Shown piece after piece: positions 1 to 64,000 of a stretch of 64,000 bases of DNA. The first letter of the stretch is position 1, and every line of letters starts with the position of its first letter. This DNA comes from Arthrobacter sp. MYb229. GTDB taxonomy: Bacteria; Actinomycetota; Actinomycetes; Actinomycetales; Micrococcaceae. The notes below the pieces were generated by a model that saw only the letters and a program-made list of their open reading frames with translations, did no database searches and had not been told where the DNA came from. Both the position numbers and the translations under genes were made by a program. The stretch is taken from assembly GCF_002975405.1 (NCBI RefSeq), contig NZ_PCPS01000002.1, positions 558,001-622,000 of the forward strand. Direction: 5' to 3'.

Positions 1-274
1 CGGCCTTGGCCACACGGTAAATCTGTCCGGCCGAAGGCGAAGCGAAGAGATTTCCGCAGGCGGAGCCGGCGGCCAGGCCGGGGCCTACCAGTCCGGCGAA
101 GGCCGGGTAGTGTCCCGAACCGCCGCCGATGACCACGGCGACCTGGTTCTGCGTCATTTCGCTGGCACGAACCACGCCGCCGTCCACGCGTTCGAGGCGG
201 TGGCGGTGGGCCGCGACCAAACCGTCGATGGCCGCATCGGCGAATCCGGTGGGATCGTCAAAGATTTTTGTCAT
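1..274 (-). CDS. Dihydroxyacetone kinase family protein, N-terminal part (cut by window edge)
   Basis: Only the first 91 codons are present; the gene runs off the left edge. They contain the DhaK nucleotide/sugar-binding signature VVIGGGSGHYPAFAGLVG followed by an NLFASPS segment, typical of the ATP-dependent dihydroxyacetone or erythrulose kinase family. The substrate-binding histidine of DhaK lies outside the window. The ATG at 274 is the only plausible start, 37 bases after the stop of the upstream sugar isomerase-like gene, so the two are probably co-transcribed and both controlled from the operator at 1320-1346. In related actinobacteria such kinases act on tetruloses in tetritol catabolism; that substrate is an inference from the neighbour. 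Confidence 0.8.
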   Translation of the reverse strand, partial: MTKIFDDPTGFADAAIDGLVAAHRHRLERVDGGVVRASEMTQNQVAVVIGGGSGHYPAFAGLVGPGLAAGSACGNLFASPSAGQIYRVAKA

Positions 275-311
275 GTCTTCTGGAACCTGCTTGTGCTTGT
301 TGGGAAACGAG

Positions 312-1301
312 TTAGGAAGCTTGGAGTTGCTGCCGGCCCTGGGCTACGAGCGGGGTGCCGAGCTGGTAGCCGGTGGTTTTGGGCAGGATCTGCTCGCGCA
401 GGTAGCGCTGGTTGGTGGCGCTGACGCTCAGTCCGTCTCCGCCGTAATGCTCGGTGCAGATGATGCCTTGGAAGCCGTGTTCGAGGGCTGCCTTGAAGGC
501 TTCGCGGTAGCTGATCACGCCGGATTCCAGCGGGGCCGGCATGGCTGAGAAATGACCCCGGGCCAAGTTTTCATCGCGCAGGTAGTTCTTCACATGCCAG
601 TAGTTGGCATAGGGCATGGTCTTGGCGATGAGCTCATGGATGTCCTCAATCCGGCGGTGCACCCGGACCAGATTGCCCAGGTCCGGGTTGAGCCCGACGT
701 TGGGAAGATCGATGTCTTGCAGCAGGCGCACGGCTGAGTCGCCGGTGCCGAGGTAGGTGTCTTCGTACATTTCCAAGGAGACCAGGAGGCCAAGCTCTGC
801 TGCATGGGTGCCCAGTTCGCGGATTCGCGTTACCGCTTTATCCCAAGTTTCGCTATCGCCCACCGGATCTTGATGTCCTTCAACGGTCCAGAACCACAGC
901 TGTTCGCGCTGGGCTGGTGTCAAAGCCTGGTGCAGGCCGAAGGAGACAACTTCGCAACCCAAGTGGGCGGCGGCTTCGAGGGTGCGATGGCTGTAGGCGA
1001 GATTGCCTTCCCAGCTTTGTGCATCGATCACGCTGCGTCGGATGGCCGAAATGGCTGGTGCGCCGACGCCGGCCGCTTGCGCGGTGGCCTTGAGCTCATC
1101 GAGGCGCTTGGCACTGAGGTCTCCGGGGCGGACCCAGCCATCAAAGAGATCAACGTTGGTGAATCCGGCTTCGCGGACTTCGGTGAAAACGTCCAACCAC
1201 ACCGATGCGTCGGCATCTTGGACGGTGCCGCCGGCGGGCAGCTCATGGGGGAACTGCAACAGGGCTGCGGTGATCGGCCAGTCGGCTGCTGTATAGGGCA
1301 T
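312..1301 (-). CDS. Sugar phosphate isomerase/epimerase-like TIM-barrel protein
   Basis: A 329-residue cytoplasmic protein of the xylose-isomerase-like TIM-barrel superfamily (AP endonuclease 2 fold). Metal-ligand-type segments appear in barrel order: SLEMYEDT near the middle, GLNPDLGN, YWHVKNY and IICTEHYGGDG. The start at 1301 has a GGAGG ribosome site five bases upstream. The kinase-like gene follows after 37 bases, and a GntR/FCD regulator is divergent. With a DhaK-type kinase next to it, a role in interconverting a keto-sugar phosphate such as a tetrulose phosphate is plausible (compare the EryC-type racemase of Brucella), but the substrate cannot be read from sequence. Confidence 0.78.
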   Translation of the reverse strand: MPYTAADWPITAALLQFPHELPAGGTVQDADASVWLDVFTEVREAGFTNVDLFDGWVRPGDLSAKRLDELKATAQAAGVGAPAISAIRRSVIDAQSWEGNLAYSHRTLEAAAHLGCEVVSFGLHQALTPAQREQLWFWTVEGHQDPVGDSETWDKAVTRIRELGTHAAELGLLVSLEMYEDTYLGTGDSAVRLLQDIDLPNVGLNPDLGNLVRVHRRIEDIHELIAKTMPYANYWHVKNYLRDENLARGHFSAMPAPLESGVISYREAFKAALEHGFQGIICTEHYGGDGLSVSATNQRYLREQILPKTTGYQLGTPLVAQGRQQLQAS

Positions 1302-1319
1302 TCTGCCTCCAATATTTGA

Positions 1320-1346
1320 ATCCTATTTCCTATAGGATCTAGGAAA
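1320..1346. promoter_or_regulatory. Candidate GntR/FCD operator, interlocked inverted repeats
   Basis: Two overlapping perfect inverted repeats are visible: ATCCTAT-N5-ATAGGAT (1320-1338) and TTTCCTA-N7-TAGGAAA (1326-1346), sharing the core palindrome TCCTATAGGA (1328-1337). They lie in the 115-base gap between the isomerase-like gene and the divergent GntR gene. Short T/A-flanked palindromes of this type are usual FCD-subfamily targets, so the adjacent regulator probably binds here and controls both directions. Confidence 0.6.
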
Positions 1347-1416
1347 GTGTGATCCATGTCAATAGATGGACCTGAAAGGTGGCCCCAATGAACGCCGACG
1401 AATATATGATGGTTTG

Positions 1417-2100
1417 ATGGCTTCCGTCTTTTCCCAAACCTCGCTACCCTCACGCCAGGTTCTGGCCGATCGCGTGTATGAGGAGCTCCTCGCCGCCCTG
1501 ATCGATGGGCGGTTTGAGGCGGATGCTTCGTTGAGCATCGACGGAATTGCCCGTGATCTAGGTGTCTCGCCGACACCGGTGAGAGAAGCCTTGGCGCGGT
1601 TGGAACACACCGGGATGGTGCGCCGCGCGGCCCTCAAGGGGTATCGGGTGGCTCCATTGATGACGGCAGAGGAACATGGCCAGCTGGTAGCCGTTCGAAA
1701 ACTGATCGAAGCCGAAAATGCGGAATTGGCCTGCGCCCGGGCCGACGGGGAAATGGTAGAGCAGCTCGCCGACACCATCGAGCGGCTGCGCACCGCGCCG
1801 ACCGGCGGGTCCTACAGCGAATTCCGGGATTACTGGAAAGCCGATGAGGACTTTCACCGACTCATCGCAGAATTTACCGGCAACCCCTTTTTACTCACTG
1901 CCTTCCAGGCCCTAGGCGGACAGGTGCAGCGCTTCCGGCTCTTCGCCGGACGCGGCGTCACGGATGCTGACTGCGCCATCTCCGAACACACCAAGATCCT
2001 GCTGGCCTTCCAGGCCGGGGATCCGCAAGCCGCCCGAGCAGCCATGGAAAAGCATCTTGAAGGCGTCGGGCGGCGAGCGGTGGAAGACAGCAGCGAATAG
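1417..2100 (+). CDS. GntR family transcriptional regulator, FCD subfamily
   Basis: A 227-residue regulator with an N-terminal winged helix-turn-helix (SIDGIARDLGVSPTPVREAL, the classic GntR recognition helix) and an all-helical FCD ligand domain with the metal-site pattern D..FH near residue 140 and later E-H and H positions. I chose ATG 1417 because the conserved VYEELLAALIDG helix starts 26 residues later; an in-frame ATG at 1366 would add 17 residues overlapping the regulatory region. There is no ribosome site before 1417, but a TATGAT hexamer lies at 1405-1410, so transcription may begin at or next to the start codon (leaderless). It probably represses the divergent kinase/isomerase genes until their sugar or acid inducer is present. 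Confidence 0.85.
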   Translation: MASVFSQTSLPSRQVLADRVYEELLAALIDGRFEADASLSIDGIARDLGVSPTPVREALARLEHTGMVRRAALKGYRVAPLMTAEEHGQLVAVRKLIEAENAELACARADGEMVEQLADTIERLRTAPTGGSYSEFRDYWKADEDFHRLIAEFTGNPFLLTAFQALGGQVQRFRLFAGRGVTDADCAISEHTKILLAFQAGDPQAARAAMEKHLEGVGRRAVEDSSE

Positions 2101-2127
2101 CTATTCGCCGGCGGAGCTAGGCTCCGC
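2093..2127. terminator. Convergent hairpins between GntR and GH3 genes
   Basis: A perfect 16-base palindrome GCGAATAGCTATTCGC (2093-2108) overlaps the GntR stop, and GCGGAGC-tag-GCTCCGC (2111-2127) overlaps the GH3 stop. The two genes converge here, so the hairpins could stop transcription from both sides, though neither has a clear T-run. Confidence 0.4.
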
Positions 2128-4504
2128 TGGGTGCAGCTTCCTGGAAATGCGGTGAATCCACGGCGTTCACCTGCACCGGCGTATCCATGACTCTTCCTTC
2201 GGGCACTTCGCGTACCTCTCCGGTAATCGTGAAGGAACCGGTCAGCGGCAGTTCCTCGCTGCTGTTGCCAACCTCCACGGCAAAGCTGCCAGGCTCCACA
2301 ATGCGCTGGTTTTCCAGCCCGGTGAACGAGGTGCGATCCGCATGCACCGTGAAGCTCACGCGCTTGGACTCGCCAGCCTTCAGCGCCACCTTCGCAAAGC
2401 CGGTCAGCCAGCGACGGGGCCGAACTACCGAGGCGACCTCATCTCGCAGGTAGAGCTGGATGACCTCCGCTCCCGAACGATCGCCGGTGTTGGTGAGCGT
2501 CACCGAGATGTCCACGGTACCGTCATTGGCGATTTCCGCATCCGAAATCTGCAGATCGCGCAGCTCGAAATCGGTATAGGACAGCCCGTGCCCGAAGGGA
2601 TACAGCGGCCGTGGATCAAGGTTGGAGACACCATCGGAGTACCAACCCAACGGGGGTTGGAGATAGGTGCCCGGCTGTCCGCCAATATGATCGGGAATCT
2701 GCACCGGCAGCTTGCCCGAAGGATTGACATCTCCGGTCAGTACCGAAGCGAGAGCCGGTCCGCCTTCCTCACCTGGCATGAATGCCTGCACAATTCCGGC
2801 CGCCCGCTGCGCGAAGGCACCGAGGGAGTACGGGCGTCCGGTCACCAAGACCAAAATGGTCGGAGTGCCGGTAGCCAGAACGGCTTCCACCAGGTCAGCC
2901 TGCCGGCCCGGCAACGAAAGATCCACCACATCGCAACCCTCGCCGGAGGTGCCACGGCCAAAGAGGCCCGCGAGGTCACCCACGGTCACAATGGCCACCT
3001 GGGCCGCGCGAGCCGCCGCTACCGCGGCGGCAATGCCGCTGTCATCCATATCGGTGAAATCGACACCGCGCTCGTAGCTGATCTCGGCTCCGGCCAGCGC
3101 CGGAGCCGAGATCAGCGAATCAAGGATCGTAGGCAATTCGATGCCATGCACATCTTCGCCGAAGAAGCGCGAGAGCACATGGTTGGTGAAGGAGTAGCAT
3201 CCCAGATGGGCTCGCGGTTGGGTGGCCGAAGGGCCCACCACGGCGATGGATTCCGGGGCCGATGGCCCACCAAGCGGCAGCAGCCCGGTGTTCCTAAGCA
3301 GGATGATGGATTCTTCGGCCATCTTGCCTGCATGGGCGCGGTTGGCTGCCGAGTCGAAATCAACCTGATCGCCTTCCCAGTCCGCTTCCGGCGACCAATC
3401 CGCATTGAGCAGCCCGAGCTCGGCTTTTTGCACCAGCACGCGGCGCACCGCGGTGTCCAGTATTTCGGCGTTGAGTCGGCCATCGGCCACGGCTTGGGCC
3501 AGATTGCGGAAGGCATTGGTTTCGGGAAGTTCCACGTCCATGCCGGCGGCCAGCGAGAGGATGCCCGCTTCATCCTGGTCCTTGGCAATCCGGTGCATGG
3601 TTTCCAGGAAGCTGATGGCCCAATAGTCCGAGACCACGGTGCCGGTAAAGCCCCAGCGTTCACGCAGCACTTCGGTGAGCAGCCGGTGGCTAGCCGCCGG
3701 GGTTTCGCCATCGACATCCGAGTAGGAGTTCATCACCGATTTCACGCCGGCTTCGCGCACCGCACGCTCGAAGGGAGGAAGGATGACATCCTCGAATTCA
3801 CGATGCCCAATGGTCACCGGGGCGTGGTTGCGTCCGGCACGGGAGGCGGAGTATCCGGCGAAGTGCTTCAACGTGGCGTGGACACCGGAGTCCTGGATGC
3901 CGCGCACATAGGCGGTGGACAGCTCAGAGACCAGGTGCGGATCTTCGCCCAGTGTTTCTTCTACCCGGCCCCAGCGGTAATCGCGCACCACATCAAGCAC
4001 CGGGGACAGCCCGAGGTGCACTCCGGCCTTCTTCATATCCGCGCCGATGCGCGTGGCCATCTCATTGACCAATTGCGGATCCCAGCTGGCACCCCACGCA
4101 ATCGAGGCGGGGTAACAGGTGGCACCCAAGGTGGTGAAGCCGGTCAGGCATTCTTCATGAGCCAATGCCGGAATGCCAAAGCGGTTTGCCGCCACGACCT
4201 TGCGCTGCAGCTCGGCCAGACGTGCCCGGCCCGCGGCCGGATCACGCGGGGCTGAACCGAAAGCGCGGGTGATCTGCCCCAATCCATCGACAATCTCGGT
4301 GTCGAAACTGGCTTGGTCCTTGGAGAAGGTGTTCTCCATTGGGGCCACATTGCCTTCACCATTGCTATTGCGCTCTGCCGGTCGAATCCAGAAGGAACCG
4401 AGCTGGGAGACCTTTTCTTCGATTGTCATCTCGGCCATCAATGCCTCGACGCGGGTGGAAATAGGCTGGCCGGTGTCACGCCAGATCGAATTCTCGTAGT
4501 TCAC
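2117..4504 (-). CDS. Glycoside hydrolase family 3 (beta-xylosidase/beta-glucosidase)
   Basis: A 795-residue GH3 enzyme with the usual three parts: an N-terminal TIM barrel (substrate-contact segments KHFAGYSASRAGRNHAP and GTVVSDYW, in which Asp293 is the predicted nucleophile), an alpha/beta sandwich with PSGKLPVQIP and the PRPLYPFGHGLSYT segment, and a C-terminal fibronectin-III-like domain. There is no signal peptide, so it should act in the cytoplasm on an imported oligosaccharide. The start is GTG 4504 with AAAGGA upstream. It is the last gene of the ABC import operon, 30 bases after the second permease. The order binding protein, permease, permease, GH3 matches bxlEFGA of Streptomyces, favouring xylobiose, but cellobiose is not excluded. 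Confidence 0.9.
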   Translation of the reverse strand: MNYENSIWRDTGQPISTRVEALMAEMTIEEKVSQLGSFWIRPAERNSNGEGNVAPMENTFSKDQASFDTEIVDGLGQITRAFGSAPRDPAAGRARLAELQRKVVAANRFGIPALAHEECLTGFTTLGATCYPASIAWGASWDPQLVNEMATRIGADMKKAGVHLGLSPVLDVVRDYRWGRVEETLGEDPHLVSELSTAYVRGIQDSGVHATLKHFAGYSASRAGRNHAPVTIGHREFEDVILPPFERAVREAGVKSVMNSYSDVDGETPAASHRLLTEVLRERWGFTGTVVSDYWAISFLETMHRIAKDQDEAGILSLAAGMDVELPETNAFRNLAQAVADGRLNAEILDTAVRRVLVQKAELGLLNADWSPEADWEGDQVDFDSAANRAHAGKMAEESIILLRNTGLLPLGGPSAPESIAVVGPSATQPRAHLGCYSFTNHVLSRFFGEDVHGIELPTILDSLISAPALAGAEISYERGVDFTDMDDSGIAAAVAAARAAQVAIVTVGDLAGLFGRGTSGEGCDVVDLSLPGRQADLVEAVLATGTPTILVLVTGRPYSLGAFAQRAAGIVQAFMPGEEGGPALASVLTGDVNPSGKLPVQIPDHIGGQPGTYLQPPLGWYSDGVSNLDPRPLYPFGHGLSYTDFELRDLQISDAEIANDGTVDISVTLTNTGDRSGAEVIQLYLRDEVASVVRPRRWLTGFAKVALKAGESKRVSFTVHADRTSFTGLENQRIVEPGSFAVEVGNSSEELPLTGSFTITGEVREVPEGRVMDTPVQVNAVDSPHFQEAAPSGA

Positions 4505-4534
4505 AAGGTTCCTTTACAGAAGTTTTTTTGGGGG

Positions 4535-5371
4535 TTACTTGCTGAAGCCAGCAGTCAGGCCCGCCACCAGCTGGCGGCGGCCGACAATATAGGCAGCGAG
4601 GAGAGGGACGCAGGAGAGGACCACTGCGGCAAGCACCGCTGGGATGTCTACCGCGAATTCGCCCTGGTAGGTCCACAGGGACAGTGGCAACACGCGCACT
4701 TCCGAGCTCTGGGTCAGGACCAGCGGGAAGAGGAAGCCATTCCACACCTGCAATGCGTTGTAGATACCTACGGCCATGATGGCCGGCTTGGACAAGGGCA
4801 GTACCAGCAACCGGAACATCTGCCAGTGGCTGGCACCGTCCAGCGTCATTGCCTCGTAGAGCGAGGAAGGCACATCGCGCAGGAAGTTGGTCAGGATCAA
4901 GACGCTGATCGGAATGGCGAAGGCGATGCTCGGCAGGATCAATGCCAGCAACGAGTCATACAGACCCATTTTCACAATCATGTAATAGACCGGGATGATG
5001 GTCGCCTGGATGGGGATCGCAATGCCCAACAGGAACAGCCGGTGGCTGAATTTCGCGAAAGCGCCGCGGTTGCGCACAATCACGTAGCTGGCCAGCAGCG
5101 AAATGATCAGCACCACGCCCACTGACACGACGGTGACCAGCGCAGAGTTGAAGAAATACAGTGCGAAGTCGTTTTCCAGGACCCTGCCGTACGCTTCGAA
5201 GGTGAGATTCTGGGGCCACGCCAGCGGGTTGGACCCGAAGTACTCTTGGCGCGGCTTCAGGCTGGTGACCACGATGTAGTAGATCGGCACCACGGTGACC
5301 AGCAACCAGAAGGTCGCCGCGAGGCCGCCGGGAACGTTCGGCGCGTACCCGGTTTTGATTTGCGATTTCAT
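4535..5371 (-). CDS. Carbohydrate ABC transporter permease (MalG type)
   Basis: A 278-residue inner-membrane permease with about six hydrophobic segments and the EAA cytoplasmic loop (LYEAMTLDGASHWQMFRLLVLPLSKPA), which contacts the ATPase. It is the second half of the permease pair in the import operon. Its ATG shares one base with the stop of the preceding permease gene (TAATG), implying translational coupling, and AGGAGG lies seven bases upstream. No ATPase gene is nearby, so a shared MsiK-type ATPase encoded elsewhere probably drives transport, as is common for actinobacterial sugar importers. Confidence 0.9.
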   Translation of the reverse strand: MKSQIKTGYAPNVPGGLAATFWLLVTVVPIYYIVVTSLKPRQEYFGSNPLAWPQNLTFEAYGRVLENDFALYFFNSALVTVVSVGVVLIISLLASYVIVRNRGAFAKFSHRLFLLGIAIPIQATIIPVYYMIVKMGLYDSLLALILPSIAFAIPISVLILTNFLRDVPSSLYEAMTLDGASHWQMFRLLVLPLSKPAIMAVGIYNALQVWNGFLFPLVLTQSSEVRVLPLSLWTYQGEFAVDIPAVLAAVVLSCVPLLAAYIVGRRQLVAGLTAGFSK

Positions 5372-6291
5372 TAGGCGCCCTCCTGCTGGCTTTCCATCTG
5401 GTCGGTGCCGCTGAATCTGTTCAGCAACAGTGAGACCGCCAAGCCCACCACCACCAGGATCACCGCGATGGCGCTGGCCGCACCCATTTGGTAGCTGCGG
5501 AAACCGGTGAGGTACATATCCAGCGGCAGGATGCGCGTGGCATTGCCCGGGCCGCCGTTGGTCATGACGAACACCAAATCGAAGTAGGTCAGGGACCCGA
5601 CAATCATCAGGGTGGAGCTGGTGATGACCGTGTACTTGATCTGCGGGAGCGTGACCGAGAAAAAGGTGCGCACCCGTCCGGCCCCGTCGAGCATGGCCGC
5701 CTCATTCATGGAGGTGGGAATCTGCTTAACGGCTGCTTGGTACAGCAACGAGTGGAAAGGAACGAAACACCACGAGATCACGAAAATCAGTACGTAGAAG
5801 ACCAGGTCGGTGCTGCCGAGCCAGTCCTGGCTCAGCAGCGCAATGTTGAAGGCCTTGGACAACCCGAAATTCGGGTCCAGCAGTGCCTTGAAGGCGATGC
5901 CCACGGCGGCTGCAGAGAACAGCAGCGGAAGGAAGTAGAGCACCGAGTACACGGCACGGTACTTCTGCTCGCCGGCCATGAACACGCCAACCAGAATGGA
6001 GATCGGTGCCTGGGTGAGGTAGCACAGCACGGTCATGGCAAAGGTGAGCCACATGGCGTTCAGAGTGACCGGGTTGGTGAAGGTTTGCTGCCAGTTGGAC
6101 AGGCCTGCGAAGGACGGGGTGCCAAGCCCATCCCAGTGCATGAATGAGAGTACGGCCACGCCCAACAGCGGAACCAGGGCAAAGATGGCAAAGAAGATGA
6201 GCGCGGGCGCCAGCAGCCATGTGCTCGGGCCGATGTTGGTGCCGAGCCGTCGGCGCGAACGCACGGGTGCGGTATGGGATTTCATCAGCAT
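5371..6291 (-). CDS. Carbohydrate ABC transporter permease (MalF/UgpA type)
   Basis: A 306-residue permease with an N-terminal cytoplasmic basic stretch, about six membrane spans and the EAA loop (MNEAAMLDGAGRVRTFFSVTLPQIKY). It forms the heterodimeric channel with the following gene. It begins five bases after the stop of the binding-protein gene; the ATG at 6285 is an alternative start two codons in. Expression must be coupled to the upstream gene because no strong ribosome site precedes it. Confidence 0.9.
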   Translation of the reverse strand: MLMKSHTAPVRSRRRLGTNIGPSTWLLAPALIFFAIFALVPLLGVAVLSFMHWDGLGTPSFAGLSNWQQTFTNPVTLNAMWLTFAMTVLCYLTQAPISILVGVFMAGEQKYRAVYSVLYFLPLLFSAAAVGIAFKALLDPNFGLSKAFNIALLSQDWLGSTDLVFYVLIFVISWCFVPFHSLLYQAAVKQIPTSMNEAAMLDGAGRVRTFFSVTLPQIKYTVITSSTLMIVGSLTYFDLVFVMTNGGPGNATRILPLDMYLTGFRSYQMGAASAIAVILVVVGLAVSLLLNRFSGTDQMESQQEGA

Positions 6292-6296
6292 GGGGG

Positions 6297-7631
6297 CTAC
6301 TTAATGGTTGCGTTCATTGCTTCTACAAACTGCTCCGGGGTGATGGAACCCTGGAAAATCTGCGACAGGTTGGTCAGCAGGACCTGGGCCTGGTCGGGGG
6401 CCAGAGCCTGGTCCCAGGAGAGCTGGAAATTGGGTGCGCTTTGTACCGACTGGTAGGCGTAGCCCAGGAAGCCTGCGTCCTCACTGGCGGCAATGGCCTC
6501 TTCGGCGCCGTCAACCGAAGGCACCAGGCCCAGGCCGATGAAGCTCTTAACCGATTCTTCGTTCAGCGTGTAGTCGTTGAGGTATTCGAAGGCCGCCTGC
6601 TGGGCTTCTTCGGAGGCATCGGCCGAAACCGACCAGAAGTTGGCTGGGTTGCCCACGATATTTGATGGATCGCCCTTGCCACCATCGATGGTTGGGAATG
6701 GTGCGAAGCCCAGATTCTCTTCCTCATACCACTGCGGGGCATCGGCCTTGAATCCGGCGTATAGCCAGGAACCCTGCAGCAGCATGGCGGCCTTGTCGGT
6801 GTGGACCAGGGCGGCGTCGGCGTTGGCGTCGGCGACCACCGAGCCGTAGGAGTCGCCGAAGCCGCCGGCCTCGACCAGCTCCTGGATCTTGGTCAATGCT
6901 TCGGTGACCGCCGGGTGGCTCCAGGCATTGGGTTCATTGTTTTGGATGGCCTGGAAGACCTCCGGGCCGCCGATGCGGTCGGTCAGGTAGGCGATCCACA
7001 TCAGGTAGGGCCACTGGCTCTGTCCTGCGACAGCGAAGGGGATGATGCCCTCGGCCTTGAATGCCTTGACCACGTCGAGGGTTTCCTGCCAGGTGGCGGG
7101 GGCCTCGACGCCTACCTGTTCGAAGAGCTTCTTGTTGGTGTAGAGCACCACTGGCTGGGTGCTGTTATTTGGGACGGCGTACTGCACGCCGTCAACTTCA
7201 CCGGTCTTCTCGATGGCCTCGATGGCACGTTCTTCCAGCGCATCGACCTTGCCGGTCAGATCCACCACATTGCCGTTGGCCACATAGTCAGCCAGGGTGC
7301 CACCGGACCAATTGAAAATCAGGGTCGGGGCGTTGCCGGCACCGACGGCGGTGCGGACCTTTTCCTTATAGGCATCGTTGGCGAAGAAATCGGCGGCGAT
7401 GGGCTGTTCCTGATTCCTTTCATTCCACTGGGCGAAGGAATCCTTGAATGCGTTCTGCTGGGTGCCGGTCAGTGCCCAAGCGGAGAATTCGCCGTTGGCT
7501 TCTCCGCCCGGCTGTGCGCCCCCGCAGGCGGCCAAGGCCAGCGGGGCAATCATGGCAGCAGAAACCAGCAGCCGTCGAGGGGTGCTGAATTTCCGCGAGG
7601 AAGAGGAGGGCAAGTTCTTGGCGTTGCGCAT
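6297..7631 (-). CDS. ABC transporter extracellular sugar-binding lipoprotein
   Basis: A 444-residue solute-binding protein. The N-terminus is basic, then hydrophobic, with the lipobox LALAAC (lipid-modified Cys36), so it is anchored on the outer face of the membrane. The body has family-1 binding-protein segments such as AGNAPTLIFNWSGGTLADY and a PVVLYTNKKLFEQVG strand. I chose ATG 7631 because an AAAGGAA ribosome site and a normal signal peptide follow; a longer frame up to 7748 would put 39 unrelated residues before it. It is the first gene of the operon and delivers the oligosaccharide to the two permeases. Confidence 0.9.
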   Translation of the reverse strand: MRNAKNLPSSSSRKFSTPRRLLVSAAMIAPLALAACGGAQPGGEANGEFSAWALTGTQQNAFKDSFAQWNERNQEQPIAADFFANDAYKEKVRTAVGAGNAPTLIFNWSGGTLADYVANGNVVDLTGKVDALEERAIEAIEKTGEVDGVQYAVPNNSTQPVVLYTNKKLFEQVGVEAPATWQETLDVVKAFKAEGIIPFAVAGQSQWPYLMWIAYLTDRIGGPEVFQAIQNNEPNAWSHPAVTEALTKIQELVEAGGFGDSYGSVVADANADAALVHTDKAAMLLQGSWLYAGFKADAPQWYEEENLGFAPFPTIDGGKGDPSNIVGNPANFWSVSADASEEAQQAAFEYLNDYTLNEESVKSFIGLGLVPSVDGAEEAIAASEDAGFLGYAYQSVQSAPNFQLSWDQALAPDQAQVLLTNLSQIFQGSITPEQFVEAMNATIK

Positions 7632-7686
7632 TGCGGGATTCCTTTGCTTGGCAGGGGAGAGACAACGTTCAACCGACACGTATGAA

Positions 7687-7697
7687 CGAAAGTTTCG
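7687..7697. promoter_or_regulatory. Candidate LacI-family operator 1 (CGAAAGTTTCG)
   Basis: A perfect odd-length palindrome 56 bases upstream of the binding-protein start. An identical copy lies at 7851-7861 on the other side of the 332-base divergent gap. LacI regulators bind short symmetric sites like this, and the Streptomyces BxlR target is recalled as a similar CGAA/TTCG inverted repeat. Confidence 0.65.
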
Positions 7698-7850
7698 GAA
7701 AGTTAGCGACGGTGGAGAAAGGTTATAGTGTGGCCTAGGTCTCGTCAAGGGGAATTGGCCGAAACGTCGGGTTCCCGAATTTTCGGCCGGGATAGGTGGG
7801 GAGGGTGCGTGGAATTCTCATTTTCGTTCATTTGTTCCGTAGACTCATGG

Positions 7851-7861
7851 CGAAAGTTTCG
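7851..7861. promoter_or_regulatory. Candidate LacI-family operator 2 (CGAAAGTTTCG)
   Basis: Exact second copy of the operator, 103 bases before the LacI start. A TTGACA hexamer follows at 7871-7876 with AT-rich TATATTAT at 7886-7893; their spacing is too short for a standard promoter, so the promoter itself is not assigned. Placement suggests autoregulation plus control of the transport operon. The rest of the 7632-7963 gap shows no reading frame. Confidence 0.6.
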
Positions 7862-7963
7862 TAGATTTTCTTGACAGATTTGCGATATATTATGTCGTGC
7901 ATCACAGATGATGCCAGTCGGGTGCTGAGCGTTCGGCGGAACGCATGATTAGGAGGTGGCTCT

Positions 7964-8977
7964 GTGGGTATTCGCCTTCAGGACGTTGCTGCAGCCGCAG
8001 GTGTGTCAATGTCTACGGCTTCAAAGGCACTTAATGATCGCGGGGACGTCAGTGAATCCGTGCGTCGAAAAATTGCGGCAATTGCCGAAGACCTGGAATA
8101 TGCGCCCCGCCCTCGTTCGAAAGCGAACAATGGAAGCAAGCGAGTGGTTATCGTGTTCGATCACTTCGACAGCCCTTATGCGGCAACGGTGCTGAATGGG
8201 GCGATCCGCGCTGCGAAGCGTGCTGGGGTGGACCTGGTGAATACCTGTATCGAGGGGGAGGCTCGGGGGCACGATGTGCTGTCGATGGCTTGGCTTCGCG
8301 AGCAGGTGAAGAGCGGCGTGGCCGGGTTGATTCTTGTTACGACCTTCCTGGAGGACAGCAAGGTCCGCTGGTGCCGGAGTCATGAACTGCCGGTGATCGT
8401 CATTGACCCCTCCGCCCCCAATGCGGAGCATATGGTCTCCATCGGGGCCACCAACTGGCAAGGTGGAAAGCAGGCAACCGAGCATCTGCTTGCTCTGGGC
8501 CACCGAAGAATCGGATTCGCTAGCGGCCCGCGTCATTCCGTGCCGGCAGGCGAGCGATTGCAAGGCTTCCGCACCGCAATGCAAGAAGCCGCCGTTCCTG
8601 TTGATGAATCCCTTATTGCCGGCGGTAGCTTCAGGCCTGAATCTGGACGTGCCGCAGCGTTGAAAATGCTGCATGCAAAGAACCCTCCGACTGCGATCTT
8701 TGCGGTTTCGGATGATGTGGCATTGGGTGTGCTGCGTGCGGCGGAGGAACTGGGCGTTGGAATTCCTCAGAAGCTCAGCGTGGTTGGCTTTGACGATGTA
8801 GCTGCTGCGTTGTGGATGTCTCCGCCGTTGACCACGGTGCGCCAGCCATTGGATTCCATGGGGCAAATTGCCGTGGAGCGGCTGCTGGCGTTGGTCGATG
8901 ATCCGGGCAGATTTGCCCACCCTTTTCAGTTGGAGACCAAGCTCGTTGTCCGCGAATCAACAGCCTCTTTGAAATAG
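7964..8977 (+). CDS. LacI family transcriptional regulator (BxlR-like)
   Basis: A 337-residue regulator. Residues 3-24 form the LacI helix-turn-helix (IRLQDVAAAAGVSMSTASKAL), followed by the hinge helix and a periplasmic-binding-protein-like sensor domain with the typical RIGFASG and VVGFDDV segments. The start is GTG 7964, fixed by a near-ideal AGGAGGTGG ribosome site at 7951-7959. It is divergent from the sugar import operon and two identical palindromes lie between, so it most likely represses both until the imported sugar appears. Confidence 0.92.
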   Translation: MGIRLQDVAAAAGVSMSTASKALNDRGDVSESVRRKIAAIAEDLEYAPRPRSKANNGSKRVVIVFDHFDSPYAATVLNGAIRAAKRAGVDLVNTCIEGEARGHDVLSMAWLREQVKSGVAGLILVTTFLEDSKVRWCRSHELPVIVIDPSAPNAEHMVSIGATNWQGGKQATEHLLALGHRRIGFASGPRHSVPAGERLQGFRTAMQEAAVPVDESLIAGGSFRPESGRAAALKMLHAKNPPTAIFAVSDDVALGVLRAAEELGVGIPQKLSVVGFDDVAAALWMSPPLTTVRQPLDSMGQIAVERLLALVDDPGRFAHPFQLETKLVVRESTASLK

Positions 8978-9223
8978 CGGCGCAAGCTATCGAGCGGGAG
9001 TTTTGATGGGTGTTGTCCGGTCGCGTCCGCGGGGAGCCGGCGCCAAGCGTGCGCAGATATTCACCGAGAATTCGGAAGAAATTAATGATTGGCAAAAATC
9101 AATCGCAAGGATGATCTTCACTGTCGGCAGCACGGGCTAGACTGACATTCGCGCTCGAAACACCCTGCCTTTAATCCGAAGGTGCAGGATGCTTCGGTGC
9201 AGATGGAGTAAGGACAAAACCTC

Positions 9224-10957
9224 ATGCTTCTGAAGATCATCCTCAGACACAGCAAACCCTACGCCGGCTGGATCACCGCCGTCGTCATCTTGCAGCTGGC
9301 CACCACGATCGCCACGCTGTATCTACCCAGCCTGAACGCCAAGATCATCGACACCGGTGTGGTCAATGCCGATGTCGACTACATCTGGCGGACCGGCGGA
9401 ATCATGCTCGTGGTCGCCTTCATCCAGGTTGCCACGGCGATCGGCGCCGTGTACTTCGGGGCCAAGACCTCGATGAGCGTCGGCCGGGACATCCGTCAAT
9501 CGGTGTTCGAGAAGGTCTCCACCTTCTCCGCCCAAGACGTGAACAAATTCGGTGCCGCCACGCTGATCACCCGCGGCACCAACGACGTGCAGCAAGTGCA
9601 GATGCTCACCTTGATGGCGCTGAACTTCATGATCACCGCGCCGATCATGTCCATCGGCGGCGTGGTCATGGCCATCCGCGAGGATCCGGGATTGTCCTGG
9701 CTCGTCTGGGTTGCAGTTCCCCTGGTGCTGGTTGTCGTCGGCATCCTGGTGATCAAGCTGATGCCGCTGTTCCGCGATATGCAAAAGCGCATCGACGGGA
9801 TCAACGGCGTGCTGCGCGAGCAGATCACCGGTATCCGCGTGGTGCGCGCGTTCGTGCGCGAGCAGCATGAAACCGAACGCTATGCCGATGCCAACCAGAA
9901 GCTGACCATCCTCGGGGTCAAGGTCGGCAATCTGTTTGTGCTGATGTTCCCCGCCATTTCGATGATCCTGCACCTGTCCACCGCGGCCGTGCTGTGGTTC
10001 GGCGGGCATCGCGTGGACAACGGCCAGGTGGAAGTCGGTGCGCTGACCGCATTCCTGCAGTACCTGCTCCAGATCCTGATGGCGGTCATGATGGGTACCT
10101 TCATGGCCATGATGGTCCCGCGTGCGATGGTTTCCGCAGACCGCATCGGCGAGGTGCTCGACAGCGATCCGAGCATGGTCGACGCGGCGAACAACGGCAT
10201 CGCGCTGCCCACCCCGGGCACCGTTGAATTCCGCAACGTCAGTTTCGGCTACCCCGGTGCGGACGCACCGGTGCTCTCTGACGTGTCATTCCTCGCCAAG
10301 CCCGGCCAGACGACCGCGATCATCGGGTCCACCGGCTCGGGCAAGACCACCTTGCTGAACCTGATCCCGCGGCTCTACGACACCACCGAGGGTCAGGTGC
10401 TCATCGGCGGCATTCCGGTGCGCGAGCTAGGCCGCGAGCTGCTCTCGGAGAATATTTCGGCAGTTCCGCAGCGCCCCTACCTGTTCTCCGGAACCGTGGC
10501 CAGCAACCTGCGCTTCGGCGCCCAGCAGGCCAGCGAAGAAGAACTCTGGGAAGCGCTGCGCATCGCCCAGGCGGATGATTTTGTCGCCGCCCGCGATGAG
10601 CAGCTCGACTCCAGGATCTCCCAGGGCGGCACCAACGTCTCCGGCGGCCAGCGCCAGCGCCTATGCATCGCCCGCGCGCTGGCCGCGAAACCCAATACCT
10701 ACCTCTTTGACGATTCGTTCTCCGCCTTGGACGTGAGCACCGACGCCAAGCTGCGTGCGGCGCTGGACGAGCCGACCAAGGACGCCGCGGTAATCATCGT
10801 TGCCCAGCGCGTGTCAACCATTACCGGGGCAGACCAGATCCTGGTGCTGGAGCATGGGGCGATCGTTGCCCGAGGCACTCACGAAGAACTTCTTCAGTCC
10901 TCGGAAACCTACCAAGAAATTGTTTCATCCCAGCTCAGTGCGGAGGAGGTGGCCTAA
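9224..10957 (+). CDS. Heterodimeric ABC exporter, subunit with degenerate catalytic residue
   Basis: A 577-residue half-transporter: six membrane spans (roughly residues 15-290) fused to an ATPase. Walker A GSTGSGKT is at 368-375, signature VSGGQ at 472-476, and Walker B ends YLFDD at 496-497, so the usual catalytic glutamate is Asp497. That is the hallmark of the non-canonical subunit in TM287/288 and LmrCD-type multidrug exporters. The partner gene starts on the base after its stop codon (TAA-ATG), so they form one transcription and translation unit. Substrate unknown; drugs or lipids are typical for the family. Confidence 0.92.
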   Translation: MLLKIILRHSKPYAGWITAVVILQLATTIATLYLPSLNAKIIDTGVVNADVDYIWRTGGIMLVVAFIQVATAIGAVYFGAKTSMSVGRDIRQSVFEKVSTFSAQDVNKFGAATLITRGTNDVQQVQMLTLMALNFMITAPIMSIGGVVMAIREDPGLSWLVWVAVPLVLVVVGILVIKLMPLFRDMQKRIDGINGVLREQITGIRVVRAFVREQHETERYADANQKLTILGVKVGNLFVLMFPAISMILHLSTAAVLWFGGHRVDNGQVEVGALTAFLQYLLQILMAVMMGTFMAMMVPRAMVSADRIGEVLDSDPSMVDAANNGIALPTPGTVEFRNVSFGYPGADAPVLSDVSFLAKPGQTTAIIGSTGSGKTTLLNLIPRLYDTTEGQVLIGGIPVRELGRELLSENISAVPQRPYLFSGTVASNLRFGAQQASEEELWEALRIAQADDFVAARDEQLDSRISQGGTNVSGGQRQRLCIARALAAKPNTYLFDDSFSALDVSTDAKLRAALDEPTKDAAVIIVAQRVSTITGADQILVLEHGAIVARGTHEELLQSSETYQEIVSSQLSAEEVA

Positions 10958-13051
10958 ATGGCAGCGAAGAAAAAAGGCGGCGAGAAGCTCGCCGAAGTCG
11001 ATGCGGCCCTCGCCGAGGTAGACGAGTTCGAGGTGGCCGCGGCCTCCGGAGGCTGGGAGGAAACCCCGGTGCGCAAGGCCGAGCACTTCTGGCCTTCGGC
11101 CAAGCGGCTCATCGGCCTGATGGGCCCCTACAAGGTGGGCATGAGCGTGGTCTTCGCGCTGATCACCGTGTATGTGGTGCTCTCGGTGATTGCACCGCGG
11201 ATCCTGGGCCGCGCCATGGACGTGATCTTCGCCGGGCTGATCGGCAAGGACATGCAACTGCCCGCGGGAACCACCGCCGAGCAGGTCATTCAGGGGATGC
11301 GCGATGCCGGGCAGGACTCCCAGGCGGACATGCTCTCCCGGGTGGAATTTGTCCCCGGGCAGGGCATCGATTTCGCCCAGCTCTCGCAGTACATCCTGAT
11401 CGTGCTGGCCATGTACTTCGTGGCCTCGATCTTCTCCTGGGTCTCGGGCTGGCTGTTGAACAAGCTAGTCATGAAGGTGGTCTACAACCTGCGCAAGGAT
11501 GTGGAAGACAAGATCAACAGGCTTCCGCTGAACTACTTCGACAGCCGGCAGCGCGGGGACATCCTCTCCCGCGTGACCAACGACGTGGACAACATCCAGA
11601 ATGCCTTGCAGCAGGCGCTGAGCCAGCTGGTCCAGGCGCTGATGACCGTCATCGGCATCGTGATCATGATGTTCGTGGTCTCCTGGCAGCTGGCGCTCAT
11701 TGCCCTGGTGGCGCTGCCGCTGTCCGGCGTGGGCGCAGGCATTATCGGCTCCAAGGCGCAGAAGCTGTTCACCGCGCAGTGGAAGAACACCGGTGCGCTC
11801 AACGGGCAGATCGAAGAGTCCTTCTCCGGCCATGAGCTGATGAAGGTCTTCGGCCGCGAGGACGACATGGTGGAGCGCTTCACCACGCGCAACGAAGAGT
11901 TGTACAAGGCGAGCTTCGGCGCGCAGTTCGTCTCCGGCATGATCATGCCGGTGATGAACTTCGTGTCCTACCTGTCCTACGTGGGCATCGCGGTAGTCGG
12001 CGGGTTGCGCGTGGCTTCCGGGTCGATGTCTCTGGGCGATGCCACCGCATTCATCCAGTACTCGCGAGAGTTCACCCAGCCGCTGGGCCAGATTGCCGGC
12101 GTCGCGAATATGCTGCAGTCCGGCGTCGCCTCGGCCGAGCGCACCTTCGAACTGCTGGACGCCGACGAGCAGGATCCAGAAGATGCCCAGCGCCAGCTTC
12201 CGGAACGCACCGACGGGCACGTCTCCTTCGAAAATGTGAGCTTCTCCTACAATCGGGAGCAGCCGCTGATCGAGGACCTGTCCTTCGAGGCGGACCCGGG
12301 GCACACCGTGGCCATCGTCGGTCCTACCGGCGCGGGCAAGACCACGCTGGTGAACCTGGTGATGCGGTTCTACGAGCTGAACTCGGGCCGGATCATGCTG
12401 GACAACGTCAACGTCACCCAGCTGTCCCGCGCGGATCTTCGCTCGAAGGTTGGCATGGTGCTGCAGGATGCGTGGCTGTTCGGCGGATCCATTATGGAAA
12501 ACATCCGCTATGGCCGGCTGGACGCCACGGATGAGGAAGTCATCGAGGCCGCGAAGGCGACCTTCGTGGACCGCTTCGTGCGTGCCCTGCCGGACGGTTA
12601 TGACACGCTCATCGACGAAGAGGGCACCAACGTGTCCGCCGGTGAGAAGCAGCTGATCACTATCGCCCGCGCGTTCGTGGCGAACCCTTCGCTGCTGATC
12701 CTGGACGAGGCTACTTCGTCGGTGGATACGCGTACGGAGGTGCTGGTGCAGCGGGCCATGGCGGCGCTGCGCAGCGACCGAACCAGCTTCGTGATTGCCC
12801 ACCGCCTGTCCACCATCCGTGACGCGGACACCATCTTGGTGATGGAAGCGGGCAAGATTGTGGAGCAGGGCAACCATGAGGAACTGCTGGCTACCCAGGG
12901 TGCTTACTACAACCTGTACCAGTCGCAGTTTGCCGGGCCGGCCGAGGATGTGGATGCGAATCCGGATACCGCCGCGGTTCCGGTCACCGGTGGCGTACCT
13001 GTTGCGGGCGCCGTGACGCCGGAAGCTACCGGCAAGGACGAGAAAAACTAG
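10958..13051 (+). CDS. Heterodimeric ABC exporter, catalytically canonical subunit
   Basis: A 697-residue half-transporter with an N-terminal cytoplasmic extension of about 60 residues, six spans and an ATPase. Walker A GPTGAGKT is at 455-462 and Walker B LDEATS has the intact catalytic Glu584. Its signature is degenerate, VSAGE (559-563) instead of LSGGQ. Combined with the Asp497 of the partner, one composite ATP site (partner Walker motifs plus this signature) should be inactive and the other active. A periplasmic-side insertion of about 60 residues follows the first span, and the C-terminus has a 35-residue low-complexity tail rich in Val, Ala and Thr. Confidence 0.92.
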   Translation: MAAKKKGGEKLAEVDAALAEVDEFEVAAASGGWEETPVRKAEHFWPSAKRLIGLMGPYKVGMSVVFALITVYVVLSVIAPRILGRAMDVIFAGLIGKDMQLPAGTTAEQVIQGMRDAGQDSQADMLSRVEFVPGQGIDFAQLSQYILIVLAMYFVASIFSWVSGWLLNKLVMKVVYNLRKDVEDKINRLPLNYFDSRQRGDILSRVTNDVDNIQNALQQALSQLVQALMTVIGIVIMMFVVSWQLALIALVALPLSGVGAGIIGSKAQKLFTAQWKNTGALNGQIEESFSGHELMKVFGREDDMVERFTTRNEELYKASFGAQFVSGMIMPVMNFVSYLSYVGIAVVGGLRVASGSMSLGDATAFIQYSREFTQPLGQIAGVANMLQSGVASAERTFELLDADEQDPEDAQRQLPERTDGHVSFENVSFSYNREQPLIEDLSFEADPGHTVAIVGPTGAGKTTLVNLVMRFYELNSGRIMLDNVNVTQLSRADLRSKVGMVLQDAWLFGGSIMENIRYGRLDATDEEVIEAAKATFVDRFVRALPDGYDTLIDEEGTNVSAGEKQLITIARAFVANPSLLILDEATSSVDTRTEVLVQRAMAALRSDRTSFVIAHRLSTIRDADTILVMEAGKIVEQGNHEELLATQGAYYNLYQSQFAGPAEDVDANPDTAAVPVTGGVPVAGAVTPEATGKDEKN

Positions 13052-13068
13052 GTCGTCGCACGGAGCAG

Positions 13069-13118
13069 GTGGCCCATTTCCTCGAAGGAATTCTTCGGAG
13101 AAATGGGCCACTTTTCTT
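13069..13118 (+). terminator. Rho-independent terminator of the ABC exporter operon
   Basis: Arms GTGGCCCATTTC (13069-13080) and GAAATGGGCCAC (13100-13111) are perfectly complementary, with a partly self-complementary loop, followed by TTTTCTT. It sits 18 bases after the exporter stop. Confidence 0.85.
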
Positions 13119-13269
13119 ATGGGAAAATCCGCTAACAGGGCCTGATGGTCGGGGCTTGCGTGTGGGTCTGGCGTCCCATCGTTGGGTGTGCCGCGCGTTG
13201 GGCCGTCTCACAACGCAGCGCGCCCCCGGCCTGCAGCGGCTCGCCGCTGGTACTGATGCCCCAGCCGCA

Positions 13270-13983
13270 GCCCAGCGCCGTGAGCAGGGTTGCGACTGAG
13301 TCATCGGCAAAGGAGCTTACCTGCTATCGCTTACTGCTTCGCCGGTATCCAGGCAGCGCCGGTTGCCAGCTCGAAACCCATATCCGTTCAGGCTGCTCGC
13401 CATCCCTTTCCGCACCGAAGCAAGCCGAACTGCTCAGTGGCCAAGCCGAACGCTTGTGTGCCGAATCGATTCGGGAATTAGGACCAAAGCTGGCCAACGA
13501 TAAAACTCTGGATGCGGTGATCGTGGCAGCCCAAGGCAATAAGCGCCAGTGGGTTTCCCCGCCCGGCGACGAGTTCGCGGATCAAAAGACCGAAGGGTTT
13601 ACCGCCCTCTGGAGTTCATGGACCGACAAGGGCAAGATAGTTGCGGTTTTGCAGGAAGTTCCTCGACTTGGCAACAAGAATGTGCCCACATGCGTGGCCG
13701 CGAATCCCAATGACCCGCAGTCTTGCTCCGTTGCTCGCGTCCAGGGGGGCTATCCATTCGGCACAACCTGAAGAAGGCATTGGACAGCGAAACCGTTCCG
13801 GAAGGTATCGTTCATGCTGACCTGACGAACGGTATCTGCACCGCGGAGCGTTGCTTTGCGGTCATTGGCTCTTTGCTTACCTACTTCGACCAGTCGAATC
13901 TGTCTCAAGATTTTGCTCGTTCGCTCGCTCCCGAGCTCGGCAAAGAACTAGCCAAGGATCCGCTCATCGCCGCAGCCAAGTAG
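13270..13983 (+). pseudogene. Decayed acyltransferase-3/SGNH protein, C-terminal SGNH domain remnant
   Basis: Three reading frames in succession carry pieces of one OafA-type SGNH domain. Around 13290-13360 frame 3 has a SHRQRSLPAIAY segment, like the GDSH block; the preceding Asp codon is separated by two extra bases. From about 13340 frame 2 has ETHIRSGCSPSLSA, then LDAVIVAAQG and GKIVAVLQEVPR followed by a CV..NPNDPQSC stretch. Near 13760 it shifts to frame 1, which ends with a C..ERCFAVIGSLLTYFDQSNLS segment matching the conserved C...C..VIG....D..HLS end. At least two frameshifts and loss of the membrane acyltransferase half make it non-functional. The intact ancestor would have O-acylated a surface glycan. 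Confidence 0.72.
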
Positions 13984-14339
13984 GTTCTCGTTCATTTGGC
14001 TAGGCCAGTAAAGGAAGAATCAACGAGTTGAAAACGCTTCTCGCGTAAATTCCGAAAGCTAGCGGACTTGCTGCGGTGCTCAGCGATTACCGAGACGCAG
14101 CTGCACAGGTCATTGGCTAAACCGCCGGAATTCTAGGCGTGGCAGGATTCAGCAGACAACACCGGGCTGAGACCGGCGGATTCATGTCAGCTTGGTTGGT
14201 TCCTCACCGGTAAAGACCGAAAGCTGCGTATCTGCTCCGCGAATTCGGATTTCTGTCCGAGCTTTGCTTCAAGTGAAAGCTCGCGCTGCGGCCCTTCGAC
14301 TTCCCGGCGTGCTCCAGGGCTTTGGAGAGAATGAGTTCA
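13984..14339. other. Intergenic region without a recognisable gene
   Basis: I see no credible reading frame, hairpin terminator or RNA here. It lies between the acyltransferase remnant and the DUF4287 gene and may be further decayed sequence. Confidence 0.5.
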
Positions 14340-14633
14340 TTAAGTGGCGTTTGGGTTTGTAGCTTTGCCATCCAGCCACAATGTATTACTGGCATCTGCG
14401 TGTACTCCGCCGCTAGCAACATGCTTGTCGCTGATTTGTGTACCTTTGGTGATCACATGAACCATGGCCATGGCATGGCCGCGCCCCAATCCATGTTCTT
14501 CCTTGAGCCACTGGATAATCGGAGTCGCTTTGGTGGCGGAACCGAATCCACGGTCTGTTGCCTGTGCTAACAGCTGCCGTGGAGTGAGCCCTGTCTTGGT
14601 TTCAATCGTATCGAGGTAGGCCTGAAATGACAT
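14340..14633 (-). CDS. DUF4287 domain-containing protein
   Basis: A 97-residue soluble protein that is almost entirely the DUF4287 domain, recognised from SFQAYLDTIETKTGLTPRQL, IIQWLKEEHGLGRGHAMA and the closing LWLDGKA. ATG 14633 matches the usual family start and has GAAGG upstream; the open frame continues to 14699 without a better start. The function of the family is not established. It stands alone, flanked by intergenic DNA on both sides. Confidence 0.82.
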   Translation of the reverse strand: MSFQAYLDTIETKTGLTPRQLLAQATDRGFGSATKATPIIQWLKEEHGLGRGHAMAMVHVITKGTQISDKHVASGGVHADASNTLWLDGKATNPNAT

Positions 14634-14673
14634 GTGGTTGCCTTCGCAGTGAAGAGGAACGTGGGTTTTCAAC

Positions 14674-14907
14674 CTATACCGAGGAAATATGGACGACAAG
14701 GGCTAAGCCAACAGTTCGCAGTCGTTCCTCAGAACATTGTGCGCGCTTTTTGATCGGTTCATAGCATTTCCTCTTGGCATCGTCCGCCGCAACTGTTGCG
14801 CCCAGGCCAAGGGGCCGCGCCACCGTATTAACGAATTCTGCTGGTGCACCAGAACGATTCGTAGATTTTTTGCCAATTGTTTCTATAATTTGTGCAGACC
14901 AACGCAT
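14674..14907 (-). CDS. Doubtful small open frame, hypothetical
   Basis: A 77-residue frame without recognisable domain. It lies just upstream of the DUF4287 gene on the same strand but overlaps the likely aquaporin promoter on the other strand. AGGAGGAATT occurs upstream but too far from the ATG. It is listed only because nothing else explains 14634-14952; it may be chance. Confidence 0.15.
   Translation of the reverse strand: MRWSAQIIETIGKKSTNRSGAPAEFVNTVARPLGLGATVAADDAKRKCYEPIKKRAQCSEERLRTVGLALVVHISSV
14884..14889 (+). promoter_or_regulatory. Candidate -10 element of aqpZ
   Basis: A perfect TATAAT lies 64 bases before the aquaporin start in an AT-rich patch. No good -35 hexamer is found at 16-18 bases. 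Confidence 0.35.
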
Positions 14908-14952
14908 AGACTGTGGCTATCTGGCGACAATTCCTCCTAGAAAGAGACAAAC

Positions 14953-15705
14953 ATGTCACAGTCATCATCACCCACCATGGGCTCGCGGTTGACCGCAGAG
15001 TTCCTGGGCACTTTCGTTCTGGTCTTCGGCGGATGCGGTTCGGCGATCTTCGCCGCCCAGGTCCTCGACGGCGACACCATCAATATGGGGATCGGTTTCC
15101 TCGGTGTAGCCCTTGCCTTTGGTCTGACCGTGCTGGTCATGGTCTACGCCGTAGGCCATATCTCCGGTGGGCACTTCAACCCAGCGGTCACCCTGGGCGC
15201 TGCACTGGCCAAGCGGGTGGAGTGGAAGGCGGTTCCTGCATACATGATCACCCAGGTCATCGCCGCTTCGGTGGCCGGCGCCGTGCTCTTGGCCATTGCC
15301 TCCGGAAAAGACGGATTCAACGCCGCCGAGTCGGGGTTTGCCTCAAACGGCTATGCCGACCGCTCGCCGGACGGCTACTCGCTGGTCTCCGCGCTGGTTG
15401 CCGAAATCGTGCTGACCGCGATCTTCCTGTACGTGATTCTCGGATCAACCGACCGGCGTGCGCCGGCAGGTTTCGCCGGGGTTTCCATCGGCCTGTCGCT
15501 GACCCTGATTCACCTGATCTCCATCCCGATCACCAATACCTCGGTCAACCCGGCTCGGTCCTTGGGTGTTGCCTGGTTTGCCGGGCCGGAAGCACTCGGC
15601 CAGGTTTGGCTGTTCATCGTGGCCCCGCTGATCGGCGCGGCCATTGCCGGGGTGAGCTACTCGAAGATCTTCTCCGATCTGGTGACCGCCGAGGCAGCGA
15701 AGTAA
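14953..15705 (+). CDS. aqpZ: Aquaporin Z (water channel)
   Basis: A 250-residue MIP-family channel with six spans and both half-helix motifs, HFNPAVT (Asn76) and SVNPARS (Asn199). His187, Thr196 and Arg202 keep the spacing of the aromatic/arginine filter of E. coli AqpZ (His174, Thr183, Arg189), so it should pass water rather than glycerol. It is monocistronic, with a long palindrome 13 bases downstream. The Ser-rich N-terminus before [13 protein letters not shown] is slightly longer than in E. coli. Confidence 0.93.
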
Positions 15706-15717
15706 CTCCTCGAATTA

Positions 15718-15758
15718 CACCGGCCGGCCACACCAAAGTTTGGTGTGGCCGGCCGGTG
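15718..15758. terminator. Perfect 41-base palindrome downstream of aqpZ
   Basis: Two exact 20-base arms (15718-15737 and 15739-15758) flank one G; the arm reads CACCGGCCGGCCACACCAAA. It is placed like a terminator for aqpZ but lacks a T-run (GGCGTTTGCG follows), and the symmetric AAAGTTT centre leaves a very small loop. Confidence 0.6.
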
Positions 15759-15855
15759 GCGTTTGCGGGTAGATTGAGTCGCTTTTCATAGGAATCAACG
15801 GCGAACCCAGGCCGTGAATGCAAGGGGCGGTGCGCTCACTGGATAGGCTAGGAAC

Positions 15856-16629
15856 ATGCAGCAGCCCCCGCCCTACCCACAGCAGTATTTCCTGCCACGC
15901 CGCAAGCAACGGGTATTCGACCCCGGAGCGATGACCCGCGGTGACTGGTGGACGGTGGGTTCCTACATCGTGTTCTTCGTCTTCGGCGGAGCGGCACTCA
16001 TTGGGCTGATCCCGGGCTACTTCACGGCCTTCGAAACCGAAGAGCAAGCCCTCTTCGGAATCAATCTGATTCTCTACACCAGCTTCTTCATCCTGGCGAT
16101 GGTCCAGTGCGGAGCGCACTTCTTCGACTCCTTTAAAACCATGAAGTACTACCCGTGGGCCAAATGGCTGATGCTTCCCGGTGGTTGGCTGCTGACGATC
16201 ATCTTCTCCGCCATCGTGACAACGATCTTTGGCGGACCGCAGATCAGCGAAAATCAGGAAGCCTTGCAGGGCATGACCACCGCCGTCCCGCTCCCGGTGA
16301 TGTTCGTAGTCACCGCGGTTTTCGGGCCCTTTGTCGAAGAGTACCTCTTCCGCCACCTGCTGATCGGCAAGCTTTCGCGCAAGCTCAATATCTGGGTGTG
16401 CGCGCTCATTTCCACCCTGGTTTTCGCCGGAATCCACTTCCTCAATGGAGGCGGAATCTCCTCGATCGTCCAGGTTCTGCCCTACCTGATGCTCGGCATT
16501 CTGATGTCCCTGGCCTACATCCTTTCGGGCAAGTCGCTGGCCTACGCTTACCTGCTGCATTTCATCAACAACGCCATGGCCCTGCTCATGCTGTACTTGG
16601 TCTACCCGCTGCTTCCGACCGGCGTCTAG
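15856..16629 (+). CDS. CPBP family intramembrane metalloprotease
   Basis: A 257-residue membrane protein with about seven spans and the CAAX-protease/bacteriocin-processing (ABI) signature: EEYLFR (Glu161, Glu162, Arg166), FAGIHFL (His194) and LLHFINN (His235). These residues form the intramembrane metal site of the Rce1-like family. The N-terminal 20 residues are Pro/Gln-rich and cytoplasmic. The substrate is unknown; family members process lipoproteins, bacteriocins or immunity factors. The MFS gene starts two bases after its stop, so the two are translationally coupled. Confidence 0.88.
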   Translation: MQQPPPYPQQYFLPRRKQRVFDPGAMTRGDWWTVGSYIVFFVFGGAALIGLIPGYFTAFETEEQALFGINLILYTSFFILAMVQCGAHFFDSFKTMKYYPWAKWLMLPGGWLLTIIFSAIVTTIFGGPQISENQEALQGMTTAVPLPVMFVVTAVFGPFVEEYLFRHLLIGKLSRKLNIWVCALISTLVFAGIHFLNGGGISSIVQVLPYLMLGILMSLAYILSGKSLAYAYLLHFINNAMALLMLYLVYPLLPTGV

Positions 16630-16630
16630 G

Positions 16631-17815
16631 TTGAGTTTTACCGGGCACGAACCGCATTCGGTTCCCTACCGCGGCATGCTGCTGGCCCTGTTCGCCAGCG
16701 GCGTTGCCACCTTCTCCCAGCTCTACTCGGTGCAGGGCCTGCTGCCGAGCATCGCCGGTGAGCTGAACATCAGTTCATCCCAGGCGGCCTTGACCGTCTC
16801 CGCGGCCACCCTTGGCCTGGCGCTCGCCGTCACTCCGTGGGCCATCATCTCGGACCGCATTGGCAGGAGGCGGGTCATCGCGATTGCGTTGCTCGCCTCG
16901 GTGGTCCTCGGCCTAACCAGCTCCATGATGAGCGGTTTCGAACCGCTGCTCGTGGTCCGCTTCCTCGAAGGCATTGCGCTGGCCGGTGTTCCGGGCAGCG
17001 CCCTGGCCTACCTTGCCGACGAGCTGACCCCACGCGCGGTTGCCCTGGCCAGCGGTACCTACATTTCCGGCACCACCCTTGGCGGGTTGGCCGGACGCTT
17101 GGTGGCCAGCTGGGTGGGGGAACCAGCCGGATGGCGTTGGGGCGTCGCAGCGGTCAGCCTTATGGCGGCCGTGGGCACGCTGTTCTTTCTGCTCAAGGCC
17201 CCTGCAGCGCTCGGATTCATCCCGACCGAGCAACGCGGGCTGCGACCGATCCTCGGCAAATTCAAGCGGGCGCTCGGCGGAGGCATGCCGCTGCTCTACC
17301 TGCAGGGCTTCTTGCTGATGGGCGGATTTGTCGCCGTCTACAATTTCCTGGCCTTCCGGTTGGAGGCACCTCCGTTCATGGTGCCGGTGTCGCTGGCTTC
17401 CCTGGTCTTCATCGCCTACCTGTCCGGGACCTGGTCTGCGGTGGCCAGTGGCCGACTGGTCACCAAAATAGGCCGGCGCGGGGCGCTGCTGCTGAGCATT
17501 GTGCTGAGCATGGCTGGACTGCTGTTGACCCTGCCCGGAAACCTGGTGGTGATCATCGTGGGGATGGTGATCTTCACCGCTGGTTTCTTTGCCGCGCATG
17601 CGGTGGCCAGCGGTTGGGTGCCGTTGCTTGCACCCGCCACCCGGGCCCAAGCCGCGAGCCTCTACAACCTCTTCTACTATGTGGGTTCTTCGCTGCTCGG
17701 CTGGCTGATCGGGGTTCCCTTCATGCACTACGGCTGGACCACGTTAGTGCTGTGCGTGGTGCTGTTGCAGATTCTGGCCGTCATCTTCGCCTTGGGGCTG
17801 AAACACAAGAAGTAA
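16631..17815 (+). CDS. MFS transporter (YnfM/drug-proton antiporter type)
   Basis: A 394-residue major facilitator with 12 predicted spans. The loop 2-3 motif is SDRIGRRRVIAIAL, the antiporter-like motif GVPGSALAYLADE follows in span 5, and a second DRxGRR-like copy is TKIGRRGALL in the second half. The frame starts at TTG 16631 immediately after the protease stop; ATG 16676 would trim 15 residues but has no ribosome site. The substrate cannot be read from sequence; efflux of sugars or drugs is typical of the group. Confidence 0.87.
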   Translation: MSFTGHEPHSVPYRGMLLALFASGVATFSQLYSVQGLLPSIAGELNISSSQAALTVSAATLGLALAVTPWAIISDRIGRRRVIAIALLASVVLGLTSSMMSGFEPLLVVRFLEGIALAGVPGSALAYLADELTPRAVALASGTYISGTTLGGLAGRLVASWVGEPAGWRWGVAAVSLMAAVGTLFFLLKAPAALGFIPTEQRGLRPILGKFKRALGGGMPLLYLQGFLLMGGFVAVYNFLAFRLEAPPFMVPVSLASLVFIAYLSGTWSAVASGRLVTKIGRRGALLLSIVLSMAGLLLTLPGNLVVIIVGMVIFTAGFFAAHAVASGWVPLLAPATRAQAASLYNLFYYVGSSLLGWLIGVPFMHYGWTTLVLCVVLLQILAVIFALGLKHKK

Positions 17816-17965
17816 TCCGGAGTATCAAACCTCCGTTTATCGCGTTTAATCTACCGTTCACCGCTTGGGGTTACCATGATTTTGTGAGCTGTGGAATGCG
17901 CGCCTGTGATGGGCCGGACAATGGCTAACGATCCTTACTTCGTTCCATCAACACGGAAGTGCAAC

Positions 17966-19411
17966 ATGAGCAGAAATACCGCCGACTCATCGGCATCGCC
18001 AACCACCCTGGCGAAGACCTTAGGCAACTGGGACGCGCTGGCCCTGGGCTTTGGCGCCATGATTGGTTTCGGCTGGGTAGTGCTCACCGGAGGCTGGCTT
18101 GATAACGCCGGCACCATGGGCGCCATCTGCGCGATGCTCGCCGGTGGCGCCATCATGGCCATCGTGGGCCTGACCTACGCCGAACTCACCGCGGCCATGC
18201 CCAAGGCCGGTGGAGAGCACAACTTCATCCTCCGCGCCTTGGGCGCGCGCACCTCGTTCATTGGCTCGTGGGGGATCATCGGCGGTTACGTGACCATCGT
18301 GGCCTTCGAAGCGGTCGCCTTCCCGCGGACCGTGGAATACATTTTCCCCGGCATGAGCCAGATCCCGCTGTGGACCGTGGCGGGGTTCGAAGTGAACCTC
18401 ACCTGGGCGCTGGTAGGTGTGGCCGCCGGCGTGCTCGTCACCTGGATCAATATCCGTGGCGTGAAGCAGGCCGGCATCGTGCAGACCTTCATCGTGCTCT
18501 TCCTGCTGGCCATCGGCGTGCTGATGATCTTCGGTTCGGCCACCAATGGTTCGGCGGAGAATATGGAGCCGTTCTTCACCCCGGGCATGAGCGGCTTCTT
18601 CGCGGTGCTGGTTGCCGTGCCGTTCCTGTTCATCGGCTTCGACGTGATCCCGCAATCGGCCGAAGAGGTGAAGATCCCGGCCAAGCAGATCGGCAAGCTG
18701 GTGGTGATCTCCGTGGTGCTGGCGACCCTGTGGTACGTGATGGTCGTCTTGACCACCGCCTCGGCCATGCCTGCGGACCAGCTGGCCGGCGCGGACATTG
18801 CCACCGCAGATGCCTTCGGCGCGCTATTCAATTCGGAGATCATGGCCAAGGTGCTGATCGCTGGTGGCCTTGCCGGAATCCTGACCTCGTGGAACTCATT
18901 GCTCCTGGGCGCCTCGCGGCTGGTCTACTCGATGGCGCGCGGCGGCATGCTTCCATCCTGGTTCGGCAAGCTGCACCCGAAGTACCAGACCCCGGCCAAC
19001 GCGCTGATGTTCATCGGCGGCATCTCCTTGCTCGCGCCGTTCTTCGGGGCCGAGATGCTCGGCTGGCTGGTCGACTCCGGCGCCCCGAGCATCATCGTCG
19101 CCTACTTCCTGGTCTCGGTGACCTTCCTGATCCTGCGCCGCCGCGAGCCGAAAATGGATCGCCCGCTGCGCGTGGCGGGCAAGGGACGCGGTGGCGAAAT
19201 CATCGGCTACGCCTCGGTGCTGCTGACCGCGGCCTTGTTCATGCTCTACATGCCGGGCATGCCCGCCTCGCTGAGCTGGGAACCGTGGCTGATCTTCGGT
19301 GCCTGGTGGGTGCTGGGCGCGGTGTTCTTCGTCAAGGTTCCCGGCGGCATCAAGCCGGGCCCGCAGGCCGAAGAGGAGATCCTGGCACGGGTTGCGGCGC
19401 GCAAGCGCTAG
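17966..19411 (+). CDS. APC family amino acid permease
   Basis: A 481-residue permease with 12 hydrophobic spans. The first span carries the substrate-binding GFGAMIGFGWVVLTGG, an unwound-helix G-x-G motif of the APC fold, and FIGFDVIPQSAEEVKIPAK is the conserved span-6 region. ATG 17966 has GGAAG six bases upstream; the open frame extends to 17891 without support. A strong terminator follows. The downstream YjiH-like gene starts after 209 bases and is probably a separate unit. Likely substrates are amino acids or ethanolamine/polyamine-like compounds. Confidence 0.87.
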   Translation: MSRNTADSSASPTTLAKTLGNWDALALGFGAMIGFGWVVLTGGWLDNAGTMGAICAMLAGGAIMAIVGLTYAELTAAMPKAGGEHNFILRALGARTSFIGSWGIIGGYVTIVAFEAVAFPRTVEYIFPGMSQIPLWTVAGFEVNLTWALVGVAAGVLVTWINIRGVKQAGIVQTFIVLFLLAIGVLMIFGSATNGSAENMEPFFTPGMSGFFAVLVAVPFLFIGFDVIPQSAEEVKIPAKQIGKLVVISVVLATLWYVMVVLTTASAMPADQLAGADIATADAFGALFNSEIMAKVLIAGGLAGILTSWNSLLLGASRLVYSMARGGMLPSWFGKLHPKYQTPANALMFIGGISLLAPFFGAEMLGWLVDSGAPSIIVAYFLVSVTFLILRRREPKMDRPLRVAGKGRGGEIIGYASVLLTAALFMLYMPGMPASLSWEPWLIFGAWWVLGAVFFVKVPGGIKPGPQAEEEILARVAARKR

Positions 19412-19428
19412 GCATCTCCACAATTTGA

Positions 19429-19468
19429 ATGGCTCAGGGCGCACCCAGCGGGGTGCGCCCTGAGCCAT
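19429..19468 (+). terminator. Terminator of the APC permease gene
   Basis: Perfect 18-base arms (19429-19446 and 19451-19468) with an AGCG loop, followed by TTCTCT. It begins 17 bases after the permease stop. Confidence 0.8.
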
Positions 19469-19620
19469 TTCTCTGCAGTCTCCGGTATTGCCTGCAAAGT
19501 CTGAGGTCTCGGACAGTTGGTGAGCTGCGGGTCACATTTCCGAAGCTGAATCGGGTGTTATTGATACTTGACCCGAGGCAGCCGCGTGCTTCCCTCCAGC
19601 CAACGAGAAACAGGTCTGCC

Positions 19621-20943
19621 ATGGCATCCGAATCAGTGACTACGCAACCCGCGCGGTTCTCCCACGTCACCAAGTTCATCGTCTTCAGCCTCATCGGCAT
19701 CGCCATGTTTTTTGTGCCGATTACGCTCAACGGCACAAGCACGATTCCCCTTGACCATCTGGTGACCTTCATCCGCAATTCGCTGGGGCCCGCGGTGCCG
19801 TTCTACATCCTGGCGCTGCTGCTGGCGGGAACCATCCTGCCCTTCAGCAACGGCGGGTGGAAAGCCTCGAAGCTGCGCATGGTTTTTGCCTTCGCCAACG
19901 TGGTGGGGCTCGCGGTGGGCGCGGTGCTGATCTTCGGCGGGGGACCGGGGTGGCTGACCGAGGAGAGCATGGGCCCATTCCTGCTCAATAAGCTGGTCAT
20001 CCCCGTGGGGCTTATCGTTCCCATCGGCGCGATCTTCTTGGCGCTGCTGGTGGGCTATGGGCTGATGGAATTCCTCGGGATCTTCTGCCAGCCGGTGATG
20101 CGCCCGCTGTGGCGCACCCCGGGACGCTCCGCGGTGGACGCGGTCGCCTCCTTCGTGGGCAGCTACTCGCTGGGATTGCTGATTACCGACCGGATGTACC
20201 GTGGCGGACGCTATACCGGGCGCGAGGCGGCCATTATCGCCACCGGCTTCTCCACGGTCTCCGCTAGCTTCATGATCATCGTGGCCAAGGCGCTGGACCT
20301 GATGGAGCATTGGAGCCTGTACTTCTGGCTCGCGCTGGCGGTCACCTTCACCGTCACCGCGATCACCGTGCGCATTCCGCCGCTGAGCAGAATCAAGGAT
20401 GAGACCTATCTGGGCGTCGAGCACCTTGCGGAGCAGAAGATCTCCGGGCGGCGCGCGGCCACCGCGTGGAAGGAAGCGCTCGCCGCGGTGGGCCGCGCCC
20501 CGAGCTTCGGCAAGAATATGCGCGACAACATCTGGGACGGGCTGAAGATGGCCATGGCCATCCTGCCCTCGATTCTCTCCGTCGGGCTCGCCGGGCTGCT
20601 GCTGGCCCGCTACACCCCGATTTTCGACTGGCTGGGCTACCTGTTCGTGCCGTTCGCCTGGGTGGTCGGCCTGGAGGATCCGCTGCTGGTCGGCAAGGCC
20701 TCGGCGACGGGCATCGCGGAGATGTTCCTGCCCGCCACGCTGGCGGCCGGGCATGAGTCCATCGAGCTGCGCATGGTGGTCGCGATCGTCTGCGTCTCGG
20801 CGATCATCTTCTTCTCCGCGCTGGTTCCCTGCCTGCTGGCCACCAGCATTCCGCTGCGCCTGCGCGACATGGTCATCATCTGGTTCATCCGCGTCGCACT
20901 GACCATCCTGATCGCGACCCCGCTGGTGCGCCTGCTGCTGTAG
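19621..20943 (+). CDS. YjiH family membrane protein, nucleoside-recognition (Gate) domains
   Basis: A 440-residue polytopic protein resembling YjiH: N-terminal SLIGIAMFFVPITLNG, then two halves with Gate-domain character (GYGLMEFLGIFCQPVMRPLWRTPGRSAVDAVASFVGSY and the second copy around LFVPFAWVVGLEDP..VGKASATGIAEMFLPA). The family is thought to be transporter-like but its substrate is unproven. ATG 19621 is chosen because upstream codons of the open frame run through the terminator of the preceding gene. Confidence 0.85.
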   Translation: MASESVTTQPARFSHVTKFIVFSLIGIAMFFVPITLNGTSTIPLDHLVTFIRNSLGPAVPFYILALLLAGTILPFSNGGWKASKLRMVFAFANVVGLAVGAVLIFGGGPGWLTEESMGPFLLNKLVIPVGLIVPIGAIFLALLVGYGLMEFLGIFCQPVMRPLWRTPGRSAVDAVASFVGSYSLGLLITDRMYRGGRYTGREAAIIATGFSTVSASFMIIVAKALDLMEHWSLYFWLALAVTFTVTAITVRIPPLSRIKDETYLGVEHLAEQKISGRRAATAWKEALAAVGRAPSFGKNMRDNIWDGLKMAMAILPSILSVGLAGLLLARYTPIFDWLGYLFVPFAWVVGLEDPLLVGKASATGIAEMFLPATLAAGHESIELRMVVAIVCVSAIIFFSALVPCLLATSIPLRLRDMVIIWFIRVALTILIATPLVRLLL

Positions 20944-21908
20944 CTGAACCAACGAGTTATGGTTGCGTGACGAGTTGGACGGCTATCAGCCCGGTGAATC
21001 TTCCAGCTGCTAGCCCCATCTTTTCAGCGTTGGCCATGGGTGGCTAGTCAATCTGCCTTTTCTGCTCGGACTGAGAGGTCAGTTTGCAATCCGAGGCGGC
21101 AGAGGGAGCACGGTTGCGGGACCGCAGATGCTCAGCATGAAGACCTGAGCATCTGGTGACTGAGGCTGGAGCTCGGCTCGGTGTTTCCTACCGGTCGCAA
21201 CCGGTTTTCGCTGGCTCGCCTGTTCCCGTATCGATATCGAAGAACATGTACGGGTCGGCATTGCGGTAGGCGAAGCTTTTGAATGGTGTAAGGAACGGAC
21301 CCCGCACGTCCGGAATGTATGCATAGTTTCTCGGACAGCGCGCCGTCGTCTGCGTTTTGGACTGCGCGAGTTTGAACGAATCGGGTAGCTCTCACGCGGT
21401 TATTGGACTGTTTGGGAGCCCAGGCGGTGGGAGGCGCGTGGAGGGGGTGCCTCATTGATCTTGACATTCAAAAGGCAGCTGCAGCGTCTGGTGGATCGAT
21501 CAGGTCTTGTTGATAACTGCGGAAATACGTCCGTCTGAAGAAGGCACTGGCGGTCCGATTTGCTTTTGCCTACGCGTTCCAAAAGCTAACCTGACTGTCC
21601 ACTCAAACGCACATGGAGTCCGTGGAAAGAGGAATAAATCTACGGGTCGGGATTATAGAGATTCGGGGTGCTGTCGTGCAGACTATGGTGCATCCAGGCA
21701 ATGGCCCCTCGGTCGGCAATAAAAAGTACACTAGTCAATCCCCCTTTAGTGCGCTGCATCGGCCAAAAAGAGTACAGTCATGAAATTTTATAAAAATACT
21801 TAGCTTATTCTCAGAAACCCCTTGTTTTGGCATGAACCACCGAGTTGAATGTATGAGGGGGCCTTGGGGGTGTAATGCAGTATCGCCAATATACAAGGAG
21901 GGCTTTCC
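20944..21908. other. Long gene-poor gap with AT-rich promoter region of the surface protein
   Basis: Nearly a kilobase without a convincing complete gene. A coding-like fragment lies on the minus strand (21188-21391, separate entry). From about 21640 the base composition becomes AT-rich, unlike the flanks, and ends with AAGGAGG seven bases before the surface-protein ATG, so the last 250 bases probably hold its promoter and leader. No promoter pair with correct spacing stands out. Confidence 0.55.
21188..21391 (-). pseudogene. Coding-like fragment without start codon (gene remnant?)
   Basis: A 67-codon open stretch bounded by stops reads like real protein: ELPDSFKLAQ, then RNYAYIPDVRGPFLTPFKSF and NADPYMFFDIDTG. 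It has no usable start in its first half. I do not recognise the family. It could be the tail of a gene lost by deletion. Confidence 0.3.
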
Positions 21909-24900
21909 ATGCGACGTACAGTTCGCAAGAGGAACGTACCTGCAGGAAACGCGGCGTGGTGGCGTAGACCGTTAGCCTTAGGGGTTGCTTCAACCCTTGT
22001 GGTGTCGAGTTACGGATTACCGGCCATGGCAGATGTCAACACACAACCGGACGAACTAACCGAATCCGCTGCGAGTATCGTCGACCTGAGTCTCTTGGGT
22101 ACCGAACTCGCGGGTGGAGGGCAAACCCGGGCACTGTATCCAAGTGGCCCAGGAACCGATGAAGGCGGACTTGACGTCTCCCTGCTGCAGAATGAACTTC
22201 TGGATCTCGGGCAATTCCCGATCCCAGTAGATCAGTTCATTAACTTTGGCGAACTAGGTGCGCTGGTATCTAGCGCAACCGCTACAGATGCCAAGAACGG
22301 TGAAGCGATCTCCGGCGTAGCGGGAGCTGACGGAGCGATCACCCTCGACGGGGCTCAAGGAGATTTTGGCGTAGCCCGAATCAACTTGCTTGCACTCTTT
22401 GAGGAAGCTGGGATCGATGGATTGACCAGCCTCGCCTTGAGCAAGGCAGAACTCACTGCAGGCGCCGGTGGCGCCTGGGTTGAGGCAGTCGACGGAGTAT
22501 TCCAAGACCCAGATGGATTCGGCGGCAAGGGCCAGTATCGGGTGGCGGAAGCCAACCTGGAACTGCAGTCGCCAGCGGTCGAAGAGATGGCCTCTCAGTT
22601 GTACGATGCCATCGGCACGGTCGATACCACGCTGGAAGACACCATCAATGGGTTGTCGCAAATCACCGACCTGCTTGACGTGCTTAGTGCACTCCCAGTG
22701 GGAGCGACTTTTGATCTCACGGTCGATTCCAACATTCAGGACGAAGTGTTCAATGAGCTGCTAGCGCAGCCAATCACCTCGAAAAACGAGGTGCTGAGCA
22801 TCGATCTGAGCACCGGAACCGTTTACGTGGATCTGGATAAGGCCTATTCGGGCGAACGCCCAGTGGGTATGGACCTGCCTGATGGCATTAACAACCAGGC
22901 TCCGAACACGGAACTGATCACCACTGACCTCTACCCGATCATCGCGGAAACCATCCACGACTTGATCGAAGAGGTCGTTGCGGTAGCAACCAACGCGATC
23001 GAAGGCGCGATCTCCAGTATCACGCTGACCGTTGATGCTTCGCTTGACACACCATTGGGTGGCGCCGAGGCGTCCTGGACCGTTAACCTCGGTGGCGAAG
23101 AAGTTGCTCCGGTAACTTGTACCCCATCGGGTGCTGGCGGAGCGGTTGCTTGTGCCACATTGGAAGCGGCGATGAACACGGCAGTGATCCCGGCGGTCAA
23201 CACCGCGATCATTCCGATTCGCGACTTCTTGGTGGGCGATGGCGGGCATGCGATCTATGATCTGTTGATCACGGATATCAAAACCAATGCGATGACCGTG
23301 CCAATCCGTACGGTATTGGAACCAGTGTTCACCTTGGCGCAGCAAGCAGTTTCGCTGCAGCTGAATCGACAGGTAGAAACTACCTGTGAAGCGCCAGACG
23401 GCACGTTAGTCGACAGCCTCGAAGTTTCGGCTTTGAGCTTGGGCGTTGTGCAGGCAGTTGACGCAGGTCGGTTGAACTTGGGCTCGGCCGGTGTGCGTAT
23501 CGGCGCTTGCGCCGCGGACATCAACCCGGCGATTACCGTCAACCCGGGAGAGGTTCCAGCAGGAACCTCGACCAACGTTGAAGGAACCGGCTTCACTCCT
23601 AGCGGCGATGTCGAGCTTCAGCTGGTTGATGCTGAGGGCAACCCAGTGGGCGACCCGATCATCGTTCCTGCAGATGCCAATGGCGATTTCCCGTCCACCG
23701 AGCTACCGGTTGACGCCACTGTTCCTCCCGGAACTTACGATGTGCGTGCCACCGATGTCATCACCGGCACTCCGATCACTCAGCCACTTGTGGTTATTGA
23801 ACCGGATGCGCAGGCGTTGAACCTCGGTCTGGATCCGCCAACCGTTCCAGCAGGTGACCCAACCAACGCAACCGGTTCCGGATACACCCCCGAGGGTCCG
23901 GTAACCGTTCAGCTGATCGATCCGGCCGGTAACCCGGTTGGCGATCCGATCATCACCACCGCAGACGTCGACGGAAACTTCACCGTTCCCGTCCCGACCC
24001 AGGCTGACGCTCAGCCAGGCGACTACACCGTTCGCGGTACCGACGACACCACCACCAACTCTGCTGATGCAACGTTGACCGTGGTTGAAGCGGGCACTCC
24101 GATCCTCACCGCGGATCCGGTCTCTGTTGAGTCGGGTCAGGCGACCGATGTGACCGGTACCGATTTTGCACCGAATGACACCGTGACTGTTCAGTTGGAA
24201 GATGCTGCTGGTGCACCTGTTGGTGACCCGGTAGAGGTTCCTACTGATGAGAATGGTGCATTCACCACTCCGTTGACCGTTCCTGAAGGAACGACTCCGG
24301 GTGACTACACCGTCAAGGGCACTGATACTCAGGGCGGCGAGGCTACGACTCCGCTGGCCGTGACTGAGCCTACTGGTGGTAATGAACCATCGATCACCGC
24401 GGATCCGGTCTCTGTTGAGTCGGGTCAGGCGACCGATGTGACCGGTACCGATTTTGCACCGAATGACACCGTGACTGTTCAGTTGGAAGATGCTGCTGGT
24501 GCACCTGTTGGTGACCCGGTAGAGGTTCCTACTGATGAGAATGGTGCATTCACCACTCCGTTGACCGTTCCTGAAGGAACGACTCCGGGTGACTACACCG
24601 TCAAGGGCACCGACGCAGATGGTGGCGAAGCCACTACTCCGCTGACCGTGACCGATGGCAGCACCGGTGGCAGCGACGGTTCGATCTCGGGTCGTACCTG
24701 GGTTGACACCAACGAAGATGGTTTGCAGGATGCAGGCGAGTCCGCCTTAGGTGGCATCACCGTCAACCTGCTGGATGCCGAGGGCAACCCGGTCAATGGT
24801 GCAGATGGCAACGCCACTAGCACCCTGACCGATGACAACGGCAATTACTCCTTCACCGACCTGTCGTACGGCGAGTACATCGTCGAGGTCATCAACCCCG

Positions 24901-27863
24901 ATGGCACCGGGTTCTCCCCGGTCAACGTGGGCGACGATGCAACTCTCGACTCCGATGTGAACCCGGATAACGGCCGCACCGTTGCACTGGCATTGACCTC
25001 GGAGGCTCCGGCCGCTGAGAACATCGATGCCGGCATCACCGGTGTTGTGTTCACTTCCCCGACCGTGACCGTGGATCCGTCCGAGGTTGCGCCAGGTGAG
25101 GACACTCAGGTCACCGGTGACGGCTTCAAGCCGAACTCACCGGTTGAGGTTCAGCTGCAAGACGCCGATGGCAATCCTGTGGGCGAGCCGATCATCGTCG
25201 AAACCGACGAGAATGGCCACTTCACCACGCCGCTGACCGTCCCCGAGGGCACCACTCCAGGTGAGCTCGAGGTAGTGGCAACCGATGAAGATGGCGGCAG
25301 CGACACCGCTCCGCTGAATGTCATCGCCGGTAACGGTGGCGACAACAACGGTGTGTTGGGCGACCGTGTCTGGCGCGATCTGAATGCCGACGGCATCCAG
25401 GATGATGGCGAGGCCGGCCTGGCCGGTGTCACTGTGAACCTGCTGGACGCCGAGGGCAACGCGATCGAGGATGTAGACGGCAATGCCGTGAGCACCGTAA
25501 CCGATGAGAATGGCAACTACCTCTTCGAGGCCCTGGCCCACGGCGACTATGTCGTCGGGTTCGTGGCTCCGGAAGGTGCCTCCTTCTCGCCAGCCTTGGT
25601 TGGGGATGACCGTGCGGTTGATTCGGACGCCCAGGAAGATGGCCGCACCGCGGTTGTCACACTGACCGCCGAGGCTGCTGCGGATCTGACCATCGACGCC
25701 GGTGTGGTTGACGCTCCGGCAGTGACCGAACCGACCGTGACCGTGGATCCGTCCGAGGTTGCGCCAGGTGAGGAAACTCAGGTCACCGGTGACGGATTCG
25801 ATCCGAACACCGAAGTTGAGGTCACCATCGTTGATGAGAACGGCGATGTTATCGCCGGTCCGATCACCGTTGAGACCGACGAGAATGGCCACTTCACCAC
25901 CCCGATCACCGTTCCGGAAGGCACCACCCCGGGCGAGTACGAGGTAGTGGCCGAGGACGAGAACGGCAACACGGATTCCACTCCGCTGACCGTCATCGAT
26001 GGCAACATCGGTGGTGGCGACGGTTCGATCTCCGGCCGCACTTGGGTCGATGCGAACAAGGATGGTTTGCAGGATGAAGGCGAGTCCGCCCTGGGCGGCA
26101 TCACCATCAACCTGCTGGACGCCGAGGGCAACCCGGTCAATGACGCAGATGGCAACGCCATCAGCACCGTAACCGATTCCAACGGCATCTACGCCTTCTC
26201 GGATCTGGTCGATGGCGAGTACATCGTCGAGGTCATCAAGCCCGATGGCACCGGGTTCTCCCCGGTCAACGTGGGAGACGATGCAACTCGCGACTCCGAC
26301 GTGAATCCGGATAACGGCCGCACCGTTGCACTGGCAGTGACCTCGGAGGCTCCGGCCGCTGAGAACATCGATGCCGGTATCACCGATGTTGAGTTCACTT
26401 CCCCGACCGTGACCGTGGATCCGTCCGAGGTTGCGCCAGGTGAGGACACTCAGGTCACCGGTGACGGGTTCGATCCGAACACCGAAGTCGAGGTGACTCT
26501 GGTCGACGAGAACGGTGACGTGATTGCCGGCCCGATCACCGTTGAGACGGATGAGAATGGCCACTTCACCACTCCGCTGACCGTTCCCGAGGGTATCGAA
26601 CTTGGTGAATACGAGGTAGTGGCCGAGGACGAGAACGGCAACACGGATTCCACTCCGCTGACCGTCATCGATGGCAACATCGGCGGGGGAAACAACGGAA
26701 AGATCGGTGACTTCGTCTTCAACGACGCCAACGGCAACGGACTGCAGGACGAAGGCGAAGCCGGCGTTTCCGGCATCACCGTCAACCTGCTGGACGCCGA
26801 GGGCAACCCGGCCAATGATGCAGATGGCAACGCCATCAGCACCAAGACCGCAGAAGACGGCAGCTACTGGCTGCAGATGCTGCCGCATGGTGAGTACATC
26901 GTTGAGTTCGTGGCTCCGGAAGGTGCCTCGTTCTCCCCAGCATTGGTCGGCGATGACCGTGGTATTGACTCGGATGCTCAGGAGAATGGCCGCACCGCGG
27001 TTATTGCACTGACCGCCGAAGCTTCCACGATCAACACCGTAGATGCCGGTCTGACCGGTTTGGGTGGCGATGGACAGCATGATCCAAACATCACCGTTGA
27101 TCCGAAGGACGTCGCCCCGGGTGACGAACTGGACGTTCACGGCGAGGGATTCCCTCCGAACACCGATATCATCGTCGAGATCCGCGACAAGGACGGCAAC
27201 GTCATTGAAACCGTGGAAACCGAAACCGATGATCAGGGCGAGTTCGATGTGAAGATCACCGTGCCGGAAGGAATCGAGAACGGCGAATATGACGTTCACG
27301 CCTACGACCAGGACGGCAACGAGGACAGCGAGCGCATCAACGTCCAGCAGAAGCCGGTCGACACCTGCGAAGCCGAACAGTCCCTGACCGTTCAGCCTAA
27401 CAAGGTCAAGGGCGGCGAGTCGATCAAGGTCATCGGCAAGGGCTTCACCAAGGGTGAAACCCTGACCCTGATGATCAACTCAATCGACGGCAAGGTCGAG
27501 GTAGCGGCGAAGGATTCAATCCCCGGCGCCCTGACCATCACCGTGGATGAGAACTGCTCCTTCGAAATTGACATCACCATCCCGGAGAACACTCCGGAAG
27601 GTGATTACGAGGTCATCGTGAATGACGAAGACGGGAAGAAGCAGGATTCTGCTCCATTCACCGTCATCGGCGACAACGACGGCAGCGGCAATGGAGATGG
27701 CAACGGCAACGGAGACGGCAACGGAAACAACAACGGGGACAACGATAACGACGGACTGGCTAACACCGGTGCACAGGTTATCGCCTACTCGCTGCTGGGT
27801 CTGCTGCTGCTCGGTGCAGGTGTCTTGCTGACCCTGAACCGCCGCCGCGCACACAAGAGCTAG
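21909..27863 (+). CDS. Giant LAxTG cell-wall-anchored repeat protein (choice-of-anchor G N-terminus, Ig-like and SdrD B-like repeats)
   Basis: A 1984-residue surface protein. A basic-hydrophobic signal peptide (to about residue 40) is followed by a choice-of-anchor-G-like domain (SLLGTELAGGGQTRALYP onwards, to about 530). Then come Ig-like units starting near 538, 636, 732, 828, 1050, 1275, 1497, 1725 and 1825, recognised by DPSEVAPGE..QVTGDGF-type openings. SdrD B-like units alternate with them from about 924, 1148, 1372 and 1597, each opening like ISGRTWVDTNEDGLQDAGES with calcium-type Asp/Asn loops. An Asn/Asp/Gly linker (about 1921-1949) leads to LANTG at 1950-1954, a hydrophobic span and RRRAHKS. 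LAxTG signals are used by class E sortases of high-GC Gram-positives. A role in adhesion is inferred. AAGGAGG fixes the ATG. Confidence 0.88.
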   Translation: MRRTVRKRNVPAGNAAWWRRPLALGVASTLVVSSYGLPAMADVNTQPDELTESAASIVDLSLLGTELAGGGQTRALYPSGPGTDEGGLDVSLLQNELLDLGQFPIPVDQFINFGELGALVSSATATDAKNGEAISGVAGADGAITLDGAQGDFGVARINLLALFEEAGIDGLTSLALSKAELTAGAGGAWVEAVDGVFQDPDGFGGKGQYRVAEANLELQSPAVEEMASQLYDAIGTVDTTLEDTINGLSQITDLLDVLSALPVGATFDLTVDSNIQDEVFNELLAQPITSKNEVLSIDLSTGTVYVDLDKAYSGERPVGMDLPDGINNQAPNTELITTDLYPIIAETIHDLIEEVVAVATNAIEGAISSITLTVDASLDTPLGGAEASWTVNLGGEEVAPVTCTPSGAGGAVACATLEAAMNTAVIPAVNTAIIPIRDFLVGDGGHAIYDLLITDIKTNAMTVPIRTVLEPVFTLAQQAVSLQLNRQVETTCEAPDGTLVDSLEVSALSLGVVQAVDAGRLNLGSAGVRIGACAADINPAITVNPGEVPAGTSTNVEGTGFTPSGDVELQLVDAEGNPVGDPIIVPADANGDFPSTELPVDATVPPGTYDVRATDVITGTPITQPLVVIEPDAQALNLGLDPPTVPAGDPTNATGSGYTPEGPVTVQLIDPAGNPVGDPIITTADVDGNFTVPVPTQADAQPGDYTVRGTDDTTTNSADATLTVVEAGTPILTADPVSVESGQATDVTGTDFAPNDTVTVQLEDAAGAPVGDPVEVPTDENGAFTTPLTVPEGTTPGDYTVKGTDTQGGEATTPLAVTEPTGGNEPSITADPVSVESGQATDVTGTDFAPNDTVTVQLEDAAGAPVGDPVEVPTDENGAFTTPLTVPEGTTPGDYTVKGTDADGGEATTPLTVTDGSTGGSDGSISGRTWVDTNEDGLQDAGESALGGITVNLLDAEGNPVNGADGNATSTLTDDNGNYSFTDLSYGEYIVEVINPDGTGFSPVNVGDDATLDSDVNPDNGRTVALALTSEAPAAENIDAGITGVVFTSPTVTVDPSEVAPGEDTQVTGDGFKPNSPVEVQLQDADGNPVGEPIIVETDENGHFTTPLTVPEGTTPGELEVVATDEDGGSDTAPLNVIAGNGGDNNGVLGDRVWRDLNADGIQDDGEAGLAGVTVNLLDAEGNAIEDVDGNAVSTVTDENGNYLFEALAHGDYVVGFVAPEGASFSPALVGDDRAVDSDAQEDGRTAVVTLTAEAAADLTIDAGVVDAPAVTEPTVTVDPSEVAPGEETQVTGDGFDPNTEVEVTIVDENGDVIAGPITVETDENGHFTTPITVPEGTTPGEYEVVAEDENGNTDSTPLTVIDGNIGGGDGSISGRTWVDANKDGLQDEGESALGGITINLLDAEGNPVNDADGNAISTVTDSNGIYAFSDLVDGEYIVEVIKPDGTGFSPVNVGDDATRDSDVNPDNGRTVALAVTSEAPAAENIDAGITDVEFTSPTVTVDPSEVAPGEDTQVTGDGFDPNTEVEVTLVDENGDVIAGPITVETDENGHFTTPLTVPEGIELGEYEVVAEDENGNTDSTPLTVIDGNIGGGNNGKIGDFVFNDANGNGLQDEGEAGVSGITVNLLDAEGNPANDADGNAISTKTAEDGSYWLQMLPHGEYIVEFVAPEGASFSPALVGDDRGIDSDAQENGRTAVIALTAEASTINTVDAGLTGLGGDGQHDPNITVDPKDVAPGDELDVHGEGFPPNTDIIVEIRDKDGNVIETVETETDDQGEFDVKITVPEGIENGEYDVHAYDQDGNEDSERINVQQKPVDTCEAEQSLTVQPNKVKGGESIKVIGKGFTKGETLTLMINSIDGKVEVAAKDSIPGALTITVDENCSFEIDITIPENTPEGDYEVIVNDEDGKKQDSAPFTVIGDNDGSGNGDGNGNGDGNGNNNGDNDNDGLANTGAQVIAYSLLGLLLLGAGVLLTLNRRRAHKS
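24106..24610 (+). repeat. Exact 217-base direct repeat inside the surface protein gene
   Basis: Bases 24106-24322 recur unchanged at 24394-24610, an offset of 288 bases (96 codons), encoding two consecutive Ig-like units. Synonymous sites are also identical, unlike the older repeats around them, which points to recent duplication or gene conversion. Unequal recombination would keep the frame and change length by 96 residues. Confidence 0.92.
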
Positions 27864-27873
27864 CAACTGGTAG

Positions 27874-27907
27874 CGGAACACGCCTGGTCATCTAGGGGTG
27901 TTCCGCC
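27874..27907 (+). terminator. Hairpin after the surface protein gene
   Basis: GCGGAACAC (27874-27882) pairs with GTGTTCCGC (27899-27907); no T-run follows directly. Confidence 0.5.
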
Positions 27908-27934
27908 CACCGGCTAGTAACATCACATAGATGG

Positions 27935-27966
27935 GGGATCTCTTTATAGAGGTTCCCCATTTATGT
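27935..27966 (+). terminator. Second hairpin before the amine-oxidase-like gene
   Basis: GGGGATCTCT and AGAGGTTCCCC form a stem with G-U wobbles around a TTAT loop and are followed by ATTTATG. It ends 28 bases before the next ATG, so it could terminate the surface-protein transcript or attenuate the next gene. Confidence 0.5.
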
Positions 27967-27993
27967 GTCTGAACTACAAGGACCAAGGATTTC

Positions 27994-29352
27994 ATGCGAC
28001 GCAGCGTATCGGCCCGAATCGTATCACTTGCGGCTGCGGCCGTCCTATTGGCTTCGTGCACCGCCGCTGGCGGGACGAGTGATTCAGGCGACCCGGCCAC
28101 GGCTTCTCCGGTGGCCAATACCTCATGTTCCGCAGCGTCGGAGCAGCCACTGAGCCAGGAAATGACCAGCGGAGCCACCTGGAATATGTGCTGGTCCGTA
28201 GATCCCGCCCTGGGCATGATTCTCTCGGATATCAGCTTCACCCCGCCCGGTGCGGATCCGATTCCGGTTGTCACCCAGATGTCGCTGGCACAGCTTGAAG
28301 TGCCTTACGATGATGGGAAGCGCAACACCTCGGATATCACGACCGCTGGGTTCGGCGGGCCAAATATGCATTCGCTGACCGAAACCGAATGCGTGGGGCA
28401 GCTACATAGCGCAGCAATTCCCAACATAGGCGACGGCAGCAAGTACGGGACGTCGCCCGAACGGCCGGTGCTCTGCAGCGACGTGGTGGATGCCGGCCTG
28501 TCCTACCGTTCGGCGGAGGCCGGCGATCTTCTCGCTAAACGCAAGAATGACTGGCAGCTATCCACGGTCTCCAAGGTCGGCTGGTACGAATACATCAATC
28601 AGGTGACCTTCGGCGCCGACGGTTCGATTCGTCCTTCGCTGGGCGCCACCGGGGACCTGTCTCCGGCGAACTATTCCGATGAACAGCATGGCTCCGCCGT
28701 GGGCGAAGGCGATAGCGACCATGCCTCCAGCCATTCGCATAATGCGGTGTGGAAAATCGATTGGGCCCTGGGCGGTGAAGCTGGGCAAGTTGCCCAGCAG
28801 TTTGACGCTAAAGATACAGGTAAGAAAGGCCCGCAGTCGCCCATCATTGAAGGCACATATACCGACATCACGGCGCCGGCAACGGCTCGGTGGACCGATC
28901 GACGCTGGTGGAAGGTTATGGCTCCGGGCACGCTGAATGCGGACGGACACCCAATTTCTTATCAAATCGAGCTGGGTAAGACCGACAGCTTTACCTTCGG
29001 CGATGACGAGGACCATCACGAGGGAGACATCGGCTACGACGTTGCGTTCACGAACGTCGATGAATGTCAGATCTTCGCGACTTACAACAGCGGGGACTGT
29101 GGGCGAGGCGTGGTGGACTTTGTCGCCAAGCAAGAAAGCCAGCAGCTTGATGACGTGGTCTCCTGGGTGGCGGTTGGCTATCATCATGTGCCGCGCGATG
29201 AGGAGCAGTCGCCAATGGAAGTGCATTGGCAGGGATTCACCTTGCTGCCGCGGGATCTGACGGCCACTCGTATTGATTCCCCTGAAGAACGTCAGGATCT
29301 TAATGGCCGACCCGAAAATTGGGGCGGGGAGCCAGTTCCCGAATCGCCATAG
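27994..29352 (+). CDS. Copper amine oxidase catalytic-domain lipoprotein (atypical cofactor motif)
   Basis: A 452-residue exported lipoprotein: lipobox LLASC (Cys22) and then a region matching the C-terminal catalytic domain of copper amine oxidases. The N2/N3 domains usual in 600-700-residue enzymes are missing. The three copper-ligand positions look present: HSH (His247, His249) and GYHHVP (His397/398), and the end DDVVSWVAVGYHHVPRDEEQ aligns with the family terminus. The tyrosine that would become topaquinone is probably Tyr198, but its context is K-V-G-W-Y-E-Y instead of T-x-x-N-Y-D/E: the invariant Asn is Trp197 and the Thr is Lys194. Activity is therefore uncertain. The ATG has AAGGA upstream. 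Confidence 0.72.
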   Translation: MRRSVSARIVSLAAAAVLLASCTAAGGTSDSGDPATASPVANTSCSAASEQPLSQEMTSGATWNMCWSVDPALGMILSDISFTPPGADPIPVVTQMSLAQLEVPYDDGKRNTSDITTAGFGGPNMHSLTETECVGQLHSAAIPNIGDGSKYGTSPERPVLCSDVVDAGLSYRSAEAGDLLAKRKNDWQLSTVSKVGWYEYINQVTFGADGSIRPSLGATGDLSPANYSDEQHGSAVGEGDSDHASSHSHNAVWKIDWALGGEAGQVAQQFDAKDTGKKGPQSPIIEGTYTDITAPATARWTDRRWWKVMAPGTLNADGHPISYQIELGKTDSFTFGDDEDHHEGDIGYDVAFTNVDECQIFATYNSGDCGRGVVDFVAKQESQQLDDVVSWVAVGYHHVPRDEEQSPMEVHWQGFTLLPRDLTATRIDSPEERQDLNGRPENWGGEPVPESP

Positions 29353-29670
29353 CCGGTCCTTTATCAGGGCGGACCGCTGCGTCCAGAGAAGCCCGGTAGG
29401 ATTTTACCCCGGTTGGCCAGATAAATCCGGAGAACACCGCGGATCTTGGGAAACGGGGCTTGCCCGTTCCTGCCTGGCTGGCGACGGCCGGCTCCTAGAA
29501 ATGCCACGGGCTCGCCGGAAACAAGACTCCGCTGAGCAGCCACAGTAGGTTGAATTCTTCCTGCCGCCTGGCGCCATTCCGGCCAGATACATTGCGAGCA
29601 ATGGAGGCGCCGAGTGTGAGAAATCAGGGCCCTTGGTTTTCACGTTCTTCCGCCGGCAGCTACTTGTAGT
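29353..29670. other. Intergenic region between convergent genes
   Basis: Contains a short hairpin CGGTCC/GGACCG at about 29354-29375 just after the amine-oxidase-like stop. No supported gene; small open frames here lack ribosome sites and domain character. Confidence 0.5.
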
Positions 29671-30495
29671 TCAGGTCATCGAATCGTTGCTGCCGCTGGC
29701 CCAGGCCGCGTAGCGTGCGGCCGAGAACGCCACGATCTCGCCGGCCCGCTTGGGCACGACGCTGGCGAAGTTGTTGTAGAGCCGCTCGAAGTCCAGTGCG
29801 GCCAGCTGGGTGGCGATGCGGCGCACCACCGGCCCGGAGAGCGGGATCCGGTTGGGGTAGCTGCGCAGGAAGGTGACGTTCCCATCCGCCACAGGGAAGA
29901 CTCCGTCCCCGGCCAGCAGCACCCCCTGGCCTGCGGCGCCCGAGGCCCAGAGGGCCACGGTGCTCCCGGGGAAGTGCCCGCCGATCTGCTCGAGCCGGAT
30001 CCCGGGAATCGGTTCGAAGGGTTCGGACCAGATCTTCACGTTCGGGCTCGCGCGTTGGACCCAATTCTGGTCGGGGGCCGCGATAAAGATGGGCGCGTTC
30101 TCGAAGGCGCTGCTGTAAGCGGTCTGCACGCCATACATATGCGGGTGGCTGGCCACGATTCCCTGCACGCCGCCGCGCTCGCTGATCGCTTCGAAGGTCC
30201 GTTGGTCGAGCAGTCCCGGCACCTCGAAGAGCAGGTTTCCGTTCTTGGTTTGCACGAGCAGGGCGCTTTGCCCGATGCCGATTTCCGGAGAACTAAACGA
30301 GGTCAGCCCGGGTTCCAGCTCTTCGATTTGGACCCGGTGCCCGGTCTCCAGAAGCTCGGCGCGGTGCGTCCAGCGTTGCATGCCATCCGGTACATACTGG
30401 CGTTCGTCGACGCAGATGGGACAGAACTCCGGTGGCACGGCCGCCGGCTCGAATTCAACGGCGCAGGCGGCGCACTGCCAATCGATCAGTTGCAT
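29671..30495 (-). CDS. Metallo-beta-lactamase-fold protein with N-terminal zinc ribbon
   Basis: A 274-residue protein. A rubredoxin-like zinc ribbon opens it (CAAC at 8-11, CPIC at 25-28), followed by an MBL hydrolase fold. The HxHxDH motif is reduced to SHPHMYG (His117, His119; Tyr and Gly replace the Asp-His), while His174 (GGHFPGS) and Asp197 (LLAGDGVF) occupy the later ligand places. It may therefore bind one metal or none at the second site. ATG 30495 is chosen for its GGAAG ribosome site and the tight start of the ribbon. It is probably cytoplasmic; the reaction is unknown. Confidence 0.75.
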   Translation of the reverse strand: MQLIDWQCAACAVEFEPAAVPPEFCPICVDERQYVPDGMQRWTHRAELLETGHRVQIEELEPGLTSFSSPEIGIGQSALLVQTKNGNLLFEVPGLLDQRTFEAISERGGVQGIVASHPHMYGVQTAYSSAFENAPIFIAAPDQNWVQRASPNVKIWSEPFEPIPGIRLEQIGGHFPGSTVALWASGAAGQGVLLAGDGVFPVADGNVTFLRSYPNRIPLSGPVVRRIATQLAALDFERLYNNFASVVPKRAGEIVAFSAARYAAWASGSNDSMT

Positions 30496-30563
30496 AGTTC
30501 TACTTCCGGTCCGGGGGCGAAGCAATGTCCCAGCCTAACCCGGTTATCCGCTGCTGCACAGGG

Positions 30564-31787
30564 TCAGAATAAAATCCAACCGATCACGGCGCTAAAAATC
30601 ACCAGCATCCACGGCGGGGTTTTCCACCAGTGCAGAGCCACGAATCCGGCCGTCGCAAGGACCAATGTGGGAACGGTGGAAGCACCTTGCAGGAACACCG
30701 GGGAGTAGAGCGCCGCGGCCAGAAGCCCCACCACCGCGGCGTTGATCCCGGACAAGGCCCGCCGAGCCGTGCTCGACCGGCGCAGGCGCTGCCAGAACGG
30801 GAGCGCGGCCGCGACCAGCAGGGCCGAGGGCAGGAAGATCGCAAGCAATGCGATGCCCGCTCCGAGTACCCCGCTCGGTCCTGTTTGGAAGACCGTACCC
30901 AGATAGGCGGCGAAGGTGAAAAGCGGTCCCGGCACGGCTTGGGCTGCTGCGTAGCCGGCGAGGAATGCATCATGCTCCACGAGCCCGGCACCCACCGTTT
31001 GAGTTTCGAGCATGGGCAGCACCACGTGGCCACCGCCGAAGACCAGCGCACCGGTGCTGAAGAAGATCTCGGTCAGGCGCAGCGCCCCGTGATCGAAGAC
31101 CGCGGCGGCCACCGGCAAGCCGATCAGCAGCAGGGCAAAGACGACTAGGCAGATCACCGCGCTGCGCCGCGAGTGGCGGGCGAAGCTAAAATCGCTCTGC
31201 GCCGAATCTTCGGCCCCATGGCGCAGCCAGAGCAGGCCGATTAGCCCCGCGGCGAGGATCACCGCGACCTGGATGAAAGGGGAAGGGAACAGCAACACTA
31301 CGCCCATCGCCGCCACCGCTAGCGTTGCGCGCGGCGCATCCGGAGCCAGGGTCTTTGCCATCCCCAACACGGCGTGCGCCACCACCGCAACGGTCGCCGC
31401 CTTGAGGCCGGTGATCCACCCGTCCCCGATCAGCGAATCCAGGCTATTGGCCGCCAGCGCGAATAGCACCAGCAAGATCGCCGAAGGCAGGGTAAAGGCG
31501 GCCCACGCGGCGAGCAGTCCCCAGGTTCCGGAGCGCTGCAAGCCCAGGGCCATGCCGACCTGGCTCGAGGCAGGCCCAGGCAAAAACTGGCAGAGCGCCA
31601 CAACATCCGCGTAGGCGGTTTCGCTCAACCATTTTCTTTTGACCACAAACTCTTCACGAAAGAAGCCCAGATGCGCGGTGGGGCCGCCGAAGGAGGTGAG
31701 CCCCAGCTTGAGGAAGGCGGCGAAGACCTCGCCGACCGGCGCCGCCGGGGGCGGGCCGGCGGGAGCCGCATCGGGGGAAGAAGTCAT
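30564..31787 (-). CDS. chrA: Chromate transporter (ChrA, long-chain bidomain CHR family)
   Basis: A 407-residue membrane protein with two homologous CHR domains. The N-domain shows KLGLTSFGGPTAHLGFFREEFV, CQFLPGPASSQVGMALG; the C-domain shows the matching TEIFFSTGALVFGGGHVVLPMLE and AAQAVPGPLFTFAAYLG. ChrA proteins export chromate by exchange, and sulfate links are known. It is transcribed alone, 68 bases before the MBL-fold gene on the same strand. Confidence 0.92.
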   Translation of the reverse strand: MTSSPDAAPAGPPPAAPVGEVFAAFLKLGLTSFGGPTAHLGFFREEFVVKRKWLSETAYADVVALCQFLPGPASSQVGMALGLQRSGTWGLLAAWAAFTLPSAILLVLFALAANSLDSLIGDGWITGLKAATVAVVAHAVLGMAKTLAPDAPRATLAVAAMGVVLLFPSPFIQVAVILAAGLIGLLWLRHGAEDSAQSDFSFARHSRRSAVICLVVFALLLIGLPVAAAVFDHGALRLTEIFFSTGALVFGGGHVVLPMLETQTVGAGLVEHDAFLAGYAAAQAVPGPLFTFAAYLGTVFQTGPSGVLGAGIALLAIFLPSALLVAAALPFWQRLRRSSTARRALSGINAAVVGLLAAALYSPVFLQGASTVPTLVLATAGFVALHWWKTPPWMLVIFSAVIGWILF

Positions 31788-31918
31788 AGTAGAAGTATTT
31801 CATCTCCGGAATACGACTGCTTAATTGCGCCGCAAAGCGCAGGTAAACGAGGGATGAACCCTTTGGGTGCCGGCGGAGGAATCGCCGTTAGCGCCGCTCA
31901 GTTCGTAGAGTAGGACTC

Positions 31919-33259
31919 GTGAACGCAGAAAAGTCCCGGACAACTTCCCCCACCCTAGCCAAGCAGATCCTCGTGCTGGCCATTCCCGCCTTGGGGGCGT
32001 TGATCGCCGAGCCACTATTCCTGATGGCGGATTCGGCCATCGTGGGGCACCTCGGTGTTTCAGAGCTGGCTGGCGCGGCCCTGGGGACCACCGTGCTGCA
32101 TACCGCGGTCGGCCTGATGATCTTCCTCGCCTACGCCACCACCCCGGCGGTGGCTCGCGCTCTCGGCGCAGGGCAGCAGGCGCGCGCCATGGCGGCCGGA
32201 CGCGACGGCATGTGGTTTGCGGTGGTTTTGGGCATCGTGTTGTCGGTGGCAGGCTTCATCTTTGCCGAGCCGCTGGTGCGGCTGATGGGTGGTGAAGGAC
32301 AGACCCTCGAATTTGCGGTGGACTACATCCTGTATTCAATGCCCGGTCTCACCGCCATGCTGCTGGTCCTCGCGGCAACCGGCGTGCTGCGCGGAATGCA
32401 GGACACCAAAACACCGCTGGTGGTAGCCACCGCGGGTTTCGGGCTGAATATCGTGCTGAACTTTGGTTTGGTCTACGGGCTGCAGATGTCCGTGGCCGGT
32501 GCCGCCTTGGGGACCTCGATCGCGCAGTGGCTGATGGCGCTGGTGTATCTGTGGATGCTCGTGCCGCGCATCCGGGCCGCTGAAATCCATCTGCGTCCTA
32601 GCTGGGCGGGATTCATTTCCACCGGCCAGGTTGGTTCATGGCTGATGCTGCGAAATCTGACCATGCGTGTGGCATTGCTGTTGACGGTGGTGGTGGCAAC
32701 CAACGCAGGAGAGCTGACGCTGGCGGCCCACCAGTTGGTCTTCACCATCTTTTCCTTCCTTGCCTTTGCGCTGGATGCATTGGCCATTGCGGCCCAAGCG
32801 CTCATTGGCAAAGAACTCGGAGCAGGAGACGCATCCCAGGTTCGCCAGCTCACCGGGATCATGAGCCGGTGGGGGATCTATTTCGGAATATTCACCGGGC
32901 TATTGCTGCTCGCCACCTCGTGGGTGTTCCCGACGATGTTCACCCCGGACACCGAGGTCCACCGGCTGACCACCCTGGGATTGTGGATCTTGGCAATCTC
33001 CCAGCCGCTCTGCGGATTGGTCTTTGTCCTTGATGGCGTGTTGATCGGTGCCGGGGATGCGAAGTATCTGGGCATTGCTGGAACCATCAACCTGCTCGCC
33101 TATCTGCCCATGTTGTGGGCGGTGCAGCACTTTGCGATTGACCCGCAGTCGGCGATCCTGTGGATCTGGGTGGTCTTCGCCATCGGCTACATGCTGGCGC
33201 GTGCCATCACCCTGGGGCTGCGCGCCCGAGGTGACGCGTGGATGCGCCTAGGGCAGTGA
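31919..33259 (+). CDS. MATE family efflux transporter (DinF-like)
   Basis: A 446-residue multidrug and toxin extrusion protein with 12 spans in two homologous halves. The first half starts ILVLAIPALGALIAEPLFLMADSAIVGHLG, the typical DinF-branch opening, with GVLRGMQDTKTPL at the end of span 4. The second half has FALDALAIAAQALIGKELG. The start is GTG 31919 with AGGA close upstream. It probably couples cation influx to drug or metabolite export. It is divergent from chrA with a 131-base gap. Confidence 0.9.
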   Translation: MNAEKSRTTSPTLAKQILVLAIPALGALIAEPLFLMADSAIVGHLGVSELAGAALGTTVLHTAVGLMIFLAYATTPAVARALGAGQQARAMAAGRDGMWFAVVLGIVLSVAGFIFAEPLVRLMGGEGQTLEFAVDYILYSMPGLTAMLLVLAATGVLRGMQDTKTPLVVATAGFGLNIVLNFGLVYGLQMSVAGAALGTSIAQWLMALVYLWMLVPRIRAAEIHLRPSWAGFISTGQVGSWLMLRNLTMRVALLLTVVVATNAGELTLAAHQLVFTIFSFLAFALDALAIAAQALIGKELGAGDASQVRQLTGIMSRWGIYFGIFTGLLLLATSWVFPTMFTPDTEVHRLTTLGLWILAISQPLCGLVFVLDGVLIGAGDAKYLGIAGTINLLAYLPMLWAVQHFAIDPQSAILWIWVVFAIGYMLARAITLGLRARGDAWMRLGQ

Positions 33260-33275
33260 GAGCCGGACTGGCCGG

Positions 33276-33935
33276 CTAGTCCCATAGCGAGTCTGGGTCT
33301 TGACGTTGTCCGAGCATGGCCCGGTGAATGGACTGTAGATGCGTGCGCATCGCGTTCTCCGCAGCTCCAGTATCCGCTGCGCTAATGGCCGCCAAAATGG
33401 CTCGATGCTCGGCGAGCTCAGCGGACTGGGACATATAGGGCTGCATGGCCGGCAAGACGTAGTGTGCCCTGGCGGTCTCGGCGAAACACTTGGTCAGCGT
33501 GGCGGTGATCCGCGAATTGCGATTGGCCGCCGCGAGGTCCTCGTGGAAGCGGCGGGCGGCGAGCATTGAGGCAATGGGGTCTGCCTCGGCCTGGCGCTCC
33601 TGCTCGGCGAGGTGCCCGCGCAGCACGGCGAGCGTTTGCGCCGAATGGAAGCGGGCGACATTCCGCGCCGCCCGCGGTTCGAGCAAGATGCGCAGTTCCA
33701 GGACTTCATGGATATCCTCCATGCCGATCGCCCGCACCAGGTAGCCCTTTTTCGGCAAAAGCTGCAGCAGGCCTTCGCTGGTCAGCTGGCGCAGAGATTC
33801 ACGGACGGGAGTTTTGGACACCTGGAACTCCTCGGCCAACGCCGGTTCGATCACCATGGTGCCCGGGGCGAGCAGCCCGGTAGCGATCCGTTCGCGCAGC
33901 TCCAGCGTGAGCCGCTCCGACAGTGAACTAGCCAT
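33276..33935 (-). CDS. GntR family regulator, FCD subfamily (LldR-like)
   Basis: A 219-residue regulator. The winged helix lies in residues 10-75, with EEFQVSKTPVRESLRQLTSEG as the recognition region, followed by an FCD domain that keeps the ARRFHEDL metal-site segment and the closing AMRTHLQSIHR. It is divergent from an MHS transporter and an alpha-hydroxy-acid oxidase, with an AT-rich palindrome between, which fits a repressor of hydroxy-acid use relieved by the acid itself. It converges with the MATE gene; AGCCGG/CCGGCT between them may be a weak terminator. Confidence 0.88.
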   Translation of the reverse strand: MASSLSERLTLELRERIATGLLAPGTMVIEPALAEEFQVSKTPVRESLRQLTSEGLLQLLPKKGYLVRAIGMEDIHEVLELRILLEPRAARNVARFHSAQTLAVLRGHLAEQERQAEADPIASMLAARRFHEDLAAANRNSRITATLTKCFAETARAHYVLPAMQPYMSQSAELAEHRAILAAISAADTGAAENAMRTHLQSIHRAMLGQRQDPDSLWD

Positions 33936-34024
33936 GGATCCTCATTTCTCTGCTTAGCCCTGTGGAAGCGCGCGTAACTTTTGGCGCGAGACTTTCCCGG
34001 AATCAAGGAACAGTCTAGTCTTGG

Positions 34025-34040
34025 CTGAAATATATTTCAG
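34025..34040. promoter_or_regulatory. Candidate operator CTGAAATATATTTCAG
   Basis: A perfect 16-base palindrome in the 172-base gap between the GntR gene and the MHS transporter start. It lies between a TTGGCT (34021-34026) and a TATCTT (34042-34047), so a bound repressor would block that promoter. The GntR/FCD protein next door is the obvious binder. Confidence 0.6.
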
Positions 34041-34107
34041 GTATCTTACGTTGGTTTACCGCGAGCCAACAAGGATTTTTCGCTTCCAGGCGGAGGAGAA
34101 CGAACCG

Positions 34108-35421
34108 ATGGAAAAGACAATAACAGTGGGTTCCGACCCGCTGCGCGTGCAGCGCCGCCGGGCCATTTCGGCCTCCCTGATCGGAACCGCCATCGAGTGG
34201 TACGACTATGCGCTCTATGGGGCGGCGGCCAGCGTGGTGATCGGCCCGCTGTTCTTCGCCGGAGCCGGAAGCTCGGCGGCCTCCATCGCCGCCTTCGCGA
34301 CCTTCGCCGTGGGATTCGTCGCCCGCCCGGTGGGCGGGGCGGTCATTGGGCATCTCGGGGATAGATTCGGGCGCCGTCCGGCAATGCTGCTCTCGGTCGT
34401 ACTGATGGGCATCGCCACGGTCGGCATCGGTTTGCTGCCCACCGCGCAGACCTGGGGCGCCTGGTCCATCGGCTTGCTTGTGCTCTTCCGCCTGATTCAG
34501 GGCTTCGGCGCCGGTGCGGAACTCACCGGAGCGATGACCCTCGTGGCCGAATATGTCGAGCCGAAAAAACGAGGCATGTACACCTCGCTGATTCTCTCCA
34601 CCCCGCCGCTGGGCATTGCATTGGCGACCATCTGCTTCTTTTCGGTTTCCCTGCTCGGGGACGAAGCGCTGCTTAGCTGGGCTTGGCGCATTCCGTTCCT
34701 CGTTTCTGCCTTGCTCTTCCTGGTGGCCCTCTACATCCGCAATAAGTTGGAAGAAACTCCCGAGTACACGCAGGCCATGGGCAAAGCCCAGCAGATGGCA
34801 GGGGCAAAAAAGCTGCCGCTGCGCGAGGTCTTCGAATCCCACTGGCGCCGGGTATTGCTGGGATTCTTCGCAATTACCGGGCATAACGCCACGAACTACA
34901 TCTTGGCGGTCTTCTCCATCAGCCTGATGGTTGGCTCCGGCATGGCGCGCAGCCAGGCGCTGCTTGCGGTGACGCTCGGCTCGCTAGTCTCGGTAGTGCT
35001 CACGCCGGTGGGCGGCTGGCTGGCCGACAGGTTCGGCTCGGCGCGCATCCTCGCGGCCGGAAACATCGCCGGACTGCTGCTGGCCTTCCCGATCTTCTGG
35101 ATGCTGGCCACCGACCAATTCATCTTCGGCTTCTTGGCCATCGCCTTGGGCTACGGACTGGTCATTCCCTGCACCTCCGGTGCACAGGGAGCCTTCCTGA
35201 CCGAACTATTCCCGGTATCGGTGCGCTTCAGCGGCATCGCGATTGCCCGCGAAATGAATGGCGCCATCGTGGCGGGACTCTCGCCGCTGATCGCCGCCGC
35301 GCTTTTGGAGCTCGGCAACGGCTCGGTTGGCCTGCCGGCAGGATTCCTCGCATTGTGCTGCCTGAGCTCGGCTATTGCCATCTACCTCGGTGCCCACGCG
35401 AAGCACCGAATCCGCTACTAA
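34108..35421 (+). CDS. MHS family MFS transporter (organic acid/proton symporter)
   Basis: A 437-residue 12-span transporter of the metabolite:H+ symporter family, shown by SLIGTAIEWYDYALYGAAAS at span 1, GHLGDRFGRRPAMLL in loop 2-3, RLIQGFGAGAE and the loop 8-9 copy GGWLADRFGSARIL. ATG 34108 has GGAGGAG upstream, whereas the longer open frame from 34021 would run through the operator palindrome. It is 39 bases upstream of the alpha-hydroxy-acid oxidase, so a lactate-like or aromatic hydroxy acid is the likely cargo. Confidence 0.9.
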   Translation: MEKTITVGSDPLRVQRRRAISASLIGTAIEWYDYALYGAAASVVIGPLFFAGAGSSAASIAAFATFAVGFVARPVGGAVIGHLGDRFGRRPAMLLSVVLMGIATVGIGLLPTAQTWGAWSIGLLVLFRLIQGFGAGAELTGAMTLVAEYVEPKKRGMYTSLILSTPPLGIALATICFFSVSLLGDEALLSWAWRIPFLVSALLFLVALYIRNKLEETPEYTQAMGKAQQMAGAKKLPLREVFESHWRRVLLGFFAITGHNATNYILAVFSISLMVGSGMARSQALLAVTLGSLVSVVLTPVGGWLADRFGSARILAAGNIAGLLLAFPIFWMLATDQFIFGFLAIALGYGLVIPCTSGAQGAFLTELFPVSVRFSGIAIAREMNGAIVAGLSPLIAAALLELGNGSVGLPAGFLALCCLSSAIAIYLGAHAKHRIRY

Positions 35422-35460
35422 AAACCGCTATTCAATTGACACGAAAGCAAAGGACAACTC

Positions 35461-36681
35461 TTGGGTAATCTCAAGCGTCAATTCCCAGACGTCGGCGAAC
35501 TAGTCAACCTGATGAAGTTCAAATTGCCATCCACCGATCGCCGTGCCGCGCGTCTGGCCCAGGCTGCGGATCTATGGGACCTGCGCCGCATTGCCAAACG
35601 GCGCACCCCCACCGCAGCCTTCGACTACGTGGACGGCGCCGCCGGAAATGAAATTACCGCAACCCGAGCCCGCGAGGTCTTCGACTCGGTCGAACTGCTG
35701 CCGCGCATCCTGCACGGAACCGCAGAAGCGGACCTGTCCACGCAGATCGCAGGTGCTCCATCCGCGCTTCCCTTCGGTATCGCGCCCACCGGGTTCACTC
35801 GGTTCATGCAGTCCGAAGGAGAAATCGGCGGCTCCCGCGCCGCCGCACGGGCGGGCATCCCCTTCAGCCTCTCCACCATGGGCACCCGCTCCATCGAGGA
35901 GGTCGCCCAAGCTGCACCCGAGGGGCGCAGCTGGTTCCAGCTGTACTTGTGGAAGGACCGCGAAAAGTCCGCGGCCCTGGTTAGCCGGGCCCAGGCGGCG
36001 GGTTTTGACACCCTTCTGGTCACCGTGGACACTCCCGTGGCGGGCCAACGCCACCGTGATACCCGCAACGGCATGAAGATTCCGCCGGAGCTGACCTTGA
36101 AGACGGTCCTCGACGCGTCTTACCGTCCGGAGTGGTGGTTCAACTTCCTGACCACCGATTCGCTGAAATTCGCTTCCCTCTCGGAATCGTCCGCGGACCT
36201 GCCCAGCATCATCAACTCCATGTTCGACCCTTCGCTGGACTTCGAAGATCTCAAATGGATCCGCGAATTGTGGAAGGGGAAACTCTTCGTCAAGGGCGTG
36301 CTCACCGCGGAAGATGCGGCGAAGGCCAAGGACGCAGGCGCCGACGGGTTGGTGGTTTCAAATCACGGGGGACGTCAGCTGGACCGGGCGCCGATCGCCT
36401 TCGAAGCGTTGAGCGAAGTCCGTGCCGAGGTTGGGGAGGAACTGGAGATCATCATGGACTCGGGCATCATGTCCGGTTCGGATATCGTCGCGGCGCTATG
36501 TGCCGGGGCGGACTTCGTATTGATAGGCCGCGCGTATCTCTACGGGCTGATGGCCGGCGGGGAGGAAGGCGTGAGCCGTGCCATCGAATTGCTGGCCAAG
36601 GAAGTAGAAGTCGCCATGCAGTTGATGGGCGCGGCAACGATTGGCGAGCTCAACGAGAGCCTGATTCGCCGTCGCGGCTAG
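35461..36681 (+). CDS. FMN-dependent alpha-hydroxy acid dehydrogenase (LldD-like)
   Basis: A 406-residue flavin enzyme of the glycolate oxidase/lactate dehydrogenase family. The TIM barrel shows AFDYVDGAAGNE near the N-terminus, PFGIAPTGFTRFMQSEGE, WFQLYLWKDRE and the catalytic segment SNHGGRQLD with His302 as the base and Arg305 for the carboxylate; IIMDSGIMSGSDIVAAL and ADFVLIGRAYLYGL bind FMN phosphate. The start is TTG 35461, supported by AAAGGA six bases upstream. It oxidises a 2-hydroxy acid to the keto acid; L-lactate is likely but mandelate-like acids are possible. It follows the MHS transporter in one operon. Confidence 0.9.
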   Translation: MGNLKRQFPDVGELVNLMKFKLPSTDRRAARLAQAADLWDLRRIAKRRTPTAAFDYVDGAAGNEITATRAREVFDSVELLPRILHGTAEADLSTQIAGAPSALPFGIAPTGFTRFMQSEGEIGGSRAAARAGIPFSLSTMGTRSIEEVAQAAPEGRSWFQLYLWKDREKSAALVSRAQAAGFDTLLVTVDTPVAGQRHRDTRNGMKIPPELTLKTVLDASYRPEWWFNFLTTDSLKFASLSESSADLPSIINSMFDPSLDFEDLKWIRELWKGKLFVKGVLTAEDAAKAKDAGADGLVVSNHGGRQLDRAPIAFEALSEVRAEVGEELEIIMDSGIMSGSDIVAALCAGADFVLIGRAYLYGLMAGGEEGVSRAIELLAKEVEVAMQLMGAATIGELNESLIRRRG

Positions 36682-36757
36682 CTCGCGGGCGCACCGGTAA
36701 ATGTGACTTAGCTTGGACTCGGCTGATTCTTTGTTCTATCGCCGGTAGAATGGGGTT

Positions 36758-37336
36758 GTGCCTGCACCAAAAACCACCCCAGCCCAAGCCCAAGACGTCT
36801 TCCGCCCGGTATTCCTGCGCGGACTCGGCGCCCTGGTCTACTCGCTCATCTCGATATTCTGGATCAACGCGGATCAGACCGTGCTGTCTTACGCGACCGG
36901 TGCGCTGCTGGTGGTGACAGGTGTCTTCATGTGGCAGTACGTCACCGTGCCGAGCGCTCCGGAGAAGTCCCGAGGGGCCTACGCGCTAGGTGCCGGACTC
37001 ATGCTGCTGGCAGGCATTGCCAGCCTGTTCGCCACCACCCCCATGTGGGTCGCATATCTCGCAGCCTTCGCGTTCTTCGTCACCGGTGTGGTTGAGCTCT
37101 ACGTCTTTGTGAAAATGCGCTCGCAGTTCCCGCCATTCCGTAACCAGCTGATCACCGCCGCGGTATCGATGATCCTGGCCATTGCCCTGCTCTTCGGCAC
37201 GTCGCTGGATGCTCACGGCATGTTCGGCCTGATTGGCGGCGGCACCATAATTTTCGCGGTCTTTGAACTGATCGCCGCGTTCGGCCATCGCCATGACGCC
37301 AAGGCGGCGGCATCGACCGAAATCGAAAACAACTAA
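36758..37336 (+). CDS. DUF308/HdeD-like multispan membrane protein
   Basis: A 192-residue protein with six evenly spaced hydrophobic segments and short loops in the HdeD/DUF308 style. A cytoplasmic Pro/Thr/Gln-rich start and an acidic-basic tail (GHRHDAKAAASTEIENN) flank them. The start is GTG 36758. No function can be assigned. The next small membrane protein gene follows after 40 bases, so the two may be co-expressed before the terminator at 37684. Confidence 0.6.
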   Translation: MPAPKTTPAQAQDVFRPVFLRGLGALVYSLISIFWINADQTVLSYATGALLVVTGVFMWQYVTVPSAPEKSRGAYALGAGLMLLAGIASLFATTPMWVAYLAAFAFFVTGVVELYVFVKMRSQFPPFRNQLITAAVSMILAIALLFGTSLDAHGMFGLIGGGTIIFAVFELIAAFGHRHDAKAAASTEIENN

Positions 37337-37376
37337 TACTTTTAGGTCAACAGGAAAAGTAGAAACGGAGTTCCTG

Positions 37377-37673
37377 GTGGGAAACAACTCGCAGAAGAAG
37401 CAACCGTGGAGCCATTCAATTAAAGGCCCGCTGAGCTTCTCGCTGTTGCTGGCTGTCGTTGCTGGAGTGGTCGGCATGATCTCCTCGACCGGAGGCTCGC
37501 AGAACCCGATTCGTTTTGATATCGGACTGGTCTGCTTTGGAGTGGCCTTTGTCGCCAGTTTGCTGATCATCTCGGTGCTCACCATGGCAGGCAAGGAAAA
37601 CGATTCCGAGCTGGGCAAGGGCACGGGTGTGAACCGTTCCTCGGCCGACCCGAACAAAAAGTTCGAAGACTAA
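37377..37673 (+). CDS. Small two-span membrane protein, hypothetical
   Basis: A 98-residue protein with two hydrophobic segments (about 17-40 and 50-70), a positively charged N-terminus (NSQKKQPWSHSIKG) and a hydrophilic tail ending DPNKKFED. GTG 37377 is chosen for the CGGAG site seven bases upstream; the frame is open from 37293 but those codons overlap the preceding gene. I do not recognise a family. Confidence 0.65.
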   Translation: MGNNSQKKQPWSHSIKGPLSFSLLLAVVAGVVGMISSTGGSQNPIRFDIGLVCFGVAFVASLLIISVLTMAGKENDSELGKGTGVNRSSADPNKKFED

Positions 37674-37683
37674 AACATCGCGT

Positions 37684-37730
37684 CGACAACGCGCTGGGCC
37701 CGCCGTCAAGGCGGACCCAGCGCGTTGTCG
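37684..37730 (+). terminator. Strong hairpin after the small membrane protein genes
   Basis: Arms of about 21 bases with one mismatch (37684-37704 and 37710-37730) around GTCAA, followed by TTAGCTTGG. It separates this unit from the APC permease. Confidence 0.8.
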
Positions 37731-37788
37731 TTAGCTTGGCGGTCAGCGCACCGCACCGAACAAGAACGCCATTTTCAAGGATTGACAC

Positions 37789-39267
37789 GTGAACAACACG
37801 AAGCAGACGTCGAGAAGTAGCCGCACCCCACTGGGCGAGCAGCTGATTCGACGTAAATCAATCCACTCTATGACCACCGAGGCCGCAACTAACGCCGGTC
37901 TCGGACAGCTCAAGCGCAGCTTCGGGGTGCTGCAACTGACCATGATTTCCGTCGGAGCCACGCTGGGAACCGGCATATTGGTGATCCTTGGCGATTCGGT
38001 ACCCGTTGCCGGTCCGGCCATCTGGATCGCGTTCGTGCTCGCCGGCGTGACAGCGCTGCTTTCGGCGGTGTCCTACGCTGAAATGGCCGGCATGGTCCCG
38101 GTGTCCGGTTCCAGCTATTCCTATTCCTACGCCACTATGGGCGAAGGGGTGGCATGGATCTGCGGTTGGTGCCTGATCCTTGAGTACGCGGTATCCGCGG
38201 CCGCCGTGGCCGTAGGAGCTGGTTCCTATGTGAACCAAACGCTTGAAATCTTCGGCATGCAGCTGCCCGCGTCGCTGGCCAGCGGTCCGGTAGACGGCGG
38301 CGTCATCAACCTGCCTGCACTGATCACGGTGATCCTAGCGACCCTGCTCTTGGCACGGGGTGCCCGTGAATCGGCCCTGGCCAACACCGCCATGGTGATA
38401 GTCAAGATCGCGATCCTGGTGTTCTTCTCCATCGTCGCGTTCACCGCCTTCGACGCGGGGAACTTCGCTCCGCTGCTGCCTATGGGGGCAGCCGGTGTGA
38501 GCGCTGCCGCCTCGATGGTGTTCTTCTCCTACATCGGCTTTGACGCCGCATCCACGGCCGGTGAAGAAGCGAAGAACCCGCAACGCGATATGCCACGCTC
38601 AATCATCATCTCCATGATTCTGGTGACCACCGTGTACGTATTGGTGGCGGTGGCCGCGGTAGGCGCACGCAACTGGCAGTGGTTTGAAGGCGCCCAAGCG
38701 GCACTGGTGATGATCGTATCCGAGGTGACCGGGCAGCGCTGGCTGGTGCTGCTCTTCGCTCTGGCCTCGGTGGTCGCGATCATCTCGGTGGTGCTAACCA
38801 CCCTGTACGGGCAGACCCGCATCCTGCTGACCATGGGGCGCGACGGACTGGTGCCGAAGGCCTTTGCCAAGGTTTCCCCTAGGACCCACACCCCGGTGAT
38901 CGGTACGCTCATCGTCGGCAGCGCGGTGGCACTTACCGCCTCGCTGATCCCGTTGGGTGAACTGGCCGAAGCCACCAGCATCGGAACCCTCTTCGCGTTC
39001 GCGCTGGTGGGAGTCGCGGTCATCTTCCTGCGGCGGACCCAACCGGACGCGCCACGAACCTTCAAGGTGCCGTTCTACCCGGTGACCCCCATCCTCGGAA
39101 TCGCCGCGTGCTTGTTCCTGATGTTCAACCTCGGCACGAACACCTGGGCGGTCTTTGGTATTTGGATGATTGTCGGTTTTATCGTGTACCTCAGCTACGG
39201 CCGTAAGCATTCGCGCTTGGGGGCGCTGCACACCGATTCATATCGCGAGACACTAAAGTCGAAATAA
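37789..39267 (+). CDS. APC family amino acid permease (CAT/YfnA-like)
   Basis: A 492-residue permease with 12 spans after a 45-residue basic N-terminus. Span 1 carries ISVGATLGTGILVILGDSV, span 6 FFSYIGFDAASTAGEEAKNP, which contains the FDAASTAGEE signature of the cationic amino acid transporter branch. The start is GTG 37789 with AAGGA nine bases upstream. It is followed by RraA after 62 bases. Cationic or branched amino acids are likely cargo. Confidence 0.88.
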   Translation: MNNTKQTSRSSRTPLGEQLIRRKSIHSMTTEAATNAGLGQLKRSFGVLQLTMISVGATLGTGILVILGDSVPVAGPAIWIAFVLAGVTALLSAVSYAEMAGMVPVSGSSYSYSYATMGEGVAWICGWCLILEYAVSAAAVAVGAGSYVNQTLEIFGMQLPASLASGPVDGGVINLPALITVILATLLLARGARESALANTAMVIVKIAILVFFSIVAFTAFDAGNFAPLLPMGAAGVSAAASMVFFSYIGFDAASTAGEEAKNPQRDMPRSIIISMILVTTVYVLVAVAAVGARNWQWFEGAQAALVMIVSEVTGQRWLVLLFALASVVAIISVVLTTLYGQTRILLTMGRDGLVPKAFAKVSPRTHTPVIGTLIVGSAVALTASLIPLGELAEATSIGTLFAFALVGVAVIFLRRTQPDAPRTFKVPFYPVTPILGIAACLFLMFNLGTNTWAVFGIWMIVGFIVYLSYGRKHSRLGALHTDSYRETLKSK

Positions 39268-39329
39268 TTCTGCGGCGAGTTAGGCTGTGAGTTGAACCAG
39301 ACTCTAGCCCTCACCGACCAGGAGCAACC

Positions 39330-39806
39330 ATGCAGCAAGAAGCGATCAGCACCGCGGATCTCTACGACGAATTCGGAGAGCAGATCCAGTCGATTTCACT
39401 GCAGTTCCAGTCGTTCGGCGCCCGCGAAAGCTTCTCGGGCCCTGCAAAAACGATCAAATGCTTTGAAGACAATGTGCTGATCAAATCCACGTTGAATACC
39501 CCCGGTGAAGGCCAGGTGCTGGTAGTAGACGGCGGCGGGTCGCTGCGCTTCGCACTTATGGGAGACATGATCGCCCAAGCGGCGGTGGATAACGGCTGGG
39601 CCGGGGTTATCATCAACGGTGCGGTGCGGGACCGCGTTGAACTGGCAAAGATGGACCTTGGCATCAAGGCGTTGGGGAGCAACCCGCGCAAAACCGTGAA
39701 ACGCGGTGGCGGTTTCAGCGATCTGAGCCTCGAAATTGACGCGGTCACCATCCGCCCCGGCGCCATGGTGTACGCCGACGCGGATGGTGTGCTGGTCGAG
39801 CGCTAG
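39330..39806 (+). CDS. rraA: RraA family protein (RNase E regulator / HMG aldolase family)
   Basis: A 158-residue protein close in length to E. coli RraA, with ISTADLYDEFGE, VLVVDGGGSLRFALMGDMIA, GVIINGAVRDRVEL and the end GAMVYADADGVLVE. In the family, the GD..A and RD residues form a metal/keto-acid site in aldolase members, while RraA proper binds the C-terminal region of RNase E. Which role applies here is unknown. A clear CCAGGAGCA ribosome site precedes ATG 39330. Confidence 0.9.
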   Translation: MQQEAISTADLYDEFGEQIQSISLQFQSFGARESFSGPAKTIKCFEDNVLIKSTLNTPGEGQVLVVDGGGSLRFALMGDMIAQAAVDNGWAGVIINGAVRDRVELAKMDLGIKALGSNPRKTVKRGGGFSDLSLEIDAVTIRPGAMVYADADGVLVER

Positions 39807-39815
39807 GCGCCAACC

Positions 39816-40142
39816 CTATTCCGAGAGGTGTTTTCCGCCTCCAGTATTTCCTTGGCCCCACTCTTCAACGAACTCAGCGGTGCTCAACTCCTCTAGATCC
39901 TTGCGAATCTGAACGATCAAGCGTTCGGCTTCTTCAAGGTTGGAGGTTTGCATGCGCAGCAGAATTGCATCGTTTTTCAAGGAATGAACGACTACCTCGG
40001 CTCCGCGCGCTTCAAATTCTGCGTCGCCGAGCGTTGCGGAGGCGATAGCTGCGGCCCACCGGCCGGCTGCCTTCAGCGGGGAATCCGCGCTGGCTTCAAG
40101 GCGTGCCTCATATTCTTCGGATGCGTGTGCTTCACCGGTCAT
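39816..40142 (-). CDS. Hypothetical small soluble protein
   Basis: A 108-residue acidic protein, mostly helical in appearance (SEEYEARLEASADSPLKAAG, EEAERLIVQIRKDLEEL). I do not recognise a domain. ATG 40142 has AAGG seven bases upstream; the frame is open to 40187. It lies between convergent rraA and the CGNR gene, transcribed with the latter after 89 bases. Confidence 0.6.
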   Translation of the reverse strand: MTGEAHASEEYEARLEASADSPLKAAGRWAAAIASATLGDAEFEARGAEVVVHSLKNDAILLRMQTSNLEEAERLIVQIRKDLEELSTAEFVEEWGQGNTGGGKHLSE

Positions 40143-40231
40143 GATCTGGCCTTTCGACTGCGAGGACAGGATGCTCCTGTTATCCAATCATCTTAGGGTC
40201 GAAGCGATGGATAACGCGACTTATTTAGGTG

Positions 40232-40774
40232 TCAGTCTTTCGCTTTTCGTGCCCGGTAGGCGCGAACATGCTCACGGTTGGCGCAGTTGCCGGTGTCGCA
40301 ATACATTTTCGAGCGGTTACGCGACAGGTCAAGCAGGGCCGCGCCGCAGTCGGTGGAGGCGCAGATGCGCAAGCGTTTGCGCCCGCCGGAGCGGATCACC
40401 TCGGCCAAGGCCATGGCTGCGTCCACCGCCATGCGGTCGTAGAGCGGGGCTCTGGTGGTGGTCGCGTGCAGGTGGTAACCCCATTTTTCGTTCTTGATTA
40501 GCTGCGGCTGGGCGTTGACGTTGCGCAGTATTTGATTAACTTTGAACACCGCGTCATCCTCATCGGTGGTCCAGATGCCTTTGAGCTGGGCACGAAGCTG
40601 GCGGATGGAACGCAGCTCGGACTGGTCTTGGGCATGGGGGCCGCTGAAGTTCTCGGTGCGCAGGAACTGATCCAAATCCGGCACCGTGGAAAGCAAGTCG
40701 ACGAACGAAACCTCGGTGTTCAACAAGTTCACGATGGTGTGCAGCGACGCTTCAATATCTGGCGCAAAGGTCAT
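40232..40774 (-). CDS. CGNR zinc-finger/ABATE-domain regulator
   Basis: A 180-residue protein. The N-terminal ABATE-type helical domain is followed by a C-terminal CGNR zinc finger: CASTDC, then MYCDTGNCANREHVRAYRARK, matching C-x4-C...C-x4-C with the ANR variant of CGNR. The finger is believed to bind DNA, making this a probable ligand-responsive transcription factor. It is divergent from an EamA exporter gene with a 146-base gap holding TCATGATCATATAATC, so that exporter is a candidate target. Confidence 0.85.
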   Translation of the reverse strand: MTFAPDIEASLHTIVNLLNTEVSFVDLLSTVPDLDQFLRTENFSGPHAQDQSELRSIRQLRAQLKGIWTTDEDDAVFKVNQILRNVNAQPQLIKNEKWGYHLHATTTRAPLYDRMAVDAAMALAEVIRSGGRKRLRICASTDCGAALLDLSRNRSKMYCDTGNCANREHVRAYRARKAKD

Positions 40775-40920
40775 AAATCATTCCCGGGATGTTCGTGGAT
40801 TGACGCGAGTTCAAGCGGATCCGTATTGTCATGATCATATAATCTTTTGCTCCTGAATCACCTGCGTGTTCCTGTACCGCATGTCGCTTGGGAGCATTCG
40901 TAGCAAAGGCTTACCAGCTC

Positions 40921-41898
40921 ATGTCACAGCCCCAAAAGTCACCAAATTCTCCGCCGTCAACGCTGAGCTCAGTCCGCGCTCACGGACAGCTGGCGGGAAT
41001 TTGGATTGCGTTGGCTTCTTCGGCCGCTTTCGGCCTGTCCGGCTCATTCGCCAAGGGGCTGTTCGAGGCCGGTTGGACCCCGGCAGCCGCGGTGGCGGTG
41101 CGCATGGCCGGCGCCGCTTTGGTGCTCGCAATTCCTGCGCTTCTGGCGATGCGCGGGCGCTGGACCTTGCTGCGCACCAACTGGGTTTCGATCCTGCTGT
41201 TCGGGTTCTTCGGGGTCGGCGCCTGCCAGCTGTGCTATTTCCTGGCGGTTGAACGCCTCGATGTGGGTGTGGCACTGCTCCTTGAATACTTGGCGCCGGT
41301 GCTGATTGTGCTGGTGCTCTGGATGCGTCATAAGAAGCGCCCTTCGGTCGCGACGATCGGCGGCACCTTGCTCGCTCTCGCCGGTTTGGTTGCGGTGCTG
41401 GACTTGAACGGAGCCTCTGCCTTGGACCCGATTGGAATTTTGTGGGGGCTCGGGGCTGCGGTCGGCTTGACCGTGTATTTCTTTGTCAGCGCCCGCGTTG
41501 ACGGTGCGTTGCCGCCGATTATCCTGTCGGCCGGGGGCATGCTCGTCGGTGCGCTCTCGCTGGCACTGGTGGGCTTGTTCGGGATCCTGCCGATGCGTGC
41601 CGAATTTGGCAGTGGTTCCTTCGCCGGGATGCAGGTTCCGTGGTGGGTTGCCCTGCTGGGATTGATCTTGATAGCCACGGTGTTCTCGTACACCACCGGA
41701 GTGATGGCCGCCCGTGCTCTGGGCTCCAAGGTAGCCTCCTTCATTTCCTTGACCGAGGTGCTCTTCGCGGTGCTCTGGGCCTGGCTCTTGCTCTCCGAGC
41801 TGCCCGGATCGATCCAGCTTTTTGGCGGACTGCTGATCGTGCTGGGAGTGGTGCTGGTGCGTATCGACGAGTTGCGCTCCGCTCGAATCCGCCGCTAA
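40921..41898 (+). CDS. EamA/DMT family transporter (RhtA-like)
   Basis: A 325-residue ten-span drug/metabolite transporter built from two EamA repeats; the first opens ALASSAAFGLSGSFAKGLFEAG, and the second ends ALGSKVASFISLTEVLFAVLWAWLLLSELP, as in RhtA-type threonine/homoserine exporters. ATG 40921 follows AAAGG; a TTG at 40888 would add 11 residues. The divergent CGNR protein may control it. An exporter of amino acids or related metabolites is the most likely role. Confidence 0.87.
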   Translation: MSQPQKSPNSPPSTLSSVRAHGQLAGIWIALASSAAFGLSGSFAKGLFEAGWTPAAAVAVRMAGAALVLAIPALLAMRGRWTLLRTNWVSILLFGFFGVGACQLCYFLAVERLDVGVALLLEYLAPVLIVLVLWMRHKKRPSVATIGGTLLALAGLVAVLDLNGASALDPIGILWGLGAAVGLTVYFFVSARVDGALPPIILSAGGMLVGALSLALVGLFGILPMRAEFGSGSFAGMQVPWWVALLGLILIATVFSYTTGVMAARALGSKVASFISLTEVLFAVLWAWLLLSELPGSIQLFGGLLIVLGVVLVRIDELRSARIRR

Positions 41899-42046
41899 GC
41901 TCCAGCGGCGCAGCGCGGAATCACGGCAAAATTTCTTTCTCGCAAACCTCTTGAGTCGCCTGTGGCCACTCCGTACAGTATGAGATGTGAATCACGTTCG
42001 TTTAAATGTGAGTCTCTAACTTTCGGCTCATCGGTTTGGGAGAAGC

Positions 42047-43696
42047 ATGTCTGCACCACGGCGCACCACCTTGTTCGTGAACGGCACCATCTGGCGGGGT
42101 GAAGGCACCGAACCTGCCACCTCGCTGCTCGTCGAGGACGGGGTGATCGCCGCCGTTGGAAATGACCTCGGTGGCCCTGACACGGGCACGGTCGTTGACC
42201 TGCAAGGTGGCTTCTTGATGCCGGGCTTCGGCGAAGGCCATGCTCATCCGATCTTTGGCGGTCTGGAAGACGCCGGCCCGGCAATTGCCGGTGAGCACTC
42301 CATTGAAGCAATAGTTCGTCGAGTCCGCGACTACGCCGCGGCTCATCCTCAGAAGCAATGGATCCTCGGCGCCTCCTACGATGGCTCGCTCGCCGAAGGC
42401 GGACTCTTCCGCGCCGAATGGCTGGATGAAGCTGTCGCGGATCGACCGGTAGTTCTCCGCGCTTGGGACTATCACACCGTCTGGTGCAATTCGAAGGCTC
42501 TGGAACTTGCCGGCATCGACGCGTCCACCGCCGAACCTGAGCTCGGTGAAATCCCGCGAAACCCCGACGGGACGCCGGTCGGAATCCTGCGTGAGTGGGG
42601 CGCAGTAGACCTGCTCAAGAGCGTCAACCCCGGCTATGACTTCGAAGACCGTGTCGAGGCCTTGGGCCGAGCCAGCGAAAAGTACGCCAGGCTCGGCGTG
42701 ACCTGGGTGCAGGATGCCTGGGTGGAACCTGCGGATGTCGAGGTCTACTTCGAAGCAGCCCGCCGCGGACTTCTGCGCAACAGATACAATTTGGCGCTGC
42801 TTGCCGACCCGCGCGATTTCCTCGACTCGCTGCCGGCGCTGCTGCAAGCCCGGGAGTCGGTCGCAGCGTTCAACCACCGGCTGCTGAGCGCGCAGAGCAT
42901 CAAATTCTTCGCCGACGGGGTGGTGGAAAACGAAACCGGCGCACTGCTGGAACCCTACTGCGGCTCGCTGCACAATCACGGGCTCTCGGTTTGGGAACCG
43001 GAACCGCTGGCCGAGGCCGTAGCCGCTGTGGTGGAGCAGGGCTTCCAGCCACACATCCACGCGATCGGTGACGCCGCGGTGCGCATGGCCCTGGACGCTA
43101 TCGAAGGTGCGGTGAAGCTGACCGGTCGCCAGCACGTCCGCCCGGCCATAGCGCATGTGCAGTTGGCCAAGGAGAGCGACCTGGAACGCTTTGCCCAGCT
43201 GGGCGTCATCGCGGTCATGCAACCTTTGTGGGCGCAACTGGACCCGCTGATGAAAGTGCTCACGGTGCCACGGCTAGGCGCAGAGCGCAGCGTCAACCAG
43301 TACCGGATGCGTACGCTGCATGATTCCGGAGCAAAACTCGCTTTCGGCTCGGATTGGCCATGTTCTTCGGCCAACCCCCTGGAGGGGATTTCCATCGCGA
43401 TCAGCCGGATGACTGAAGAACAGCATCCGGTCGGTGGCTGGATGCCGGAGGAAATCTTGGATATTGAAGCGGCGCTTGGCGCCTATACCGCGGGGGTGGC
43501 CTATCAGGCGGCTGCCGACCGGCTGGAAATGCCATGGGGTGTTCTCGAGGTGGGATGCAGCGCGGATATGGTCTGGTTGGAACGCGATCCACGCCTGCTG
43601 GACGCCGTCGAGCTGCGCGGGTTGCCGGTGCTTGGCACCTGGCTTGCGGGGGAAGAAATGTATCGTCAATGCAGCGCCGCCAGCGGGCGGGTGTAG
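42047..43696 (+). CDS. Amidohydrolase family protein (YtcJ/AepA-like)
   Basis: A 549-residue metal-dependent hydrolase of the YtcJ group. The N-terminal beta sandwich and strand LMPGFGEGHAHP carry the HxH metal ligands His65 and His67; later positions are HIHAIGDAAVRMALDAIE, IAHVQL and FGSDWPCSSANPLEGI, supplying further ligands and the catalytic Asp. Such enzymes cleave amides or cyclic imides. It heads a cluster in which an APC permease starts four bases after its stop and a GMC oxidoreductase follows, suggesting uptake, hydrolysis and oxidation of one amine- or amide-containing nutrient. GTGA-A-TCAC at 41987-41995 lies upstream. Confidence 0.88.
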   Translation: MSAPRRTTLFVNGTIWRGEGTEPATSLLVEDGVIAAVGNDLGGPDTGTVVDLQGGFLMPGFGEGHAHPIFGGLEDAGPAIAGEHSIEAIVRRVRDYAAAHPQKQWILGASYDGSLAEGGLFRAEWLDEAVADRPVVLRAWDYHTVWCNSKALELAGIDASTAEPELGEIPRNPDGTPVGILREWGAVDLLKSVNPGYDFEDRVEALGRASEKYARLGVTWVQDAWVEPADVEVYFEAARRGLLRNRYNLALLADPRDFLDSLPALLQARESVAAFNHRLLSAQSIKFFADGVVENETGALLEPYCGSLHNHGLSVWEPEPLAEAVAAVVEQGFQPHIHAIGDAAVRMALDAIEGAVKLTGRQHVRPAIAHVQLAKESDLERFAQLGVIAVMQPLWAQLDPLMKVLTVPRLGAERSVNQYRMRTLHDSGAKLAFGSDWPCSSANPLEGISIAISRMTEEQHPVGGWMPEEILDIEAALGAYTAGVAYQAAADRLEMPWGVLEVGCSADMVWLERDPRLLDAVELRGLPVLGTWLAGEEMYRQCSAASGRV

Positions 43697-43700
43697 CCTC

Positions 43701-45065
43701 ATGCGCTCCACTTCTTCGCAAGTCGGCAACGAAGCAGGGCAGGGCCCCGGGGAGCTGAAACGAGTCCTGCGGCTGCCGCAGCTGGTGCTTTTCGGTCTGG
43801 TCTACATGGTTCCGCTGACCGTATTCACCACCTATGGCATCGTCACCCAAATTACCGGCGGCCGGTTGCCGCTGGCATATCTAATCACGCTGGCCGCCAT
43901 GCTGTTCACCGCGCGCTCCTATGGCCTGATGTCCCGCGCCTTCCCGGTGGCCGGTTCGGCCTATACCTACACGCAGCGTACCTTTGGCGCGGGAGTTGGA
44001 TTCGTCAGCGGATGGGCGCTACTTCTGGATTACCTGTTTTTGCCGATGATCAATTATCTGGTGATCGGCATCTACCTGCATGAGGCGATCCCGGGGATAC
44101 CCGCAACGGTTTTTGTCGTGGCCGCCATTGCGTTGGTTACGGTCCTCAACGTGATCGGAGTGGTCTCCATTGCACGGACCAACATAGTGATTATCGCCGT
44201 GCAAGCAATCTTTATCATGGTGTTCCTAGCACTTGGGTTTTCCGTGGCGTTCGGTGCCGGCGAAGTGGACATGCTGGCGCCATTCGCCGGCGACGGTTCG
44301 GCCCCCGGTTTCGCTCCGGTCATGGCGGGCGCCGCAATCCTCTGCCTGTCCTTCCTCGGCTTTGATGCCATCTCAACCTTTGCGGAGGAGACCCGCAATC
44401 CGCGCAAGACGCTACCGACGGCCATCATGATCACCACCTTGCTATGCGGTGCGCTGTTCATAGTTGTTTCTTTCACCGGCCATGTGGCGATGCCAAGCAA
44501 CGATTTCGGCAACGTCGATTCGGCGGCCGTGGATGTCATGCTGCATGTGGGAGGCAGTGTGCTCGCGGTGTTCTTCACCGCCGCCTATGTGGCTGGCGCA
44601 ACCGGTTCGGCGCTGGTATCCCAAGGTTCGGTGGCGCGCATCCTCTATGCGATGGGTCGGGACGGGGTCCTTCCACGCAAGTTCTTCGGGAAGCTCAGCG
44701 CCAGATTCAGTACCCCGGTGCCGGCGATCATTCTGGTTTCCGTCATTTCGCTGTCTTCCGCGTTGATCTCGTTGGAAGTACTAGCCGAAATGGTGAGCTT
44801 CGGGGCGCTGGTCGCCTTCTCCATGGTGAACCTCGCGGTCATTGGACATTACTTCGTTGGGGAAGGACAACGTCGGGGCATCGAATTCTTCCACCACCTG
44901 CTGGTCCCGGCCTTGGGGTTTGCGCTGACCATCTGGTTGTGGACGAGCCTGACCGGCCGCACCTTGTTGATCGGGGTGCTCTGGCTCCTGATCGGGTTGG
45001 TTTATCTGGCGGTGCTCACCCGTGGATTTACCCGTCCGGTGCCAAAACTAGATCTCACCGAATGA
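43701..45065 (+). CDS. APC family permease (PuuP/polyamine-like)
   Basis: A 454-residue transporter with 12 spans. The opening RVLRLPQLVLFGLVYMVPLT followed by TTYGIVTQITGG and LMSRAFPVAGSAYTYTQRTFG matches the putrescine/amino acid importer branch; FLGFDAISTFAEETRNPRK is the span-6 region. ATG 43701 lies four bases after the amidohydrolase stop, so it is translated from the same message. The open frame further upstream overlaps the amidohydrolase in another frame and is not used. It should import the amidohydrolase substrate or its precursor. Confidence 0.88.
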   Translation: MRSTSSQVGNEAGQGPGELKRVLRLPQLVLFGLVYMVPLTVFTTYGIVTQITGGRLPLAYLITLAAMLFTARSYGLMSRAFPVAGSAYTYTQRTFGAGVGFVSGWALLLDYLFLPMINYLVIGIYLHEAIPGIPATVFVVAAIALVTVLNVIGVVSIARTNIVIIAVQAIFIMVFLALGFSVAFGAGEVDMLAPFAGDGSAPGFAPVMAGAAILCLSFLGFDAISTFAEETRNPRKTLPTAIMITTLLCGALFIVVSFTGHVAMPSNDFGNVDSAAVDVMLHVGGSVLAVFFTAAYVAGATGSALVSQGSVARILYAMGRDGVLPRKFFGKLSARFSTPVPAIILVSVISLSSALISLEVLAEMVSFGALVAFSMVNLAVIGHYFVGEGQRRGIEFFHHLLVPALGFALTIWLWTSLTGRTLLIGVLWLLIGLVYLAVLTRGFTRPVPKLDLTE

Positions 45066-45172
45066 CTCCAAGGCTCAGGCTCAGGCTTCGCACGCAAAGA
45101 CAAGGTCGTTGCACGCGATGACAAGAACCTGGCAGGACCGCGACGCAGACTGGAAGAAAGTAGCGCTCGCGA

Positions 45173-45186
45173 GTGATTCTGATCAC
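45173..45186. promoter_or_regulatory. Candidate Crp/GlxR-type site GTGA-N6-TCAC
   Basis: GTGATTCTGATCAC upstream of the GMC gene keeps the eight core bases and six-base spacer of Crp-family targets. A small hairpin CACCGA-AAA-TCGGTG (45184-45198) overlaps its end. The 156-base gap means the GMC gene may have its own promoter. Confidence 0.45.
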
Positions 45187-45221
45187 CGAAAATCGGTGCT
45201 ACGTCTCAATTAGGAGAGCTC

Positions 45222-46745
45222 ATGAACAGTAAATCCGTCATCGTGGTTGGAGCAGGTTCTGCAGGATCCGTAGTCGCTCGTCGGTTGGTGGACGCCGGCG
45301 CCAAGGTGACGCTGTTTGAAGCCGGGGGAGAAGACACCAACCCTGCGATTCATGACCTGTCCCGCTTGGGCGAACTGTGGTACAGCCCAGACGACTGGGA
45401 TTACCACACGGCTCCCATGCAAGGCGCCGCAAAAAAGCCAATGCACCTACCGCGCGGGAAGGTGCTGGGCGGATCCCACGCACTCAACGCGACCATCTGG
45501 GTGCGCTGCGCGCCGCAGGACTTTGACGGTTGGGCCGAAGAATCCGGGGAACGGTGGTCTTGGCGCAATGTCCTGCCCATCTATAAGTCCATTGAAAACT
45601 ACTCCGAAGGCCCCAGTGAATTTCACGGCACAGACGGCTTGCTCCCGGTAGTCAACGACTACGAATTGGACCCGATCCAGCAGTCGATTGTCGACGCTGC
45701 CGTGCAGTCGGGGGTTAAATTCAATCCCGACTACAACGGGGAAAGCCTCGAAGGTGTCTCCAAAGAGCAGGTCAATATCGTAGACGGGGAACGGATCAAT
45801 ACCTGGAAGGCGTACCTGAAACCGGTGCGCGAGCAGCTGGAGATCATCACCAACGCCGAGGTGCACTCGGTAATAGTCCGGGACGGTGCTGCCGTTGGCC
45901 TTCGATACCAGCAAGATGGCGAGCTCAAAGAACTTCTGGCAGATGAGGTGGTACTGAGTGCAGGGGCTCTCGGTTCTCCGCAGATCCTGCTGCGTTCGGG
46001 TATCGGCCCGGGTGAAGAGCTTGAAGCGGTAGGAGTGAGACCGGTGCTGGAATCGCCGCAGGTGGGAAAGAACCTGCACGATCATCTGCTTGCACCGGTC
46101 ATTGCCCAAACCACTACCCGAGATATTGACCCGCCACGGACCGGGGTCTCGGTGTCGCAGAGTCATCTGTTCGCCAAGTCGCGCGCGGAACTCGAAGTGC
46201 CGGACACCCAGCCGATTTTCTTCTCGGTTCCCATGTACTCCCCGGGGATGGACATGATCGAAGGAACCGCGTTTACCCTGCATTCGGGGATCGTCACGCC
46301 TGCAAGCCGAGGCGCGGTGACGCTGAGCGGGCCGAATCTCGATGACCCGGTAACCATAGACTTAAATGCCCTAGACGATCCGCAGGATATGAAGTCCTTC
46401 TTGTTCTCCATCAAGCAGTGCCGGGATATTGTGAAGCAGCGGGCACTCGCCGAGGTCTGGGGCGCAGTGGAGGTTTACCCAGGTCCCACAGTGCAAAGTG
46501 ATGCGGAGCTTGAAACTTACATTCGCAATAACGTGGTCACCTACCATCATCAGGTGGGTACTTGCCGGATGGGCAGCGATGACCAGGCCGTGGTTGACCC
46601 CCGGCTCAAGCTCAACGGGCTGAGCGGATTGCGGGTGATCGATGCGTCGATCATGCCGAAAATTACTACCGGCAACACCAATGCGCCGGCGATTCTGATC
46701 GGCGAGCTCGGTGCGCAGTTCCTCATCGAGGATCTGGAGCTCTAA
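45222..46745 (+). CDS. GMC family FAD oxidoreductase (choline dehydrogenase-like)
   Basis: A 507-residue flavoenzyme. The N-terminal dinucleotide motif is VVGAGSAGSVVARRL (near residues 8-22), the GMC signature 1 is LPRGKVLGGSHALNATIW, signature 2 is GALGSPQILLRSGIG, and the active-site end shows HHQVGTCRMG (His442/443) and GNTNAP (Asn485/487). It oxidises an alcohol or amino alcohol to an aldehyde or acid. TAGGAGAG gives a strong ribosome site. The neighbourhood of an amidohydrolase and amine permease suggests an amino-alcohol side product as substrate; choline itself is not proven. Confidence 0.9.
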   Translation: MNSKSVIVVGAGSAGSVVARRLVDAGAKVTLFEAGGEDTNPAIHDLSRLGELWYSPDDWDYHTAPMQGAAKKPMHLPRGKVLGGSHALNATIWVRCAPQDFDGWAEESGERWSWRNVLPIYKSIENYSEGPSEFHGTDGLLPVVNDYELDPIQQSIVDAAVQSGVKFNPDYNGESLEGVSKEQVNIVDGERINTWKAYLKPVREQLEIITNAEVHSVIVRDGAAVGLRYQQDGELKELLADEVVLSAGALGSPQILLRSGIGPGEELEAVGVRPVLESPQVGKNLHDHLLAPVIAQTTTRDIDPPRTGVSVSQSHLFAKSRAELEVPDTQPIFFSVPMYSPGMDMIEGTAFTLHSGIVTPASRGAVTLSGPNLDDPVTIDLNALDDPQDMKSFLFSIKQCRDIVKQRALAEVWGAVEVYPGPTVQSDAELETYIRNNVVTYHHQVGTCRMGSDDQAVVDPRLKLNGLSGLRVIDASIMPKITTGNTNAPAILIGELGAQFLIEDLEL

Positions 46746-46792
46746 GTACCTTAAACCGCCTAGCGGGGCTGTTGCAGGGCGGACCGAGGGTA

Positions 46793-46822
46793 GGCGCCGC
46801 ACACCAAGTGGGGTGCGGCGCC
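46793..46822. terminator. Bidirectional terminator between GMC gene and cycA
   Basis: GGCGCCGCACACC (46793-46805) pairs with GGGGTGCGGCGCC (46810-46822) with one wobble. It sits between convergent genes. Confidence 0.6.
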
Positions 46823-46830
46823 GATCTCAG

Positions 46831-48330
46831 TTAATCTATGGACACGGCTTGTTTCTCGGATTCGCCGACCGCTTCGGTCGCAGCCGGGCCGTGGATGCGG
46901 AAGGCCCCGGCATCTTCCTTCTCCACCGCGACCTTTGCCACATGCGCGGCACGAAGTGCAACGTGCCCCGGCTTGCTGCGCACCACGCGGTATCCGATAG
47001 CCAGACCGATGAACCACAGCGGGGTGATTAGCAGTGCCGACAGCGTATCGCTCTGCGTGGTCAACGCCCAGAGGATGAATCCGAAGAAGGCCAGCACCAC
47101 ATAGGGCATGAAGGTGCCACCGGGCATCTTGAACTTGCTCTGCGCATGCAGGTGCGGACGGCGCTTGCGGTACACGAGGTAACTGACCAAGATGATCGAC
47201 CAAACAAACATGAAGCAAAGGGCCGCTACGGTGGTGACCAGGGTGAAAGCTACCATCACCGAATCGCCGCTGTAGAGCAGCACCACTCCGGCCAGCAGGA
47301 ACATGCAGGAGAACATCAGCGCGTTGCGCGGCACCTTGTTTTCGGACAATTGGGCGAAGGCCTTCGGCGCATCGCCCTCAAGGGCCAAGCCGCGGATCAT
47401 GCGGGAGGTCGAGTAGATGCCCGAGTTCGCGCTGGACGTCGCGCTGGTGAGCACCACGAAATTGATAATGCCCGCCGCACCGGCCAGCCCGGCCAAGGCG
47501 AACATGCCCACGAAGGGGGATTCTCCGGCGGAGAACAAGCGCCATGGCTGAACCGCCATGAGGATGATGAGCGCACCCACATAGAAGATCAGAATGCGGA
47601 TAGGAATGGAGTTGATGGCCTTGGGGAGGGTCTTCTCGGGGTCCTTTGTTTCGGCAGCGGTGGTGCCTACCAACTCAATTCCCACGAATGCGAATACTGC
47701 AATCTGGAAACCTGCAACAAAGCCCATGAAGCCGGTCGGGAACATTCCGCCGTCGGTCCAGAGATTGTTGAAGGACGCGGTAGCACCGTTGTGCCCGAAG
47801 CTGGTGATGACCATGACCAGGCCAACAACAATCAGCGCGCAGATGGCCACGATCTTGATCATGGAGAACCAGAACTCGGTTTCGCCGAAGGCCTTCACCG
47901 TGGCCAGATTCAGTACCAGCAACAACGCGATACATGCGAGTGCCGGGATCCAGAGCGGAAGGTTCCCCCACCAGAAAGCGACGTAGTGCGCGATGGCCAC
48001 CACATCTGCGATGCCGGTGACTACCCAACAGAACCAGTAGGTCCAGCCGGTAAAGAACGCGGCCCACGGGCCGAGCAGGTCACCTGCGAAGTCCGCGAAA
48101 GTCTTGTAGTTCAGGTTCGAAAGCAGCAGTTCGCCCATGGCACGCATGACGAAGAACAGCATGAAGCCGATAACCATGTAAACGAAGATGACAGATGGCC
48201 CGGCAACCGAAATGGTTTTACCCGAGCCCATGAACAATCCGGTGCCAATGGCACCGCCGATTGCGATGAGTTGGATATGACGATTTGAGAGCCCGCGTTC
48301 GAGTTTGGGCGAAGAGCTGGTATCGCTCAT
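46831..48330 (-). CDS. cycA: Glycine/D-serine/D-alanine permease (CycA-like)
   Basis: A 499-residue AAT-type APC permease with 12 spans: RGLSNRHIQLIAIGGAIGTGLFMGSG in span 1, GVELVGTTAAETKDPEK-type segment IELVGTTAAETKDPEKTLPK in span 6, and RSKPGHVALRAAH in the tail. These match CycA. ATG 48330 is chosen for the GGAAGG site; an upstream ATG at 48375 adds 15 residues. The gene is preceded by a tandem glycine riboswitch, which directly supports glycine as a substrate or signal. The tail beyond span 12 is longer than in E. coli. Confidence 0.92.
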   Translation of the reverse strand: MSDTSSSPKLERGLSNRHIQLIAIGGAIGTGLFMGSGKTISVAGPSVIFVYMVIGFMLFFVMRAMGELLLSNLNYKTFADFAGDLLGPWAAFFTGWTYWFCWVVTGIADVVAIAHYVAFWWGNLPLWIPALACIALLLVLNLATVKAFGETEFWFSMIKIVAICALIVVGLVMVITSFGHNGATASFNNLWTDGGMFPTGFMGFVAGFQIAVFAFVGIELVGTTAAETKDPEKTLPKAINSIPIRILIFYVGALIILMAVQPWRLFSAGESPFVGMFALAGLAGAAGIINFVVLTSATSSANSGIYSTSRMIRGLALEGDAPKAFAQLSENKVPRNALMFSCMFLLAGVVLLYSGDSVMVAFTLVTTVAALCFMFVWSIILVSYLVYRKRRPHLHAQSKFKMPGGTFMPYVVLAFFGFILWALTTQSDTLSALLITPLWFIGLAIGYRVVRSKPGHVALRAAHVAKVAVEKEDAGAFRIHGPAATEAVGESEKQAVSID

Positions 48331-48525
48331 GCTGCTGCCTTCCAGGAGTGGTGAGGTGCTTCGATGAGGTGCCATGGCGAATCACTAATGGTTTCGTCAC
48401 GTTGTGGCAGATCTACGTTCGCACTCGAACCGTCAGACTCCGGGACAAATTTCTCTGCGCCGCAACGTAGCGGGCGAGGTCCAGCCAGGGACCGCCCGAA
48501 GCGAACGCGGAGATAGTTTGCCAAA

Positions 48526-48579
48526 GGGAGGACTTTCGAATCGGGTGCGAACGGTGCGGCACGGTTCTTAGTTCCTCCC
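48526..48579 (-). promoter_or_regulatory. Possible expression-platform hairpin of the glycine riboswitch
   Basis: Just downstream of aptamer 2 on the minus strand, GGGAGGA can pair with TCCTCCC across a 40-base loop, and TTT follows the second arm. It could be a glycine-controlled terminator. About 195 further bases of leader separate it from the cycA start. Confidence 0.35.
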
Positions 48580-48584
48580 CAATC

Positions 48585-48778
48585 TGTTTGAAGACCTGAG
48601 AGTTTTCGCCTCGACCCGGTGAGGGGTCAGAGAGTTGCTCCGTCGGTGAGTATGGACTAGTCCATACTGCTTTCCAGATTCGCCTCGTCGTGGCGGTACG
48701 GGTGCCTGAGAGTTTCCCGGGGAGGAATTGCTCCTACGGCGCCCGCCCTTGGCTTGGGCGGGACTCTCCCGCCACGCG
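48585..48778 (-). promoter_or_regulatory. Tandem glycine riboswitch (gcvT motif) upstream of cycA
   Basis: Read on the minus strand, aptamer 1 (about 48778-48700) shows GGCGGGAGAGTCC, then GCGCCGTAGGAGCAA and finally GGGAAACTCTCAGGCACC. Aptamer 2 (about 48695-48585) shows TCTGGAAAGC, a P3 stem formed by an 18-base palindrome (48650-48667), CACCGACGGAGCAAC and GAAAACTCTCAGGTC. These are the conserved glycine-binding cores. Two aptamers in one leader with a short linker is the classic cooperative form. The regulated gene is a glycine-type permease, so a switch that adjusts uptake to intracellular glycine is expected. Confidence 0.88.
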
Positions 48779-48794
48779 TCAACGGCGTACTGCT

Positions 48795-48810
48795 TGTGAT
48801 TGCAGTCACA
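48795..48810. promoter_or_regulatory. Crp/GlxR-type palindrome TGTGATTGCAGTCACA
   Basis: Perfect TGTGA-N6-TCACA site immediately upstream of the riboswitch. It overlaps the end of the predicted -10 and the start point of the cycA transcript, a position at which a Crp-family protein would repress. Confidence 0.65.
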
Positions 48811-48839
48811 GTATGCCCAGCTCTTTTCTGCTTGCGCAA
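48810..48839 (-). promoter_or_regulatory. Predicted promoter of the cycA riboswitch transcript
   Basis: On the minus strand TTGCGC (48839-48834) is followed after 18 bases by CATACT (48815-48810). Transcription would start about 25 bases before aptamer 1. Confidence 0.45.
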
Positions 48840-49243
48840 ACCGGCATGGAGTTTATTGCGTGAGCAATCTATGGCTTGCTCAGGCCTGAGCCCGGCATTG
48901 GGCGGTTTTGGGGGAGTGGCTCGGTTTAAATATGAAGCATTTTGTTGCCAAGTACGTGCGGTGCCGCCGGATAATAATTTGCGCTTACTTTGAACAGAGT
49001 GAAATTTACTGGTCAGAAAGAGGGGAGCATATTCGCGGATCAACTTTAGGACGAAATAAGTATGAAAATTTTGCAGCGGCTTCCTGAAAAATTGTTCTGG
49101 ATGTTAGCTGCGCACGCCGAAGGTGTTTCGTTTTCTCCCGATGCTGCGCGCAACGCGGCGGCCTCGGTGTAGTTCTACCTGCCGCAAGTGCCGGGCATCG
49201 TACCTAGATTGGAATCGCCGGCCCGAACTATCCGCCGGTAATT
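48840..49243. other. Intergenic region upstream of cycA promoter
   Basis: AT-richer than its surroundings. The only open frame with coding flavour is the 36-codon one at 49062; otherwise nothing is seen. Confidence 0.45.
49062..49172 (+). CDS. Possible small protein, uncertain
   Basis: A 36-codon frame, MKILQRLPEKLFWMLAAHAE..., with AGGA ten bases upstream, ending at TAG. The same frame stays open for another 22 codons after the TAG (FYLPQVPGIVPRLESP), which may mean a recently truncated gene or chance. No family recognised. Confidence 0.2.
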   Translation: MKILQRLPEKLFWMLAAHAEGVSFSPDAARNAAASV

Positions 49244-49276
49244 AAAAACTAGAGCCCAGCCAATGGGCTGGGCTCT
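49244..49276 (-). terminator. Terminator of the secreted phosphoesterase gene
   Basis: On the minus strand AGAGCCCAGCC and GGCTGGGCTCT (49276-49251) form a perfect 11-base stem followed by AGTTTTTAA. It lies about 130 bases past the stop of the gene at 49409. Confidence 0.8.
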
Positions 49277-49408
49277 GGTTCATCACTCGCACCTTTGAGG
49301 AAGGTAGTTACCACTCTAGGGGCGGCAACTGTTTGGCTACTGTGTGCGCGGTGCTTATTCGCTTTGCACGCTGAGCGGATGCGCTAGGGCGGCGCCTCCT
49401 CGACGAAA

Positions 49409-50446
49409 TTAGTTGGTGAAGGGAACACGCTCCCAGCTGAGAATTTCTGCACCCTGTGCTGAGTTCGGCGCGACGCTCACGCGCAGCCACTCTCTTGATG
49501 TTGCGGCGCCCTCGACGGTGACCCGCTGCAAGTTCGGAACCGGGTCAACGCCGTAGACCTCTAGCCACGGTGAACCGGCGGCCAGCGGCGCATCTTCGTT
49601 GAACACGTGGCTGTCGCCATTGACCAGATACACCGGTCCGCCGAAGGCTGCTGACTCGTTGGCCAGGGCCTCGACGAACGACTTGAAGCCTGAAACGGAT
49701 TCGGGGTTTGCCAGGGAATCATCTTCGAACCCGGGGGTGAACATATCTGCCTGGGTCATCACCACTACGGCGCGCGCCTGGGATCGTTTCGCATTGGCGA
49801 ATGTTTCGGCCAGTTGGTCGAGGTTGGCTTCGGTGCGCAGCGCGACTTCTTCCAGCTGTTCGGAGGTTGGTTCGGTCAGTCCGAGCCCAGTCCACGGAGC
49901 CAAGGAGTTATTGGATCCTTGGACGTTCACCACGGAGAAGGCGATACGGTTCTTCGTGAATTGAACGTTTTCCGGTAAACCGATGTCAGCCTGGGAATCT
50001 ACCCGCATGGTGCCGCCCAAGGTCTTGTTTTCGACCGGGAAGAACATCTCACGCAGGGTATACAATCGCTCCAACGGGTTGTAGGCACCGTTATTGGCAC
50101 GGTGGCAGTCAACCCATTCGTTGTCGCCCGGGGTGAATACCAGCGGAGTTTGAAGTCTGTCCAGTTCCTTCCTGACTAGGCCCAGGCGTTCGTCGGTGCA
50201 CCGCTCGGAACCTGCCTTGATATCTCCAACGTGGGCAATGAAGCGAAGCTCGTCTTGCTCGTTGAGTTCACTGACCATGCTGGGGAATTCGGCCAGCTGG
50301 GCTGCGCCGTAAGGGATGTCTCCAATGACACCAAAAGTGTAAGCAGACTCTGCGGAGCCCGCGGAATTCGCAATTGCTGGGGCCGCCGGGGCGACGAGAA
50401 TTGCGCAGGCTAGAGCGGCGAGACCGGGTAGGAATCGATTACGCAT
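49409..50446 (-). CDS. Secreted metallophosphoesterase-like protein
   Basis: A 345-residue protein with a Sec signal peptide (to about residue 26, AAPAIANS). A calcineurin-like fold follows: GVIGDIPYG, HVGDIKAG, FTPGDNEWVDCH and VNGDSHVF mark the four metal-ligand blocks, but each differs from the textbook DxH, GDxxD, GNHD and GHxH forms; GDNEW in place of GNHE is typical of one bacterial subgroup. The protein is predicted to act outside the membrane on an unknown phosphoester. It carries its own terminator and is 217 bases downstream of the HicB-like gene. Confidence 0.8.
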   Translation of the reverse strand: MRNRFLPGLAALACAILVAPAAPAIANSAGSAESAYTFGVIGDIPYGAAQLAEFPSMVSELNEQDELRFIAHVGDIKAGSERCTDERLGLVRKELDRLQTPLVFTPGDNEWVDCHRANNGAYNPLERLYTLREMFFPVENKTLGGTMRVDSQADIGLPENVQFTKNRIAFSVVNVQGSNNSLAPWTGLGLTEPTSEQLEEVALRTEANLDQLAETFANAKRSQARAVVVMTQADMFTPGFEDDSLANPESVSGFKSFVEALANESAAFGGPVYLVNGDSHVFNEDAPLAAGSPWLEVYGVDPVPNLQRVTVEGAATSREWLRVSVAPNSAQGAEILSWERVPFTN

Positions 50447-50592
50447 GGTTCACTCCTAATTTTCGATGCGAGGCGAAGCTGAAAAGACCTCTGCCACGCT
50501 ACGCGGCAGGGGTTAAGCGCCGGCAACAGGAGCATGGCACGAGGGTGAAAACGAGCCTGCTCGAGCCATCTTCTCGGAGGCCTGAAACAACA

Positions 50593-50633
50593 ACGGCTAC
50601 CGGAGCCTATGGAGCATAGGTAGCGGTAGCCGT
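50593..50633 (-). terminator. Terminator of the HicB-like gene
   Basis: Nested arms ACGGCTACCG/CGGTAGCCGT (50593-50602, 50624-50633) and CCTATG/CATAGG form a long stem; on the minus strand GTTGTTGTTT follows. It starts 30 bases after the stop of the small gene. Confidence 0.75.
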
Positions 50634-50663
50634 GTGACGGTTGAAGAAGGGGTTGCGCTGGAT

Positions 50664-50921
50664 CTACTTCTTTTCCTGCGGGTCGGTTGCCAACACCGCT
50701 TCGGTGTAGCGGCGTTCAAATTCCTCGGCGGAAACCATCTCGCGCTCCACGCGGAAGGACGATTCCGGGATGCCGAGAACTGCCGAGATGAGGGTGCGGG
50801 TGTATCCGGCAATCTTGCGGGACTTCCGAGTGGAGGTGACATGGTCCAGTTCCGGGACCCAGATGTTCCACCAACCTGCTTGTTTGCCCACCACCGCGTG
50901 GAATACTCGTTGTTCGTTCAT
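50664..50921 (-). CDS. Orphan HicB-like antitoxin-fold protein
   Basis: An 85-residue protein. FHAVVGKQAGWWNIWVPELD followed by TSTRKSRKIAGYTRTLISAVLG resembles the partial RNase H fold of HicB, where a WW.I.VPELDGV strand pair and the following helix are conserved. The C-terminal part (EEFERRYTEAVLATDPQEKK) is not a clear DNA-binding domain. No HicA toxin gene is adjacent. ATG 50921 has AGGA seven bases upstream; ATG 50939 is an alternative. A perfect inverted repeat lies upstream at 50979-51011. Confidence 0.6.
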   Translation of the reverse strand: MNEQRVFHAVVGKQAGWWNIWVPELDHVTSTRKSRKIAGYTRTLISAVLGIPESSFRVEREMVSAEEFERRYTEAVLATDPQEKK

Positions 50922-50978
50922 CTGTTGTCCTACTTTCATGGATGCACCAACCGTGAGTCCAGCTAGAGGTAATTGCTT

Positions 50979-51011
50979 AGAACAGGCAGTCAATTGCTCA
51001 CTGCCTGTTCT
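50979..51011. promoter_or_regulatory. 12-base perfect inverted repeat upstream of the HicB-like gene
   Basis: AGAACAGGCAGT (50979-50990), nine-base spacer, ACTGCCTGTTCT (51000-51011). It is 58 bases before the small gene and 68 bases after the stop of the upstream phosphoesterase gene on the same strand. No T-run follows, so an operator is somewhat more likely than a terminator. Confidence 0.5.
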
Positions 51012-51078
51012 AATGTTCTATCATCGGTGGCATCTGCGCCAAGACAACTTGCGCCACCTAGCAGCAATTGGCCTGTGG

Positions 51079-52992
51079 CTACTTCGCCAAAGGCGCGCCG
51101 TCCTGGCCGACCGGGAAGGTCACCACATCGTCGTATACGCGTCGTTCGGTGTGTTCAAGCTGGTATTCCGAATCCAACTTCGGGAAGACGTATACCGGGG
51201 TCAAAGTGAGCTCTGCTCCTTTGGCCTTCTTCGCGATGTCGATTTGCAGGTGTCCGTAGTGCAGACCGCCGGATACGAGCTGTGCTACGCCGTTTTCATC
51301 CTCTTTCCAGGTCTCTGGCTGATCTGCCGGGGCTGACCACTGTGAATGCGAGTTGAAGCGGAGCGGTTCGTACTCGCCCTGAGCATTCTGCACCAACTTT
51401 TCGCCACGCAGGCCGTCGGCGGCCACCCCCACATCATAGGAATGGAAGCCTCGTCCGTCGCCGTCCGCATCTACCCAAGAGCGCTCGAACATTTCATCAT
51501 GGCCGGAGATGACTGCGGCGACACCATGATCCTCGAACATTGGCGAGTAGGCACGCATTGCGGTGCCGGACTGGTTATCGGGGTGCTCATGGTTCGGTGG
51601 GGTGCCGTGCACACCGTTGGAATAAGCCGAATGGTGGAATTGGACGAGCACAATCTGGCCGTCGGCGCGGGCTTCGGCCAATTGCTTCTCGGTCCAGTCC
51701 CATTGGGCGGACTGCGCATCCATATTCGGCAGGTCAACCTCTTGCTCGGTTGAGCCGGGGAAAAGATCCTTGAAGCCCTGAACGTAGGATTCAAAGGTGA
51801 ATTGCCCCTGGGTGTCGGTGGACTGGTTCTCGGCGGTCAGGTTGGTGTCGTCCCCGGAGAATTTTTCGCCGGACAAGGTGCCGGTGTCGGTGTTCTCATC
51901 GGGTCGGCCATTGGTGGAGTCCAAGGTCAGGACGGTGACCGGCCCATGATCCACCCGGTAGTAGGAGCCCTTGTGTTCGGGGTGCTCCGGGTCCTGCGGC
52001 AAGGAGAAATAATCCAGGAAGCGGTTGCGTGAAATTACCGCGGGGGTGCGGTCTGCGTCCGAACCGTAGCCACCGTTCAGGGCCGCATAGGTTTCCCAGT
52101 TGCCCAATGCCGGAAGCAACGGAACATTGGAGGCTAGATCGGAGTGTTCCCCGGCGACATGTCCGAAGAACTCATCCCATGCCGGTTGGTATCCCGAGCC
52201 CTGTGTCAGGTCCCCGGCCATCATGACCAGATCCGGGTTGGCAGCCTGAACATGCTTGAGGTTTTCGTTGAAAGCGGTGGACTGGTCCAGCGGATAGCGC
52301 AAGGTCGGCTGGCCATACCGGGTGGTCATTCCGAAAGTCTCGGCCCATTGCGATCCGTCGCCTGGGCGCTGCAAGGACTCGGAGGTATATCCGTTGACCG
52401 GGGAAAGCTCCCATTCACGGTGCTCGGTGCGTCCGCGCGGTTCGGTCTCCGAGTCGGAGAAGGCGACAATGCGGATGTTCTTCCAGGATTTTCCATCTGG
52501 CGCTGTTTCGAAAGCGGCAGTATGCGTCTGTCCTGATTGGGTCACGGTGTAGTTGTATTTCTTGCCTGGTTTGAGGCCCTCAATGGTCACCGAATGCTTG
52601 TAATTGGAATTCGACTTCAGCCAGGAGCCCTGTTCAAGTCCGGGGATGTGTTGATCCAGTTCTGCCTGGGTGTACTCCATCAAGTCCAGGTATTCAGGCT
52701 CGCTGCGTTGGACGCTGCTATTTCCTTTGCCAGGCTGATTGCCGAGACCCGGCCCCTGGACTGAGAGGGTTCCTGGCTGATCGGTTTCGCTGATCCAGTT
52801 GATGGTCATCGAGGTCGAGCCTGGTGCCTGCAGGTAGGGCAGAACACGAAATCCGAGTTCTGGAGATTTGGCGGTGGACGCTGGGAAGGACATGGGGTCG
52901 CTGGCTGGCAGGGCTGCCGCCGGTGTAGCAGGCGCGAAGGCCAGAGGGAGCAGAACGGCGGCCGCGAGCGCGACGGCGGTGGGCTTGTGCAT
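51079..52992 (-). CDS. Secreted purple-acid-phosphatase-like metallophosphoesterase with Fn3 domain
   Basis: A 637-residue exported protein: signal peptide (to about residue 28), an N-terminal Fn3-type purple acid phosphatase domain (VLPYLQAPGSTSMTINWISE, then LKPGKKYNYTVTQSGQTHTA) and a calcineurin-like domain. Metal-ligand blocks are VAFSDSETE, MMAGDLTQG, PALGNWETY, LVQFHHSAY and ISGHDEMFE; DxH is DSE, GNHE is GNWE and GHxH is GHDE, so the site is altered. ATG 52992 has AGGAG upstream. It may release phosphate from organic sources. No Pho box was recognised in front. Confidence 0.8.
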   Translation of the reverse strand: MHKPTAVALAAAVLLPLAFAPATPAAALPASDPMSFPASTAKSPELGFRVLPYLQAPGSTSMTINWISETDQPGTLSVQGPGLGNQPGKGNSSVQRSEPEYLDLMEYTQAELDQHIPGLEQGSWLKSNSNYKHSVTIEGLKPGKKYNYTVTQSGQTHTAAFETAPDGKSWKNIRIVAFSDSETEPRGRTEHREWELSPVNGYTSESLQRPGDGSQWAETFGMTTRYGQPTLRYPLDQSTAFNENLKHVQAANPDLVMMAGDLTQGSGYQPAWDEFFGHVAGEHSDLASNVPLLPALGNWETYAALNGGYGSDADRTPAVISRNRFLDYFSLPQDPEHPEHKGSYYRVDHGPVTVLTLDSTNGRPDENTDTGTLSGEKFSGDDTNLTAENQSTDTQGQFTFESYVQGFKDLFPGSTEQEVDLPNMDAQSAQWDWTEKQLAEARADGQIVLVQFHHSAYSNGVHGTPPNHEHPDNQSGTAMRAYSPMFEDHGVAAVISGHDEMFERSWVDADGDGRGFHSYDVGVAADGLRGEKLVQNAQGEYEPLRFNSHSQWSAPADQPETWKEDENGVAQLVSGGLHYGHLQIDIAKKAKGAELTLTPVYVFPKLDSEYQLEHTERRVYDDVVTFPVGQDGAPLAK

Positions 52993-53313
52993 GAGCAATT
53001 CTCCTGTGCGAGTGTGATCGCCCGGGTTGGCGGGCAATACCTCGAGGATGCACAGCGCGAATGGACGAAACGTGCACGGCAGGAGTCGAAGAGGTGAACC
53101 TGCCCGGTGATCCTAATCTCCGTTTCGTGGGAAATTCTGGTTTGCCGGGTGCGGGATCGGATTTTCGCGGTCCATGACATTGGTCCTGCGCGCTTCCAGC
53201 CTTCCCGAATGTTGACTGCGTCACGTTTGAGATATACCTTTAATCACATTTTGATATATGAGGTTCGATATCGAATGTGCGGTGTCGAGTGAACCTTCTG
53301 AGAGGGAATCTAC
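52993..53313. other. Divergent gap between phosphatase and YkvI-like gene, with palindrome
   Basis: The half near the YkvI-like gene is AT-rich and holds the 12-base palindrome TTCGATATCGAA (53264-53275), 39 bases before that start, plus TTGAGA (53227) and TGATAT (53252) that could be promoter elements with a loose 19-base spacer. The palindrome is a possible operator; no regulator gene is adjacent. Confidence 0.4.
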
Positions 53314-54444
53314 ATGTCAGATAAGGTCGTTACCCGAGCGCATTTAGCAACGGTTGAAAAAGGCAGCTTCTTCCGGGTCTTGACCTACGCCGGGGCAATA
53401 ATGGCGTTTTTGATCGGCTCAGGTTTTGCTACAGGCCAAGAGATTTTGCAGTACTTCACCTCGTACGGCTACTGGGGAGTCTTTGGCACCGGGCTGCTGG
53501 TTCTCGTGCTCATGACGTATGTAGCAGTGGAGTTCTTCGTTGTCGGGCAGGCAAAGAAATATGATCGCCCGTCGCACATCTTCCGCTATTACTGCGGAAA
53601 GCACTTGGGGTACTTCTTCGACTTTTTCTCAATACTGTTCGTCTTCCTTAGCTTCACGGTAATGGTAGCCGGCGCGGGCGCCGTATTCGAGGAGCACTAC
53701 GGATTGTCGAAGTTTATTGGCGGCATCGGTTTGGCTGTTGCGGTCGGCATCAGCGTCTGGTTTGGCCTGAAGAGTCTGGTTGACGTCATCGGCAAGATCG
53801 GACCGCTGGTTGTTGTGGTGGCTATTGGGCTTGGACTGTTGGCGATTCTGCGTAATCCAGCCGGGATCTCTGAAGGACACCAGTTGCTTCCAGGGCTGGA
53901 CCTTACCCAGGCATCCACAAACTGGTTCATGGCTGGACTTTCCTACGTGGGTTTCTGCATGCTGTGGCTGGCGGCCTTCCTTACCGCCTTGGGCAAGACG
54001 GCGAGAAGCCGCAAGGAGGCGGTTGCAGGTGGAATTACCGGTGCGGTGGTGTTCTCGCTGGCCTGCGTTGTCGTCGGGCTGGGGCTGCTGGCCAATATCA
54101 CCCGGGTGGGTGGAACCGAGATTCCCATGCTGGTGCTGGCGAAGGATATTAGCCCCGTACTTGCCGCAGGAATTTCGGTCATGATTCTCGCCGGAATCTA
54201 TACCACCGCGGTCCCGCTGCTGTGGACCGTGTCTTCGCGATTCTTTGCCGACAAGACTCTCCGATTTAAGTACCTGACCATCACCTTGGCAGTACTAGGA
54301 ACGGTTATCGGGCTGATGCTGCCATTCTCGCAAATGGTCAACGTTGTCTATGTCATCAACGGGTATGTAGGTGTTCTTCTGCTGGCGTTGATGGTGGTGA
54401 AGACGATCTCACGGGCTGCCCGGCGCCACCCCGTGTCACGTTAA
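53314..54444 (+). CDS. YkvI family membrane protein
   Basis: A 376-residue, roughly ten-span protein with the APC/LeuT-like opening VLTYAGAIMAFLIGSGFATGQEILQYFTSYG, which is characteristic of YkvI-type proteins, and a middle segment GGTEIPMLVLAKDISPVLA. The family is distantly transporter-like with no settled substrate. AGAGGGAA precedes the ATG. It converges with the copZ-csoR pair; 152 bases lie between. Confidence 0.82.
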   Translation: MSDKVVTRAHLATVEKGSFFRVLTYAGAIMAFLIGSGFATGQEILQYFTSYGYWGVFGTGLLVLVLMTYVAVEFFVVGQAKKYDRPSHIFRYYCGKHLGYFFDFFSILFVFLSFTVMVAGAGAVFEEHYGLSKFIGGIGLAVAVGISVWFGLKSLVDVIGKIGPLVVVVAIGLGLLAILRNPAGISEGHQLLPGLDLTQASTNWFMAGLSYVGFCMLWLAAFLTALGKTARSRKEAVAGGITGAVVFSLACVVVGLGLLANITRVGGTEIPMLVLAKDISPVLAAGISVMILAGIYTTAVPLLWTVSSRFFADKTLRFKYLTITLAVLGTVIGLMLPFSQMVNVVYVINGYVGVLLLALMVVKTISRAARRHPVSR

Positions 54445-54596
54445 GCCTGGTTGCCTCGGTGAGATGCGTGATTGCCGGTGAGTGGTGACCAGGGCTAGCA
54501 AGCCACCAGGGGGATGATTGTGTTCCCGGCGGAGTGGGAATCGTATCGAGGGTCTGTAGAACGCTCGTCCCGCATCCGCGCCTGCGCGGTGGGTTC

Positions 54597-54914
54597 CTAG
54601 TTGCCGACGGATTCGAGGGTGTACCCGGCTTCTTCGATCGCGTTGCGTATGATTTCCTGCTCAACGGCGCCGCTGGTGCTGAGGATTGCCGTGGAGATCC
54701 CCTTCGCGTCCAAGATGATCTCGACGTTCTGGACCTCGGGGATTTCGTTGAGTTCTTCAGTTACCGAAGAGACGCAATGGCCGCAGGTCATTCCCGAGAT
54801 CTTCAGTTCGGTCTGGCTGATGATGGGGGTAGCCTCCGGACGCGGAATGATCTGCAGTCCTTGGCTGGTGGACTTCGAGTTATCGGAACATCCGCAGTTG
54901 CAGGCATGGCTCAT
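54597..54914 (-). CDS. copZ: Copper chaperone (CopZ/HMA domain) with Cys-rich N-terminus
   Basis: A 105-residue protein. The HMA domain carries the copper site MTCGHC (Cys44, Cys47) and the usual beta-alpha-beta-beta-alpha-beta order through EEAGYTLESV. Before it lies an extra HACNCGC segment (Cys5, Cys7, Cys9), which could bind further Cu(I). It follows csoR by 43 bases, forming a csoR-copZ operon under CsoR control. No CopA ATPase is in the window. Confidence 0.9.
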   Translation of the reverse strand: MSHACNCGCSDNSKSTSQGLQIIPRPEATPIISQTELKISGMTCGHCVSSVTEELNEIPEVQNVEIILDAKGISTAILSTSGAVEQEIIRNAIEEAGYTLESVGN

Positions 54915-54957
54915 GTTTGGATCTCTTTCGTGGAAAAGGTTGGAAGGTCTTCGAGGA

Positions 54958-55287
54958 TCAGCGCAGCAACCGGGAGATGGCTGCGGTGGCTTCCGAGATC
55001 TTGTCTTGAACGATGCTCGCATCCCCGGACTGGATTGATTCCTCGGCGGCACCCACCACGCAGTGGCCGATGTGGTCTTCGACTAGTTGGAGGCTGACCT
55101 TGTGCAAGGCTGCGTTGATGGCTGAGATCTGGGTGAGAATATCAATGCAATACTTGTCCTCATCAACCATGCGGGCAACTCCGCGCACCTGGCCTTCGAT
55201 ACGGTTCAAGCGCTTTCGCAGCGCCTCCTTTTCAGGAGTGTATCCGTGGGGTGCCGTGGGTTGCGCCTGCTTAGTTTGAGAGTCCAT
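54958..55287 (-). CDS. csoR: Copper-sensing repressor CsoR
   Basis: A 109-residue all-helical regulator with the Cu(I) triad Cys47, His72 and Cys76 (YCIDIL and EDHIGHC), as in Mycobacterium tuberculosis CsoR, plus the DNA-contact segment RLNRIEGQVRGVARM. When Cu(I) binds, the tetramer leaves DNA. It is the first gene of the csoR-copZ operon and its operator lies just upstream, so it is autoregulated. Confidence 0.94.
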   Translation of the reverse strand: MDSQTKQAQPTAPHGYTPEKEALRKRLNRIEGQVRGVARMVDEDKYCIDILTQISAINAALHKVSLQLVEDHIGHCVVGAAEESIQSGDASIVQDKISEATAAISRLLR

Positions 55288-55291
55288 ACAT

Positions 55292-55319
55292 CAATTATAC
55301 CCCCGAGGGGTATGAATTG
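55292..55319. promoter_or_regulatory. CsoR operator
   Basis: ATACCCC-CGA-GGGGTAT (55297-55313) is flanked by CAATT and AATTG, the standard GC-rich-centre inverted repeat bound by CsoR. It starts five bases upstream of the csoR start codon and therefore overlaps its promoter. Confidence 0.85.
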
Positions 55320-55624
55320 CACGTGGCCTCAATGGTGACTTTCGGTAAGAAAATTATTTGCAGGACTTAGTCTCCGCATGGGCTTCTCTGGCTCGTTGCC
55401 GGCCCTTGGAAATCATGGGCCAAGGCGCGTCCTGCGAGTTCTGTCCGCCACGGCTCACGTCTGCAACTGGTTTCCGGCAAGCGCGCGTGTCCAATTGCTC
55501 ACAGCCTGGCACCGCGCACCAGTTGGTTTCTGCCAGTGATCCTGCGAGTGTTCTTGGGCGCGAGGGCCGCTGGCGGTATGTCTCAACCCGGGGGCGGTGC
55601 GCAAACCACGATAGGCTTCTACGT
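55320..55624. other. Intergenic region before the femX gene
   Basis: No supported gene or RNA. An open frame in phase with femX extends back to 55358 but its codons look non-coding. Confidence 0.45.
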
Positions 55625-56767
55625 GTGAGCCACAATGAACTTCGCGTGCGTCCGATATCCAGCACCGAGCACTCCGCGTTCCTTGCAACTGCGCAAGATG
55701 TCAGCTTCCTTCAGCGTCCCGAATGGGCGCAGGTCAAGGGGGGATGGCGGGGCGAATCGCTCGGTTGGTTCGAAAGTGACACCCTCGTTGGAGTCGCCCT
55801 GGTCCTGCACCGCCATGCGCCGGTGATCAAAAAGACCCTCGCCTACATACCCGACGGCCCGGTCATTGATTTCACAACCTATGACCCGCAGGGTGTGCTT
55901 TCTATTCTCGCTAGCTATCTGAAAAACCGCGGCGCCTTCCAGCTGCGCCTCGGCCCAGGGCTGGCGATGCGCACCTGGGGTGCGGCGGCTGTGCGAAAAG
56001 CATTTGGTAAGGAAGAGCTTGCTTCATTAGCGGACCTGGAAACCGTGTCGGTCAGTGAAGAAGCCCACAAGCTCAACGAGGCGCTCGGCGACTTGGGATT
56101 CACCAAGCAGGACGTCGGAATGGACTTCGCCGCGGGGCAACCGGAGTACGTGGCCCGGGTTGCGCTACAAGATGCCGAGGGAAACCAGCTGGATACCGAG
56201 CAGGTCATGGCTTCCTACTCCTCATCCACTCGCAACGAAACGCGTAAGTCGCTCAAGAGCGAGCTCAAGGTTGAAATCGGCGATACCCAGGACATGGCAC
56301 GCTTCCATGCACTGTATAACCACACGGCCGAACGCCAAGAGTTCACCGGTCGCCCGCTGAGCTATTTCGAAAAGATGCACACGGTACTTAATGCTGCGGT
56401 ACCCGGCTCCTGCACCCTCTACATCGCTAGCCACGAGGGCGTCGACCTGGCTTCGGCTATTGTGCTGCGCTCAAGCAACCTTGCGTGGTATCTCTACGGC
56501 GCCTCGTCTTCCGAACAGCGCAAGCTCTTCGCGCCCAAGGCTCTGATGCATCACATGATTTCGGATTCCACCGAGGCTGGATGCAGGTACCTGGACCAGG
56601 GCGGGGTGAGCGCCACCTTGGATAGCGCACACCATCTGGCAGGGCTGACCAAGTTCAAGACCAACACCGGCTGCGATATCGTGCAAACCAATGGCGAATG
56701 GGATCTGGCGCTCAACAAACCACTTGCCTGGGCATTTGAGAAGTACATGAACTGGCGACAGAAGTAG
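55625..56767 (+). CDS. FemX-type peptidoglycan bridge aminoacyltransferase
   Basis: A 380-residue FemABX-family (tandem GNAT fold) enzyme: SFLQRPEWAQVKGGW opens the first domain, YSSSTRNETRKSLKSE is the conserved R-x-x-x-R/K loop, and LYGASSSEQRKLFAPKALMHHMI with GCRYLDQGG form the acceptor region. It should transfer an amino acid from aminoacyl-tRNA to the Lys side chain of lipid-linked peptidoglycan precursor in the cytoplasm. The start is GTG 55625; upstream codons lack coding character. The ATP-grasp ligase starts 14 bases after its stop, making a bridge-building pair. Confidence 0.85.
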   Translation: MSHNELRVRPISSTEHSAFLATAQDVSFLQRPEWAQVKGGWRGESLGWFESDTLVGVALVLHRHAPVIKKTLAYIPDGPVIDFTTYDPQGVLSILASYLKNRGAFQLRLGPGLAMRTWGAAAVRKAFGKEELASLADLETVSVSEEAHKLNEALGDLGFTKQDVGMDFAAGQPEYVARVALQDAEGNQLDTEQVMASYSSSTRNETRKSLKSELKVEIGDTQDMARFHALYNHTAERQEFTGRPLSYFEKMHTVLNAAVPGSCTLYIASHEGVDLASAIVLRSSNLAWYLYGASSSEQRKLFAPKALMHHMISDSTEAGCRYLDQGGVSATLDSAHHLAGLTKFKTNTGCDIVQTNGEWDLALNKPLAWAFEKYMNWRQK

Positions 56768-56781
56768 GAACCAAAAACCTT

Positions 56782-58056
56782 ATGGCAATCGAGAATTCTC
56801 AGCCTTTCGTTCCCGTTATTCTTGGCGGAGATATCGGCACCTACACCCTCGCCCGCGAATTCTATGAGGCATACCAGGTGCGCTCGGTCGTTGTGCCTGC
56901 CTCAGGCAACGGGGTAATCGAGCACTCGGTGGCCATCGAACTGCATCCCATCGGGTCCATGGTTGACCAGGGGCGGGTAGTTGAAGAACTCATCTCCCTG
57001 GCCCAAGAGCTTAACGCCGAAGTGGATCGACCGCTGATGCTCTTCGGTTCCCTCGATTTCCATATCATGCTGATCGCCGAACACCGTGCGGTGTTGAGTG
57101 AATATTTTGTCATCCCTTACCCGGAACTGGGAACCATCGAAGGCGCCGCGCTGAAGGAGAACTTCTACGCGCTCGCCGACCGGCTGGGAATTGCGCACCC
57201 GCGCACCGCCGTTTACCGGGCCGGAGAAGACCTGCAGGAATTGGCGCAGTCGCTGACCTTCCCGCTGATCGGCAAGCCCTCGAGCTCGGGGGACTGGATC
57301 GCCGCCAAGTTCGAAGGCAAGCAGAAAATCCACACCCTGCGGAGCATCGCCGAACTTGAGGACCTGCTCACTCGTATCGACGCGAGCGGCTACACCTCGG
57401 GGTATATCCTGCAGGAATACATTCCCGGTTCGGATGACGCGATGCGTCTGTGCACTTATTTCGCCACTCAGGACAAGAAGGTCATCTTCGCCGGATACGG
57501 CGAGGTGGTGGTCGAAGAGCACGCGCCGCTGGTGCTCGGTAATTCCGCAGCCATCGTCACCGGGCAGCATGACCAGATGTCCCAAGATGGTGCGCGCCTG
57601 CTCGAAGAACTCGGCTGGCAGGGGATCGCGATGATCGATGCCAAATACGACCACCGCGATGGATCCATCAAATTCTTTGAAATCAATCCTCGTCTGGGAC
57701 GCAATCATTATTACCTGACCGCGGCCGGAGTTAATCCTGCGCGTTTTTACGTCACCGAGTTCCTTGGCGTCGAGTTTGATCGCTCAGACCCGCACACCGA
57801 TGCGGTCCTCGATACCGGGATCGGAATCTTGCAGCTAAGCCGCCAGCATCTGTTCACCGTGCTCCCGCACCATTTGCTGCGCCGCTTCTTGGATAGCGAA
57901 ACCGGGCAGAAGGCTGCCGCATTGCTGAAGTCCGGGAAGGTTTCCAACCCGCTGAAATTCAAGGCAGAGAAGCATCCTCGCCGGAAGTTCTACCTGGTGC
58001 TCAATGCGGTCAACCACTACCGCAAGTACAAGAAATTCCCGCCGCGTAGCCTGTAG
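56782..58056 (+). CDS. ATP-grasp ligase, D-aspartate ligase (Asl)-like peptidoglycan bridge enzyme
   Basis: A 424-residue ATP-grasp protein. The N-terminal FVPVILGGDIGTYTLAREFYEA closely resembles the start of the Enterococcus faecium D-aspartate ligase Aslfm as remembered. PLIGKPSSSGDW gives the ATP lysine, and KYDHRDGSIKFFEINPRLGR holds the magnesium ligands Glu and Asn. It is predicted to add an acidic amino acid, activated as an acyl phosphate, to the peptidoglycan side chain. Coupled to FemX, it would complete an A4-alpha Lys-X-Glu or Lys-Asp bridge. The length equals the family norm. Confidence 0.8.
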   Translation: MAIENSQPFVPVILGGDIGTYTLAREFYEAYQVRSVVVPASGNGVIEHSVAIELHPIGSMVDQGRVVEELISLAQELNAEVDRPLMLFGSLDFHIMLIAEHRAVLSEYFVIPYPELGTIEGAALKENFYALADRLGIAHPRTAVYRAGEDLQELAQSLTFPLIGKPSSSGDWIAAKFEGKQKIHTLRSIAELEDLLTRIDASGYTSGYILQEYIPGSDDAMRLCTYFATQDKKVIFAGYGEVVVEEHAPLVLGNSAAIVTGQHDQMSQDGARLLEELGWQGIAMIDAKYDHRDGSIKFFEINPRLGRNHYYLTAAGVNPARFYVTEFLGVEFDRSDPHTDAVLDTGIGILQLSRQHLFTVLPHHLLRRFLDSETGQKAAALLKSGKVSNPLKFKAEKHPRRKFYLVLNAVNHYRKYKKFPPRSL

Positions 58057-58077
58057 GCATCTGCATCCGGCAGTTTT

Positions 58078-58101
58078 CAGCCTAGGCCTCAGCCTAGGCT
58101 G
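58078..58101. terminator. Hairpin between convergent Asl-like and CGNR genes
   Basis: CAGCCTAGGC (58078-58087) pairs perfectly with GCCTAGGCTG (58092-58101) around CTCA; it overlaps the CGNR stop. Confidence 0.6.
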
Positions 58102-58690
58102 AGCTCTTTAACGCCTTCTCGCGTTTGCGTGCATAAGCACGAGCGGCGCGGACTCGGTCCCCGCAGCGGGTCGAGCACCACTGCCGCCGCCCATGGGTTC
58201 TCAGCAAGAACCGCTGGCAGGGCTCGGCCTCGCATTGTGCCAGTAACGCTGACTCTTCCGAAGCTAGAAGCGTCGCGGCATCTTCGGTGATCACCGACAT
58301 CGCATATTCCACCAGGCGCGTGACCGGGTGCTCCGTCGAGCGGTAGAACCCGTTGTCGGGGGAGTAGCGCAGCAGCGGAATATGCGGGGCCGCGGTTAGC
58401 GCCTTGTTTAACCGCTCCAGTATCTGCGGATCGAAAGGCTGTTGCGCTGCGCTCATGGAGAAGGCTTCACGCAGGTCTGCGCGCAATCCGCTGAGCCTGT
58501 TCTGGCAGTAGGACTGCAATGCGGCATCTTCGTCAACCAGCTCGCGCCTCTTGAGCCAGGCGGTCGTTTCCTCTGGGGAATCCAGCTCGTCGACAATCTT
58601 CCCGCCGGGTAGGTGGAGCACGCTGTTGACCAGGTCGAGGCTCAGGTGCTTTTGTGTGCCGGGGGCTGGGGGTAGCAATGCTTCGGACAT
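58094..58690 (-). CDS. CGNR zinc-finger/ABATE-domain regulator
   Basis: A 198-residue protein. The ABATE domain (LSLDLVNSVLHLPGGKIVDELD near the start) is followed by a CGNR-type finger: CEAEPC, then WCSTRCGDRVRAARAYARKRE, with GDR in place of GNR. It is the second such protein in the window. It is divergent from the LLM flavin oxidoreductase, with CGTGA...TCACG half-sites in the gap, so it likely controls that operon. ATG 58690 is used; ATG 58699 is possible. Confidence 0.85.
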   Translation of the reverse strand: MSEALLPPAPGTQKHLSLDLVNSVLHLPGGKIVDELDSPEETTAWLKRRELVDEDAALQSYCQNRLSGLRADLREAFSMSAAQQPFDPQILERLNKALTAAPHIPLLRYSPDNGFYRSTEHPVTRLVEYAMSVITEDAATLLASEESALLAQCEAEPCQRFLLRTHGRRQWCSTRCGDRVRAARAYARKREKALKSSA

Positions 58691-58783
58691 GTATCTCATG
58701 GTATCAGTAGATATTTATCGTGAGGTCGTGTTACTTTGATATCACGCTAGAAATAGATTTTATCCGTGATAAAGAGGTTTTAC

Positions 58784-59842
58784 TTGTACCCCGCACCAAT
58801 GTTCGGATCCGCACCCTTTGCGCTCAATGCCCATACCGGTGGCAGCGTTGGAGTGGGACGCACCGCCCAAGAAGGCTTTAGTGCGCTGATCAAGCTCGCA
58901 CGAAAAGCAGACGAACTGGGCTACCACCGCTTCTGGATGTCTGAGCACCACGCGATGCCGGGGCTGGCGGTGTCCTCACCTCCGCTGGTGCTTTCGCGCC
59001 TGATCGCAGAAACCGAGCGAATCCGGCTAGGCGCCGGCGGCGTGATGCTCCCGAACCACGCGCCGCTGGTCATCGCTGAGCAATTCGGAACGCTGGACGC
59101 GCTGGCCCCCGGGCGCATCGATCTCGGGCTCGGCAGGGCGCCGGGCACCGATCATGCAACGGCCGCCGCGCTGCGTCGGGGCGAAGGAGCGAATGACAAC
59201 TTCGCCCAGCAGGTTGCCGAGCTGGTGGGATTCATGAATGACGATTTCCCCGAGGGGCATCCCTACAGCACCGTCCATGCGGTCCCCGGCCCGTGGCAGG
59301 CCAAGGAAAACCGGGTCCAGCACCCGCAGCTAGCTACCGAGCTTTGGATGCTCGGCTCCTCGCCGTACTCCGCTCAACTGGCGGCAAAGCTCGGCCGCCC
59401 CTATGCCTTCGCCCTGCAATTCGGGGATGCCGACATCGACACCGCGCTGCGCATCTACCGGGACAATTTCGAACCCTCCGCGGTGCTCGACGCTCCTTAC
59501 TCCATGGTCAGCGTCACCGCGGTTGCCGACGAAGACCCGAACGAGGCCAAGCGCCAGGCCTCCAGCATGGCCATGGCGATGCTGCGCATGTTCAAGCGCG
59601 AATCCTTCACGCTGTTCTCCCCCGAAGAGGTCGCGGCCTTCGACGGAACGCTCAACGAACGGTCCATCATCGAGATGTACACCGACCGTGCCTTCACCGG
59701 CACCGCAGCCACCGTGGCAGGGCGCCTCGAACGACTCCAAGAACAAACCGGAGTTGACGAGATCATGCTGGTCATTGGGGCCTACTCGGCAGAGGCGGAG
59801 ATCAACACCCTGGAGCTGCTGGCCAAGCACTACGGGGCGTAG
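58784..59842 (+). CDS. LLM class flavin-dependent oxidoreductase
   Basis: A 352-residue luciferase-like monooxygenase with a TIM-barrel pattern: LARKADELGYHRFWMSEHHAMPGLA, GAGGVMLPNHAPLVIAEQFGTLDALAPGRIDLGLGRAPGTD and the closing EIMLVIGAYSAEAEI. These are the MsnO8-type markers. AAGAGG lies seven bases before TTG 58784; GTG 58766 and ATG 58799 are other in-frame starts. The partner for reduced flavin is not encoded nearby. An isochorismatase-like hydrolase follows after 52 bases. Confidence 0.87.
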   Translation: MYPAPMFGSAPFALNAHTGGSVGVGRTAQEGFSALIKLARKADELGYHRFWMSEHHAMPGLAVSSPPLVLSRLIAETERIRLGAGGVMLPNHAPLVIAEQFGTLDALAPGRIDLGLGRAPGTDHATAAALRRGEGANDNFAQQVAELVGFMNDDFPEGHPYSTVHAVPGPWQAKENRVQHPQLATELWMLGSSPYSAQLAAKLGRPYAFALQFGDADIDTALRIYRDNFEPSAVLDAPYSMVSVTAVADEDPNEAKRQASSMAMAMLRMFKRESFTLFSPEEVAAFDGTLNERSIIEMYTDRAFTGTAATVAGRLERLQEQTGVDEIMLVIGAYSAEAEINTLELLAKHYGA

Positions 59843-59894
59843 CCCGCCTGCATCCGATTCATTCGCTATACCCGACAGAAAATAGGAGAAGAAT

Positions 59895-60530
59895 ATGAAC
59901 ACCCCACGCCGTGCCCTGATTGTCATCGACGTCCAGCAGGAATACTTCGAAGGCCTGCTGCAGATCCAGTACCCGCCACGCGAACAGTCCCTGGCTCGCA
60001 CCGCCCAGGCGATCGACGCCGCGCAGAGCGCCGGAATTCCGGTATATATCGTGCAGCACCAGCTTCCGTCCGAAGCGCCGGTGTTCGCAGATGGTTCGGC
60101 AACCTTCAAATTGAACCCTGAAATCGAACGGCGTGCAGACAAGGCCGCGAAGGTCTTCACCAAGGCCTACGCCAGTGTTTTTGCCGGCACCGAGCTCGAA
60201 AGCTGGCTGCGCGAAAATGAGATAGACACGATCGCGGTGACCGGATACATGACGAACAACTGCGTCATCGGTTCCGTGGCCGCCGCCGAACCTCTGGGAT
60301 TCAAGGTCGAAGTGCTCTCGGACGCAACCGGCGCCATCAACATCGGCAACGAGGCGGGTTCCGCCAGCGCGCAACAGGTGCATGGAACCTTGATGGCATT
60401 GCTGCACTCCAACTGGGCTGCGGTGGCAACCACCGAGGCCTGGATCGGCGCGCTCGACGCGGGCGCGGCGCTGGAAGCGAGCAATCTGGTCGTCTCGGCG
60501 ATGGAAGGCCAGAAGCAGCACCGGCAGTAG
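59895..60530 (+). CDS. Isochorismatase family cysteine hydrolase
   Basis: A 211-residue hydrolase with the Asp12-Lys90-Cys123 triad (LIVIDVQQEYF, AKVFTKAYASVF, VTGYMTNNCV). The family cleaves amides such as nicotinamide or ureidoacrylate, or isochorismate. Downstream of an LLM enzyme it may hydrolyse the product of an oxidative step, as RutB does after RutA, but the neighbouring Rut genes are absent. AGGAGAAG precedes ATG 59895. Confidence 0.9.
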   Translation: MNTPRRALIVIDVQQEYFEGLLQIQYPPREQSLARTAQAIDAAQSAGIPVYIVQHQLPSEAPVFADGSATFKLNPEIERRADKAAKVFTKAYASVFAGTELESWLRENEIDTIAVTGYMTNNCVIGSVAAAEPLGFKVEVLSDATGAINIGNEAGSASAQQVHGTLMALLHSNWAAVATTEAWIGALDAGAALEASNLVVSAMEGQKQHRQ

Positions 60531-60541
60531 CTTGGCCATAG

Positions 60542-60573
60542 GGCGGGCGTGAACTTGAGAGTTCACGCCCGCC
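60542..60573 (+). terminator. Terminator of the LLM-isochorismatase operon
   Basis: GGCGGGCGTGAAC (60542-60554) and GTTCACGCCCGCC (60561-60573) form a 13-base stem with a TTGAGA loop; GTTGCG follows. Confidence 0.75.
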
Positions 60574-60631
60574 GTTGCGTAAGAGGTAATCAAGGGCCTG
60601 TTACCCGATGTTCGCTGGCTAGGATGAAGCC

Positions 60632-61876
60632 ATGGACTCCAAACACCCAGTGCTGCCCAAGGGCTTCGGCGCGCTGCTGATCATCGCCTTGGTATTCGCG
60701 GCGTTGAACCTGCGCCCGGCGGTAACCTCACTTGGTTCGCTACTGGACCCGGTCATTGACGGTCTGGCCATGAACGGCTTCGTCGCGGGGCTCATCACCG
60801 GCGTGCCGCCCCTTTGTTTCGCGGTGCTCGGGCCGCTTGCACCCAAGCTGGCCGGAAAACGTGGCCCAGAAGTGGTCGTAATCGCCGCAATGCTGGCAAT
60901 TCTTCTTGGCCTGGCCCTGCGCTCTGTGGCCCCCAATACCTGGGTGTTCTTCATCTTTACCGCGGTGGCGCTGGCCGGAATCGCGGTCGGCAATATCCTG
61001 ATGCCGGTGCTCGTCAAACGCTGGTTCCCCGCAAAAATAGGAATAGTCACCGGCGCCTACACCACCGCGGTGGCCCTCGGCGCCTCGGTCGTCGCAACCG
61101 TCGCGGTGCCCGTAAACGAGGCAGTGGGCGGCGCCTGGCGACGAGGACTAGGGATTTGGGCGATACTTGCGCTGATTGCGGTATTCATCTGGGTCGTAGT
61201 CTTTTTCGGGTTGCGCAATCAGATCGCGCAGCGCCAGCTGCCTTCCTCGAACCTATCCGTCGCCGCCCTGGAGATCGGGCCGATGAGCCGCAACGCCACC
61301 GCGTGGTGGGTGGCACTCTTTTTTGGCGCCCAGTCAACCGTCGCCTATATCCTCATGGGGTGGGCGCCGAAGATCTTCACCGACTTCGGCGTGAACCCAG
61401 CGTATTCCGGGGCATTGCTCGGGGTGATCCTCGGCGTCGGGGTGCCGCTGTCCTTCATCATGCCGGCACTCGCTGCACGGTTTTCGCACCAGGGGCCGCT
61501 GGTGATTATCAATGGCATAGCCGGGATACTGGCGGTGATCGGCATATTCATCGCGCCGGTGCAGGGAGCCTTTATTTGGGCGGCGCTTTTAGGCATCTGC
61601 GGTTCGAGCTTCCCACTAGCGCTGACCATGATCGGGCTCAAGGCGCATACCGCGGCCGGGGTGAGCAAGCTTTCCACCTTCGGGCAATCGGTGGGCTACC
61701 TGATCGCAATTCCCGGGCCCTTCCTCGTCGGAGCCCTCCACGAGGTGACCAATTCCTGGACCACGCCGCTATTGCTGATCGCTGCGGTGATCATTTTCCA
61801 GACCTTCACCGGCATCATGGCGGGCCGGCCTCGTTTTGTCGAAGACAACGGCGCCCCAATTCGCATCGACGCCTAG
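60632..61876 (+). CDS. MFS transporter, CynX/NimT family
   Basis: A 414-residue 12-span transporter. ALNLRPAVTSLGSLLDPV at span 1 and GVPPLCFAVLGPLAPKLAGKRG in loop 2-3 are CynX-type markers, and ILMPVLVKRWFPAKIG followed by TGAYTTAVALGASV form span 4-5. Family members handle cyanate or 2-nitroimidazole. It stands alone after a terminator, and an orphan histidine kinase gene follows after 85 bases. Confidence 0.88.
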   Translation: MDSKHPVLPKGFGALLIIALVFAALNLRPAVTSLGSLLDPVIDGLAMNGFVAGLITGVPPLCFAVLGPLAPKLAGKRGPEVVVIAAMLAILLGLALRSVAPNTWVFFIFTAVALAGIAVGNILMPVLVKRWFPAKIGIVTGAYTTAVALGASVVATVAVPVNEAVGGAWRRGLGIWAILALIAVFIWVVVFFGLRNQIAQRQLPSSNLSVAALEIGPMSRNATAWWVALFFGAQSTVAYILMGWAPKIFTDFGVNPAYSGALLGVILGVGVPLSFIMPALAARFSHQGPLVIINGIAGILAVIGIFIAPVQGAFIWAALLGICGSSFPLALTMIGLKAHTAAGVSKLSTFGQSVGYLIAIPGPFLVGALHEVTNSWTTPLLLIAAVIIFQTFTGIMAGRPRFVEDNGAPIRIDA

Positions 61877-61961
61877 CCCGCCAAGAGCATTCCGGATCGG
61901 ATGACCTGCAATCAGCTACTCGGATCCCGAGGTTTGGGCGGGAGAGACATAGACTGAAGCA

Positions 61962-63134
61962 GTGGAAGAAAACGGCAGCCTGCGCATCAGTAAGAGTCTC
62001 TGGGCAGCGGCCATATTTCTGGCCGTCATGCTCCTCTGCCTCGTCGGCGATCCCGCAAGGTGGGGAGAATCCCTTGGCCCTGCACTCGTAGTCGCTGCCG
62101 GAATTCTTGCCGTCGGGTTCGCCGTCCTTTCCGTACTGCAAGACCGTTTTCCGCGTGCGATCATGCTCATCGCAGCTCTGGGGATCTGTGCCTGGCTAAC
62201 GCTTGAACTGCCGCATATTGCACTAGTTATCCCCCTGCTTTATTTTCTCGCGGGGGCAACTCGTGCCGGACACCGCACCTTCGCGTTGCTTAGCGCGGCG
62301 GGCATCCTGCTCTTCGGCATGGCGCTACAGCTGATCCAGCGACAAACACCGGCAGAAATCTTCGATTATGAGCTGCTAGCCTTCGCCGCGCTGGCGCTGC
62401 TGGCCGTTGCCTTCGGAGAACTGCGGGCAAACCGCAAGATCATGCGTGAGCATATGGAACAGCTTGAGCACGTTGCCCGCCGGGCGTCGAACGCGGAAAC
62501 GGCACAGCAGCAGTTGTCCAAACGCGCACGGGTGACCTATCAGCTTCATGACGAGATTGCCCACAACCTTGCGGTGGCTTCGTTGCATACTAATGCTGCC
62601 CTCGACTCCGAGCTGACCGATACCAGCACGGCTCTGCGCCTGATTCATGTGCGCCAAGCGGTGACCGGGGCGTTAACGGCCCTGCGCCGTACCTTCGATG
62701 CCTTGGGGCATCAAGAACCTCCCGAGGAATTATCTGCCACCCTCGAAGATGTCGAACGGATTGCCGCCTCGCTGCGCGATGCCGGAATTGAGGTGAACAT
62801 CCATAGTTCGGGGCTTGGGCAAACCGAGAATTTCCCGCAGCTAGCCATGCGGATTATCCGTGAGGCCGCCACAAACGCGGTTAAGCATGCGGATCCGAGC
62901 GAAATAGTCATTTGGATCCGCGAGAACGATGACGAAAACGGGACTCCGCACTGGACCGTGTCGGTGCGCAACAACGGTGTTCCTAGGCCTAATCCGCAGG
63001 CCCGTCCCGGGCAGGGCCTGACCCGGTTGCGTACGGCAACCGAAGAGGACGGCGGAACCATAGAGTGGGGACGGCTGGGCTCGAACTACCTGCTGTCGGC
63101 AACCGTGCGCAAAGAAAATGACAAGAAATCATAG
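61962..63134 (+). CDS. Orphan sensor histidine kinase, NarL/DesK type (HisKA_3)
   Basis: A 390-residue kinase. Four to five spans occupy residues 10-140. A coiled-coil-like linker (MREHMEQLEHVARRASNAETAQQQLSKRA split around 165) leads to the HisKA_3 dimerisation segment TYQLHDEIAH with predicted phospho-acceptor His196, then an HATPase domain with the N-box IIREAATNAVKHA and the G-box GQGLTRLRTA. The start is GTG 61962. No NarL-type response regulator is next to it in the window, unusual for this type. Confidence 0.87.
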   Translation: MEENGSLRISKSLWAAAIFLAVMLLCLVGDPARWGESLGPALVVAAGILAVGFAVLSVLQDRFPRAIMLIAALGICAWLTLELPHIALVIPLLYFLAGATRAGHRTFALLSAAGILLFGMALQLIQRQTPAEIFDYELLAFAALALLAVAFGELRANRKIMREHMEQLEHVARRASNAETAQQQLSKRARVTYQLHDEIAHNLAVASLHTNAALDSELTDTSTALRLIHVRQAVTGALTALRRTFDALGHQEPPEELSATLEDVERIAASLRDAGIEVNIHSSGLGQTENFPQLAMRIIREAATNAVKHADPSEIVIWIRENDDENGTPHWTVSVRNNGVPRPNPQARPGQGLTRLRTATEEDGGTIEWGRLGSNYLLSATVRKENDKKS

Positions 63135-63334
63135 CTTCGCAGGCCCTGATTCGTAAGCCTGGTGTGCAGTAGGGCCCCGTAACCCGCCTTGTGCTTAGAG
63201 CACCTGGATCTTCCCTAGTGAGGCCCTAAGCAAAGTAGCTATAGCCGGGTTCGAAAACCGGGCGTAGAGTGAAGGCACCAAACGATGCGGCACTTGCGAC
63301 AGCGCGGGGCTCGCACACACTATGGGAGGTCGAG

Positions 63335-63499
63335 ATGGGCGATTTTCGGGCATACACCATGGAGGAACGGGCCACGTATTTGGCACCGTCTTGCGAGCGC
63401 TGCGGACAGCACCGGCATGTGGTGTGGGAAAAGGTCGAGGAAACCGAAACATATCTTCCACGCGATGCCGGATGCTCTAACGAGGCCTGCACCGCGTAG
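63335..63499 (+). CDS. Small Cys-rich (zinc-ribbon-like) protein
   Basis: A 54-residue protein with CERC and CSNEAC pairs that could bind one zinc, linked by HRHVVWEKVEETE. ATG 63335 has GGGAGG close upstream; GTG 63269 would add 22 residues without a ribosome site. No family recognised. It lies between the kinase and the convergent EamA gene. Confidence 0.5.
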   Translation: MGDFRAYTMEERATYLAPSCERCGQHRHVVWEKVEETETYLPRDAGCSNEACTA

Positions 63500-63621
63500 C
63501 GGATGATCATCCGAGGCGATTCGGTGCTTTTCCGCAGTGCCATTTCTTGTCGCACCGGCGCCGGGGCATCTCGTTGCGGTGCCAGGCCGGAGTATTTTCC
63601 GGCCCCGGGCATCTAGCGCAA

Positions 63622-64000
63622 TCATCCCCGGACCACCGGTGCGGGGGCCTTCGGGCGGCTCGGTCCGCTACCCCGCCAGCGCCGCTCGGCACGTGCGCCC
63701 CACCAGGTTGCAAAGAGCAGCACCGCGGCACCAGCGTATCCGAGGGTGCCGATGCGCTCCCCCGCGAGAAGCACCCCGACGAGCAGCGCCCATCCGGGTT
63801 CCGTGCCGAGCAGCATGCCCGCCCGTGATGCCGAGGTGTGCTTCGTCGCCCACAGCTGCCCGAGAAACGCGAAGATGGTGCAGCCGAGGCAGAGATAGCC
63901 AATGGTGAGCCAATTCGCGGCACCGAAGTCGGGAATGTGATCCAGCAGCGAACTTCCGCCCCACGCGGCAAAGATGGCCGCGCCAAATACGATCTCCATC
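63622..64000 (-). CDS. EamA/DMT family transporter, C-terminal part (cut by window edge)
   Basis: The last 126 or so codons of a drug/metabolite transporter; the start lies beyond the right edge. Visible spans include LTIGYLCLGCTIFAFLGQLW and the EamA hallmark SASRAGMLLGTEPGWALLVGVLLAGERIG in the second repeat. The tail is basic (RAERRWRGSGPSRPKAP). Function beyond export or import of a small metabolite cannot be stated. Confidence 0.85.
   Translation of the reverse strand, partial: MEIVFGAAIFAAWGGSSLLDHIPDFGAANWLTIGYLCLGCTIFAFLGQLWATKHTSASRAGMLLGTEPGWALLVGVLLAGERIGTLGYAGAAVLLFATWWGARAERRWRGSGPSRPKAPAPVVRG

Follow-up and report, generated by a model that had tools for sequence, protein, structure and literature searches.

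Predicted two-step synthesis of an A4-alpha interpeptide bridge by a FemX-like transferase and an Asl-family ATP-grasp ligase in Glutamicibacter

Two adjoining genes in the window (the whole stretch of 64,000 nucleotides analysed here) encode a FemX-like protein and an ATP-grasp ligase, which very probably make an A4-alpha bridge in two chemically different steps, in which FemX adds Ala from tRNA and the ligase then adds Glu. The ligase probably joins glutamate to an acceptor different from that of D-aspartate ligases (Ala in place of Lys), and the handedness of the donor may have changed as well. We infer the identities of the substrates, the order of the steps and the chirality of the residues as follows. 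FemX would take one amino acid, most likely L-Ala, from its tRNA and attach it to the epsilon-amino group of the precursor Lys. The ATP-grasp ligase would use glutamate, most probably the L-form, and convert its side-chain carboxylate to an acyl phosphate, and the activated Glu would be joined to the free alpha-amino group of the Ala, yielding Lys-Ala-Glu. The amino group of the Glu would then be the acceptor in transpeptidation.

Interpeptide bridges bear on beta-lactam sensitivity, on the specificity of hydrolases and on taxonomy, where the A4-alpha Lys-Ala-Glu type is used for defining genera. The bridge of Glutamicibacter is L-Lys-L-Ala-L-Glu (A4-alpha), and sister species differ in having either Lys-Glu or Lys-Ala-Glu. 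No gene assignment for the A4-alpha Lys-Ala-Glu bridge was found among the top-ranked open-access literature matches, and the A. gangotriensis genome paper gives no bridge type. The initial annotation of this DNA had proposed a tRNA-dependent FemX followed by a tRNA-independent Asl-family ligase, a proposal supported here by homology, distribution, adjacency and the pattern of exchange at one locus. New here are the preference for glutamate as the acidic residue and the finding of a locus of two types.

The gene pair and its protein families

The pair belongs to a Glutamicibacter genome of 4.0 Mb in 23 contigs, whose nearest named relatives by ligase are Arthrobacter sp. MYb213 (87%) and Glutamicibacter ardleyensis (86%). 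The features of the locus are:

54597-54914, minus strand: copZ-like heavy-metal-associated protein (PF00403, E 4.2e-12 on 54597-54887; start inferred from the ORF), a flank landmark
54958-55287, minus strand: csoR-type metal-sensitive repressor (PF02583, E 3.3e-29), a landmark outside the pathway
55625-56767, plus strand: femX-like gene, 380 aa, GTG start (PF02388 over cut-off; PDB matches 6snr and 1ne9)
56782-58056, plus strand: putative Asl-family ATP-grasp carboxylate-amine ligase, type I (FemX-coupled), 424 aa (Lactobacillales/Subdoligranulum alignment, invariant columns and A2 profile)
58094-58699, minus strand: ABATE/CGNR zinc-finger regulator (PF07336 and PF11706 over cut-off), the convergent downstream flank, outside the pathway

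The coordinates confirm the 14 bases first reported between femX and the ligase gene, which lie in tandem on the plus strand. The femX reading frame stays open upstream as far as 55358; the GTG at 55625 is nevertheless a good start, because relatives with a 380-aa ORF (L013, L015 and L017) start at the equivalent residue. Comparison of the flanks revealed that csoR is a conserved neighbour of the bridge locus in Paeniglutamicibacter and Galactobacter as well as in Glutamicibacter.

In the Pfam profile search the femX product matched PF02388 (FemAB) with E 7.2e-44 and 150.7 bits against a cut-off of 24, which places it in the FemAB/FemX family. Its score against the equivalog model NF047883 (Lys N6-alanyltransferase), 85.9 bits, is below the cut-off of 500. 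Judged by its sequence, the protein would work like FemX, yet it is no equivalog by this model. The PDB matches are 6snr (lipid II:glycine glycyltransferase) and 1ne9, which we take to be the FemX of Weissella. Positions 36, 211, 215 and 256 of 1ne9, presumably the residues that bind the UDP-precursor, correspond by hand count on the pairwise alignment to K38, R243, Y247 and Y291 of the Glutamicibacter protein, and all are identical. The whole genome yielded one FemAB gene, femX itself (found as two pieces in one frame), which fits a single tRNA-derived bridge residue. The protein is predicted to be a tRNA-dependent aminoacyl transferase that places Ala on the side chain of Lys in the peptidoglycan precursor.

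The ligase alone matched no Pfam or NCBIfam model over the cut-off. A search of the plasmid collection gave 68 matching records, 12 of them covering at least 80% of the ligase. The four best were one Subdoligranulum gene and three Lactobacillales genes (28-32% identity, 93-98% coverage, E 1e-49 to 9e-53); the Lactobacillales genes taken separately (28-30% identity, 93-98% coverage, E 1e-49 to 2e-52) indicate homology to Asl. The next matches were Priestia genes called carbamoyl-phosphate synthase (84% coverage, E 2e-19). An amino acid racemase gene lies directly upstream of the L. curvatus ligase gene and asnB lies upstream of that of L. crispatus; the L. fermentum gene has neither as a neighbour. 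According to an excerpt of PMC4155827, AslA is the ATP-grasp enzyme for the D-Asp bridge, racD is in the same L. lactis operon, asnH amidates the D-Asp, and the founders of the Asl family are D-Asp ligases. The Lactobacillales genes were treated as AslA orthologues on the grounds of one asnB neighbour and of one racemase neighbour, the latter being the arrangement given in that excerpt for L. lactis.

With E up to 0.01 as the limit, the A2 profile, which comprises 41 members of the ligase family, matched 13 PDB sequences. All are ATP-grasp enzymes by name, an assignment we take from the entry names, and they include carbamoyl-phosphate synthase, the Ddl/VanA type, L-amino acid ligase, biotin carboxylase and pyruvate carboxylase. 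Across 41 aligned rows, including the three Lactobacillales genes, 29 columns are invariant, among them K165, D286, N302, R304 and R307. Position 300 is E, except for D in two of the three Lactobacillales rows. By analogy with Ddl, we assume that these residues serve as the ATP lysine, the metal-binding residues and the phosphate-binding Arg. The ligase thus appears to possess the catalytic residues of an ATP-grasp enzyme and, as judged against putative AslA genes, is probably a member of the Asl (D-aspartate ligase) family. It had initially been described as Asl-like, a description that stood when alignment with a non-Asl family was looked for and not found, the AslA references being the putative Lactobacillales genes. 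Identification as a carbamoyl-phosphate synthase-like enzyme or a Ddl was rejected, as the matches to those enzymes are weak, with scores well below the cut-offs, compared with the 93-98% coverage by the Lactobacillales ligases. A phage or defence origin was also rejected, since neither PHROGs nor PADLOC gave a match at E up to 0.01.

Distribution of femX and the ligase gene

The 245 genomes of the family (Micrococcaceae) include 82 with a relative of the ligase, which are spread over 13 of the 31 genera. Each of the 17 listed genomes of Glutamicibacter has the ligase, and the pair is in tandem in every one (17/17). A close FemX, defined as a match better than 1e-40 in the same 245 genomes (the weakest counted was 1.9e-46 and the next below it 1.2e-18), was found in 63 of the 82 ligase-bearing genomes compared with 10 of the 163 that lack the ligase (Fisher p 1.5e-30, which overstates independence as the genomes are related). 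On the ligase tree, constructed by a quick method with SH-aLRT support only, the FemX state needs at least three changes. FemX does not need the ligase, as ten genomes of the family (nine under genus code g15, one under g8) possess a close FemX but lack the ligase. The 19 ligase-bearing genomes without a close FemX comprise 13 of genus codes g23 and g11, which have the type II ligase described below, four of g13, RIT 802 (G017) and G122.

In 41 of the 63 genomes that have both genes, femX and the ligase gene are within 1 kb of each other, 27 times in tandem and 14 times divergently, and an adjacency of this frequency is not due to chance. The genes are non-adjacent in the remaining 22, of which one (G016) has both at contig ends. 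This non-adjacency, and the namelessness of the ligase in Pfam and NCBIfam, would be in keeping with a ligase that modifies some other target, such as the alpha-carboxyl of the stem D-Glu or a non-peptidoglycan metabolite, the femX neighbourhood being incidental. Such a role is the least probable of the readings weighed here, given that the adjacency recurs in two orientations, that the two genes co-occur, that they are exchanged together at one locus (see below) and that the ligase matches AslA-type genes over nearly its full length.

The set of named genomes consisted of 78 loci kept from 92 relatives, and the FemX search covered 34 of the 78. A close FemX was found in 17 of the 34, a weak match in three and none in 14. 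The FemAB profile was searched against 19 genomes, including those 14, of which 12 gave no match. Collinsella tanakaei has a clear FemAB gene, and P. sulfureus has a weak FemAB-like match of 20.2 bits, or 33.6 with its neighbours (cut-off 24). The latter is read as another gene, because P. antarcticus has a similar one beside its true femX. Fem genes also occur near the ligase in Scardovia, Collinsella ihumii, Arcanobacterium and an Actinomycetaceae MAG, which shows that the composite arrangement is wider than the Micrococcaceae.

Two ligase types at one chromosomal site

The Paeniglutamicibacter species have two kinds of locus at the same site. P. gangotriensis (L082) and P. antarcticus (L066) have, in this order, copA, copZ and csoR (all on the minus strand), femX, the ligase gene and a glyoxalase-like gene (minus strand). 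P. sulfureus (L104) and P. psychrophenolicus (L081) share the copA-copZ-csoR block; 83 bases beyond it comes a lone ligase gene, and then the same glyoxalase-like gene. Between the two kinds of locus the CopA proteins are 82-89% identical and the ligases 47-49%. The DNA collinearity of L082 and L104 stops at about the start of femX and returns 3' of the ligase gene, with short matches within it. The trend is repeated in Galactobacter, where the site between csoR and the glyoxalase-like gene holds femX and a ligase gene in G. caseinivorans (L071) and a lone ligase gene, in the opposite orientation to its flanks, in G. valiniphilus (L086); here CopA is 76% and the ligase 45% identical.

A tree of 56 ligases places the seven FemX-less ligases of Paeniglutamicibacter and Galactobacter (type II) together in a single clade (SH-aLRT 99, no bootstrap); the FemX-coupled ligases of these genera (type I) group with those of Glutamicibacter. 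Six columns (43, 70, 123, 222, 241 and 420) have no residue in common between 22 type I and seven type II rows; columns 222 and 241 are mostly R and E, respectively, in type I and H and R in type II. Where femX is absent, the ligase has thus been exchanged as well, as would follow from a fit between each ligase and its own acceptor. Each may be matched either to the Ala provided by FemX or directly to Lys.

These loci bear on the order of the two steps. If the ligase first put the acidic residue on Lys and FemX extended it, the product would be Lys-Glu-Ala, and the FemX-less relatives do show that some ligases of the family can act without FemX. For a ligase that acts first, however, loss of femX alone would be enough; instead, the ligase changes with femX at one site, and the FemX-less ligases of Paeniglutamicibacter and Galactobacter are a separate clade. 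A possible exception is RIT 802 (L073), which has kept a type I (FemX-type) ligase and in which neither the FemX search nor the FemAB profile search gave a FemAB match. The surroundings of femX in A. rhombi are not collinear in RIT 802, so that loss of femX is indistinguishable from an assembly gap there. The reversed order is considered highly unlikely, and the order in which FemX precedes the ligase is preferred.

The donor amino acid

An aspartate racemase, which would supply D-Asp, was searched for with the TIGR00035 (asp_race) model, which had no match in the Glutamicibacter genome. The model was over cut-off in seven of 33 genomes (Actinotalea K2, C. carbonis, C. bogoriensis, Georgenia, Adlercreutzia, G. 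uratoxydans and MYb227) and, as a control, in six of 14 well-known genomes. In the Micrococcaceae it was over cut-off in two of 25 genomes, this genome included, leaving 22 of the 24 named relatives without one. The PF01177 members of the genome are MurI (TIGR00067 over cut-off) and a 247-aa protein encoded beside a transporter, which has no NCBIfam match and whose sequence suggests a hydantoin racemase. Sixteen other loci have a RacD-like gene next to the ligase gene, among them L095-L099, L101, L130 and eight Coriobacteriia loci of the Adlercreutzia/Parvibacter kind. In flanks of up to 6 kb a side, some shorter, none was seen in the loci titled or coded as Micrococcaceae, nor in those of Collinsella, Olsenella or bifidobacteria. 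The lack of asp_race in this genome speaks against calling the enzyme a D-aspartate ligase; its membership of the Asl family is unaffected.

Published bridges are available for two strains with a homologue of the ligase. Table 1 of PMC8878594, seen as an excerpt, gives L-Orn-D-Glu for A. (Cellulomonas) carbonis T26, the excerpt equating CGMCC 1.10786 with T26, and L-Orn-D-Asp for A. bogoriensis 69B4. In the genomes of C. carbonis CGMCC 1.10786 (L099) and C. bogoriensis 69B4 (L101) an asp_race-type racemase gene directly follows the ligase gene, and the FemX and profile searches found no FemX or FemAB match in either. That strains with these bridges have the ligase without FemX supports the view that it is the ligase which attaches the dicarboxylic residue; it also suggests that the family adds Glu as well as Asp.

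A rival possibility is that the Glutamicibacter enzyme is an ordinary D-aspartate (or D-glutamate) ligase acting after FemX to give Lys-Ala-D-Asp or Lys-Ala-D-Glu, as in some Bacillota. The founders of the family are D-Asp ligases (PMC4155827, excerpt), and L-Lys-L-Ala-D-Asp and L-Lys-Gly-D-Asp are given for Sporosarcina highlanderae (PMC10628120, excerpt) and for Nesterenkonia jeotgali, of a related genus (PMC5288335, excerpt), respectively. Excerpts on Jonesia and Sanguibacter give L-Lys-L-Ser-D-Glu and L-Lys-Ser-D-Glu. Furthermore, MurI makes D-Glu in this genome, and two Micrococcaceae have asp_race. Against a D-residue, the aspartate racemase is missing from this genome and from 22 of 24 named relatives, it adjoins the ligase gene in both strains with published D-residue bridges, and the chemistry of the genus is L-Glu. 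Because of this distribution of the racemase, Glu, probably in its L-form and an uncommon donor in the Asl family, is likelier than D-Asp. We regard a D-residue as unlikely overall and D-Asp as an unlikely donor; Glu is probably the donor, its L-form fitting the genus chemistry. As MurI could supply D-Glu, genomics cannot decide between the L- and D-forms. Of the two acidic residues allowed by the initial annotation, Glu is thus retained as the favoured one, and Asp is disfavoured by the missing aspartate racemase.

In the accepted division of labour, D-residues are added by ATP-grasp ligases, and Gly and L-residues by Fem ligases (PMC2922099, excerpt); an Asl enzyme adding L-Glu would be an exception. 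On balance, we favour the view that an Asl-family ligase adds L-Glu without tRNA to the Ala placed by FemX, breaking this D/L rule, and that the Paeniglutamicibacter/Galactobacter site is a two-allele switch (femX with ligase I, or ligase II alone) at which the ligase is exchanged with femX because the acceptor must match, columns 222 and 241 being candidate acceptor determinants. If this is true, the bridge type in the Micrococcaceae could be read from the genome, and the difference between Lys-Glu and Lys-Ala-Glu in sister species would have a one-locus cause. The range of the Asl family would also grow to include L-Glu as a donor and, as an acceptor, an alpha-amino group supplied by a tRNA-dependent enzyme.

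The predicted pathway combines features of several known systems. Like FemX of Weissella viridescens and FemXAB of Staphylococcus aureus, the FemX-like protein is in the FemAB family and has the aligned residues that presumably bind the precursor; it differs in being a single Fem protein that is coupled to a ligase rather than to further Fem enzymes and in scoring below the NF047883 cut-off. The ligase resembles Asl/AslA of Enterococcus faecium and Lactococcus lactis in its near-full-length homology via the Lactobacillales genes, with their racemase and asnB neighbours, in its ATP-grasp residues and in its proposed bridge role. Unlike in these systems, no racD partner was found and femX is the partner instead, the predicted donor is Glu (likely L) and the predicted acceptor is Ala rather than Lys. 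The ligase and racemase pairs of Cellulomonas and Actinotalea have a homologous ligase (39-41% identical) and include strains with a measured dicarboxylic bridge, but they lack FemX, the racemase gene adjoins the ligase gene, the acceptor is ornithine and the amino acid in the bridge is of the D-form.

FemX and the ligase apart from each other

Genomes of a single genus (code g15; e.g. G136, G151 and G066) account for nine of the ten Micrococcaceae genomes that encode a close FemX (match better than 1e-40) and lack the Asl-family ligase, and G136 carries two FemX genes in tandem. From this gene content, the bridge of the g15 genomes would be made with FemX and without an acidic residue. The ligase of RIT 802 is of the FemX-type and is the sister of that of A. 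rhombi in the ligase tree; neither the FemX search nor a FemAB profile search of the RIT 802 genome gave a FemAB match.

Tandem ligases in genus g13

Two tandem Asl-family ligases were found in three Micrococcaceae genomes of genus code g13, which is probably Nesterenkonia:

L135, 4290-7564: tandem ligases
L136, 4250-7387: tandem ligases
L138, 4241-7408: tandem ligases

No match to FemX or a racemase was present in the stretch fetched for each locus, and the FemX search of the family genomes identified a distant FemX elsewhere in the L136 genome, outside the ligase locus. The paired ligases perhaps give a bridge carrying two acidic residues.

Other genes in the window

21909-27863 (+): 1984-residue protein with many SdrD_B-like and prealbumin-like repeats, likely a large surface protein
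51079-53037 (-): purple acid phosphatase/metallophosphoesterase
49409-50446 (-): gene downstream of the phosphatase, resembling a phosphoesterase by eye; its protein has no Pfam match

Fem-like genes near ligases outside the Micrococcaceae

Fem-like genes also lie near Asl-family ligases in more distant genomes:

L117, 7407-9576: two Fem genes, Scardovia
L133, 7481-8443: Fem-like gene, Collinsella
L115, 3533-4582: Fem-like gene, Arcanobacterium
L124, 3439-4476: Fem-like gene, Actinomycetaceae MAG

These neighbourhoods suggest that bridges of mixed Fem and ATP-grasp origin may be more widely distributed in the Actinomycetota.
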